Shown here piece after piece: positions 1 through 39,913 of a DNA stretch of 39,913 nt. Source of the stretch: Oscillospiraceae bacterium (GTDB taxonomy: Bacteria > Bacillota > Clostridia > Oscillospirales > Oscillospiraceae). The notes beneath the pieces were generated by a model that was given only the letters and a program-made list of their open reading frames with translations, was not told the origin of the DNA and made no database searches. A program made the translations under genes and the position numbers. The stretch spans positions 1 to 39,913 of the forward strand of contig JAFSZH010000069.1 in the NCBI GenBank assembly GCA_017455685.1. Reading direction: 5' to 3'. The first letter of the stretch is position 1. Each line of letters begins with the position of its first letter.

Positions 1-84
1 AAACGCAGGCAATCTATTCAGATCTGCTACGATCTGGTAGGGTTTATCCCTTTGGATGAACTGATGAAACAGGAAACGGCATGA
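1..84 (+). CDS. 3' end of unidentified gene (possible serine recombinase C-terminus)
   Basis: An open frame runs from the window edge to a TGA at 82-84 and gives 27 residues ending in LDELMKQETA. The stretch QSIQICYDLVGFI resembles the short beta-strand tail (pattern QxIxIxYxxxG) that I recall at the C-terminus of large clostridial serine recombinases. That is pattern memory only, and the fragment is too short to prove a family. The stop codon lies inside a 9-bp inverted repeat (77-85 with 92-100). If it is a recombinase, a mobile element ends close to here. Only the C-terminus is in the window. Confidence 0.4.
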   Translation, partial: KRRQSIQICYDLVGFIPLDELMKQETA

Positions 85-100
85 CCCGAAAGTCATGCCG
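77..100 (+). terminator. Hairpin at the end of the partial gene
   Basis: Perfect 9-bp arms (CGGCATGAC / GTCATGCCG) flank a 6-base loop and span the stop codon at 82-84. No T-run follows, so it is a weak terminator candidate or an RNA 3'-end structure. Confidence 0.35.
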
Positions 101-161
101 TCCCTGCAAAACAATATAAAACTGTCTTACGACCCCCGCCCGTGCCGCGGCAGTCCTTTTT

Positions 162-1346
162 TTATGTCAGAAACTCTTTCAGCTTTTTCAGCCGCTCAAC
201 GGCCTCGGTCAGAGATCCCTCGCTGCGGGCGAAGTGGAGGCGGATCAGATGGTTCACGTCCTCAGCGAAAAAGCTGGAGCCGGGCACCGCGGCCACCCCT
301 ACGGCTTTTACCATCCACTCGCAGAACTGCAGATCCGTCCAGCCGTGAAAGGCAGGGTTTTCCAGAAATTCCGAAATATCCACCATGACGAAATAGGAGC
401 CCTGGGGCACGGTGTGGGGCAGCCCCGCCTCGTCCAGTCCGGCGCAGAACAGCTCCCGCTTCCGGGTATAGGCCGCCTTCATGTCCCGGTAATACGCCTC
501 CCCCAGGCCGAAGCCCGCGCACACCGCCTCCTGCAGGGGGGCCGGGGCGCCGATGGTGAGGAAGTCGTGGACCTTTTTGACGCACTCCGCCGTTTCCGCC
601 GGCGCCAGCACGAAGCCCAGCCGCCAGCCGGTGATGGAAAAGGTCTTGGAGAGGGAGTTGCAGGTGATGGTCCTCTCCCAGGCCCCGGGCAGGGACGCGG
701 CCATGGTGTGGACCCAGGGGTCGAACACGATATGCTCGTAGACCTCGTCGGTGATGACGAAGGCGTCGTACTTCTCCGCCAGGGATTCGATCAGCAGCAG
801 CTCCTCCCGGGAGAACACCTTGCCGCAGGGGTTGGAGGGGTTGCACACCACGATGGCCTTGGCGCCTCCGGCGAAGGCTGTTTCCAGCGCCGCCGGATCG
901 AAGCCGAAGTCCGGTGGGGTCAGGGGCACGTAGACGGGCTCTGCCCCGCTGAGGATGGCGTCGGCGCCGTAGTTCTCATAAAAGGGAGAGAACACGATCA
1001 CCCTGTCCCCCGGGTCGCATACGGACATCATGGCGGCCATCATGGCCTCCGTGCCGCCGCAGGTGACCACCACCTCCGTCTCCGGGTCCACGGTCCGGCC
1101 CAGTTTGGGGGAATACTTGTCGGCGATGCACTTTCGCAGCTTCTCCGAGCCGTAGGTGATGGGGTACTGGTGCTGGGGACCGCCGGAGGACATGGCCTCC
1201 AGCGCTTCCAGCAGCGGCCGGGGCGGATCGAAATCCGGGAACCCCTGGGACAGATTGATGCTCCCCGGCGTCTCATCGCTGATCCGGGTCATCCGGCGGA
1301 TCACAGAATCGGTAAACGTCCCCACACCACGGCTCAGCTTAGGCAT
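162..1346 (-). CDS. PLP-dependent class I/II aminotransferase
   Basis: Fold-type I aminotransferase of 394 residues, a full family length. The Schiff-base lysine is K234 in SLSKTFSITGW. The PLP-contacting NPSNPCGK (169-176) and D200 (ITDEVYE) are present, as is an N-terminal substrate-loop motif, NLSQGFPDF. The family transfers amino groups between an amino acid and a 2-oxo acid in the cytosol; the substrate cannot be read from sequence. It is the last gene of a minus-strand amino-acid uptake operon, and its ATG lies one base after the stop of the binding-protein gene, so translation is probably coupled. The context suggests it deaminates whatever the ABC system imports. Annotations such as aspartate or methionine aminotransferase would be guesses. 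Confidence 0.93.
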   Translation of the reverse strand: MPKLSRGVGTFTDSVIRRMTRISDETPGSINLSQGFPDFDPPRPLLEALEAMSSGGPQHQYPITYGSEKLRKCIADKYSPKLGRTVDPETEVVVTCGGTEAMMAAMMSVCDPGDRVIVFSPFYENYGADAILSGAEPVYVPLTPPDFGFDPAALETAFAGGAKAIVVCNPSNPCGKVFSREELLLIESLAEKYDAFVITDEVYEHIVFDPWVHTMAASLPGAWERTITCNSLSKTFSITGWRLGFVLAPAETAECVKKVHDFLTIGAPAPLQEAVCAGFGLGEAYYRDMKAAYTRKRELFCAGLDEAGLPHTVPQGSYFVMVDISEFLENPAFHGWTDLQFCEWMVKAVGVAAVPGSSFFAEDVNHLIRLHFARSEGSLTEAVERLKKLKEFLT

Positions 1347-1347
1347 G

Positions 1348-2166
1348 CTACTCCTCCATGCCGGCCAGCTGCTGGGCTTCTACGACGAAGCCCTCCACCG
1401 CGTTGTCCGCGGCCAGCTGCTCCAGCACTCCGTTAATGTATTCGGTCAGCTCGGTATTGCCCTTCTGCACGGCAATGCTGTAACCCTTGGACTCGGACGG
1501 GATGTTCACGTCCACAGCCGAAAGATTATCATTCACCGCGGCGTAGGTCAATACCGTCATGTAATCCAGGAACACCACGTCCAGCTTCCCCGCCTGGAGC
1601 TCCATGATCAGATCCTGCACCTTGGCCAGGCCGACGCTGGTTTCCGCGCCGCAGTAGGTGACGCACCGGTCAAAGGGGATGGAGCCTGTCTGGGCGCCGC
1701 CTTTGGCCCCCTGCAGGTCTTCCAGCGTGGTGTATTTGCCCGCATCCTCGGTGCGGACCAGGATCAGGTTTTTGCTCATCAGATAGGGCTCGGAAAAATC
1801 CGTGGTCTTCAGCCGCTCCTCGTTGGAGGTCATGCCGGCGATGACCATGTCGAATTCTCCGTTGGCCAGGCTCATGAGCAGGTTGTCAAAGGACATATCC
1901 ACGATCTTCAGCTCCACGCCCATGCTGTCGGCGACGGCCTGGGCGATGGCGATATCGAAGCCCACGATGGTGTCCTTGCCGTCGATCTCGGTGTGGAATT
2001 CATAGGGGGGATAGTCGGCGCTGGTGCCCACCACCAGCTGGCCCTTGGCCTGGATCTTCTCCACCGCGCCGACGGGGGATTCTTCTTTCTTGCCGCCGCA
2101 GGCCGTCAGGGACAGCGCCAGTGCCAGCACGAGCAGCAGAGCGAATATTTTGGTGACCTTTTTCAT
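1348..2166 (-). CDS. Amino-acid ABC transporter substrate-binding lipoprotein
   Basis: Family-3 solute-binding protein of 272 residues. A hydrophobic leader (FALLLVLALALS) is followed by lipobox LTAC, so the mature protein should be lipid-anchored on the outer face of the membrane. The family signature GFDIAIAQAVAD and the ligand-lobe segments FDMVIAGMTSNEERL and KGYSIAVQKGN are visible. The start at 2166 is set by a strong SD (AAAGGAGG) 8 bases upstream; a longer open reading through 3054 is only frame overlap with the neighbouring gene. It lies downstream of the permease, ATPase and cyclodeaminase genes of the same operon. Polar amino acids are the expected ligand class, and the promoter and enzyme context hint at basic amino acids. 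Confidence 0.93.
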   Translation of the reverse strand: MKKVTKIFALLLVLALALSLTACGGKKEESPVGAVEKIQAKGQLVVGTSADYPPYEFHTEIDGKDTIVGFDIAIAQAVADSMGVELKIVDMSFDNLLMSLANGEFDMVIAGMTSNEERLKTTDFSEPYLMSKNLILVRTEDAGKYTTLEDLQGAKGGAQTGSIPFDRCVTYCGAETSVGLAKVQDLIMELQAGKLDVVFLDYMTVLTYAAVNDNLSAVDVNIPSESKGYSIAVQKGNTELTEYINGVLEQLAADNAVEGFVVEAQQLAGMEE

Positions 2167-2201
2167 CGTTCGTTCCTCCTTTGATCGGATCGGTTGACGG
2201 T

Positions 2202-3230
2202 TTACTCCCACAGGGGTTTGTCCCAGAGCCGGACCCTGGTGCCCAGGCCCATGGCAGAGGCGTTCTGATAGATCTTGTAGGCCACGGTGATATCCAGCGC
2301 TCCCAGGCCAAGGGAGCAGGCGTAGATGAACTGCTCGTCGTCGGTGCGGACCGGCTTGCCCAGCACCAGGTCGCTGGTCTCCAGCACTTCCTCCCGGGTG
2401 ATCTCCCCGGCGTCGTACACCTGGGTGATGGCCTTGTTCTTGAAGGTGATGATCTGATCCCAGTAGTCCACCACGTTCACGTCCGCCAGCTTGACCACGT
2501 CGGTGTCCGCCTCGTTGGACACGCACACGATGGCGCTGTGGGGCTTGACCCAGCTCTTGTCGATAAAGGGCTTGCGGGCGGTGGTCTCGCCCACGATCAG
2601 CTCCGATTTGGCCGCGGCGCTCTTGCTGTCGGCGGTGGGGATGATCTCCACCGGGTACTTGCCCGCGTACTCCGCCGCCACCGCCCGGGCCTTGGGCAGA
2701 TCGATGTCCGCCAGGTAAATGGTCTTCAGCGTGGGGATGGCCTCGCAGACGGCCATGATCATGGTCCGGCCGATGACCCCCGCGCCGATGAGGGTGGCCG
2801 TCTCCGTGTCGGAGGGGGCGCAGTATTTGGCCTGCACGCCGGCCACGGCGGAGGTGCGCATGGCGGTGATGATGGTACCGTCCTGGATGCAGAAGGGCAG
2901 CACCGTCTCCGGGTCGCTGAGGATGGAGACGTCGATGCCGTAGGGGATGCCGGGAGTCCAGGCATTCTTCTTGGACTCGGCCGCCCACTTGACGCCGGCA
3001 ATGTTCATGTCCCCGGCGATGTGGCAGGGCATGGTGTTGAAGAAGGACTCCCACACCTGCCCGGCAGGGATGCCCAGGTGGACCTTGGGCGGGTTCTGGA
3101 TCTGCCCCTGACCCAGCATTTTATAGGTGTTTTCCGTGATCTCCATGACCATTTTCATATCCAGCAGTCCGGCCTTGATCTGGTCCTCCTGCTGGAGAAA
3201 CAGGATCTCAGAGTTTATCGTTCCAAGCAT
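2202..3230 (-). CDS. Ornithine cyclodeaminase / mu-crystallin family protein
   Basis: 342 residues of the OCD/mu-crystallin family, NAD(P)-dependent enzymes with a Rossmann domain. Visible motifs are the N-terminal GVKWAAESKKN lysine region, the RTSAVAGVQAKY segment, the dinucleotide loop GAGVIGRTMI and the C-terminal LDITVAYKIYQNA helix. Members act as ornithine cyclodeaminase, alanine dehydrogenase or opine-type dehydrogenases, so the substrate is open. I prefer the ATG at 3230, which has GGGAGG 7 bases upstream. The alternative ATG at 3251 overlaps the upstream stop (ATGA) but lacks an SD. It sits between the ABC ATPase and the binding lipoprotein, which suggests import coupled to catabolism. 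Confidence 0.88.
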   Translation of the reverse strand: MLGTINSEILFLQQEDQIKAGLLDMKMVMEITENTYKMLGQGQIQNPPKVHLGIPAGQVWESFFNTMPCHIAGDMNIAGVKWAAESKKNAWTPGIPYGIDVSILSDPETVLPFCIQDGTIITAMRTSAVAGVQAKYCAPSDTETATLIGAGVIGRTMIMAVCEAIPTLKTIYLADIDLPKARAVAAEYAGKYPVEIIPTADSKSAAAKSELIVGETTARKPFIDKSWVKPHSAIVCVSNEADTDVVKLADVNVVDYWDQIITFKNKAITQVYDAGEITREEVLETSDLVLGKPVRTDDEQFIYACSLGLGALDITVAYKIYQNASAMGLGTRVRLWDKPLWE

Positions 3231-3247
3231 GATCGTTTCCTCCCGGA

Positions 3248-3997
3248 TCATATGACGTTGATGACTTTTGACAGGAAATCCCGGGTGCGCTCGTTTTTCG
3301 GCGCTTCGAAGATCTCCTCGGGTGTGCCCTCCTCGGCGATGACGCCCTCGTCCATGAACAGGATCCGGGTGCCTACCTTGCGGGCAAAGCCCATTTCGTG
3401 GGTGACCACCACCATGGTCACGCCCTCTCTGGCCAGATCCTGGATGACCTTGAGCACCTCGCCCACCATCTCCGGGTCCAGGGCGGAGGTAGGCTCGTCA
3501 AAGAGCATCACGTCCGGGTCCAGGGCCATGGCCCGGACGATGGCGATGCGCTGCTTCTGGCCGCCGGAGAGCTGGCTGGGATAGGCGTCCGCCTTGTCCT
3601 CCAGTCCCACCCGCCGCAGCAGAGCCATAGCCTTTTCCTTAGCCTGGGCGGCGGGGAGCTTTTTCACCTTTTCCAGGGAGATGGTCACGTTTTCCAGCAC
3701 GGACAGATTGTTGAACAGGTTGAACTGCTGGAACACCATGCCCACCTTCTCCCGGTGGCGGTGGGTCTTTACGGATTTGTCGGTGCAGTCCGTGCCCTCG
3801 AAAATGATCTGGCCGGAGGTGGGTTCCTCCAGCAGGTTCAGGCATCGGATAAAGGTGGACTTGCCGGACCCGGAGGGTCCGATGACCACCACGACCTCCC
3901 CCTTTCGGATGTCCGTCGATATGCCCCTGAGCACCTCCAGGGCGCCGAAATTCTTTTTGAGATCCCGGATCTCAAAGAGCACGTCGTTACCGTTCAC
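3248..3997 (-). CDS. Polar amino-acid ABC transporter ATP-binding protein (GlnQ type)
   Basis: 249 residues forming a complete ABC ATPase. Walker A is GPSGSGKST, the Q-loop region is MVFQQFNLF, the signature is LSGGQKQR, and Walker B with catalytic glutamate is [14 protein letters not shown], followed by the H-loop VTHEM. This architecture is typical of GlnQ/HisP-type importers, which pair with a family-3 binding protein. The start appears to be GTG at 3997, overlapping the permease end by 11 bases, with GAGG about 10 bases upstream. It energises uptake through the 226-residue permease encoded just before it. Confidence 0.95.
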
Positions 3998-4667
3998 TGC
4001 GTTTGAGCCTCATTTCAAAGATATTCAGTCCCTTGCCCAGGATCACGTTCAGCGCCAGATAGAACATGGCGGAGATGTAATAGCAGGGCAGCGGATTATA
4101 GGTGGCGGTGACCACGATCCCGTTGTTGTACATCAGATCGCTGATCCCCAGATACTGGATGATGGAGGTCTCCTTGACCATGGTGATGAACTCGTTGCCG
4201 ATGGCGGGAAGGATGTTCTTGATGGCCTGGGGCATGACGATGTACCGCATAGCCTGGCCCTGGGTCATGCCGCAGGAGAGAGCCGCTTCGGTCTGCCCCG
4301 CGTCCACCGCCTGGATCCCCGCCCGGATTACCTCCGCCACGTAGGCCGCCGAGTTGATGGACAGCGCCAGAATGGGCGGCATGATCCGCGCCAGCTCCAC
4401 CCCCAGAAAGGTCCCCTCCGGATAATGGATGAAATGCAGCTGATAGTAAACGATGTACAGCTGCACCAGCAGGGGCGTGCCCCGGATCACGGTGATGTAG
4501 AGCCTGGCGAAGCCGGACAGCGGTCGGAACCGGGACAGCCGCAGCAGCGCCACAAAGCAGCCCAGAATGCTGCCCAGGAACACCGTGACCAGGGAGACCA
4601 CGATGGTGGTCCGGGTGCCCCGGAGGAAGTATTGATAGTAATTCAGAAAAATGTCCGCTATGTTCAT
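3987..4667 (-). CDS. Polar amino-acid ABC transporter permease
   Basis: 226 residues of the HisM/GlnP type. Several hydrophobic helices are visible, starting with [20 protein letters not shown]. The cytoplasmic EAA loop, [20 protein letters not shown], contacts the ATPase. The ATG at 4667 (MNIADIF) is preferred over an upstream in-frame TTG at 4682. The SD is poor (GAGCGG), which is unusual for the first gene of an operon. A sigma-A promoter with ArgR-like boxes lies about 50 bases upstream. Only one permease gene is present, so it should form a homodimer with two copies of the ATPase. Confidence 0.93.
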
Positions 4668-4714
4668 GTCGTCACCGCTCAAATATGCTCTCTGATGCGT
4701 GTCGTGTTGTATAT

Positions 4715-4743
4715 ACTGTATATTTATTCGTTATAAAAGTCAA
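4715..4743 (-). promoter_or_regulatory. Sigma-A promoter of the amino-acid uptake operon
   Basis: On the minus strand, TTGACT (4738-4743), a 17-base spacer and TACAGT (4715-4720) precede the permease gene. The region is strikingly AT-rich compared with the surrounding sequence. Confidence 0.7.
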
Positions 4744-4762
4744 TATATAAATATTTATTCAT
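4718..4762 (-). promoter_or_regulatory. Two ArgR-like boxes over the uptake-operon promoter
   Basis: Minus-strand ATGAATAAATATTTAT (4747-4762) and ACGAATAAATATAC (4718-4731) share the core GAATAAATAT. This resembles the ARG box consensus (TGAATAWWWATTCA) bound by ArgR/AhrC. One copy lies just upstream of the -35 and the other overlaps the spacer and -10 element. Repression by an arginine-responsive ArgR is inference; no argR gene is in the window. Confidence 0.4.
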
Positions 4763-4785
4763 TATAATTTTGTGGGAACGAAATA

Positions 4786-4818
4786 ACAAAGCCCCGCCTT
4801 ACGGCAGGACTTTGTTGT
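4786..4818. other. Imperfect inverted repeat between the Rrf2 gene and the uptake operon
   Basis: The outer arms AACAAAG/CTTTGTT and the inner GCC/GGC form a long imperfect hairpin around TTAC. No T-run follows on either strand. It may be a backup 3'-end structure behind the true terminator at 4828-4864, or an operator. Confidence 0.3.
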
Positions 4819-4827
4819 AAATCACTA

Positions 4828-4864
4828 TAAAAAACACCTCCGCTCCTTGTGAGGGAAGCGGAGG
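4828..4864 (-). terminator. Rho-independent terminator after the Rrf2 gene
   Basis: Minus-strand arms CCTCCGCT / AGCGGAGG (8 bp) with a 12-base loop are followed by TGTTTTTTATA. It lies about 12 bases past the Rrf2 stop and separates the sulfur module from the uptake operon. Confidence 0.85.
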
Positions 4865-4875
4865 CGGCATGCATA

Positions 4876-5304
4876 TCAAATCACATAATTATCCGCGGCG
4901 GGCACGCCCATGAGGTCCGAGAGGGTCACGCCCTCGAAATACTGCCGGGTCAGCTTGTAGAAATCCTGCCACAGGGGAAGCGTCCGGCACTCGGCGGCCC
5001 GGTCGCAGGCCACGGCGTCGCTGTTGAGACAGCTCACCGGGGCCAGGTCTCCCTCCGTCTGGCTCAAAATCTCCCAGACGGTGATATCCTGGGGCGGACG
5101 GCGCAGACGGTAGCCCCCGCCCTTGCCGTGGACGCCCTCCACGCAGCCGCTGCGGGTGAGATCGGGCATGATCCGCTCCATGTATTTCAGCGAGAGCTCC
5201 TGCCGCTCCGCCACCTCTTTCATGGGGACGTAGCCCTGGCCGTAGTGCTCGGCCAGATCCAGCATGACCCGCAGGGCATAGCGCCCCCGCGTGGAGACCA
5301 TCAT
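4876..5304 (-). CDS. Rrf2/IscR-type transcriptional regulator with three cluster cysteines
   Basis: 142-residue Rrf2-family regulator. The N-terminal winged helix starts MMVSTRGRYALRVMLDLA, and the recognition region is SLKYMERIMPDL followed by the GKGGGYRL wing. Cysteines C92, C100 and C106 (spacing C-x7-C-x5-C) match the [2Fe-2S]-binding segment of IscR/NsrR-type members; Bacillus CymR lacks them. The start at 5304 is fixed by AAGGAGG 8 bases upstream, and its ATG overlaps the mnmA stop as ATGA. Neighbours are mnmA and cysK, so a role in sensing Fe-S or cysteine status is likely. The usual partner gene between Rrf2 and mnmA, the cysteine desulfurase iscS, is absent. Confidence 0.9.
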   Translation of the reverse strand: MMVSTRGRYALRVMLDLAEHYGQGYVPMKEVAERQELSLKYMERIMPDLTRSGCVEGVHGKGGGYRLRRPPQDITVWEILSQTEGDLAPVSCLNSDAVACDRAAECRTLPLWQDFYKLTRQYFEGVTLSDLMGVPAADNYVI

Positions 5305-6431
5305 TCCCGATCCCTCCTTTTCTCCTGGGATGAATGTATTATAGCCGGTTTTCCCTCTGCCGGCAAGGGGCATAGCACCCCGCCGCCCAGCACCGTGTCG
5401 CCGTCGTAGGCCACGGCGGACTGCCCAGGCGTGACGGCCCGCTGGGGCTCGTCGAAGTCCAGAAACGCGCCGCCCGCGCCGTCCGGGGTGATCGTCACGG
5501 CCTGCTCGGCGTGGCGGTAGCGGATCTTCGCCCGACAGCGCAGCGGTCCGGCGGGCTCCTCGCCAGCGATCCAGTGGAAGCGTTCCACCCACGCCCGCCG
5601 GGAGAACAGCTCCTCCTTCCGGCCCAGCACCACGGTGTTGTCCTCCGGCCGGACCGCGATCACGTAATGGGGCTCGGCAAAGGACAGCCCCAGTCCCCGG
5701 CGCTGACCCACGGTGTAGCACTCGATGCCCTTATGCCGCCCCAGCACGTTCCCTGCGGCGTCCGTGAAGTCCCCGGGGATCAGCTCCCGGCCGGTAAAGC
5801 GGCGGATCATACCGGCGTAGTCCCCGTCCGGGACGAAGCAGATGTCCTGGCTGTCCGGCTTGGCGGCGTTGCGAAAGCCGTTTTCCTCCGCCAGGGCGCG
5901 GGTCTGGTCCTTGGTCATGCCGCCCAGGGGAAAGGAGAGCATGGCCAGCTGCTCCTGGGAGAGCATATACAGCACGTAGCTCTGGTCCTTGTCCGGGTCC
6001 AGGGCTTTTTTCAGCGCGTACTTCTCCCCGTCGAACGCGATGCGGGCGTAGTGGCCCGTCACCAGCTTTTCGCAGCCCAGCTCCCGGGCCCGGTCCATGA
6101 GCCGGGCGAACTTCATGTGGGCGTTGCACTCGATGCAGGGATTGGGCGTCAGGCCCCGGCGGTAACACTCCACGAAGGGGGCGATCACCTGCCGCCGGAA
6201 CTCGTCGGTATAATTGAAAACGTAAAAGGGCATCCCCAGCCGGAAGGCCACGCTGCGGGCGTCCTCCGCATCGTCCAGCGAGCAGCAGGTGCGGCCGCTC
6301 TCCAGTCCCGCGTCCTCGTTGGTATAGAGGCGCATGGTACAGCCGATGCAGTCGTATCCCTCCCGGGCGGTCAGCAGCGCCGCAACGCTGGAATCCACGC
6401 CGCCGCTCATGGCGATGAGTGCTTTTTTCAT
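5301..6431 (-). CDS. mnmA: tRNA-specific 2-thiouridylase MnmA
   Basis: 376 residues, the usual length. MnmA thiolates U34 of the Lys, Glu and Gln tRNAs, using ATP and sulfur relayed from a cysteine desulfurase. The PP-loop ATP-binding motif is SGGVDSS (9-15). The first catalytic cysteine is in TPNPCIECN (C99, with C102 nearby) and the second in DSQDICFVPDGDY. The ORF is preceded by AAGGAG and has its own candidate promoter inside the cysK 3' end. The stop overlaps the Rrf2 start by 4 bases. The protein needs a sulfur donor whose gene is not in this window. Confidence 0.96.
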   Translation of the reverse strand: MKKALIAMSGGVDSSVAALLTAREGYDCIGCTMRLYTNEDAGLESGRTCCSLDDAEDARSVAFRLGMPFYVFNYTDEFRRQVIAPFVECYRRGLTPNPCIECNAHMKFARLMDRARELGCEKLVTGHYARIAFDGEKYALKKALDPDKDQSYVLYMLSQEQLAMLSFPLGGMTKDQTRALAEENGFRNAAKPDSQDICFVPDGDYAGMIRRFTGRELIPGDFTDAAGNVLGRHKGIECYTVGQRRGLGLSFAEPHYVIAVRPEDNTVVLGRKEELFSRRAWVERFHWIAGEEPAGPLRCRAKIRYRHAEQAVTITPDGAGGAFLDFDEPQRAVTPGQSAVAYDGDTVLGGGVLCPLPAEGKPAIIHSSQEKRRDRE

Positions 6432-6451
6432 GGTCGTCGCTCCTTGGCGAA

Positions 6452-6486
6452 AATCAAGTCCCGGATCGAGAAGCCGGGACTTGATT
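6452..6486 (-). terminator. 13-bp perfect dyad between cysK and mnmA (terminator and/or operator)
   Basis: Arms AATCAAGTCCCGG (6452-6464) and CCGGGACTTGATT (6474-6486) flank a 9-base loop. On the minus strand a short TTTTC follows, so read-through from cysK could terminate here. The dyad also overlaps the -10 box of the mnmA promoter, so it could equally be a protein-binding operator. Confidence 0.6.
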
Positions 6487-6512
6487 ATACCCCGTTTTCA
6501 CTCGGAAAACAA
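6484..6512 (-). promoter_or_regulatory. Candidate promoter of mnmA-rrf2
   Basis: Minus strand: TTGTTT (6507-6512), 17-base spacer, perfect TATAAT (6484-6489). The -35 lies inside the last cysK codons. Transcription would begin inside the adjoining dyad. Confidence 0.6.
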
Positions 6513-7430
6513 CGGTGTGGAGAGATACCGGTCGCCGGTATCGGGCAGCAGCGCCACAATGGTCTTGCCCTCGTTCTCCGGCCGCTTCGCCAGCTCGATG
6601 GCGGCCTTCAGCGCGGCGCCGGAGGAAATGCCCACCAGCACGCCCTCCTTCCGGCCCATGAGCTTGCCGGTGGCAAAGGCGTCCTCGTTGGTAACGGTGA
6701 TGATCTCATCGTAGACCTTCGTATTCAGCACGTCGGGCACGAAGCCCGCGCCGATGCCCTGGATCTTGTGGGCGCCGCCCACGCCGGTGGACAGCACCGG
6801 GCTGGAGGCGGGCTCCACCGCCGCCACCTTCACGGCGGGATTTTTGCTTTTCAAATACTCGCCCACGCCGGTGACGGTGCCGCCGGTGCCCACGCCGGCC
6901 ACGAAAATATCCACTTTGCCGTCCGTATCCGCCCAGATCTCCGGGCCGGTGGTCTCAAAATGGGCCCTGGGGTTGGCGGGGTTGACGAACTGGCCGGGGA
7001 TGAAGCTGCCGGGGATCTCTTTGGAGAGCTCCTCGGCTTTGGCGATGGCGCCCTTCATGCCCTTGGCCCCGTCGGTGAGCACCAGCTCCGCGCCGTAGGC
7101 CGCCAGCAGCTGCCGCCGCTCCACGCTCATGGTCTCGGGCATGGTGATGATGATGCGGTAGCCCCGGGCCGCCGCCACGCTGGCCAGGCCGATGCCCGTG
7201 TTGCCGGAGGTGGGCTCAATGATGACGCTGCCGGGTTTCAAAAGCCCCCGGGCCTCGGCGTCGTCGATCATGGCTTTGCCGATGCGGTCCTTGACGCTGC
7301 CGGCGGGGTTGAGGTATTCAAGCTTGGCCAGCAGCATCGCTTTCAGACCGAATTCCTTTTCCAGATGGGTCAGCTCCAGCAGCGGAGTGCCGCCGATAAG
7401 CTGGTCGGCGGAGGTGTAGATCTTGGACAT
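6498..7430 (-). CDS. cysK: Cysteine synthase A (O-acetylserine sulfhydrylase)
   Basis: 310 residues, typical CysK length. It makes L-cysteine from O-acetylserine and sulfide with PLP. K47 in NPAGSVKDR is the Schiff-base lysine. The substrate loop [11 protein letters not shown], the PLP-phosphate loop [10 protein letters not shown] and the C-terminal [10 protein letters not shown] are intact. The start at 7430 has AAAGGAG 8 bases upstream; a 318-residue reading from 7454 lacks this. A near-consensus promoter lies about 60 bases upstream. With mnmA and the Rrf2 regulator it forms a sulfur-assimilation and sulfur-transfer module. Confidence 0.96.
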
Positions 7431-7471
7431 AACGGGTCGCTCCTTTATTTTCAATTTTTAATTACCCTTTT

Positions 7472-7490
7472 GCCTACTGGGTTGATGGGC
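7472..7490 (-). promoter_or_regulatory. Possible regulator site at the cysK transcription start
   Basis: Directly after the cysK -10 box lies CCCATCAACCCAGTAGG (minus strand), a partial dyad with CC(N)A at one end and T(N)GG at the other. Its position at +1 would suit repression. Symmetry is weak, and linking it to the nearby Rrf2 protein is a guess. Confidence 0.25.
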
Positions 7491-7492
7491 TA

Positions 7493-7521
7493 ATAATATT
7501 CCTCTTTTTGCCGTTTGTCAA
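7493..7521 (-). promoter_or_regulatory. Strong sigma-A promoter of cysK
   Basis: Minus strand: perfect TTGACA (7516-7521), 17-base spacer, TATTAT (7493-7498). It gives a leader of about 55 bases with no recognisable T-box or SAM riboswitch. Confidence 0.85.
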
Positions 7522-7596
7522 CAGCTTTTTTTGAGCGGTTTTTCGGCCGCGGGTTTTTATGGGCGGACAGGAAGCCGTTCTGCCCCGTATAACGGC

Positions 7597-7628
7597 CCCG
7601 CCCCGCGCTCAGCCGAGCGCGGGGCGGG
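7597..7628 (-). terminator. 14-bp GC-rich hairpin after the radical SAM gene
   Basis: Perfect arms (7597-7610 and 7615-7628, starting CCCGCCCC) around a 4-base loop. No T-run follows on the minus strand, so it is a strong 3' structure but a non-canonical terminator. Confidence 0.6.
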
Positions 7629-7633
7629 AGTCT

Positions 7634-8521
7634 TCATTTTACGCCGGTGCCGTCGAAGGCGGGGATCTGCTCTTCTCCGGCGGCGTCCAGATCCTGGACG
7701 AAGCCGTCGGTGATGCCGCTCTCGTCCAGGGCGGCCAGGGCTTCCTCCCACTCGGCGGCGGTCAGCGTCCGGTCCAGCTCCGGGGTCTTCCCCAGCTCTC
7801 CGCAGGGGGTGTACTGGGCCATCAGGGAGAAGAGCACCTCCCCGGGGGCGAAGGTCTCGTCCACCCAGCGGATCACCCGGCGGGTGTTTTCCCCCTGGCC
7901 GGGGAGCACCAGATGCCGGATCAGCACGCCCCGGCGGAGCATGCCCTCCTCATCCAGCTCATAGGGTCCGGTAAGACGCACCATTTCCCGAATGGCGGCC
8001 CGGGCTGTCTCGGGATAATCCGGCGCCCTGGAATAGCGCGCCGCCGGGTCGGCCAGGGCGTATTTCATATCCGGCAGGAAGATCTGCACCCGCTTGGAGA
8101 GGGTCCGGACGGTCTCCTCGGTCTCGTAGCCGGAGCTGTTCCACACCACAGGGATCTTCGGCTCCGCCAGCTCCAGCGCCCGGAGGATCTCCGGGGCGAA
8201 CTGGGTGCCGGTGACCATGTTCAGATTGTGGACCCCGCTCCTCTCCAGAGACCGGAAGATCTCCGCGAGCTCCTCCACGGTGACGCGCTCCCCCTCCAGC
8301 CCCCGGCTGAGCCGGTAGTTCTGGCAGTAGACGCAGCCCAGGGGACAGCCGGAGAAAAACACCGCGCCGCTGCCCCGCTGGCCGCTGATGCACGGCTCCT
8401 CCCCGAAATGGGGGGCGGCCCGGCCCAGCCGGATCACCGCGTCCGCGTGACACACGCCGGCCGCTCTCTCCCGCCGGGCGCCGCAGCGCCGGGGACACAG
8501 GGCGCAGCCGCCCTCAGGCAT
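7634..8521 (-). CDS. Radical SAM protein (PflX/COG1313-like)
   Basis: 295-residue radical SAM protein. The SAM-cluster motif is C59-x3-C63-x2-C66 in SGCPLGCVYCQN. An extra N-terminal set (C6, C9, C13, C24 in CALCPRRC...GVC) matches the second cysteine group I recall in PflX-type proteins related to pyruvate-formate-lyase activases. The substrate is unknown. The ATG at 8521 overlaps the end of the glycosyltransferase gene by 8 bases, with GAGGTG just upstream, so the two are probably translationally coupled although no functional link is obvious. A 14-bp hairpin closes the unit. Confidence 0.88.
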   Translation of the reverse strand: MPEGGCALCPRRCGARRERAAGVCHADAVIRLGRAAPHFGEEPCISGQRGSGAVFFSGCPLGCVYCQNYRLSRGLEGERVTVEELAEIFRSLERSGVHNLNMVTGTQFAPEILRALELAEPKIPVVWNSSGYETEETVRTLSKRVQIFLPDMKYALADPAARYSRAPDYPETARAAIREMVRLTGPYELDEEGMLRRGVLIRHLVLPGQGENTRRVIRWVDETFAPGEVLFSLMAQYTPCGELGKTPELDRTLTAAEWEEALAALDESGITDGFVQDLDAAGEEQIPAFDGTGVK

Positions 8522-9272
8522 CCAGCACCTCGGCTACGAAGGGGTCCGCCGCCCGGGGCAGGGCCATGGGCTTGAGCTTGCCGCACTCCATGCCCTTGAG
8601 GGCCAGCTTCATCATTTTCTTCAGGGTGTATTTGCTCTCCCCGGCCTCTCTGGCCCGGCGGTCGTACTTCACGGTGCCTACCCGGGCCCCCAGCCGGTTC
8701 ACCAGTCCCCGGAGGAACAGGTCGTCCCCGTGGTAGTGGGACAGGGCCTCCAACGCCGCCTTGTCCATGAGCCGGTAGTCCGCGTGGTCATAGATCAGGT
8801 CGGAGCCCAACAGCTTCATCATTTTATAGTAGCCACGGGCGGTGGTGCGCTTGAGGAAGGTGTCGGTCTCCCGCTTGTCCCGGACGCCGCAGACGATGCC
8901 GCAGCCGGATTTGTATTTCTCCACCATGGCGTCCATGGCGTCGATGTCGTCCTGCAGGTCCGCGTCGATGCTGATGGTGATGTCGCAGCGGTCCTTGGCG
9001 TACATCAGTCCGGCGGTCAGGGCGTTCTGGTGGCCCCGGTTCCGGCGCAGCCGCAGGCCGGAGAATTTCTCGCTGCCCTCGTGGAGCTCCCGGATGATAT
9101 TCCACGTGGAGTCGGCAGAGCCGTCGTCCACAAAGAGGATGCGGCTGTCGGGAGCCACCTGTCCCTCCCGCAGCTGCTCCAGCTTCCGCAGGAACACCGG
9201 GGCGGTCAGGGGAAGGGCCTCCTCCTCGTTATAGCAGGGCACGACGATGTACAGTTTCGGCAGCGCTTCCAT
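8514..9272 (-). CDS. Family 2 glycosyltransferase lacking the usual membrane tail
   Basis: 252-residue GT-A enzyme of the dolichyl-phosphate-mannose synthase/GtrB type. The start YIVVPCYNEEEALP, nucleotide-binding FVDDGSADST, metal-binding DADLQDD and acceptor loop REAGESKYTLKKM are all intact. In the family this last motif is normally followed by a linker and two or more membrane helices (over 300 residues in total). Here the protein stops after a 30-residue polar tail, so it would be soluble or peripherally bound. The family transfers sugars to polyprenyl phosphate; the sugar is unknown. The start is supported by AAGGAG 7 bases upstream and a sigma-A promoter. Confidence 0.9.
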   Translation of the reverse strand: MEALPKLYIVVPCYNEEEALPLTAPVFLRKLEQLREGQVAPDSRILFVDDGSADSTWNIIRELHEGSEKFSGLRLRRNRGHQNALTAGLMYAKDRCDITISIDADLQDDIDAMDAMVEKYKSGCGIVCGVRDKRETDTFLKRTTARGYYKMMKLLGSDLIYDHADYRLMDKAALEALSHYHGDDLFLRGLVNRLGARVGTVKYDRRAREAGESKYTLKKMMKLALKGMECGKLKPMALPRAADPFVAEVLDA

Positions 9273-9333
9273 ACCTGTTCTCCTTTCCGTACCGGCGGGA
9301 GAGCCCGCCGGGTCCGCATATTACGCTACCGGT

Positions 9334-9362
9334 ATTCTACACCAAGCCGCGGAGGAAATCAA
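9334..9362 (-). promoter_or_regulatory. Promoter of the glycosyltransferase-radical SAM pair
   Basis: Minus strand: TTGATT (9357-9362), 17-base spacer, TAGAAT (9334-9339), about 60 bases before the start codon. Confidence 0.65.
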
Positions 9363-9430
9363 CGAAACATTTTGTCGGGGTAAAAGTCGAATATTCCGCA
9401 TATTTTGGGGTATTTTCATACTGTTTTAGC

Positions 9431-9459
9431 TTGCAAAATCTTTCGGAGTGTACTACAAT
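9431..9459 (+). promoter_or_regulatory. Promoter of the glycolytic cluster
   Basis: TTGCAA (9431-9436), 17-base spacer, TACAAT (9454-9459), followed by a leader of about 37 bases. It diverges from the glycosyltransferase promoter. Confidence 0.7.
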
Positions 9460-9502
9460 CCCATTTTGGAAAAGGAAAAATCAAGCAAATGGAGGATTTG
9501 AC

Positions 9503-10702
9503 ATGAACTACAAGAAAAAAAGCATCCGCGACGTGAGCTTCGCGGGAAAAAAGGTCCTTCTGCGGGTGGACTTCAACGTCCCTCTGGACAAGGCCACCCA
9601 CGAGATCACCAATGACAAGCGCATCCGCGCCGCGCTGCCCACCATCCGTTACCTGCTGGACGACGGTGCCGCGCTGATCGTGTGCTCTCACCTGGGCAAG
9701 CCCAAAAAGGACCCCGACCCCAAGGCCAACCTGACCCTCTCCCGGGTGGCCGTCCGCTTTGCGGAGCTGCTGGGCCGGGACGTGCAGTTCGCCGAGGACA
9801 CCATCGGCCCCGACGCCAAGGCCAAGGCCGCCGCTCTCAAGGCCGGCGAAGTGCTGCTGCTGGAGAACACCCGCTTCGATCCCCGTGAGGAGAAGAACGA
9901 TCCCGAGTTCGCCAAAGAGCTGGCCTCCATGGCGGACGTTTACGTGTCCGACGCCTTCGGCGCCGTGCACCGCGCCCACGCCTCCACCGCCGGCGTGGCG
10001 GACTATCTGCCCGCCTACTGCGGCTTCCTGGTGGAGAAGGAGCTGTCCGCTCTGGGCGGCGCCATGGAGGATCCCCAGCGGCCTCTGGTGGCCGTGCTGG
10101 GCGGCGCCAAGATCTCCGACAAGCTGGCCGTGATCGAGAATCTGCTGGAAAAGGCCGACACGCTGATCATCGGCGGCGGCATGGCCTTCACCTTCCTCAA
10201 GGCCAAGGGCTATGAGGTCGGCAGCTCCCTGCTGGACGAGGAGAAGATCGGCTACTGCGCCGACATGATGAAGAAGGCCGCCGAGAAGAACGTGCAGCTG
10301 CTGCTGCCCGTGGACGTGGTGGCCGCCGACAGCTTCGCCGCCGACGCCCAGAGCCGGATCGTTCCCGCCGACGCCATTCCCGCCGGCTGGATGGGCCTGG
10401 ATATCGGACCCGAGACCCAAAAGCTCTTCGGCGAGGCCGTGAAGAACGCCGGGACCGTCATCTGGAACGGACCCATGGGCGTGTTTGAGTTCCCCGCCTT
10501 CGCCAGGGGCACCGAGGCCGTGGCCGCCGCCATGGCCGAGTGCAAGGGCGTGACCGTGGTGGGCGGCGGCGACTCCGCCTCCGCCATCGAGAAGATGGGC
10601 TACGGCGACAAGGTCACCCACGTCTCCACCGGCGGCGGCGCCTCCCTGGAGTTCATGGAGGGCAAGACCCTGCCCGGCGTGGCCTGCCTGCTGGACAAGT
10701 AA
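9503..10702 (+). CDS. pgk: Phosphoglycerate kinase
   Basis: 399 residues, standard length. It converts 1,3-bisphosphoglycerate and ADP to 3-phosphoglycerate and ATP. The N-terminal signature KVLLRVDFNVPLD, the substrate segment SHLGKPK, the DAFGAVHRAHAST region, and the nucleotide-side AVLGGAKISDK, WNGPMGVFE and GGGDSASA are all present. The start at 9503 (MNYKKK) follows GGAGG by 7 bases. It heads a lower-glycolysis cluster, but no gapA lies upstream as in many Firmicutes; instead a divergent glycosyltransferase does. A strong terminator follows, so the downstream genes depend on read-through or another promoter. Confidence 0.98.
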   Translation: MNYKKKSIRDVSFAGKKVLLRVDFNVPLDKATHEITNDKRIRAALPTIRYLLDDGAALIVCSHLGKPKKDPDPKANLTLSRVAVRFAELLGRDVQFAEDTIGPDAKAKAAALKAGEVLLLENTRFDPREEKNDPEFAKELASMADVYVSDAFGAVHRAHASTAGVADYLPAYCGFLVEKELSALGGAMEDPQRPLVAVLGGAKISDKLAVIENLLEKADTLIIGGGMAFTFLKAKGYEVGSSLLDEEKIGYCADMMKKAAEKNVQLLLPVDVVAADSFAADAQSRIVPADAIPAGWMGLDIGPETQKLFGEAVKNAGTVIWNGPMGVFEFPAFARGTEAVAAAMAECKGVTVVGGGDSASAIEKMGYGDKVTHVSTGGGASLEFMEGKTLPGVACLLDK

Positions 10703-10716
10703 GCTGCCGATCCTTT

Positions 10717-10745
10717 CCGGGAGCGGCACGCCGCTCCCGGTTTTT
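10717..10745 (+). terminator. Rho-independent terminator after pgk
   Basis: Arms CCGGGAGCGGC / GCCGCTCCCGG are nearly contiguous (effective 10-bp stem with a tetraloop) and are followed by TTTTT. It separates pgk from cbiK and may lower expression of the genes behind it. Confidence 0.88.
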
Positions 10746-10772
10746 CCAAATCTGACATCCGGGAGACATACC

Positions 10773-11507
10773 ATGAGAAAAGCTGTTTTGATCGTCGGCT
10801 TCGGCACAAGCTACGCGGATGCGGAGGAAAGCTGCATCCTTCCCGTGGAACGGTCCGTGGCGGAGGCATTTTCCGACAGAGAGCCCTTCCGCGCCTGGAC
10901 CTCCCGGATCATCGCCAAAAAGCTGCTGCGGACCCGGGGCGTCGCCGTGGAAAATGAGGAAGAGGCTCTCTCCCGTCTCCACAGCGAGGGGGTGGAGGAC
11001 ATTCTGGTTGTGTCCACCCATCTCATCCCCGGCATCGAATACGATCTTGTCCGGGAAAAAGCCGGGCCGCACCCCGTTTCCCGGCCTCTGCTGGATACGG
11101 AGGAGGATCTGCGCTGGATGGCGGACGTTCTCGCCTCCATCGCCGGAGAAGAGGGCCGTCCCCTGCTGCTGATGGGCCACGGCACCGAGCATTCCGCCGA
11201 CGGCACCTATCCCCGGCTCCGGGCGCTGCTGCCGGAAAACGTTTTTCTGGCCTGCGTGGAGGGCGCTCATTCCCTGGAGGAGCAGCTGCCCCGGCTGGAG
11301 GCGCTGGACAAAAAAGAGCTGACGCTGATGCCGCTGATGCTGGTGGCCGGGGACCACGCCAGAAACGATCTGGCCGGAGACGGGGATTCCTGGAAGACCC
11401 GGCTGGAGGCGCTGGGCTTTGACGTCCGGGTACGGATGCAGGGACTGGGCGCGCTCAGCCAGGTACAGCAGCGGTTTGCCGACAAGGCGCGGCAGGCATC
11501 ACTATAA
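10773..11507 (+). CDS. cbiK: Sirohydrochlorin cobaltochelatase, anaerobic CbiK type
   Basis: 244-residue class II chelatase. CbiK inserts cobalt into sirohydrochlorin (precorrin-2 level) in the anaerobic cobalamin pathway, in the cytosol. Motifs include the start VLIVGFGTSYADA, VVSTHLIPGIEYD, the metal-site LLLMGHGTEHSADG and the very characteristic LVAGDHARNDLAGDGDSWK. There is no signal peptide, unlike periplasmic CbiK variants. GGGAG lies 8 bases before the ATG. It sits alone between pgk and tpiA, with no other cobalamin or haem gene in the window, which is an unusual address. Confidence 0.92.
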   Translation: MRKAVLIVGFGTSYADAEESCILPVERSVAEAFSDREPFRAWTSRIIAKKLLRTRGVAVENEEEALSRLHSEGVEDILVVSTHLIPGIEYDLVREKAGPHPVSRPLLDTEEDLRWMADVLASIAGEEGRPLLLMGHGTEHSADGTYPRLRALLPENVFLACVEGAHSLEEQLPRLEALDKKELTLMPLMLVAGDHARNDLAGDGDSWKTRLEALGFDVRVRMQGLGALSQVQQRFADKARQASL

Positions 11508-11524
11508 CGGAACGAAGGTGTATT

Positions 11525-12301
11525 ATGAACAAGAAATACAGAAGAGTCATCATCGCGGGCAACTGGAAGATGAACAAGCTCCCCTCCGAGGTCAAGCCCT
11601 TTCTGGAGGAGCTGAAGGACGCCATTCCCGAGCATACGCCCGGGTGCAGCATCGTGCTGTGCGTGCCCGCCACCCATCTGGCCTCCATGAGCCGGGAAAA
11701 GCACCGCCGCATCGGCATCGGCGCCCAGAACGTTTCCCAGTTCGACAAGGGCGCTCACACCGGTGAGATCAGCGTGGATATGATCGACGATCTGGGGGCC
11801 CGCTACTGCATCGTGGGCCACAGCGAGCGCCGCGCCGACAACGGCGACACCGACGAGATCGTCAACGCCAAGGTCCATGCCCTGCTGAACAGGCACATCA
11901 CGCCCATCCTCTGCGTGGGCGAGAGTCTGGAGCAGCGGGACCGGGGCCTCACCATCGAGCACATCACCTATCAGGTGAAGGCCGCTCTGTACGGCCTGGA
12001 GCCCGAGCAGGTGAAGAAGGTGGTCATCGCCTACGAGCCCATCTGGGCCATCGGCACCGGCCGCACCGCCACCGACGAGCAGGCCCAGGAGGTCTGCTTC
12101 GCCATCCGGGAACTGCTGCGCCGGGAGTACAGCGCCATGGTCTCCCGGAAGGTCTGCATCCTCTACGGTGGTTCCATGAACGCCAAAAACTGCGCCGGGC
12201 TCCTGGCCCAGCCGGACATTGACGGCGGGCTGATCGGCGGCGCCTCCCTGAAGGTGGAGGACTTCGCGGTCATCGTCCGGGAAGGGAGCCGCGCCGAATG
12301 A
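11525..12301 (+). CDS. tpiA: Triosephosphate isomerase
   Basis: 258-residue TIM barrel interconverting dihydroxyacetone phosphate and glyceraldehyde 3-phosphate. The catalytic lysine is in AGNWKMN, the electrophilic histidine in CIVGHSERR and the catalytic glutamate in AYEPIWAIGTG; the phosphate-binding YGGSMNAKN and GLIGGASLK loops are complete. It follows cbiK by 17 bases with GAAGGTG as SD. Its stop overlaps the gpmI start (ATGA), which is typical translational coupling between glycolytic enzymes. Confidence 0.98.
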   Translation: MNKKYRRVIIAGNWKMNKLPSEVKPFLEELKDAIPEHTPGCSIVLCVPATHLASMSREKHRRIGIGAQNVSQFDKGAHTGEISVDMIDDLGARYCIVGHSERRADNGDTDEIVNAKVHALLNRHITPILCVGESLEQRDRGLTIEHITYQVKAALYGLEPEQVKKVVIAYEPIWAIGTGRTATDEQAQEVCFAIRELLRREYSAMVSRKVCILYGGSMNAKNCAGLLAQPDIDGGLIGGASLKVEDFAVIVREGSRAE

Positions 12302-13821
12302 GCAAAAAGCCAACCATGCTGCTGATCATGGACGGGTTCGGCCTGGCCCCCGCCGGAGAGGAAAACGCCATCTCCTGCGCCAGCACCCCCCGTCTTGACG
12401 AGCTGTTCGCCCGCTATCCCCACACCCAGCTCCAGGCCTCCGGCCTGGCCGTGGGTCTGCCCGAGGGGCAGATGGGCAACAGCGAGGTCGGCCATACCAA
12501 CATCGGCGCCGGGCGGGTGGTCTATCAGGATCTGCCCCGGATCTCCAACGCCGTGGCCGACGGCAGCTTCTTTGAAAATCCCGCCTACAAGGACGCCATG
12601 GCTCAGTGCGTCAAAAACGGCACCCGGCTCCATCTGGCCGGACTGCTGTCCGACGGCGGCGTTCACAGCCACATCACCCATCTCTTCGCCCTGCTGGAAA
12701 TGGCCCGGCGGGAAGGGGTGAAGGAAGTCTACGTCCACGCGCTGCTGGACGGCCGGGACGTGGGTCCCGCCACCGGCGCCGGGTACGTCAGGGCCCTCGC
12801 CGACGAGATCGCCCGGCTGGGCGTGGGCTCCATCGCCACCGTCCAGGGCCGGTTTTACGGCATGGACCGGGACAAGCGCTGGGACCGGGTGGAAAAGGGC
12901 TACGCCGCCATGGTCTACGGCGAGGGCGTCTCCGCCGGGGACCCCGTGGCCGCCGTGGAAGAGAGCTACCGGAACGGCGTCACCGATGAGTTCGTGGTCC
13001 CCACCGTGTGCGATAAAAACGGCGTGATCCGCTCCGGCGACAGCGTGATCTTCATCAACTTCCGTCCCGACCGGGCCCGGGAGATCACCCGCGCCCTGGT
13101 GGACCCGGCCTTCGACGGCTTCGAGCGCCGGTTCGGCTGCTTCCCGCTCCACTACGTCTGCACCACCGAGTACGACGCCACCATTCCCAACGTGTCCGTC
13201 GCTTTCCCCGCGGAGGAGATCGAAATGACCTTCGGGGAATACCTGGGCAAGCTGGGCAAGCGGCAGCTGCGCATCGCCGAGACGGAGAAATACGCCCACG
13301 TCACCTTCTTCTTCAACGGCGGCGTGGAGGCTCCCTACCCCGGGGAGGACCGGTGCCTGATCCCCTCCCCCAAGCAGTTCCCCACCTACGATCTGATCCC
13401 GGAGATGAGCGCCCGCCCCGTCACCGACGAGTGCGTAAAGCGGATCCTCAGCGGCGAGTACGACGTGGTGATCTGCAACCTGGCCAACTGCGACATGGTG
13501 GGCCACACCGGCGTGAAGGCCGCCGCCGTCAAGGCGGTGGAGACGGTGGACGAGTGCGTAGGCCGCATGACCGACGCGGTGCTGGAAATGGGCGGCGTGA
13601 TCCTCATCACCGCCGACCACGGCAACGCCGACCGGATCATGAAGCCCGACGGCAGCCCCGACACCGCCCACACCACCAACCCCGTGCCGCTGATCGTGGC
13701 CGGGGCCGGAGAGCTGCAGCTCAAGAGCGGGCGGCTGTGTGACCTCTGCCCCACCATGCTGGAGCTCATGGGCATCCCCCAGCCGGCGGAAATGACCGGC
13801 GAGAGTCTGATCGTAAAGTAA
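12298..13821 (+). CDS. gpmI: 2,3-bisphosphoglycerate-independent phosphoglycerate mutase
   Basis: 507-residue alkaline-phosphatase-fold enzyme that converts 3-phosphoglycerate to 2-phosphoglycerate with two Mn ions. The phosphoserine nucleophile is S62 in QMGNSEVGHTNIGAG. Other intact motifs are MDGFG (metal), HALLDGRDVGP, NFRPDRAREITR, and the C-terminal ADHGNAD. Mn-dependent iPGMs are usual in spore formers, where pH and Mn sensitivity helps hold 3-PGA in the forespore (family knowledge). The ATG overlaps the tpiA stop by 4 bases. Confidence 0.98.
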   Translation: MSKKPTMLLIMDGFGLAPAGEENAISCASTPRLDELFARYPHTQLQASGLAVGLPEGQMGNSEVGHTNIGAGRVVYQDLPRISNAVADGSFFENPAYKDAMAQCVKNGTRLHLAGLLSDGGVHSHITHLFALLEMARREGVKEVYVHALLDGRDVGPATGAGYVRALADEIARLGVGSIATVQGRFYGMDRDKRWDRVEKGYAAMVYGEGVSAGDPVAAVEESYRNGVTDEFVVPTVCDKNGVIRSGDSVIFINFRPDRAREITRALVDPAFDGFERRFGCFPLHYVCTTEYDATIPNVSVAFPAEEIEMTFGEYLGKLGKRQLRIAETEKYAHVTFFFNGGVEAPYPGEDRCLIPSPKQFPTYDLIPEMSARPVTDECVKRILSGEYDVVICNLANCDMVGHTGVKAAAVKAVETVDECVGRMTDAVLEMGGVILITADHGNADRIMKPDGSPDTAHTTNPVPLIVAGAGELQLKSGRLCDLCPTMLELMGIPQPAEMTGESLIVK

Positions 13822-13832
13822 AAAATACCTAA

Positions 13833-15137
<1,305 letters not shown>

Positions 15138-15151
15138 TCTAACCCCAAAGA

Positions 15152-15194
15152 AAAAAGCCCGGGCGCAGGCAAATGCCTACGCCCGGGTTTTTTA
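15152..15194. terminator. Bidirectional terminator between eno and the MBL hydrolase
   Basis: Arms CCCGGGCG / CGCCCGGG extend through AGGC/GCCT with one mismatch and an AAAT loop. T6 follows on the plus side and A6 precedes it, so it can serve both converging genes. Confidence 0.9.
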
Positions 15195-15202
15195 TCCCCC
15201 GT

Positions 15203-15826
15203 TTACAAAGCCCACGGGTTGAGCATATACGGATTGAATCTCCGCTCAAAGTCCAGGGTGGTGAAGCTCTCGTGGCCGGGGAAGACCTCGTAGTCCCCCT
15301 CCAGGTCCCGGAGCTTTTCCAGCGAGTGGCCCAGCTCCAGCGCGCTAGAGCCCGGAAAGTCGTACCGGCCGCAGGACAGGCGGAACAGGGTGTCCCCGGT
15401 GAAGAGGCAGTCTTCGATCATGAAGGTGAGCCCGCCGGGCGTGTGGCCCGGCGTCTCCAGCACGGTGAAGCGAAGCGCGCCCGCCTCGATCTCGTCCCCC
15501 TCGGAGACGAACACCGTGTCGTCCGGCGGGTCCAGCTCCCAATCGGAGCCGAAGAAGTCGCTGCTGATCTGCTGGCCCAGGTCCTTGTGGCTCATGTAGA
15601 CCGGCGCTTTTGTGGCCTCGTAGACCTCCTCCAGCCCCATGCAGTGGTCGAAGTGGCCGTGGGTGAGCAGGATGGCCTTCACCTGCAGCTTATGCTGCTC
15701 GATATATTCCAGAATGGCGTTGGAATCGGCGCCGGGGTCGATGACGGCGGTATCCAGCGTGGCCTCGTCGGTGACGAAATAGCAGTTGGTCTGCAGGTAG
15801 CCCACTTCCAGTGCCTTGATATGCAT
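15203..15826 (-). CDS. Metallo-beta-lactamase-fold hydrolase (glyoxalase II-like)
   Basis: 207 residues. The metal motif THGHFDH, later ligands in LETPGHTPGG, FTGDTLFR, and the C-terminal FPGHES complete a binuclear MBL site. The family hydrolyses thioesters and other esters; the protein is short compared with true GloB, and the substrate is unknown. The start has AAGGAGG 7 bases upstream, overlapping the end of the metallophosphoesterase gene. An MBL protein after relA-dtd is a recurrent arrangement in Firmicutes, here with extra genes inserted. Confidence 0.9.
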   Translation of the reverse strand: MHIKALEVGYLQTNCYFVTDEATLDTAVIDPGADSNAILEYIEQHKLQVKAILLTHGHFDHCMGLEEVYEATKAPVYMSHKDLGQQISSDFFGSDWELDPPDDTVFVSEGDEIEAGALRFTVLETPGHTPGGLTFMIEDCLFTGDTLFRLSCGRYDFPGSSALELGHSLEKLRDLEGDYEVFPGHESFTTLDFERRFNPYMLNPWAL

Positions 15827-15838
15827 GTCGTTTCCTCC

Positions 15839-17248
15839 TTATTCATGGCGCAGGACGAAGTCGTCCACGATCTCGCCTGTGTCGGCGTTCACCGCCCGGA
15901 TGCGAAGCTCCTCCGGCGTCGCATCCAGCAGTATGAAGCCTCTGTCGTGCTCGATGCCCTCCGCGGTCATGGCGAAGTCGACGTCGATGTTGTTGCTGTA
16001 GACCTTGATCGCCGTGGCGGAGGGGCAGCCCACGAACAGCGTCTGCCCCGGGGCCTTCGTCACGACCGTGCCCGCAGAGCCCTCCACGGACGCGTCTCCC
16101 TCCATCAGCGCCGTCCGGTCGTACTCATGGTCGTGGCCGGAGATCGCCAGGTCCACGTCCAGCTCCTCCAGCAGCGGTTCCAGCCACAGTCGGAAGTTGT
16201 ACACGGGCTGGTCGATGCCGTGGTGGCCGTTGGAACGCATGGAGTAATGGATCAGCAGCACCGTCCACTCGTGCTCTCCGGCCTGCTCCTGCACGGTGCG
16301 CAGGTATCCCATCTGCTTGTCGTGATCATAGCAGCGGACGTTGACTCCCACGAACAGCACCCCGCCCCGGAGGAACCAGTAATCCCCGGTGGTCCGGTCG
16401 ATGTGAGGCTGGGGAAAGTAATTGCGGATGGCCGCGTCGAAATCGTGGTTGCCCACCGTGACGGTAGAGGGGATGGAGTGCAGCAGCGGCACGTTGTTGG
16501 TCAGCAGGCCCAGGGTGTAGTGGGGGTGGTCCACCACGTCTCCCTGGTGGAAGATTCCGTCCAGGGCGCCGCCCTCAGAGAGCTTCAGTTCCAGCGCCTT
16601 CTCCAGCACGTCCTCCAGCAGGGCGCCGTGGCTGTCGTTCACCAGATGGGAGTCCGACACGAACACCGCCGAGAAGGCCCCGTCCGACCCGGGGGCCCGG
16701 AAGGGATAGAGCACCGCGGGCTCCCGTTCCCCCTCGGCAATGCCGTAAAGGTAGCGCTCCCCGGGCTCCACGGTCAGCAGCGCGTCGTAAAAACACGGCC
16801 TGTCGGGGTCGATCTCCGGAGAGGCCCCGGCTCGGTCCGCCTCGACTCTCACCGCGTCCGGACCGAGGGCGCCGCTTCCGTCGTCCGGGGCGTACCATAC
16901 GTAGACGCTCTCCCGGGTATACTGTCCGGTCCACCGGACGCGCATTTCCCGCTCGTTCTCCCCGGGCAGCAGCCAGGGGTTGGCGTCGTCCCCCGCCATA
17001 CGGGAAGCCTCCCGCACCGGCTCCGTCACCGGCACGGCGGTGGGGACGGGCGTGGCCGTGGGCTCCGGCGTAGGTTCCGGCGTGGGCGGCGGCGTAGGCT
17101 CCGGGGTCGGCGGCGGTGCGGGCTCCGCCGTGGGGGCCGCCGTGGGCTCCGGTACGGAGGCGGGGGCCGCCGTCTGTCTGCCGCAGCAGGTGAGCAGCGC
17201 CGCAGCCAGCAGAAGCGCCAGGGCGGCGGTTTTCCACTCTCTTCTCAT
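15839..17248 (-). CDS. Secreted metallophosphoesterase lipoprotein
   Basis: 469 residues. The leader ALALLLAAALLTCCG contains a lipobox-like LTCC, so the protein is probably lipid-anchored outside the cell. A Pro/Thr/Glu-rich linker of about 45 residues follows (TPEP and TPPP units). A fibronectin-like N-terminal part similar to purple-acid-phosphatase precedes the calcineurin-type domain: VSDSH, HQGDVVDH, VGNHDFD, LLIHYS and SGHDHEYDR are the five metal and phosphate motifs. Its substrate is likely an extracellular phosphoester. It lies 3 bases after dtd, in a cluster where such a gene is not usual. Confidence 0.9.
   Translation of the reverse strand: MRREWKTAALALLLAAALLTCCGRQTAAPASVPEPTAAPTAEPAPPPTPEPTPPPTPEPTPEPTATPVPTAVPVTEPVREASRMAGDDANPWLLPGENEREMRVRWTGQYTRESVYVWYAPDDGSGALGPDAVRVEADRAGASPEIDPDRPCFYDALLTVEPGERYLYGIAEGEREPAVLYPFRAPGSDGAFSAVFVSDSHLVNDSHGALLEDVLEKALELKLSEGGALDGIFHQGDVVDHPHYTLGLLTNNVPLLHSIPSTVTVGNHDFDAAIRNYFPQPHIDRTTGDYWFLRGGVLFVGVNVRCYDHDKQMGYLRTVQEQAGEHEWTVLLIHYSMRSNGHHGIDQPVYNFRLWLEPLLEELDVDLAISGHDHEYDRTALMEGDASVEGSAGTVVTKAPGQTLFVGCPSATAIKVYSNNIDVDFAMTAEGIEHDRGFILLDATPEELRIRAVNADTGEIVDDFVLRHE
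17041..17160 (-). repeat. Degenerate repeats encoding the Pro/Thr linker
   Basis: Repeats of the type GGCGTAGGCTCCGG and GGCGGCGTAGGC recur about every 12-18 bases. They encode the TPEP-type spacer between the lipid anchor and the catalytic domain. Length variation between strains would be expected. Confidence 0.7.
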
Positions 17249-17251
17249 CGT

Positions 17252-17701
17252 TTACAGCTCCCGGGTGTCCAGCAGGATGGTGACGGGCCCGTCGTTGACG
17301 GACTCCACCTGCATATCCGCGCCGAACTCCCCGGTCTCCACCCGGAAGCCCTGTTCCCGGCAAAGCCGGATCACCCGCTCGTACAGGGGGATGGCCGTCT
17401 CCGGCCGGGCCGCGGCGGTGAACCCCGGTCGGCGGGAACGGGCATCCGCCCACAGAGTGAACTGGCTGACGATCAGGATCTCCGCGCCCGCGTCGGCGGG
17501 GCGGACGTTCATCTTGCCGTTTTCATCGGAAAAGACCCGCAGGCCGCAGATCCTGTCGGCGATCTTGTCCGCTTCCTTTTCCGTGTCCTCGATATGGACG
17601 CCCAGAAGCACCAGAAATCCGCCCCGGATCTCTCCCAGAGTCTCCCCGGTCCCGGTGCGCCGCACGGCGGCGGAGCGCACTCTCGTTACGACTGCTCTCA
17701 A
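17252..17701 (-). CDS. dtd: D-aminoacyl-tRNA deacylase
   Basis: 149 residues. DTD removes D-amino acids and glycine mischarged on tRNA. The active-site signatures are SQFTLWAD and the cis-Gly-Pro motif in NDGPVTILLDT, both intact. The start is TTG at 17701: the family begins MRAVVxRV, this codon aligns with that first Met, and AAAGGGG sits 8 bases upstream. It follows the Gx membrane gene after a 70-base gap holding an imperfect hairpin. Dtd directly after relA is widespread in Firmicutes; here two membrane genes lie between them. Confidence 0.96.
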   Translation of the reverse strand: MRAVVTRVRSAAVRRTGTGETLGEIRGGFLVLLGVHIEDTEKEADKIADRICGLRVFSDENGKMNVRPADAGAEILIVSQFTLWADARSRRPGFTAAARPETAIPLYERVIRLCREQGFRVETGEFGADMQVESVNDGPVTILLDTREL

Positions 17702-17734
17702 TGGTTTATCCCCTTTTTCTCTCTTTTTGAAACG

Positions 17735-17765
17735 GGAAACGGCCGTCCCGCCCAGGGCGAGGATG
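17735..17765 (-). terminator. Imperfect hairpin between the Gx gene and dtd
   Basis: Minus strand: CGGCC...GGCCG outer arms with TCC/GGA and CGCC/GGCG inner pairs, followed by TTTCCCGTTTC. It may act as an attenuator within the operon. Confidence 0.4.
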
Positions 17766-17771
17766 GCCGCT

Positions 17772-18266
17772 TTATTTCCTTTTCCAACGGACCCGCCGGA
17801 CCAGGATGCCCGATACCGCGCCGATGGCCGCGCCGGTGATCACGCCGCTGACGATCAGGAAGGGCAGATAATAGGTGAACAGCTCCGTCCGCAGCAGCAG
17901 GCTGGCCACCAGGATCTGGCCTGCGTTGTGGGCCACGCCGCCCGCCACGCTCACCGCCACGGAAGAAAACCTCCCGCCGGCCTTCAGCGCGCCCATGACC
18001 GCCAGGGCCAGCACGGCCCCCGCCAGGCTGTAGAGCAGCGACACGCCGGAGCCGAACAGGACGGCCACCGCCGCTACCCGCACCAGGGAGATCATGGCCG
18101 CGGCCCGGAACCCCAGGGCGTACAGGGCGAACACCACCGCCAGATTGGCCAGGCCCAGCTTCACGCCGGGGACCGGCACCGGGGCCGGGACCATGCTCTC
18201 CACGTAGGAGAGGATCAGCGCCAGCGCCGTCAGCAGCGACAGCGCCGCCAGTTTCCGGGTCTTCAT
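17772..18266 (-). CDS. Gx transporter family / heptaprenyl diphosphate synthase component I-like membrane protein
   Basis: 164 residues with about five hydrophobic helices. The family hallmark GVKLGLANLAVV follows the first helix, and GGVAHNAGQI is the second conserved loop. The family (Pfam Hpre_diP_synt_I) is named after a polyprenyl synthase subunit but looks like an ECF-type substrate-binding membrane protein; no activity is proven. It lies next to a NusG-domain-II protein, the pairing seen in flavin-based extracellular electron-transfer loci as eetB/eetA (from memory). The start at 18266 overlaps nothing and is 13 bases from the upstream stop. Confidence 0.85.
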   Translation of the reverse strand: MKTRKLAALSLLTALALILSYVESMVPAPVPVPGVKLGLANLAVVFALYALGFRAAAMISLVRVAAVAVLFGSGVSLLYSLAGAVLALAVMGALKAGGRFSSVAVSVAGGVAHNAGQILVASLLLRTELFTYYLPFLIVSGVITGAAIGAVSGILVRRVRWKRK

Positions 18267-18279
18267 GGGTCCACCTCTC

Positions 18280-18642
18280 TCAACTGACCAGATCCGCCCC
18301 GTCTCCGGCGCCGCCCTCCACGGTCACGGTCAGCCTGTTGGGCAGACAGGTGATCCGCTGGCCGTTCCGGAAGATCCTGCCCTGCCTGACGCAGATCTTG
18401 TCCGGGCAGTCCGCCCGCTCGATCCAGGCCTTTCCCCCGCCGATGACGAGCACGTTGGTGCCGCCGTTCAGCGGGAAGACGCCGTCCCGGTCCAGGGGAT
18501 AGCGGCCCACCACCCGGTCCTCCACGCGCACCACCGCCTGTCCGCCCCGGGACGCCCCCGCCTGGAAGACCAGGTACAGCGCCAGGGCCAGCAGCAGCAG
18601 TCCGCCGATCAGCAGGAGATCGTTTCTTGCTGTCTTTTTCAT
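18280..18642 (-). CDS. NusG domain II-containing membrane-anchored protein
   Basis: 120 residues: one N-terminal helix (LLLIGGLLLLALALYLVF) and an external beta domain. It ends with the family motif ADCPDKICVRQGRI and GQRITCLPNRL. Three cysteines in that domain are candidates for a disulfide or redox site. The domain resembles NusG domain II, but the protein is not a transcription factor; members are exported membrane proteins. It sits 9 bases after relA and just before the Gx protein, a conserved pair. In Listeria the similar EetA/EetB pair supports extracellular electron transfer (recalled, not checked). Confidence 0.88.
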   Translation of the reverse strand: MKKTARNDLLLIGGLLLLALALYLVFQAGASRGGQAVVRVEDRVVGRYPLDRDGVFPLNGGTNVLVIGGGKAWIERADCPDKICVRQGRIFRNGQRITCLPNRLTVTVEGGAGDGADLVS

Positions 18643-18651
18643 ATCCGCCGT

Positions 18652-20856
18652 TCAGCCGTTGCCCCGCTGGATCTCCCGGACGCCGCCGAGAGTCCGGATG
18701 CGGGCCATGATCAGCCGCAGCGAAGCCAGATCCGGCACCATCATGGTCACGTGGATCATGGCGTTCCCCTCGGGCAGGCTCCGGGCGTTCAGGGACTGGA
18801 CCTTGGCGCTGAGAGCGTTGAGCACCGAGGCCACGTCCAGCACCAGGCCGTTCCGGTCCCGGGCCAGGATGCGCAGAGAGGTGGTATACATGTCGTGGGT
18901 GTTGTCTGCCCAGCCCACGTTGAGCCAGCGGCCGTCCTTTTCCTTGCCGCACAGACTGTTAAGGTAGTTGGGGCAGTCCGCCCGGTGGATGGAAATGCCC
19001 TGGCCCCGGGTGATGAAGCCCACGATGGGGTCCCCGGGCACGGGGGTGCAGCAGCGGGAGAACTTGATCAGGCAGTTGTCCATGCCCTCCACCAGCACGC
19101 CCTGCACGGCCTTCACCGGCTTGCCGCTGCGGCGTTCCGCCGCCTCGTTGATCTTGTCCAGGGCGGTCTTATGGGCGTTCTGCCTGGCGGCGCGGGTGAT
19201 CTCGTCCCGGAAACGGTTCACCGCCCGGGTGCTGGTGATGCCGCCGTAGCCGATGGCGGCAAACATATCGTCCATGGAGGTGACGGCCAGCTTCTTCACG
19301 CAGGTCTGCACCAGCTCCTCGTCGTTGAGGTAGGCCATGGTAAGACCGGAGCGGCGCATCTCCCCTTCGAACATCTCCTTGCCCCGGAGGATGTTCTCCT
19401 CCCGGCGCTCCCGCTTCAGCCACTGACGGATCTTGGCGCGGGCAGAGTTGGATTTGCACAGGTTCATCCAGTCCCGGCTGGGGCCCGGGGCCGCCTTGGA
19501 GGTGAGGATGTCCACGATGTCCCCGTTCTGCAGGGTGTAGTCAAAGGGCACGATCCGGCCGTTGACCTTGGCGCCGATCATGCTGTTGCCCACGGCGGAG
19601 TGGATGCCGTAAGCGAAGTCGATGGGACAGGCGCCGGCGGGCAAGTTCACCACGTCCCCCTGGGGCGTGAAAACGAACACCTCGTCATCGAACATGTCCA
19701 TTTTGAGGTCGTGGACGAACTCCCCTGCGTCGCTGTCCTGCTGGGCCTCCAGCAGGCGCCGGATCCAGGCGAATTTCTCCTCGTCACCGGCCCGGACGCC
19801 GGCTTCGCCGGATTTGTATTTCCAGTGGGCGGCGATGCCGTACTCGGCGGTGCGGTGCATCTCCCAGGTGCGGATCTGCACCTCGAACATGATGCCCTCT
19901 TCCCCGATGACGGTGGTCTGCACGCTCTGATAGCCGTTGGGCTTGGGGCTGGCCACGTAGTCCTTGAACCGGCCCGGCACCGGGCGGAACATGTCGTGGA
20001 TGTGGCCCAGTACGTTATAGCAGTCGGCGATGTTGTCCACGATGACCCGGAAGGCGCACAGGTCGAAAATGTCGTCCACCGCCCGCTTCTGGGTATACAT
20101 TTTCCGGTAGATGCTGTAAATATGCTTGATGCGGCTCTGGACGGTGGCGTGGATGCCGTACTCGGTCAGCCGGTCCGTGATCTTCTTTTCCACGTCCCCC
20201 ATGAACCGGTTGAGCACGTCCGCCTTGGAGTCCAGGTAGTCGTTGATCTCCCGGTAGCCGTCCGGGTCCAGATACTTCAGCGCCAGATCCTCCAGCTCCC
20301 ATTTGACCCGCTGCAGGCCCAGCCGATGGGCGATGGGGGCGTAGATCTCCATGGTCTCCAGAGATTTTTCCAGCTGCTTCTGGCTGGCCATGTACTCCAT
20401 GGTACGCATGTTGTGCAGCCGGTCGGCGATCTTGATGAGGATGACCCGGATGTCCTTGGCCATGGCCATGAGCATCTTCCGAAGGTTTTCCATCTGCTCG
20501 TCTTCCCGGCTGGTGAACTGCACCCGGGTCAGCTTGGTGACGCCCTCCACGATGTCCGCCACCTCGGCGCCGAACTGCTTGGCGATATCCTCATGGGTGA
20601 TGGCGGTGTCCTCGATGGTGTCGTGGAGCAGGGCGGAGACGATACTGTCCTCGTCCAGGCCCATCTCCGCGCAGATCTGGGCGGCGGCCACGCAGTGGGT
20701 CACGTAGGGCGTGCCCGCCTTGCGCCGCTGGCCGCTGTGAGCTCTGTCCGCCAGCTCAAAGGCAGCGCGGACCCGGCCCAGGTCCACTCCGGGGTTATGC
20801 TCCAGAATGGTCTCGGCAAGCTCTCTGTATCCCTGTTCAACTATCTCTTCAGCCAT
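18652..20856 (-). CDS. relA: Bifunctional (p)ppGpp synthetase/hydrolase (RelA/SpoT homologue)
   Basis: 734 residues, a full-length Rel. The order is HD hydrolase (YVTH at 51-54, HDTIEDT at 78-84), synthetase (SRIKHIYSIYRKM, CAFRVIVDN, and RFKDYVASPKPNGYQS with the RxKD form of bifunctional enzymes), TGS (VFTPQGDVVNLPAGA), a helical/zinc-finger-like region with FSRCCTPVPGDPI, and a C-terminal ACT domain. It makes and degrades the alarmone in response to amino-acid starvation on the ribosome. It lies 28 bases after recJ, with GGGAG 10 bases before the ATG, and is probably cotranscribed from the recJ promoter. Confidence 0.97.
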   Translation of the reverse strand: MAEEIVEQGYRELAETILEHNPGVDLGRVRAAFELADRAHSGQRRKAGTPYVTHCVAAAQICAEMGLDEDSIVSALLHDTIEDTAITHEDIAKQFGAEVADIVEGVTKLTRVQFTSREDEQMENLRKMLMAMAKDIRVILIKIADRLHNMRTMEYMASQKQLEKSLETMEIYAPIAHRLGLQRVKWELEDLALKYLDPDGYREINDYLDSKADVLNRFMGDVEKKITDRLTEYGIHATVQSRIKHIYSIYRKMYTQKRAVDDIFDLCAFRVIVDNIADCYNVLGHIHDMFRPVPGRFKDYVASPKPNGYQSVQTTVIGEEGIMFEVQIRTWEMHRTAEYGIAAHWKYKSGEAGVRAGDEEKFAWIRRLLEAQQDSDAGEFVHDLKMDMFDDEVFVFTPQGDVVNLPAGACPIDFAYGIHSAVGNSMIGAKVNGRIVPFDYTLQNGDIVDILTSKAAPGPSRDWMNLCKSNSARAKIRQWLKRERREENILRGKEMFEGEMRRSGLTMAYLNDEELVQTCVKKLAVTSMDDMFAAIGYGGITSTRAVNRFRDEITRAARQNAHKTALDKINEAAERRSGKPVKAVQGVLVEGMDNCLIKFSRCCTPVPGDPIVGFITRGQGISIHRADCPNYLNSLCGKEKDGRWLNVGWADNTHDMYTTSLRILARDRNGLVLDVASVLNALSAKVQSLNARSLPEGNAMIHVTMMVPDLASLRLIMARIRTLGGVREIQRGNG

Positions 20857-20884
20857 TGTTTTTTATCTCCCGATGGCGAGATCT

Positions 20885-22579
20885 TCACGCCGTCCGCTCA
20901 GCGTGGGGGCGCAGATCGGTGATCACCAGCTGTACGCTGCGCCGGGAACGGAATTCGTTGATCTGGGGGACGAACACCACGTCCACCCGCTGTCCCTGCC
21001 GGGCCCCCAGCTTGGGGGCGGTCTGGGAGAAGAACACGCAGTCGAACTCCCGGCCGAACTTCACCAGCCGCAGCCGAAGGTGCTTGCCTCCGCCGATGGG
21101 GGTCAGCGTGTCCAGCATCGCGTCCTCCATGTACAGCAGGGCCCGGGGGTTCCCGTTGCCGCAGGGCTCCAGGGCGTCCAGAGACTCCACGCACTCCATG
21201 CTCAGCAGCTCGGGGTCGTCCACCATCAGTTCCGGCTCCAGCGCCGGAGGTTCTCCGTCGGGATGGGCCAGGTAGTACTCGCCCAGCTTCCGGCGCAGCT
21301 CGTCCACCTTGTCCCGGCGGACCGTCAGTCCCGCTGCCATGGCGTGGCCGCCGAAGCCCTCCAGACAGTCGGTGCAGGCCGCCAGCGCCTCGTACAGGTT
21401 GAAGGCGCCCGTGCTGCGGCAGGAGCCCTTGCCGTTCTCCCCGTCCAGGCAGATCATCACCGCCGGGACACTGTAGGTGTCCGTCAGCCGGGAGGCCACG
21501 ATGCCGATGACGCCGGGGTGCCAGTTCTCCGCCGCCAGGACGATGGGCGTCTCCGGCCGCTCGGAGCCCAGCATTTCCCGGGCCTGCTTCCAGATCTCCA
21601 GCTCCAGGTCCTGCCGCTGCCGGTTCTGGCTGCACAGCTCGGCGGCCAGCTCGGCGGCTTCCCGCCGGTCCGCCGTCTCCAGCAGACGCACGGCCATCCG
21701 GGTCCGGCCCAGCCGCCCGGCGGCGTTGATGCGGGGCGCCAGGGAGAAGCCCACGGTGGAGGCGGTCAGCTTCTTTTCCGCCACGCCGGTCTCCCAGATC
21801 AGGGCCCGGAAGCCCGGGCGGCACTTGCCCTCCGCGATCATTTTAAGGCCCATAGCGGTGATATACCGGTTCTCCCCCAGCAGGGGCATCACGTCGGCCA
21901 CCGTGCCCACGGCCACCAGGTCGGCATAGCGGCGGAGCATCTTTTCCGTGTCTCCCGCCATGGCGCAGACCAGCTTGAAGGCCACGCCCACGCCCGCCAG
22001 ATTCTGGCCCGCCTCGCCGTTGTCCGGGCGCTTGGGATTCACCACCGCCTCAGCCTCGGGCAGGGACTCCCGGCACTCGTGGTGGTCAGTGATGATCATG
22101 TCCACCCCCAGGGATGCGGCGTAGGCCGTCTCCTCCAGGCTGGTGACGCCGCAGTCCACGGTGACGATCAGCGTCACGCCCTTGTCGGCCAGCTTTTTTA
22201 TGGCGGCGGTGTTGAGCCCGTAGCCCTCGCTGAGCCGGTCGGGGATGTAGATCTCGCAGTCCAGGTCCCTGGTGCGGAGATAGTCCGCCAGCAGACAGGC
22301 TGCGGTGATGCCGTCCACGTCGTAGTCGCCGTAGACCGCCACTTTTTCCCCCGTGACGATGGCCCGGGTCAGCCGCTGCACGGCGTTGATCATGTCCGGG
22401 AGCGCCAGGGGATCGGAAAGCTGTTCGGCCCCGCCGCGGAGAAAGGCGTTCACCCGGTCCGCGTCGGAAAAGCCCCGCAAATGCAGTATCCCCGCCAGAA
22501 GCGGGGTACATCCTGCCGACAAAAGGGAACGCGGAATTTCCGGTCCCGATGCCGGCACCCTCCAATTGGCATATTTCAT
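20885..22579 (-). CDS. recJ: Single-stranded-DNA-specific exonuclease RecJ
   Basis: 564 residues of the DHH/DHHA1 superfamily. Metal motifs are GDYDVDGITAAC, VDCGVTS and the name-giving ITDHHECRE; the DHHA1 motif is GGHAMAAGL. The length matches short clostridial RecJ and lacks the C-terminal extension of Bacillus RecJ. It degrades ssDNA 5' to 3' in recombination and mismatch repair. The ATG at 22579 has TTGGAG about 12 bases upstream, a rather long gap. It heads the recJ-relA-...-dtd unit and diverges from prmA. Confidence 0.95.
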   Translation of the reverse strand: MKYANWRVPASGPEIPRSLLSAGCTPLLAGILHLRGFSDADRVNAFLRGGAEQLSDPLALPDMINAVQRLTRAIVTGEKVAVYGDYDVDGITAACLLADYLRTRDLDCEIYIPDRLSEGYGLNTAAIKKLADKGVTLIVTVDCGVTSLEETAYAASLGVDMIITDHHECRESLPEAEAVVNPKRPDNGEAGQNLAGVGVAFKLVCAMAGDTEKMLRRYADLVAVGTVADVMPLLGENRYITAMGLKMIAEGKCRPGFRALIWETGVAEKKLTASTVGFSLAPRINAAGRLGRTRMAVRLLETADRREAAELAAELCSQNRQRQDLELEIWKQAREMLGSERPETPIVLAAENWHPGVIGIVASRLTDTYSVPAVMICLDGENGKGSCRSTGAFNLYEALAACTDCLEGFGGHAMAAGLTVRRDKVDELRRKLGEYYLAHPDGEPPALEPELMVDDPELLSMECVESLDALEPCGNGNPRALLYMEDAMLDTLTPIGGGKHLRLRLVKFGREFDCVFFSQTAPKLGARQGQRVDVVFVPQINEFRSRRSVQLVITDLRPHAERTA

Positions 22580-22621
22580 TGCGTATATTACTCCAATATA
22601 TTTTTTTATTCTTAATATGTC

Positions 22622-22650
22622 ATTTTATCAGACATGGTCTTATTACGCAA
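22622..22650 (-). promoter_or_regulatory. Promoter of the recJ-relA unit
   Basis: Minus strand: TTGCGT (22645-22650), 17-base spacer, TAAAAT (22622-22627). It is back-to-back with the prmA promoter, the two -35 boxes being 9 bases apart. Confidence 0.7.
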
Positions 22651-22659
22651 GCCGTTTCC

Positions 22660-22688
22660 TTGACACCGGCGGGGAAAAACAGTAAACT
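22660..22688 (+). promoter_or_regulatory. Promoter of prmA
   Basis: Perfect TTGACA (22660-22665), 17-base spacer, TAAACT (22683-22688), about 32 bases before the start codon. Confidence 0.75.
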
Positions 22689-22726
22689 TTCCCATAGAAT
22701 TTTACGTGAAAACACGGAGGGCGCTT

Positions 22727-23647
22727 ATGCAGTGGCTGGAATGTACCGTGGAATGCGGCCGTGATACGGAGGAGGTCTGTCAGCGTCTGGCGGAGCTGGG
22801 CGTGGAGGGCATGTCCGTGGAGAACGAGGAGGACTTCCGGAGCTTTCTGGAAAACAATCACGCCTACTGGGACTACGTGGACGAGGAGCTGGAACGGCGC
22901 TTCGCCGGGGTGTCCCGGGTGAAGTTCTGGCTGGCCGACGACGAGGACGGCCGGGCCGTTCTTGACCGTGTCCGGAAGGCGGGCTTCGCTCCGGCGGTGG
23001 GCGTCATCGCCGACGAGGACTGGGAGAACAACTGGAAGCAGTACTACGTGCCCATCCCCATCGGGGAAAAGCTGGTGGTGGTCCCCGCCTGGGAGGACGC
23101 GCCCGCCGACGGGCGGCTGCCCCTGCGGCTGGACCCGGGACTGATCTTCGGCACCGGCAGCCACGCCACCACCCGCATGTGTCTGGAAGCCCTGGAAGGG
23201 CTCTCCGGGCCGGAGAAGCGGGTGCTGGATCTGGGCTGCGGCAGCGGTATATTGTCCATCGGGGCGCTGGTGCTGGGCTGCGCCTCCGCCGCGGGCTGCG
23301 ATATCGACCCCAAAGCGCCGGAGGTGGCCATGGACAACGCCGCTCTCAACGGCATCGGCCCGAGCCGGTTCCGGGTGTATGCCGGGGATATCCTCACCGA
23401 CCGGGGCATGCGGAAGCTGCTGGGGACCGGCTATGAGATCGTGCTGGCCAACATCGTCTCGGACGTGATCATCCCCCTGGCCCCTATCGCCCGGGAGTTC
23501 CTGGCCCCGGGAGGCGATTTCGTCTGCTCCGGCATCATCGAAGGCCGACAGGCCGAGGTGGCCGCCGCCCTGCGCGAGGCCGGCTTTGCCGTCGTTGAGC
23601 ACCAGTGTCAGGAGGAATGGCATTGCTTCCGCTGCCGGGCGGAATGA
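22727..23647 (+). CDS. prmA: Ribosomal protein L11 methyltransferase
   Basis: 306 residues. PrmA trimethylates ribosomal protein L11 with SAM. The N-terminal L11-binding ferredoxin-like domain starts MQWLECTVEC; the linker EDWENNWKQYYVP, then FGTGSHATTRMCL, SAM motif I DLGCGSGILSIGAL, and LANIVSDVI are family signatures. GGAGG lies 6 bases before the ATG at 22727; an in-frame GTG at 22706 is less likely. Divergent from recJ. Confidence 0.96.
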   Translation: MQWLECTVECGRDTEEVCQRLAELGVEGMSVENEEDFRSFLENNHAYWDYVDEELERRFAGVSRVKFWLADDEDGRAVLDRVRKAGFAPAVGVIADEDWENNWKQYYVPIPIGEKLVVVPAWEDAPADGRLPLRLDPGLIFGTGSHATTRMCLEALEGLSGPEKRVLDLGCGSGILSIGALVLGCASAAGCDIDPKAPEVAMDNAALNGIGPSRFRVYAGDILTDRGMRKLLGTGYEIVLANIVSDVIIPLAPIAREFLAPGGDFVCSGIIEGRQAEVAAALREAGFAVVEHQCQEEWHCFRCRAE

Positions 23648-23684
23648 TTTTCCATATTAAAGGAGGAAATTCCCCCCTGCGGCG

Positions 23685-23699
23685 GGACATACTATGTCC
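23685..23699. promoter_or_regulatory. 15-base palindrome upstream of the 57-residue ORF
   Basis: GGACATA-C-TATGTCC is a perfect dyad 26 bases before the small ORF's ATG, preceded by AAAGGAGG that leads into no convincing ORF. It could be an operator or a leader hairpin. Confidence 0.35.
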
Positions 23700-23725
23700 G
23701 TAATCAACCGACAGGAGGGATTTCC

Positions 23726-23899
23726 ATGGAAACGAAACGCTTTATGACAGGGCTGGGCATCGGCATGGCGGCCGGCGCCACGCTGAGCATGGTGGTCATG
23801 CCCCGGGCTCGCCGCAATGAGGGCCGCAAGATGGTCAGCCGGGCTCTGAAGAACATGGGAGACGTAATCGACGACGTGTCCGCCGTGTTCGGAAGATAA
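23726..23899 (+). CDS. Small single-pass membrane protein, 57 residues
   Basis: A short ORF with a strong SD (AGGAGGG, 6 bases before the ATG). It reads METKRFMTGLGIGMAAGATL, then SMVVMPRARRNEGRKM and a helical tail ending SAVFGR. A glycine/alanine-rich hydrophobic helix (about residues 7-25) precedes a basic stretch, so the tail should be cytoplasmic. The layout is like small YtxH-type proteins, but I do not recognise the family and assign no function. A strong bidirectional terminator follows 13 bases after the stop, so it may be the last gene of the prmA transcript. Confidence 0.75.
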   Translation: METKRFMTGLGIGMAAGATLSMVVMPRARRNEGRKMVSRALKNMGDVIDDVSAVFGR

Positions 23900-23912
23900 C
23901 GACCCATACCAC

Positions 23913-23955
23913 AAAAAAAACCGGAGAGCGCTCCTCTGCGCTCTCCGGGTTTTTT
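23913..23955. terminator. Terminator after the small membrane protein
   Basis: Arms CCGGAGAGCGC / GCGCTCTCCGG (11 bp), 6-base loop, T6 downstream and A8 upstream. Confidence 0.92.
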
Positions 23956-23975
23956 CGTCCTGCAGACTTCCCCCG

Positions 23976-24004
23976 TTGCCATTTTGTCCCGGGCGGTGTA
24001 CAAT
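23976..24004 (+). promoter_or_regulatory. Promoter of the aldo/keto reductase
   Basis: TTGCCA (23976-23981), 17-base spacer, TACAAT (23999-24004); SD and ATG follow within 35 bases. Confidence 0.7.
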
Positions 24005-24038
24005 GACAGCCGGTAAACGACGCGAAGGAGGACCTTCC

Positions 24039-25174
24039 ATGGAATTCAAGCCGGAAAAAAAGCTGGGCTTCGGGCTCATGCGCCTGCCTCAGAAAAACCC
24101 CAACGACGCCGCCGATCTGGATCTGGACCGGGTCAAGGCTATGGTGGACCTCTTCATGGAGCGGGGCTTCACCTACTTTGACACCGCCTGGATGTACTGC
24201 GGCTTTGCCAGCGAGGACGCCGCCCGCGTCGCCCTGGTGGAGCGCTACCCCCGGGAGAGCTTCACTCTGGCCGACAAGCTCCACGACGGCTTCATCGAGA
24301 CCGAGGACGACCGGGACAAAATTTTCAGCGCCCAGCTGCGGAAGACCGGGGCCGGGTACTTCGACTACTATCTGATCCACGGCATCGAGGAGGACACCAT
24401 CGGCAAATACGAGTCCCTTCACTGCTTCGAGTGGCTGCTGGAGAAGAAACGCGCCGGGCTGGTGCGCCACGCCGGGTTCTCCTTCCACGCCTCTCCCGAG
24501 CTGCTGGACCGGCTGCTGACACAATATCCGGAGATGGAGTTCGTGCAGCTGCAGATCAACTATCTGGACTGGGAGAGCCCCTGGATCCTGTCCCGGGCCT
24601 GCTATGAGGTCGCCGTGCGCCACGGCAAGAGCGTGGTCGTCATGGAGCCGGTCAAGGGCGGCACCCTGGCCCGGCTGCCGGAGGAAGCCGCGCAGGCCTT
24701 CCGTTCCCTGGATGAAAACGCCTCCCCGGCCAGCTGGGCGGTGCGCTTCGCCGCCAGTCTGGAAAACGTGATGGTGGTGCTCTCCGGCATGAGCACCCTG
24801 GACCAGGTCCGGGACAACACCGACTATATGGCAGATTTCAAGCCTCTGACCGAAGCGGAAAGGCCGCCTGCTTCCGGGCCGCCGAGGCGATCCGAAGCCA
24901 GATCGCCGTGCCCTGTACCGGCTGCTCCTACTGCACCGAGGGCTGCCCCATGCACATCGCCATCCCCCAGTACTTCTCCCTGTACAACGAGGAAGCCCGG
25001 GAGCGCCGGGGCGACGACAAGTGGACCATCAATTTCTCCAACTACGAGCGGCTCACCAAAGTATTCGGCAAGCCCGAAGACTGCATCGGCTGCGGTCAGT
25101 GCGAGGGCGTGTGTCCCCAGCATCTGCCTATCACGGAGTACCTCCCGAAGGTGGCAGACTATTTCAGGGAATGA
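24039..25174 (+). pseudogene. Aldo/keto reductase with C-terminal ferredoxin domain, split by a -1 frameshift
   Basis: The first frame (from the ATG at 24039, with GAAGGAGG upstream) encodes an aldo/keto reductase barrel: LGFGLMRLPQ, FDTAWMYCG (catalytic Tyr), ADKLHD, GFSFHASPELLD, and VVMEPVKGGTLA. After MADFKPLTEAE it loses homology. The -1 frame then continues with KAACFRAAEAIRSQIAV, PCTGCSYCTEGCP and CIGCGQCEGVCP, the two [4Fe-4S] motifs expected at the end of this family. The break is at AAA 24859-24861; one more A would restore EAEKAACF and a 378-residue protein. The first frame would otherwise run to 25265. It could be a real mutation or a sequencing error; no classic slippery heptamer is in frame. 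Confidence 0.9.
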
Positions 25175-25194
25175 GCGTCCATACATAAAGATCC

Positions 25195-25228
25195 GACCCG
25201 TCCGGCCGCGCCGGGCGGGTCTTCTGTT
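25195..25228 (+). terminator. Terminator after the aldo/keto reductase
   Basis: 12-bp arms GACCCGTCCGGC / GCCGGGCGGGTC (one G-T pair) with a 3-base loop, then TTCTGTTT. Confidence 0.75.
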
Positions 25229-25289
25229 TGTCCGCCCGGGAACCGCTGCCCCCCGCCGGGCATAAGCTGGGGCGGAGGATGATCGACCC

Positions 25290-26063
25290 ATGTGGTATGC
25301 CATAGCACGGGGCGTGCTGATCCCGTTTTTCGGAACCAGCGCCGGCGCGGCCTGTGTTTTCTTTCTGCGCCGGGCCGTGGACCCCCGGCTGGAAAAGGGG
25401 CTGGCCGGCTTCGCCGCGGGGATCATGGTCTCCGCCTCGTTCTTCAGCCTGCTGCGCCCGGCGCTGGAGTATTCCGCGCCACTGGGCCGGCTGGCTTTTC
25501 TCCCGGCAACGGCCGGTTTTCTGGCGGGGATAGCCTTTCTGCCGGTGCTGGACGCGCTCACCCCCCGGCTTCGGCCGGAGAGCGGAAGGGTGGGCTGCGG
25601 TCTTGACCGCACCGGCAGACTGATCCTGGCCGTGACGCTCCACAACCTGCCGGAGGGCGTGGCGGTGGGCGTGGCCTACGCCGGGTGGTTCTACGGCACG
25701 GCGGAGGTCTCTCTGGCGGGAGCCTCGGCTCTGGCCGTCGGCGTGGCACTGCAGAACTTTCCCGAGGGGGCTATCGTCTCCCTGCCCCTGCGGGCAGAGG
25801 GGATGGGGCGGTGGAAGGCCTTTCTCTGGGGCGTGCTCTCCGGAGCGGTAGAGCCTGCAGGGGCGGTGGTCACCGTATTCGCCGCGGGGTTCTTCCTGCC
25901 GCTGCTGCCGTATCTGCTCAGCTTCGCCGCCGGGGCCATGTTCTTCGTGACGGTAGAGGAACTGATCCCCGCCATGAGCGCCCCGCCCCGCTCCCGGCTG
26001 GGCCCGGCGGCCTTCGCTCTGGGCTTCTCGTTGATGATGGCCCTGGACGTGGGGCTGGGCTGA
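25290..26063 (+). CDS. ZIP family metal transporter
   Basis: 257 residues with about eight hydrophobic helices. The two metal-coordinating ZIP motifs are present: HNLPEGVAVG in TM4 and QNFPEGAIVS in TM5, followed by EPAGAV. The family moves Zn, Mn or Fe into the cytosol. The first motif keeps the histidine while the second has Q in its place, as in the ZupT/GufA branch. The ATG at 25290 is 11 bases after GGAGG; the nearer ATG at 25280 runs into a stop. No metal-responsive site was recognised upstream. Confidence 0.92.
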   Translation: MWYAIARGVLIPFFGTSAGAACVFFLRRAVDPRLEKGLAGFAAGIMVSASFFSLLRPALEYSAPLGRLAFLPATAGFLAGIAFLPVLDALTPRLRPESGRVGCGLDRTGRLILAVTLHNLPEGVAVGVAYAGWFYGTAEVSLAGASALAVGVALQNFPEGAIVSLPLRAEGMGRWKAFLWGVLSGAVEPAGAVVTVFAAGFFLPLLPYLLSFAAGAMFFVTVEELIPAMSAPPRSRLGPAAFALGFSLMMALDVGLG

Positions 26064-26075
26064 CCCCGCCCCGCA

Positions 26076-26112
26076 AAAAACGCTGCCCCTCTCCCGACGG
26101 GAGAGGGGCAGC
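26076..26112 (-). terminator. Second, distal terminator of the small RNA
   Basis: 14-bp arms (GCTGCCCCTCTCCC and its complement) with a GTC loop, followed on the minus strand by GTTTTTTG. On the plus strand no T-run follows, so it is not an obvious ZIP-gene terminator. Confidence 0.88.
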
Positions 26113-26121
26113 TGCGCATAT

Positions 26122-26160
26122 AAAAGAGCCGCCGCCCGAGGAGGAGGTGGACGACGGCTC
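26122..26160 (-). terminator. First terminator hairpin of the small RNA
   Basis: Arms GAGCCGTCGTCC / GGGCGGCGGCTC with TTTTATAT after them on the minus strand; the loop carries the anti-SD sequence. Confidence 0.75.
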
Positions 26161-26228
26161 AAGGAAACAGCGATTCGATCCTGCCGGTGGGGAGCATGGC
26201 GGCGTCCCTGCCCGGTCAGTTCGGAGCG

Positions 26229-26257
26229 AGTATAGCATTGTAAGAAAACGGTGTCAA
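26229..26257 (-). promoter_or_regulatory. Near-perfect sigma-A promoter of the candidate small RNA
   Basis: Minus strand: TTGACA (26252-26257), 17-base spacer, TATACT (26229-26234). It begins about 10 bases after the stop codon of the upstream membrane gene. Confidence 0.85.
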
Positions 26258-26266
26258 TCCGCTCCG

Positions 26267-27067
26267 TCAATTCTTGTGTTTTTCGGCTGATTTTTCATTT
26301 GTTTTGTCGGAAGATTTCTCCCCGGCGCTGAAATTATAGACCAGCAGCCAGCACAGCGTCCCCAGACCGACGCCCCAGCCCGCGAACAGGGCCCGGGCGC
26401 CCAGAGAGGCATCGTCCATCAGCACGGTCATGCACAGCACCATGCCCAGCGCGCAGGCAAAGACGGCCACCCGGGCCTTGATGCGGTAGTACACGTAGCC
26501 GCACAGCCGATAGGCGGCGAACAGGCACCCGGCGATGGAGAGCATCTGCACGCCGTACTCCCACACGATGGGGTCCACCGCGCTTTCCCGGTAGAACAGC
26601 ACCAGCCAGAAGCTGAAAAACAACACCGGCAGCACGGCCAGCAGCGTACCGAAGCCGCCCCAGCGGGGCAGCGAGGGCGTCAGTGCCAGCACCGGGGCGC
26701 AGAACAGGCCCAGCAGCGCCGCCACGCGCAGCAGCAGGCTCGTCTCGGTAAGGAACATATACGCCGCGCCCGCGCCGGCCGCAAAGCCCGCCGCGGCCAG
26801 CAGCACGCTGACCACCCGGAACGGCTGGGCCAGAGCGTCCTCCGGCTCCTGAGGCGCATTCTCCCAGGAGAGACGGCCGGAGAGCCACCAGAGTCCCGCC
26901 GCGGCCAGGATCAGAAAAACCACGAAGACAACGCTGATCGGGGCGTTCTTGATGGGCAGGCCAGTCTCTTCTTCAAAAATGATCTGCCGCTGCAGCCAGC
27001 GCAGGAGCATACCGAGCGCTCCCAGCACCGTGGCGGCGATGCCGTATGTCCAAGCTTCTTTCTGCAT
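26267..27067 (-). CDS. Polytopic membrane protein of unknown function
   Basis: 266 residues with about seven hydrophobic helices (for example YGIAATVLGALGMLL, VVFVVFLILAAAGLWWL and LLAVLPVLFFSFWLVLFY) and a charged C-terminal tail, EKSSDKTNEKSAEKHKN. I recognise no family or catalytic motif. AAGGGA lies 6-7 bases before the ATG, and a sigma-A promoter is 40 bases further upstream. It is monocistronic, divergent from spoIID, and its 3' end abuts the small-RNA promoter. Confidence 0.8.
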   Translation of the reverse strand: MQKEAWTYGIAATVLGALGMLLRWLQRQIIFEEETGLPIKNAPISVVFVVFLILAAAGLWWLSGRLSWENAPQEPEDALAQPFRVVSVLLAAAGFAAGAGAAYMFLTETSLLLRVAALLGLFCAPVLALTPSLPRWGGFGTLLAVLPVLFFSFWLVLFYRESAVDPIVWEYGVQMLSIAGCLFAAYRLCGYVYYRIKARVAVFACALGMVLCMTVLMDDASLGARALFAGWGVGLGTLCWLLVYNFSAGEKSSDKTNEKSAEKHKN

Positions 27068-27106
27068 AACGGATCCCTTGTCCTCATAAGGTATTTTCAG
27101 GGTTTT

Positions 27107-27135
27107 ATCTTACCCCGATTTCCCGGAATAGTCAA
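27107..27135 (-). promoter_or_regulatory. Promoter of the membrane protein gene
   Basis: Minus strand: TTGACT (27130-27135), 17-base spacer, TAAGAT (27107-27112). Confidence 0.7.
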
Positions 27136-27177
27136 GGTGATCCGGGCCAGCCGGGCCGGATCGGAAAGGAGTCTCCC

Positions 27178-28167
27178 TTGAAAAAGGCGCTGCTGCTGTC
27201 TCTGGCCGCGTTTTGTCTGGCGCTGCTGCTTCCCAACCTGCTCCGGCGGACCGCCGTCCGGCCCGTGGTCGCCGCCCCCGCCCTCCGGCCGGAGAGTGAA
27301 ACGGCCTCTCCCGCCGGGCCGGACGGGTCCGTGACGGTGACGCTGCTTCACGATGGGGAGGTACTGACTCTCACCATGGCCGAGTATCTGCCCGGTGCGG
27401 TGGCGGGGGAAATGCCCGCCTCCTTTGCCGCCGAGGCCCTCCGGGCCCAGGCGGTGGCCTCCCGGACCTACGCGCTCCGCCGGGCGGGACAGGCCCGTTC
27501 CCGGCATCCCCAGGCGGCGCTGTGCGACGATCCCGGCTGCTGTCAGCGGTGGCTGGATGAGGAGCAGCGCCGCGCGCTTTGGGGCGCGGAATACGACCGC
27601 TGGGCCGCTGCGGTGGAGGCCGCCGAACAGGACACCGACGGGGCGATCCTTGTCAGCGGCGGAGAGCCCATTCTGGCCTGCTTTCATGCCTCGTCTCCGG
27701 GCAGGACGGAGAGCAGCGCCGCCGTGTGGGGCGCGGCGCTGCCCTATCTGGTCAGCGTGGACAGCCCGGAGAGCGCCGAGACCGTCCCCGGCTTCGTCAC
27801 TGAGGCGGTCTTCTCCCCGGAGGAATTCCGCGCGGCAGTCCTCGACGCCCACCCCGCCGCCGGACTGACGGGAAAGCCGGAGACCTGGCTGGGACAGCGC
27901 GTGACAGACGCCGCCGGGCGGACGGCGCTGCTGCAGGTGGGGGACGCCGCCCTCACCGGAACGGAGCTGCGGCAGCTCTTCTCCCTGCGCTCGGCGGCCT
28001 TTACGCTGGAGTGGACCGGAGAGAGCTTTCTTTTCACCGTCACGGGCAGCGGCCACGGGGCGGGCATGAGCCAGTACGGGGCCAACGTGATGGCCGCCGA
28101 AGGAGCCTCCTGGCAGGAGATCCTGGCCCACTACTACCCGGGCACAGAGCTGGGGCTCATGGCGTGA
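27178..28167 (+). CDS. spoIID: Stage II sporulation protein D family
   Basis: 329 residues. A single N-terminal hydrophobic anchor (LLLSLAAFCLALLLPNLL) precedes the SpoIID domain. Family signatures are EYLPGAVAGEMPASFAAEAL (with the catalytic Glu region), RAQAVASRTYAL, CFHASSPGRTES, and the C-terminal GHGAGMSQYGA. SpoIID is a lytic transglycosylase that drives engulfment in the mother cell. The start is TTG at 27178: AAGGAG lies 7 bases upstream and it begins a normal signal anchor. The stop overlaps the convergent clpC gene by 11 bases, with no terminator between them. Paralogous SpoIID-like wall enzymes exist, so the exact role is inferred. Confidence 0.9.
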   Translation: MKKALLLSLAAFCLALLLPNLLRRTAVRPVVAAPALRPESETASPAGPDGSVTVTLLHDGEVLTLTMAEYLPGAVAGEMPASFAAEALRAQAVASRTYALRRAGQARSRHPQAALCDDPGCCQRWLDEEQRRALWGAEYDRWAAAVEAAEQDTDGAILVSGGEPILACFHASSPGRTESSAAVWGAALPYLVSVDSPESAETVPGFVTEAVFSPEEFRAAVLDAHPAAGLTGKPETWLGQRVTDAAGRTALLQVGDAALTGTELRQLFSLRSAAFTLEWTGESFLFTVTGSGHGAGMSQYGANVMAAEGASWQEILAHYYPGTELGLMA

Positions 28168-30595
28168 GCTCCTCCCGGCGCACCGCGACGCCGTTTTCTC
28201 CCAGTACGATCACCGCCGCGTCCCCCGCCGACAGCTCTCCGGAGAGCAGCATTTCCGAAAGCGGATCCTCCACCCGGTCCCGCAGCAGGCGCTGCAGCGC
28301 CCGTGCGCCCCAGGTGGGGTCGCAGCCCTTGTCCGCCAGCGCGTCCAGCGCCGCCGGGTCCCACCGGAGGTCGATGCCCGCCGCCTCCGTTCGCTGCCGG
28401 AGCTCCGAGAGCAGCTTGTCCAGGATGCGGCGCACGTCCTCCCGATCCAGGGACCGGAACACGATCACGTCCCCGATGCGGTTGAGGAATTCCGCCCGGA
28501 AGGTCCTTTTCAGTTCCCGGTCCAGCCGCTCCTTCATATCGTCGTGCTCCCGCTCCGGGGTCGGCTCCCGGGCGTCGAAGCCCACCGCCTTGCGCCTCTG
28601 CAGCGACGCCTGCCCCGCGTTGGAGGTCATGACGATGACAGTATTTTTGAAATCCACCGTGCGGCCCTGGCTGTCGGTGAGCCGCCCGTCGTCCATCACC
28701 TGCAGCAGCAGGTTGAACACGTCCTCGTGGGCCTTTTCGATCTCGTCCAGCAGCACCACGCTGTACGGCCGCCTGTGGACTTTTTCGGTGAGCTGGCCGC
28801 CCTCGTCGAAGCCCACGTATCCCGGCGGCGCCCCTACCAGCCGGGCCACGGCGTGCTTTTCCATGTACTCCGACATATCCAGCCGGATCATGGCGTCCTC
28901 GCTGCCGAACACCGCCTCCGCCAGCGCCTTGCTCAGCTCCGTCTTTCCCACTCCGGTGGGACCCAGGAACAGGAAGCAGCCCACGGGACGGCGGGGGTCC
29001 TTCAGCCCCATGCGGCCACGGCGGACGGCCCGGGCCACGGCGCTCACCGCCTCCTCCTGGCCCACCACCCGGCGGCGGAGGATCTCTTCCATGTGCAGCA
29101 GCCGGGAGCGCTCGTCCTCGGTCAGCCGGGCCACGGGAATGCCCGTCCAGTCGGCGGTCACCTCCGCCACATCCTCGGCAGTGACGGCGCAGCGCCGCTC
29201 CCGGTCCCAGGCCAGGCGGGCCTGCTCCAGCTGCTGCCAGGTTTCCTCCTCCCGATCCCGGAACCGGGCGGCGGACTCATAGTCCTGCAGGCCGATGGCC
29301 TCCTCCTTTTCCGCGCTGAGGGCGCTGAGCTCCTGCTCCATGGTCTTCATCTCCTCCGGGGCTGTCTGCTCCCGGAGCCGCACCCGGGAGGCCGCCTCGT
29401 CGATCAGGTCGATGGCCTTGTCCGGCAAAAACCGGTCCATGATATACCGCTCGGAGAGCTCCACCGCCGCGCGGACCGCCTCCTCGGTGATGGTCAGCCG
29501 GTGGTGAGCCTCGTACCGGTCCCGGAGACCCAGGATGATCTGCACGCTCTCCTCCCGGGTGGGCTCCCGGACCGTGACCGGCTGGAAGCGCCGTTCCAGC
29601 GCCGCGTCCTTCTCGATGTGCTTCCGGTACTCCCCCCGGGTGGTGGCCCCCACCACCTGCACCGCGCCCCGGCTCAGCGCCGGTTTGAGGATGTTAGCCG
29701 CGTCGATGGCCCCCTCCGCCGCCCCCGCGCCCATGATGGTGTGGAGCTCGTCGATGAACAGTATCACGTCCCCGGCCTTCTGCACCTCCCGGAGCACCGA
29801 TTTGATGCGCTCTTCAAAATCGCCCCGGTACTTGGTACCCGCCAGCATGGAGGTCAGGTCCAGGGACACCAGCCGCCTGTCACGCAGCTCCGCGTTCACC
29901 TCGCCCCGGACCAGCGCCTGGGCCAGGCCCTCCGCCACGGCGGTCTTTCCCACCCCCGGCTCCCCGATGAGCACCGGGTTGTTCTTGGTCCGGCGGGACA
30001 GGATCTGGATCAGACGGCGGATCTCCTCCTCCCGGCCGATGACCGGGTCCAGCTCTCCCCGGGAGGCCATGTCCGTCAGATCCCGGCTGTACTGGTCCAG
30101 CAGTCTGGTGTCGCTGCGCCGGACCCCCCGGACGGGAGACGGATTCCGGGCAGGGGGGCGCGGCTCCGGGGAAAACCGGCTGAGCACGTCCGTGCAGATC
30201 CGGTTCAGGTCCCCACCCTGGGCCGTCAGCAGCCGGGCCGCCGTGCTGTCCGGCTCCCGCAGGATCCCCAGCAGCAGATGCTCCGTGCCCACGTAGCTGT
30301 GACCCAGCCGGGCCGCGTCCGCCGCCGCCTGCCGCAGGATCCGCTTGGCCCGGGGAGTGAGTCCCTGGACCGGCGTGCCCGGCACGCCCCGGCCCTCCAG
30401 CTTTTCCAGCCGGGCCGTGACGCTCTCCTCGTCGATGCCGTTCTCCCGGAGCACCCGGCTGCCCAGGCCCTCCGTCTCCCGCAGGACCCCCAGCAGCAGA
30501 TGCTCGCTGCCCACGAAGCTGTGGCCCAGCTCCCCGGCGGCGGTCCTGGCCCCCTCGATGGCGGAACGCGCCCGCTCCGTAAACCGATCTCTCAT
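28157..30595 (-). CDS. clpC: ClpC-type AAA+ unfoldase, ATP-binding subunit of Clp protease
   Basis: 812 residues. Two Clp_N repeats (ARSAIEGARTAAGELGHSFV and a second beginning AKRILRQAA) precede AAA-1 (Walker A GEPGVGKT, Walker B ILFIDE). A middle segment with the UVR-like EEAIGLQDYESAARFRDRE follows, then AAA-2 (GPTGVGKT, VVLLDEIEKA). It feeds unfolded proteins to ClpP. ATG 30595 has GGAGG 6 bases upstream and matches the MRDRFTERA start of the family; an in-frame extension to 30631 is unlikely. It stands alone, without ctsR-mcsA-mcsB, and I see no CtsR operator upstream. Confidence 0.93.
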   Translation of the reverse strand: MRDRFTERARSAIEGARTAAGELGHSFVGSEHLLLGVLRETEGLGSRVLRENGIDEESVTARLEKLEGRGVPGTPVQGLTPRAKRILRQAAADAARLGHSYVGTEHLLLGILREPDSTAARLLTAQGGDLNRICTDVLSRFSPEPRPPARNPSPVRGVRRSDTRLLDQYSRDLTDMASRGELDPVIGREEEIRRLIQILSRRTKNNPVLIGEPGVGKTAVAEGLAQALVRGEVNAELRDRRLVSLDLTSMLAGTKYRGDFEERIKSVLREVQKAGDVILFIDELHTIMGAGAAEGAIDAANILKPALSRGAVQVVGATTRGEYRKHIEKDAALERRFQPVTVREPTREESVQIILGLRDRYEAHHRLTITEEAVRAAVELSERYIMDRFLPDKAIDLIDEAASRVRLREQTAPEEMKTMEQELSALSAEKEEAIGLQDYESAARFRDREEETWQQLEQARLAWDRERRCAVTAEDVAEVTADWTGIPVARLTEDERSRLLHMEEILRRRVVGQEEAVSAVARAVRRGRMGLKDPRRPVGCFLFLGPTGVGKTELSKALAEAVFGSEDAMIRLDMSEYMEKHAVARLVGAPPGYVGFDEGGQLTEKVHRRPYSVVLLDEIEKAHEDVFNLLLQVMDDGRLTDSQGRTVDFKNTVIVMTSNAGQASLQRRKAVGFDAREPTPEREHDDMKERLDRELKRTFRAEFLNRIGDVIVFRSLDREDVRRILDKLLSELRQRTEAAGIDLRWDPAALDALADKGCDPTWGARALQRLLRDRVEDPLSEMLLSGELSAGDAAVIVLGENGVAVRREELTP

Positions 30596-30692
30596 ACGCT
30601 TCCTCCCCGGTCGTTTTTTCCGTTTTACCATTGTAATGCCGGGGAAAAACGAATCCTGTCGGAATTTGCCTACGCTTTTGATATGTATTAGG

Positions 30693-30704
30693 TAGCATAT
30701 GCTA
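30693..30704. promoter_or_regulatory. 12-base palindrome upstream of the ferredoxin promoter
   Basis: TAGCATATGCTA followed by ATTTTT, 18 bases before the ferredoxin -35 box. It has no loop, so it is more likely a protein site than a terminator. Confidence 0.3.
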
Positions 30705-30721
30705 ATTTTTGATGCGGGCTG

Positions 30722-30749
30722 TTGATTTTTACCCTTTGTATGCTACAAT
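30722..30749 (+). promoter_or_regulatory. Promoter of the ferredoxin gene
   Basis: TTGATT (30722-30727), 16-base spacer, TACAAT (30744-30749), 33 bases before the ATG. Confidence 0.75.
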
Positions 30750-30781
30750 AAGCGCGAAAAAATCTTAGGAGGTACATAAAT

Positions 30782-30949
30782 ATGTTCGTTATCACCGACA
30801 GCTGCGTTTCCTGCGGCACCTGCGCCGGCGCTTGCCCTGTGGAGGCCATTTCCGAGGGCGCCGATCACTACGAGATCGACCAGGATCTGTGCGTTTCCTG
30901 CGGCACCTGCATCGCCAACTGCCCCGTGGAGGCCATTGAGGAGCAGTAA
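30782..30949 (+). CDS. 2[4Fe-4S] clostridial-type ferredoxin
   Basis: 55 residues, the classic clostridial ferredoxin size. Two CxxCxxCxxxCP motifs (C8, C11, C14, C18 and C37, C40, C43, C47) bind two low-potential clusters. It carries electrons for pyruvate:ferredoxin oxidoreductase, hydrogenase or Rnf-type enzymes in fermentation. AGGAGG precedes the ATG. The two halves are still identical at DNA level over 21 bases (30803-30823 and 30890-30910) and again over 12 bases, an 87-base period. It is monocistronic, with its own promoter and terminator. Confidence 0.96.
   Translation: MFVITDSCVSCGTCAGACPVEAISEGADHYEIDQDLCVSCGTCIANCPVEAIEEQ
30803..30937 (+). repeat. Internal direct repeat within the ferredoxin gene (87-base period)
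   Basis: The 21 bases encoding CVSCGTC recur exactly at 30803 and 30890, and GTGGAGGCCATT recurs at 30839 and 30926. The period is 29 codons, one cluster-binding half. Confidence 0.85.
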
Positions 30950-30967
30950 GCTCAAGTGAAAAGTCAA

Positions 30968-31004
30968 AACCTCCGGCGCTGATGCGCCGGAGGTTTTGCT
31001 TTTT
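30968..31004 (+). terminator. Terminator after ferredoxin
   Basis: 12-bp arms AACCTCCGGCGC / GCGCCGGAGGTT, TGAT loop, then TTGCTTTTT. Confidence 0.9.
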
Positions 31005-31029
31005 CCGGAACGGTGTGACCCCGTTCCTC

Positions 31030-31058
31030 TTGCCTGCGGGACGATTTTGTTTTATGAT
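31030..31058 (+). promoter_or_regulatory. Promoter of the TrmN6-like gene, placing +1 on the start codon
   Basis: TTGCCT (31030-31035), 17-base spacer, TATGAT (31053-31058). The expected start of transcription, 7 bases on, is 31065, the A of the ATG. Confidence 0.65.
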
Positions 31059-31064
31059 AACGGT

Positions 31065-31769
31065 ATGAAAAAGGAACTGCACGCCCTTTGGCCCGGAGGG
31101 CCCCTCTACCGGGGAGACGCGGTGAACGCCGACTCCCTGTGCCTGGCCGCCTTTGCTTCCGGTATCCCCGCCCGCCGGGCCTGCGACCTGGGCTGCGGCA
31201 GCGGCATACTGATGCTGCTGCTGGCGTGGGGAGACCCCGCTCTCGCCGTGGAGGGCATCGAGCTCCGCCCCGGGGCGGCGGAGGAATGCCGGGAAAACCT
31301 GCGGCGGAACGGGCTGGACGGCCGCTGCCGGGTGGTCGTCGGAGACCTGCGGGAACGGCCGCTGCCGGACGGATCCATGGATCTGGTGGTCAGCAATCCG
31401 CCCTTCTTCCCCGCCGGAGCCGGGAGGGCCTCCCCGGACGGGGACCGGCGGCTCATGCGCACCGAGACCGCCGTGCCGGAGGAGCTGTGCGCCGCTGCGG
31501 CGGCGCTGCTGCGGCCGGAGGGCTCCTTCTGTCTGGTGCACCGGACGGCCCGACTCGGCGAGATCCTCTCTTCGCTCGGAGCCGCCGGACTGACGCCCCG
31601 TCGGCTGCGCATGGCGGCCGACGCGCCGGGCAGGGACCCGGAGGTCTTTTTCTGTCAGGCCGTGAAGGGCGCTGGAGGCCCGTGCGTCACGGAGCCGGTG
31701 CTGTACCGCCGGGACGCCCGGGGCCGGGAGACGGCGGAATACCGATCCATCTGTCATTGGGAGGGCTGA
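31065..31769 (+). CDS. TrmN6/YfiC-like SAM-dependent methyltransferase
   Basis: 234 residues. The class I SAM motif is CDLGCGSGILMLLLAW, and the N6-adenine/glutamine methyltransferase motif is VVSNPPFFPAG. The gross pattern fits tRNA1(Val) adenine-37 N6-methyltransferase, although related HemK-like enzymes are hard to exclude. The ATG at 31065 starts MKKELHALWPGGPLYRGD, with no SD. The promoter geometry suggests a leaderless mRNA; an in-frame extension to 30996 would run through the ferredoxin terminator. Its stop is one base before the rsmI start, so two RNA methyltransferases form an operon, as seen in other Firmicutes. Confidence 0.85.
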   Translation: MKKELHALWPGGPLYRGDAVNADSLCLAAFASGIPARRACDLGCGSGILMLLLAWGDPALAVEGIELRPGAAEECRENLRRNGLDGRCRVVVGDLRERPLPDGSMDLVVSNPPFFPAGAGRASPDGDRRLMRTETAVPEELCAAAAALLRPEGSFCLVHRTARLGEILSSLGAAGLTPRRLRMAADAPGRDPEVFFCQAVKGAGGPCVTEPVLYRRDARGRETAEYRSICHWEG

Positions 31770-31770
31770 T

Positions 31771-32607
31771 ATGGCCGGAATACTGTATCTGGTGGGCACG
31801 CCCATCGGCAATCTGAACGATTTCAGCCCCCGGGCTGTGGAGACCATGAAGACCGTGGACTTCATCGCCGCCGAGGACACCCGGGTCACGCTGAAGCTGC
31901 TGAACCATTTCGGCATCAAGAAGCCGCTGATCAGCTATTACGAGCACAACAAGATCGAGAGCGCGGCGGTGATCCTGCCCCGGCTGCTGGCCGGAGAGAG
32001 CTGCGCGCTGGTGTCGGACGCGGGGATGCCCGCCATCTCCGACCCGGGCGAGGAGCTGGTGCGGCTGTGCGCCGAGCAGGGCGTCGTCGTGGCGTCGGTG
32101 CCCGGGCCCAGCGCGGTGGTCACGGCCCTGGCCATGTCCGGCCTGCCCACCCAGCGCTTCACCTTCGAGGGGTTTCTCTCCACCTCCAACAAGAGCCGGC
32201 GGGAGCATCTGGATTCCCTGCGGCAGGAGCACCGGACCATGGTGATCTACGAGGCGCCCCACAAGCTGACGGAGACCCTCCGGGACCTGCTGGAGACCCT
32301 GGGGGACCGGGACGTGGCGCTGTGCCGGGAGCTGACCAAGCTCCACGAGGAGATCATCCGCACCACCCTGTCCCGGGCGCTGGAGCGCTTCAGCGCCGAG
32401 CGGCCCCGGGGGGAGTTCGTGCTGGTGATCCGGGGCGCGCCGGAGGAAAAGGGGCCCCGCCTTTCTCTGGACGCGGCCATGGAGCTGGTGGAGGCCTACC
32501 GCCGGGAGGGGCTGTCTCTCAAGGACGCCGCCCGCCGTGCCGCCGCCGAGACCGGCCAGAGCCGCAACGATCTCTACCACGCCGCGCTGGTGCGGGAAGA
32601 GAATTGA
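31771..32607 (+). CDS. rsmI: 16S rRNA (cytidine-1402-2'-O)-methyltransferase
   Basis: 278 residues of the tetrapyrrole-methylase fold. Signatures are LYLVGTPIGNLNDFSPRA, IAAEDTRVT, SDAGMPAISDPG, VPGPSAVVTAL and YEAPHKLTETL. RsmI methylates the ribose of C1402 in the decoding centre. It starts one base after the TrmN6-like stop, with GGGAGG 6 bases upstream. Confidence 0.96.
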   Translation: MAGILYLVGTPIGNLNDFSPRAVETMKTVDFIAAEDTRVTLKLLNHFGIKKPLISYYEHNKIESAAVILPRLLAGESCALVSDAGMPAISDPGEELVRLCAEQGVVVASVPGPSAVVTALAMSGLPTQRFTFEGFLSTSNKSRREHLDSLRQEHRTMVIYEAPHKLTETLRDLLETLGDRDVALCRELTKLHEEIIRTTLSRALERFSAERPRGEFVLVIRGAPEEKGPRLSLDAAMELVEAYRREGLSLKDAARRAAAETGQSRNDLYHAALVREEN

Positions 32608-32617
32608 AAATAAACCC

Positions 32618-32646
32618 TTACCAACGCCGGAAAATCGTGTTATAAT
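32618..32646 (+). promoter_or_regulatory. Promoter of the cytidylate-kinase-like gene
   Basis: TTACCA (32618-32623), 17-base spacer, perfect TATAAT (32641-32646). Confidence 0.7.
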
Positions 32647-32691
32647 GCCACGGGAAACAGGCACCGACAGACAGCAAAGGAGGCGCGCATC

Positions 32692-33279
32692 ATGAAGCAT
32701 CGTATCATCACCATCAGCCGGGAATTCGGCAGCGGCGGCCGCACCATCGGCCAGGAGGTCGCCAAGCGCCTGGGTCTGCCCTGCTACGACCAGGAGCTCA
32801 TCGAGCGGATGGCGGAGGAGAGCGGTCTCTCCGCGGATTACATCAAAAACGAGAGTGAATCCACCTCCCACAGCAGCTGGACCGCCATGGCGTTCCCCTC
32901 CGGCCGCGCCATCGGCGTGCCCTCCAACCAGGATCTGCTCTGGTCCATCCAGCGCAAGGTGATCCTGGAGCTGGGAGAAAAGGAGGACTGCGTGATCGTG
33001 GGCCGCTGCGCCGACGTGATCCTGGAGAACACCGCGGATCTGCTGAAGGTGTTCATCCACGCGGACTTCGAAGCCCGGGCCAGGCGCATCGTGGAGAAAT
33101 ACGGCGAGACCGAGGTCCCCACCGAAAAACGGCTCCGGGAAAAGGACAAGCGTCGATCCATGTACTATCAGTTCTACACCGACCGGGAGTGGGGCAATAT
33201 CAACCAGTACCACGTGGTGCTCAATTCCAGTGTGCTGGGCATTGAGAAATGCGTGGACGTGATCGCCTCCCTGTACTGA
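32692..33279 (+). CDS. Cytidylate kinase-like family protein
   Basis: 195 residues. The P-loop is a variant, ISREFGSGGRTIG, as in the cytidylate-kinase-like family (AAA_26) common in clostridia. Other features are LGLPCYDQELIERMAEESG and the C-terminal YYQFYTDREWGNINQYHVVLNSS, where the lid and NMP site are short relative to true Cmk (about 220 residues). A phosphotransfer role is inferred; the substrate is unknown. A strong SD (AAAGGAGG) and its own promoter and terminator make it monocistronic. Confidence 0.88.
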   Translation: MKHRIITISREFGSGGRTIGQEVAKRLGLPCYDQELIERMAEESGLSADYIKNESESTSHSSWTAMAFPSGRAIGVPSNQDLLWSIQRKVILELGEKEDCVIVGRCADVILENTADLLKVFIHADFEARARRIVEKYGETEVPTEKRLREKDKRRSMYYQFYTDREWGNINQYHVVLNSSVLGIEKCVDVIASLY

Positions 33280-33287
33280 AGCGGACG

Positions 33288-33335
33288 AAAAAAGCGGCCT
33301 CTGTGTTCCGAAAAGAACGCAGAGGCCGCTTTTTT
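33288..33335. terminator. Bidirectional terminator between the kinase and the AbrB-like gene
   Basis: 13-bp arms AAAGCGGCCTCTG / CAGAGGCCGCTTT, plus inner GTTC/GAAC, with T-runs on both sides. It serves two convergent genes. Confidence 0.93.
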
Positions 33336-33343
33336 GCTTTTCA

Positions 33344-33583
33344 TCACTCGCGCAGCTGCCGCAGGCACTCCCCGCACACCTGTTTCCCGCGGAAAAGCGT
33401 CAGCTGATGGCTGCTGCCGCAGAAAATGCAGGCGGCTTCGTACTTCCGCAGCACGATGGAATCCCCGTCCATGAAGATCTCCACAGGATCGCGGACTTCC
33501 AGATTCATCGTTCTGCGCAGCTCAATGGGCAGGACGACCCGCCCCAGCTCGTCGATCTTGCGCACGATGCCCGTCGCTTTCAT
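33344..33583 (-). CDS. AbrB/SpoVT-family regulator with C-terminal zinc-ribbon motif
   Basis: 79 residues. The swapped-hairpin DNA-binding domain reads MKATGIVRKIDELGRVVLPIE, almost identical in pattern to Bacillus AbrB. Instead of the AbrB oligomerisation domain the tail has C52-x2-C55 and C70-x2-C73, a probable Zn site. AbrB-type proteins are transition-state regulators that repress post-exponential genes. A sigma-A promoter lies upstream, divergent from the spmAB sporulation genes. Autoregulation and control of spmAB are plausible but unproven. Confidence 0.9.
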   Translation of the reverse strand: MKATGIVRKIDELGRVVLPIELRRTMNLEVRDPVEIFMDGDSIVLRKYEAACIFCGSSHQLTLFRGKQVCGECLRQLRE

Positions 33584-33624
33584 CTATCTCACCCCACCAC
33601 CGAAGAGTAACTCTATGTGCTGTT

Positions 33625-33653
33625 ATTGTAAACCAGCATTTTGGAAAAAGCAA
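33625..33653 (-). promoter_or_regulatory. Promoter of the AbrB-like gene
   Basis: Minus strand: TTGCTT (33648-33653), 17-base spacer, TACAAT (33625-33630). Confidence 0.7.
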
Positions 33654-33664
33654 GGGTTTCCGTC

Positions 33665-33694
33665 GGCATAAGGCTGTAAAATCTGGCATAGATT
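33665..33694 (+). promoter_or_regulatory. Candidate sigma-E-type promoter of spmAB
   Basis: CATAGATT (33687-33694) fits the sigma-E -10 pattern CATAnAnT, with GGCATAA (33665-33671) 15 bases upstream as a poor -35. In Bacillus, spmAB is transcribed by sigma-E (established knowledge). Support here is modest. Confidence 0.4.
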
Positions 33695-33717
33695 TTTCAT
33701 GTAAAATACATGAAAAA
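33693..33717. promoter_or_regulatory. Perfect 11-bp inverted repeat upstream of spmA
   Basis: Arms TTTTTCATGTA and TACATGAAAAA flank AAA. It overlaps the start of the predicted spmA transcript and ends 14 bases before the spmA ATG at 33731. It could be an AbrB-type or other operator, or a leader hairpin. Confidence 0.5.
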
Positions 33718-33730
33718 CGAGGTGACGGGA

Positions 33731-34303
33731 ATGACCTGGGCATGGACGCTCCTGGCCGGAGCGGCCTTTCTGTTCGCCGCGGTCCACGGCCGGGGAGCGG
33801 CCGCCGCGGCGGCGCTGACCGAGGGCGCCCGCTCCGCCGTAGAGCTGGCGCTGGGGATGCTGGGGACCGTGATGTTCTGGTCCGGGCTCATGGAGGTGAT
33901 GGACCGGGCCGGGGTCTCCGACGCGCTGGGAAAGCTGCTCCGGCCGGCGCTGGAACGGCTGTTCCCCTCCTGTCGGGAGGACGGGGAGCTGCGCCGGGAT
34001 CTGAGCTGCAACGTCACCGCCAACATGCTGGGGCTGGGCAATGCCGCCACCCCGGCGGGCATTCGGGCCGCGGTGCGGCTGCGCCGTCACGCCGGGGGAG
34101 ACACGGCCTCCGACGAGTTGTGCCGGCTGGCGGTGCTGAACACCGCTTCGGTGCAGCTTCTGCCCGTCACGGCGGCGGCCCTCCGGGCCGGGCTGGGGGC
34201 GGAAAATCCCTTCGACATCCTCCCCGGGGTGTGGGTCACCTCTCTGGTGTCGGTGAGCGTCGGTCTGCTGGCGGAGCGGCTGCTGGAGGGCCGCCGTGGC
34301 TGA
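33731..34303 (+). CDS. spmA: Spore maturation protein A
   Basis: 190 residues with nucleoside-recognition (gate) domain helices. Motifs LGMLGTVMFWSGLMEVMDRAGV and CNVTANMLGLGNAATPAGI, plus LAVLNTASVQLLPVTAAALR, are typical. SpmA and SpmB are needed for spore core dehydration; they are membrane proteins of the mother cell. ATG 33731 has GAGGTG 6 bases upstream; an ATG at 33710 lies inside the inverted repeat and lacks an SD. It overlaps spmB by 8 bases. Confidence 0.92.
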   Translation: MTWAWTLLAGAAFLFAAVHGRGAAAAAALTEGARSAVELALGMLGTVMFWSGLMEVMDRAGVSDALGKLLRPALERLFPSCREDGELRRDLSCNVTANMLGLGNAATPAGIRAAVRLRRHAGGDTASDELCRLAVLNTASVQLLPVTAAALRAGLGAENPFDILPGVWVTSLVSVSVGLLAERLLEGRRG

Positions 34304-34814
34304 GCTGGCAGCGCTGCTGCCCGTGCTGCTGCCCTGCGCCGCGGCGCTGGCGGGGCTGCTCCGGCGGGTGGACGTGTTCGCCGCCCTCACCGACGGCGCC
34401 CGGCGGGGGCTGGAACTCACGGGCCGGATCCTGCCCTCTCTGGCGGTGCTGCTGCCCTGCGTGGCCATGCTCCGGGCCTCCGGGGCCCTCTCCGCGCTGG
34501 AAAATCTGCTTGCCCCGGCGGCGGAGGCTCTGGGCATCCCCCGGGAGACGGTGGCGCTCATGCTCATCCGGCCCCTCAGCGGCAGCGGCGCTCTGGCCGT
34601 GGGCGGGCAGATCATGGCTTCCTGCGGGGTGGATTCCCCGGCGGGGCGCACCGCCGCCGTGATGCTGGGCTCCACGGAGACCACCTTTTACGTATTGAGC
34701 GTCTACTTCGGCGCGGCGGGCATCCGGAAAAGCCGCCACGCCGCCGCGGCCGCGCTGTGCGCCGATCTGGCCGGGTTCCTCACCGCCGCCTGGTGGGTGC
34801 GGAATTTCGGGTAA
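34296..34814 (+). CDS. spmB: Spore maturation protein B
   Basis: 172 residues and hydrophobic throughout. Family segments are the LRRVDVFAALTDGARRGL loop, LLPCVAMLRASGALSALENLL, MLIRPLSGSGALAVGGQIM and LGSTETTFYVLSVYFGAAGI. It is the partner of SpmA in spore dehydration. The start is GTG at 34296, with GGAGGG 5 bases upstream and an 8-base overlap with spmA, so the two should be coupled. It converges on the DUF1934 gene across one terminator. Confidence 0.93.
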   Translation: MAELAALLPVLLPCAAALAGLLRRVDVFAALTDGARRGLELTGRILPSLAVLLPCVAMLRASGALSALENLLAPAAEALGIPRETVALMLIRPLSGSGALAVGGQIMASCGVDSPAGRTAAVMLGSTETTFYVLSVYFGAAGIRKSRHAAAAALCADLAGFLTAAWWVRNFG

Positions 34815-34842
34815 AAAAAGGGCGCGGCATTTTGCCGCGCCC
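34813..34842 (-). terminator. Terminator after the DUF1934 gene
   Basis: 9-bp arms GGGCGCGGC / GCCGCGCCC, ATTTT loop. On the minus strand T7 follows; on the plus side no T-run is present, so spmB lacks a clear terminator of its own. Confidence 0.85.
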
Positions 34843-34856
34843 CACATAAACTGGTT

Positions 34857-35315
34857 TCAGTTGGGCCAGAGGATATCCGAGCTGTGGCTGGGCTTGGGCT
34901 CCTGGACCTGGATGTAAAACCGGTTCCGGCCCACCACGGCCTGGTCCACGTCCACGGTGTACTCGATCTCCATCACGCCGCCGTGCTGGTCCAGATTTTT
35001 GCGGATCTTCCGGGTGTCCAGCCCCATGGTGGTGGAGCCGAAGGGAGTCTCGTAGAGGAAGTAGTGCTTCTTGCCCTCCTCGAACTCCATGGTGGAGGTG
35101 GTGACGCCCTCCCGGGACAGGGTAACGGTCCGGGGCCCCACGGAAACGGAGGTCCTGGTCCCCTCCATGCCGGTGAGCTCCGTTTCCTCCCAGGTCATAC
35201 GGATCTCGTCGGTGTCCACGCCGTACTGTCCCGCCGTGACAAGCTGCATGCTGTCCGGACCGTGGGGCGTGCTCTGGACGCCGGTGACGGAGATCAAAAC
35301 TTCTTTCATCTGCAT
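34857..35315 (-). CDS. DUF1934 family protein (calycin-like)
   Basis: 152 residues. The pattern MKEVLISVTGVQ, MTWEETELTGMEGTRTSV, GPRTVTLSREG, TPFGSTTMGL and MEIEYTVDVDQ matches the DUF1934/YwiB family, predicted beta-barrels of unknown function. ATG 35315 follows AAGGAGG by 8 bases; the next ATG is two codons in. A strong sigma-A promoter lies upstream, divergent from the 135-residue hypothetical. Confidence 0.87.
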   Translation of the reverse strand: MQMKEVLISVTGVQSTPHGPDSMQLVTAGQYGVDTDEIRMTWEETELTGMEGTRTSVSVGPRTVTLSREGVTTSTMEFEEGKKHYFLYETPFGSTTMGLDTRKIRKNLDQHGGVMEIEYTVDVDQAVVGRNRFYIQVQEPKPSHSSDILWPN

Positions 35316-35377
35316 AAAGGGTTCCTCCTTCCCTGTATCGGTGGGTCCGTTGGCCGGATCGCTCCGGGGTAGTGGAC

Positions 35378-35406
35378 ATTATATGTCATAGTATCGGTCT
35401 TGACAA
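35378..35406 (-). promoter_or_regulatory. Promoter of the DUF1934 gene
   Basis: Minus strand: TTGTCA (35401-35406), 17-base spacer, perfect TATAAT (35378-35383). Confidence 0.8.
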
Positions 35407-35418
35407 GAAAAATTTGTA

Positions 35419-35447
35419 TGGAAAATCCTTCGGGCCCCTGCTATAAT
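35419..35447 (+). promoter_or_regulatory. Extended -10 promoter of the 135-residue hypothetical
   Basis: TGCTATAAT: a TG at 35439-35440 and perfect TATAAT at 35442-35447. The -35 position holds only TGGAAA. Confidence 0.6.
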
Positions 35448-35498
35448 ATGATAACGCATTCTCCGGGGCGATGCCCGGGACAAAAGGAGTGGTGAAGC

Positions 35499-35906
35499 AT
35501 GCAGATCGAACTCACGGAAAAAGAATTCCGCCGTCTTTTGGACATGGTATATATCGGCAACTGGATCCTGAACTCCTGCCGGGAGAACGACCGCTTCGCC
35601 ATTTATGACGATCTGGAGGAAAAAATGTTCGCCCTCTGCCGGGAGCACGGCATGGCCTCTCTGGTCCAGCGCTGGGAGGGTCACGACTATCCGTCCCAGG
35701 CCTTTCAGGAGGGTGGCATCCACGAGGCCATCGCCGACTACGAGGACGCGGTGTTTTACGACATTCTGGCCGAGGAGCTGGCCCGCCGGGATATGGACGA
35801 GGAGCAGATCAGCCAGTACGACGACCGGGAGCTCTCCGAGCGGATGGAGGTCTACTTCGACGAATTTGAAAAGAACGGCATCGACAACGTAAAAATCGAC
35901 CTGTGA
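35499..35906 (+). CDS. Conserved-looking acidic protein of unknown function
   Basis: 135 residues, acidic and predicted mostly helical, with no membrane segment. Segments include LTEKEFRRLLDMVYIGNWILNS and EAIADYEDAVFYDILAEELARRD. I do not recognise a named family. The start is supported by AAGGAG 9 bases upstream and an extended -10 promoter. Its terminator also carries the ribosome-binding site of the following SpoVAC-type gene. Confidence 0.8.
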   Translation: MQIELTEKEFRRLLDMVYIGNWILNSCRENDRFAIYDDLEEKMFALCREHGMASLVQRWEGHDYPSQAFQEGGIHEAIADYEDAVFYDILAEELARRDMDEEQISQYDDRELSERMEVYFDEFEKNGIDNVKIDL

Positions 35907-35927
35907 GCGCCCCGGGCGCATAAGCCG

Positions 35928-35965
35928 CCGCCTTCCGGAAAAACTGTTCCGGGAGGCGGTTTTTT
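35928..35965 (+). terminator. Terminator whose 3' arm holds the SD of the next gene
   Basis: 13-bp arms 35928-35940 and 35947-35959 (one G-T pair), AAACTG loop, T6 at 35960-35965. GGGAGG at 35951-35956 is within the right arm, and the next ATG is at 35967. Confidence 0.85.
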
Positions 35966-35966
35966 C

Positions 35967-36410
35967 ATGGATATGACCAATCGGGAATACAACGAGTATA
36001 TCAAGGCCAGACAGGAGCGTTCCCCGCTGGGAACGGACGTGCTCCGGGCCTTCGCCGTGGGCGGGCTGATTTGCGCCGCCGGGGAAGGGCTCTCCGCTTT
36101 TTATCGTTCCCGGGGGCTGGACGCCCGGGACGCGGGCACCGCCGTGGCCATGACGCTGGTGTTTCTCGGCGCTCTGCTCACCGGGCTGGGGATCTACGAC
36201 GACGCGGCCCGCTTCGCCGGGGCCGGGACGCTGGTGCCCATCACGGGCTTCGCCAACGCCATGGCGGCGCCGGCCCTGGAATTCAGGCGGGAAGGGCTGA
36301 TCCCGGGCACGGCGGTGAAGATCTTTACCATCGCCGGGCCGGTGATCGTCTACGGTATCGTATCCAGCGTGGTCTACGGTCTGGCGCTGGTGCTGTTCTC
36401 GTTGGTATGA
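35967..36410 (+). CDS. spoVAC: SpoVAC/SpoVAE-type stage V sporulation membrane protein
   Basis: 147 residues with about four helices. The family block GLDARDAGTAVAMTLVFLGA, LLTGLGIYDDAARFAGAG and TLVPITGFANAMAAPALEFR is clear; SpoVAC and SpoVAEb share this fold, so the symbol is tentative. SpoVA proteins form the channel for dipicolinic acid in the spore inner membrane. It stands alone here instead of in the spoVA operon. The only SD, GGGAGG, lies 10 bases upstream within a terminator stem, so translation may be limited unless transcription starts inside the hairpin. Confidence 0.9.
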   Translation: MDMTNREYNEYIKARQERSPLGTDVLRAFAVGGLICAAGEGLSAFYRSRGLDARDAGTAVAMTLVFLGALLTGLGIYDDAARFAGAGTLVPITGFANAMAAPALEFRREGLIPGTAVKIFTIAGPVIVYGIVSSVVYGLALVLFSLV

Positions 36411-36413
36411 CCG

Positions 36414-36444
36414 AAAGCGCCGGGGCTTCCCCGGCGCTTTTCAT
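36414..36444. terminator. Terminator between the SpoVAC-type gene and the hexosaminidase
   Basis: 12-bp arms AAAGCGCCGGGG / CCCCGGCGCTTT with a 3-base loop. It separates convergent genes, and the hexosaminidase stop codon begins at the next base. Confidence 0.85.
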
Positions 36445-37682
36445 ATCAGCCCTGCGGCGTGCTTGTATTCCAGGATCCGGATGACGCTCTCGTCCATCCG
36501 CCCGGTCGGGATCGTCCCGTCCTCCGCCGCGGAGAGCACCGCGCGGTATGCTTCTCCCAGGTCCAGGGGCATCAGCAGCAGGTCGCAGCCCGCCTGCAGG
36601 GCGGCCAGCGCCGCCTCCCCGGAGGTGTGATACCGGGCGATGCCGCCCATGGACAGAGCGTCGGTGATCACCAGGCCGTCAAAGCCCAGCTCTTCCCGGA
36701 GGAGCCCGGTGACGACGGCGCGGGAGAGAGACGCGGGGGTGCTGTCCCCCGTTACCGCCGGTACGGCGATGTGACCCACCATCACCGCGCAGCCGGTGAG
36801 GTCGTTGATCCGGTAGGGGACCAGCTCGCAGTCCAGAAGCTCCTGTTTCGTCTTTTCCGTGACCGCCAGGGCCAGATGGCTGTCCTGGGCGGTGTCGCCG
36901 TGGCCGGGAAAGTGCTTGTACACGGGGATGATCCCCGCCGAAGCCAGACCGCGGGCCATGGCTCCCGCCATCAGCGCGGCCTCCGCGGCGTCGGAGGAAA
37001 AGGCCCGGCTGCCGATCACGGGGTTATACGGATTGGTGTTCACGTCCGCCACCGGGGCGAAATCCACGTTGAAGCCGTAGGCGGTGAGATACCCGCCGAT
37101 GGCGGCGCCCATTTCCCAGGCGGCGTCGCTGCCCCGGGCGCCCACGGCGGCGGCGCTTTCATATACAGGCAGGGAAAAGCCCTCCGCCCCGGCCAGCCGG
37201 GTGACCATGCCGCCCTCCTCGTCCACGGCGATGAAGAGCGGGGTCTTGGAGGCGTTCTGCAGCGCCGCGGTGAAGGCCGAGAGCTGCTCCGGCGAGGTGA
37301 TGTTCTTGCCGAAAAAGGCCACGCCGCCCACCGGGTAGCGGACCAGCATGTTCCCGATGCTCTCGCTCATTCCCGTCACGCCGGGAGAGGCGGAGTCCTC
37401 GATCTGGCCGATCTGCTGGGAGGGGTCCAGGGCGTCGGGCCGGACGATGAAGAGCTGGCCCACCTTTTCCTCCAGCGTCATGTTTGCCAGCAGCTCCTCC
37501 GCCCGGAAGGGGTCCGGCGTGGGGGTGGGTTGCTCCGGCAGGGGCGTGGCCGTGGGCCGGGGCGTGGCGGTCACCGCGGGCGAGGGGGCGGCCGTGGGCG
37601 CGGCGGTCCCGGCGCGCATGGTGCAGCCCGTCAGCAGCAGCGCCGCCGACAGCAGCGTCATGATTCGTTTTTTCCCGTCCAT
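36441..37682 (-). CDS. nagZ: Glycoside hydrolase family 3 beta-N-acetylhexosaminidase lipoprotein
   Basis: 413 residues. The signal MDGKKRIMTLLSAALLLTGC ends in a lipobox (LTGC). It is followed by a Thr/Pro-rich linker of about 40 residues and a GH3 domain with KHFPGHGDTAQDSHLALA (catalytic His/Asp dyad of NagZ-type enzymes), DEEGGMVTRL and ITDALSMGGIA (nucleophile Asp). It removes N-acetylglucosamine from muropeptides or chitin fragments outside the cell. ATG 37682 has AAGGGAG 8 bases upstream; a longer frame to 37943 overlaps rplQ and is rejected. Anchor and linker mirror those of the metallophosphoesterase at 15839. Confidence 0.92.
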   Translation of the reverse strand: MDGKKRIMTLLSAALLLTGCTMRAGTAAPTAAPSPAVTATPRPTATPLPEQPTPTPDPFRAEELLANMTLEEKVGQLFIVRPDALDPSQQIGQIEDSASPGVTGMSESIGNMLVRYPVGGVAFFGKNITSPEQLSAFTAALQNASKTPLFIAVDEEGGMVTRLAGAEGFSLPVYESAAAVGARGSDAAWEMGAAIGGYLTAYGFNVDFAPVADVNTNPYNPVIGSRAFSSDAAEAALMAGAMARGLASAGIIPVYKHFPGHGDTAQDSHLALAVTEKTKQELLDCELVPYRINDLTGCAVMVGHIAVPAVTGDSTPASLSRAVVTGLLREELGFDGLVITDALSMGGIARYHTSGEAALAALQAGCDLLLMPLDLGEAYRAVLSAAEDGTIPTGRMDESVIRILEYKHAAGLI

Positions 37683-37755
37683 GCCCGTTTCTCCCTTCGG
37701 TCTTTCCATCTTCTGGATGAAATCAGCGTCGTTTCGGTTCACTTGGAAAACCGAT

Positions 37756-37785
37756 AAAGCGCCGCAGATCAGACTGCGGCGCTTT
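37756..37785 (-). terminator. Terminator of the ribosomal alpha operon
   Basis: 12-bp arms AAAGCGCCGCAG / CTGCGGCGCTTT with a 6-base loop, about 30 bases after rplQ. Confidence 0.85.
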
Positions 37786-37815
37786 TCTCGTCTTGTCTCG
37801 CTTTCGGCGTGAAGA

Positions 37816-38157
37816 TCACACCAGCTCGATGACCGCCATCTCGGCGGCGTCGCCCTTGCGGGTGCCGATGCGGGTGATCCGGGTATAGCCGCCGTTGCGG
37901 TCCTTGTATTTGGCGGAAAGCTCGTCAAAGGTCCGCTTGGCAACGTCCTCGCGGGTGATGAAGGTCAGGGCCTGGCGGTAGTTGTTCAGGCCGCCCTGCT
38001 TGCCCAGGGTAATCATCTGCTCGGCCAGAGGAGCGATCTCCTTGGCGCGGGTGATGGTCGTCTCCATGCGTCCCTTATCCAGGAAGTCCGTGACCTGCTG
38101 GCGGAGCATCGCCATGCGCTGATCGGTAGTCTTACCGAGTTTTCTGTTAGCAGGCAT
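37816..38157 (-). CDS. rplQ: 50S ribosomal protein L17
   Basis: 113 residues. The start MPANRKLGKTTDQRMAMLRQQ and the ITTRAKE-like ITRAKEIAPLAEQMI and GGYTRITRIGTRKGDAAEMAVIELV segments match L17. It is the last gene of the operon rpsK-rpsD-rpoA-rplQ, 17 bases behind rpoA with an AGGAGG SD. Confidence 0.97.
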   Translation of the reverse strand: MPANRKLGKTTDQRMAMLRQQVTDFLDKGRMETTITRAKEIAPLAEQMITLGKQGGLNNYRQALTFITREDVAKRTFDELSAKYKDRNGGYTRITRIGTRKGDAAEMAVIELV

Positions 38158-38174
38158 TGCTTGTTTCCTCCTAT

Positions 38175-39128
38175 TTACTGGTTGTTGTCGTCGCTGGCCA
38201 GGGACAATCCCATCATGGCGAGCTTATGCTCGACCTCTTCCAGAGATTTGCGGCCAAGGTTGCGGACCTTGATCATTTCGTCCTGCGTCTTGTTGATCAG
38301 ATCCTCGACGGTGTTGATGTTGGCGCGTTTCAGACAATTGAAGCTGCGAACGGAGAGATCCAGTTCCTCGATGGTCATCTCCAGCACCTGATCCCGGGGC
38401 TGCTCCTGGCGCTCCACAACCATGGAACGGTTGCCGGCCACGTCGGACAGGTCGGTGAACAGGGTGAAGTGCTCGCACAGGATCTGGGCGCCCATGCTCA
38501 CGGCGTCCCGGGCGGAGATGGTCTTGTCCGTCCAGACCTCGATGGTCAGCTTGTCAAAGTCGGTCTGATTGCCCACGCGGGTATTCTCGACAGTATAGTT
38601 GACCTTCAGGACCGGGGAGAAGATGGAGTCCACGGGGATGGTGCCGATGATGGGGGTGGCCAGCTTGTTGTGCTCGGCGGTGACGTAGCCCCGGCCGCGG
38701 CCCACGGTGAGCTCCATGGACAGGGAAGCGTCCGGGCCCAGGGTGGCGATGTGGTGCTCGGGGTTGAGGATCTCAACCTCGCTGTCCGCCTTGATGTCGC
38801 CGGCGGTCACTTCGCACTCGCCGGAGGCTTCAATATATACCGTCTTGGGAGTATCGCTGTGCAGCTTGGCAATGATGCCCTTCACGTTCAGAACGATCTC
38901 CGTAACATCCTCGGTGACGCCGGGGATGGTGGAAAACTCATGCTGGATCCCGGCGATCTTGATGCGGGTGACCGCCGTTCCGGGCAGGGAGGAGAGAAGG
39001 ACACGCCGCAGGGAGTTGCCGAGTGTCGTGCCGTAGCCGCGCTCCAGGGGTTCAACGATGAACTTGCCGTAATGCTCCTCGGAAGGAGTCTCGATGCACT
39101 CGATGCGCGGCTTTTCAATTTCAATCAT
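38175..39128 (-). CDS. rpoA: RNA polymerase alpha subunit
   Basis: 317 residues. The N-terminal assembly domain has [32 protein letters not shown]. The C-terminal domain has [22 protein letters not shown] and [15 protein letters not shown], the helix-hairpin-helix that contacts UP-element DNA and activators. AAGGAGGG lies upstream, behind a 75-base gap with a small hairpin. Confidence 0.98.
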
Positions 39129-39149
39129 GTAGTACCCTCCTTAAAATGT

Positions 39150-39170
39150 CGGCGTTGTTGAGAAACGCCG
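39150..39170 (-). other. Small hairpin in the rpsD-rpoA intergenic region
   Basis: 7-bp arms CGGCGTT / AACGCCG with a 7-base loop and no T-run, about 10 bases before the rpoA SD. It could tune rpoA translation or mark an RNA-processing site. Confidence 0.35.
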
Positions 39171-39203
39171 CGAAAAAAGTCAGCTTACCAATCAGGCGGG
39201 GTA

Positions 39204-39803
39204 TTACTTGGAATACAGCTCGACGATCAGGTGCTCCTCGACGGGGAAGTCCACGTCTTCGCGGGTGGGCAGCGCCACAACCTTGCCGACCATATTGGTA
39301 GCGTCAAACTCCAGCCATCTGGGGATGGTGTGGTAGGCGTTGTCCTCAAGATTGGTCTTGAACCGCTCCACGCTGCGGCTGCTCTCCTTGAGAGCAATGA
39401 CCATGCCGGGCTTCACCTGGTAGCTGGGGATGTTGACCTTCTTGCCGTTGACGGTGAAGTGGCCGTGGTTCACCAGCTGACGGGCCTCGCGCCGGGTGGC
39501 GGCGTAGCCCAGGCGGAACACCACGTTGTCCAGGCGGCGCTCCAGCTGGATGAGCAGGTTCTCGCCGGCCTTGCCGGGCATCCGCTCGGCCTTCTCATAG
39601 TAGCCGCGGAACTGCTTCTCCAGCACGCCGTAGACGAACTTGACCTTCTGCTTTTCCTGCAGCTGGGTGGCGTACTCGGACTTCTTCTTGCGGGACTGGT
39701 TGTTGCTGTTGCGGGTGGTTTCCTTCTTATAGTAGCCCATAGCGGCGGGGCTGATGCCCAGCGCCTTGCAGCGCTTGGCGATAGGCTGTCTGTTCTTTGC
39801 CAT
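39204..39803 (-). CDS. rpsD: 30S ribosomal protein S4
   Basis: 199 residues. [19 protein letters not shown] and the S4 RNA-binding domain ([27 protein letters not shown]) are clear. The N-terminal zinc-finger cysteines of C+ S4 proteins are missing apart from one, so this is the zinc-free form. S4 nucleates 30S assembly and often represses its own operon. Confidence 0.98.
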
Positions 39804-39823
39804 TACACTCTAACCTCCTTCAA

Positions 39824-39913
39824 TTATACGCGACGACGTTTCGGAGGACGGCATCCGTTGGGGGGGATAGGCGTGACATCCTTGATCATCGTGACTTCAA
39901 GACCGGCAGTCTG
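39824..39913 (-). CDS. rpsK: 30S ribosomal protein S11, C-terminal part
   Basis: The last 29 codons before a TAA at 39824-39826 read TAGLEVTMIKDVTPIPPNGC then RPPKRRRV, the invariant S11 tail. The rest lies beyond the window edge. It precedes rpsD, as in the standard alpha operon. Confidence 0.97.
   Translation of the reverse strand, partial: QTAGLEVTMIKDVTPIPPNGCRPPKRRRV

Follow-up and report, generated by a model that had tools for sequence, protein, structure and literature searches.

The locus and its transcription signals

The window considered here is a stretch of 39,913 nucleotides from the genome of an Oscillospiraceae bacterium (GenBank assembly GCA_017455685.1, contig JAFSZH010000069.1), in which a short minus-strand unit occupies the space between a gene for a protein with no Pfam match and a convergent gene for a ZIP metal transporter (Table 1). 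Read along the minus strand, the unit consists of a promoter, about 60 nt of leading sequence, a 12-bp hairpin with a U-tail and a strong 14-bp terminator. An earlier note, made from the sequence alone, had described a near-perfect promoter pointing into a region without a clear gene, two successive terminators and an 11-base anti-Shine-Dalgarno loop in the first hairpin, and all three descriptions stand: the promoter matches the sigma-70-type consensus at 11 of 12 positions, a second stem with its T-run follows the hairpin and its UUUUAU tail, and ten bases of the loop, CCUCCUCCUC, are 96-100% unpaired in the predicted ensemble.

Table 1. The unit and its neighbours, with positions counted from the first letter of the window
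Feature	Position	Strand	Remarks
Upstream neighbour gene	26267..27067	-	Protein without Pfam match; stop codon 9 bases before the -35 box
Sigma-70-type promoter	26229..26257	-	TTGACA-17-TATACT with TG before the -10 box; predicted start near 26222; based on the 11/12 match and rarity in the genome sample
5' part of predicted RNA	26161..26222	-	Forms a weaker hairpin; 3' end UUUCCUU (26167-26161)
Conserved 12-bp hairpin	26126..26160	-	GAGCCGUCGUCC / ACCUCCUCCUC / GGGCGGCGGCUC; loop ACCUCCUCCUC at 26148-26138, complementary to GGAGG-type ribosome-binding sites
U-rich tail	26120..26125	-	UUUUAU; with the hairpin a first, moderate terminator
Second intrinsic terminator	26075..26112	-	Strong; 14-bp stem 26112..26082, T-run to 26075
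Convergent neighbour gene	25290..26063	+	ZIP metal transporter; end 19 bases from the stem of the second terminator

Promoter-like sequences of this quality are rare in the genome of the window, yet exceed what chance would give. The 2.5 kb around the unit hold two sites with at least 9 of 12 matches, against a shuffle mean of 0.2, and a genome sample of 1,136,958 bases (60% G+C, with genes called as simple longest-ORF predictions) holds 85 sites with 11 of 12 matches, against 0, 1 and 0 in three Markov-shuffled copies. These 85 sites lie before a predicted gene in 39 cases, inside a gene in 24 and in an orphan position in 22, the promoter of the unit being one of the last group. A second orphan promoter-like site with 11 of 12 matches is found at position 7492 of the window (minus strand), with no predicted gene close downstream.

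The predicted RNA of 147 nt folds better than 200 of 200 shuffled sequences (z = -5.07). An alternative fold that the earlier note had suggested, in which a 5' GCCGCC pairs with the 3' arm of the hairpin, finds little thermodynamic support (-17.1 kcal/mol, against -23.2 kcal/mol for the hairpin fold) and is absent from both the minimum free energy and the centroid structures.

Coding potential

Mechanically called ORFs do span the unit on the minus strand, but no reading frame was found that has a start codon and runs through the hairpin in each of the three species known to carry it (that of the window and two relatives, G006 and G003). A stop codon immediately ahead of the hairpin closes frame 0 in the window and frame 1 in the two relatives. 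In frame 2 of G006 no ATG, GTG or TTG follows the upstream stop; in the window, the sole start codon that the predicted RNA offers is a TTG, which precedes the stem core by 4 nt. A 12-codon ORF of the window terminates at the hairpin. One frame is open across the hairpin, with start codons, in G006 and G003, where it gives mechanically called ORFs of 142 and 81 aa; we consider it unlikely that the stretch is coding in these two genomes, and a coding gene was rejected for the window, where that frame is stopped right before the hairpin.

Other identities for the stretch were also set aside. When read on the opposite strand the loop would present GGAGG, but no plausible gene starts between it and the convergent neighbour, and that strand folds less stably in each of the three species (-17.0, -13.5 and -11.1 kcal/mol, against -22.2, -19.6 and -19.2 kcal/mol on the strand of the unit). 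A repeat or mobile element was rejected on the grounds that the hairpin is single copy in the genome and that a relaxed form of its pattern has no match in viral contigs. ARAGORN finds no tRNA in the window.

Conservation in the genus and beyond

A DNA search of 60 relatives gave matches at E <=0.01 in seven genomes. The hairpin itself is matched, besides in the genome of the window (G000), in G006 (87% over 55 nt) and G003 (90% over 42 nt); the matches in G001, G028, G042 and G049 are weak (E 2.9e-4 or worse), and in the two of these four that fall on the hairpin stretch the stem-loop is, by eye, absent. The relaxed pattern has matches in four of 400 genomes of the family, all four in the genus of the window, and three genomes remain after exclusion of the match in G004, which sits within an ORF.

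The hairpins of the three species are identical at 31-32 of 35 bases, the last 10 nt of the loop are kept and the substitutions in the stem (U-G to C-G and C-G to U-G) retain pairing. All three units are preceded by a promoter with 11 of 12 matches, 17-nt spacing and the TG element, and a pyrimidine run of the UUUCCUU type before the hairpin is common to the window and G006. The background against which this identity can be read is given by the upstream neighbour, whose protein is identical between G000 and G006 at 153 of 259 aligned residues (59%), with the same third base at 58 of 101 conserved four-fold-type codons. The flanks of the hairpin in G003 (70 nt before and 60 nt after) compare with those of the other two species at z -0.5 to 1.7 against shuffles; the flanks of G000 and G006 keep a residual similarity (z 2.9 and 2.4), so that part of the identity of these two hairpins may reflect plain descent.

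The test that the earlier note had set for its proposal, conservation of loop and promoter in close relatives, turned out in its favor in three of nine genomes of the genus, where both are kept. Against it, the hairpin was not found in the other six, three of which are 93-100% complete. The upstream gene is present in eight of the nine and is followed by other sequence where the hairpin is missing.

A covariance model (R1) built from the hairpins of the window, G006 and G003 gives those three scores of 76-79 bits. In a search of 300 family genomes with a model of this type, in which G006 is not among the matches listed, 17 reached E <=0.01, G000 and G003 included, and the best of the other 15 scored 31.1 bits; by eye these weak matches are ordinary hairpins or coding stretches, with the exception of one in G268. 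Among 394 genomes of the order, where the matches listed do not include G003 or G006, G000 alone reaches E 1e-5. Both model searches were run with strict filters that scored part of the first-look candidates, and the relatives were searched for the sequence of this particular hairpin, which RNAs with another stem would escape. The other genera sampled in this way gave no match of comparable strength.

A cobalamin riboswitch in two relatives

A point that the earlier note did not have is that, in both relatives, a cobalamin riboswitch lies between the promoter and the hairpin. The matches to RF00174 score 50.5 bits in G006 and 51.8 bits in G003 (cut-off 31.5), and the order in both genomes is promoter, riboswitch, intrinsic-terminator-like site and hairpin. 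The window copy sits where the G006 copy does, after a homologue of the same upstream gene, and carries no recognisable cobalamin aptamer by Rfam, whether at the gathering score or at E up to 5. In G006 a further strong terminator stands 3' of the hairpin, with no gene after it up to the end of the contig, 333 nt on. In G003 a 52-aa ORF begins 69 nt after the stem core, and a role in cis is therefore possible in that genome.

The riboswitch also occurs apart from the hairpin. In a further genome of the set, G002 (G002:C158, L056:1501-3152), it is followed by CTCTGCGGACCTCCGGAGCGA and then by a gene for a CbiK cobalt chelatase, with no match to the hairpin model at that locus; the CTCTGCGGACCTCCGGAGCGA element follows the riboswitch in G006 as well, and in G003 with one base changed. 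The comparison of G006 and G003 with the window on the one hand and with G002 on the other shows that the hairpin exists with and without the riboswitch and the riboswitch without the hairpin.

The 52-aa ORF is itself conserved. At G000:C68 (L038:1700-2240), in the genome of the window, and at L004:128-441, a copy of it comes after a cobalamin riboswitch, in the former genome without the hairpin; the L004 copy, which was scanned, has no Pfam match. A similar leader that ends in a terminator-like hairpin follows the ORF at both loci, and it may represent a second, unnamed regulatory RNA. The leader is followed in L038 by a solute-binding protein of family 5, and in L004 by an ORF cut by the end of the contig.

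Terminators, leader or small RNA

Judged by its sequence, the unit has the attributes of a trans-acting small RNA, namely a promoter and terminator of its own, no credible ORF and a conserved unpaired seed. We favor reading the stretch as the gene of a small noncoding RNA, ~100 to 147 nt long and transcribed from its own promoter, with an anti-Shine-Dalgarno loop that would act in trans and a production that would be B12-gated in two of the three species, and we assign it a probability of roughly 0.5.

Its main rival is that the two hairpins are ordinary tandem terminators, which are common in bacteria: transcription of the upstream gene would stop at them, and in the relatives they would back up the terminator of the riboswitch, with a loop that has no pairing role and a promoter that is incidental. 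The U-tails on both hairpins fit this proposal, as does the finding that in the window no other terminator-like site occurs between the stop codon of the upstream gene and the hairpins. Against it, a separate terminator-like site stands between the upstream gene and the promoter in G006, and the hairpin sequence, including the last 10 nt of the loop, is kept across species whose flanks have largely diverged. The loop is also exceptional, since among 210 terminator-like intergenic hairpins in the 1.14-Mb genome sample (stem of at least 7 perfect pairs, loop of 3-12) CCTCC occurs in the loop of one, that of the unit. A promoter with 11 of 12 matches precedes, moreover, each of the three units. 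Taken together, we regard tandem terminators as unlikely, if the most serious of the competing accounts.

Less probable still is a leader under B12 control that acts in cis, in which the hairpin would be a second attenuator, or an element that sequesters the Shine-Dalgarno sequence of the downstream gene, and the window copy a leftover that has lost both riboswitch and gene. The gene order in G003 would suit such a leader, and so would the loci described above at which the riboswitch comes before a homologue of the 52-aa ORF in the genome of the window, or, with the near-identical post-aptamer element, before the CbiK gene of G002, in both cases with no hairpin. Against it, the SD-like run of the G003 ORF, AAGGGGGCG, pairs poorly with the loop when judged by eye, G006 has a strong terminator in place of a gene, and in the window no gene on the same strand follows, the next being the convergent ZIP gene. 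The window copy is, moreover, intact and equipped with a promoter of 11 of 12 matches.

Pairing and candidate targets

If the small RNA gene is accepted, its loop might pair with extended Shine-Dalgarno sites of the GGAGGAGG type. The predicted pairing with GAGGAGGAG amounts to -16.3 kcal/mol, against -11.7 and -11.3 kcal/mol for two plain sites, and this preference bears on a last rival, in which the RNA would be a decoy directed at the ribosome, whose loop mimics the anti-Shine-Dalgarno sequence of 16S rRNA and lowers translation as a whole, not that of chosen mRNAs. The CCUCC core of the loop, and the presence of GGAGG upstream of 232 of 932 predicted genes in the genome sample, imply that pairing could be broad; the stronger extended match points instead to selectivity, and we consider the decoy very improbable.

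The earlier note had envisaged that many mRNAs are blocked. Runs of 8 or 9 loop-complementary bases occur in the 30 nt that precede the chosen start of 18 of the 932 predicted genes. The ten of these that were scanned with Pfam include an AIR carboxylase, a chaperonin, a GntP-type permease and two URO-D-like proteins, and the 18 candidates have no clear theme and form no convincing regulon. A URO-D theme (two of 18) was noticed post hoc and given no weight as evidence; the predicted proteins include ten that are URO-D-like, two of these ten having doubtful starts.

Proposed mode of action

For the small RNA gene that we favor, the following scheme can be drawn up. The promoter, observed as a sequence and presumed to be active, would yield an RNA that ends at the first or the second terminator, and the first hairpin would double as a terminator-type stem and as the presenter of the unpaired loop bases. 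By pairing with extended Shine-Dalgarno sites the loop would block the start of translation of several mRNAs in trans; it is from the sequence that we infer both the transcription of the RNA and this action. In G006 and G003, where the hairpin lies downstream of the riboswitch and an attenuator-type terminator, the RNA would be made when B12 is scarce, provided that the attenuator works as those of its kind usually do. This B12-gated reading is well founded for the sequences of those two genomes and does not extend to the window copy, which has the same type of promoter and no riboswitch and would accordingly be made without B12 control.

A wider view, which we hold tentatively and with the odds somewhat against it, is that a cobalamin riboswitch of this genus has, in place of a gene, an anti-Shine-Dalgarno hairpin RNA under its control, by which mRNAs are silenced in trans at low B12, and that the lineage of the window possesses this RNA but no switch. 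Anti-Shine-Dalgarno loops on terminators might then be a recurrent bacterial device, of which a conserved and apparently unnamed RNA of the Spirochaetia would be another instance. Vitamin supply is a shared currency of gut communities, and if this view is correct, the joining of a B12 sensor to an anti-Shine-Dalgarno loop in uncultured Clostridia would link that supply to the control of translation by RNA pairing.

Similar hairpins in Spirochaetia and at other loci

A pattern scan of contigs gave 106 stretches, of which the 80 listed were inspected. They include 20 Spirochaetia-type loci (Treponema, Rectinema, Breznakiella and others) and one assigned to 'bacterium' in which a hairpin of the terminator type presents CCUCCU in its loop and has a T-run (L069, L070, L075, L076, L079, L081, L085, L089, L090, L095, L097, L101, L124, L130, L131, L133, L135, L139, L141, L143 and L144); the further Spirochaetia matches L084, L098, L128 and L132 were left out of the alignment. 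Many of these loci also have a TTGTAAC box, a -10-like box and a second CUCC run ~20 nt upstream of the hairpin, and the element is apparently a short RNA with two anti-Shine-Dalgarno motifs that has received no name. Rfam at gathering score gave no match over the hairpin in the nine Spirochaetia loci tested (in a run that also held L126), and among the matches listed for literature on Treponema anti-Shine-Dalgarno small RNAs there is no description of it.

When R1 was applied to 39 loci preselected by the pattern, L112, which is the G006 contig, scored 77.8 bits, followed by L133 (42.3), L069 (37.5), L126 (34.0) and the rest at lower values. With loci preselected in this manner, the likeness of the window hairpin to those of the Spirochaetia may represent either homology or convergence. 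At L014:1480-1550 (the G268 locus) and L126:3420-3500 two hairpins stand in a row, the second of the terminator type with a UCCUCCU loop and a stem, GCCGUCG/CGGCGGC, like that of the window. Both pairs lie downstream of a gene, assigned by Pfam to glycosyl hydrolase family 3 in L126 and closely similar in L014.

Comparison with known RNAs

The earlier note had recognised no known RNA family. This holds at the gathering scores of Rfam, at which no family is found in the window, and is to be qualified in that the architecture resembles ar14 and CcsR below threshold. At E up to 5 the window has 11 Rfam matches, none of which reaches its own cut-off. RF02344 (ar14, cut-off 58.8 bits) scores 24.3 bits in the window, 18.8 in G006 and 17.7 in G003. 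RF02342 (ar7, cut-off 60 bits) scores 42.9 in the window (E 1.9e-7), and this likeness is probably one of composition and shape, since the scores in G006 and G003 are low (14.6 and 11.4). RF02450 (Bacillus ncr1175, cut-off 60 bits) scores 34.8 in the window (E 7.3e-5), with no match for G006 or G003 at E up to 5, and RF02791 (CcsR1, cut-off 65.3 bits) scores 15.4 in the window and 12.3 in G006, with none for G003 at E up to 5. The likeness in these near-matches is one of shape and loop, not of membership. In titles and abstract openings among the matches listed for literature on the motif, on cobalamin-riboswitch small RNAs, on cuckoo and CcsR RNAs, on C-rich anti-Shine-Dalgarno small RNAs of Gram-positive bacteria and on RepG, the unit is not described.

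The nearest relatives in form, as far as the cited sources go in the parts consulted, are ar14 (NfeR1) of Sinorhizobium meliloti and CcsR of Rhodobacter, which belongs to the wider 'cuckoo RNA' group; like the unit, both have hairpin loops with a CCUCCUCCC-type anti-Shine-Dalgarno motif (PMC10746234, PMC3927594). NfeR1, whose loop motif is nearly that of the window, is given there as an Hfq-independent RNA that, by reporters, silences ntrB at the start of translation through its CCUCCUCCC loops (PMC10746234). In the same account ar14 is an alphaproteobacterial RNA with three hairpins, each with CCUCCUCCC unpaired (PMC10746234), whereas the unit, from Oscillospiraceae, has one hairpin with CCUCCUCCUC, a terminator loop GUC and no third such loop. 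CcsR, as the source describes it in part, is a set of four homologous RNAs behind a DUF1127 gene in Alphaproteobacteria, in contrast to the one anti-Shine-Dalgarno loop of the unit.

A precedent for the riboswitch is provided by EutX/Rli55 of Firmicutes, a noncoding RNA that stands under the control of a B12 aptamer and is cut short upon AdoCbl binding (PMC6317780). An aptamer of this kind lies upstream in the same predicted transcript in G006 and G003 and was not found in the window; the output differs, in that EutX/Rli55 sequesters the protein EutV, whereas the unit would expose an anti-Shine-Dalgarno loop. The csRNAs of streptococci have loops or stretches with at least a partial anti-Shine-Dalgarno motif. 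At least a partial motif is also mentioned for RNAIII of Staphylococcus aureus in the part of the source consulted (PMC3927594). Both RNAIII and the csRNAs differ from the unit in size, locus and regulators, and resemble it in the type of motif. In RepG of Helicobacter pylori the pairing site is, in the passages of the source used, the C/U-rich loop of the terminator of the small RNA (PMC8295292); its target is a homopolymeric G-repeat, and its sequence, phylum and regulation differ from those of the unit.

The closest precedents met in this comparison are the anti-Shine-Dalgarno loop RNAs of Alphaproteobacteria and Staphylococcus together with the riboswitch-run small RNA EutX/Rli55.
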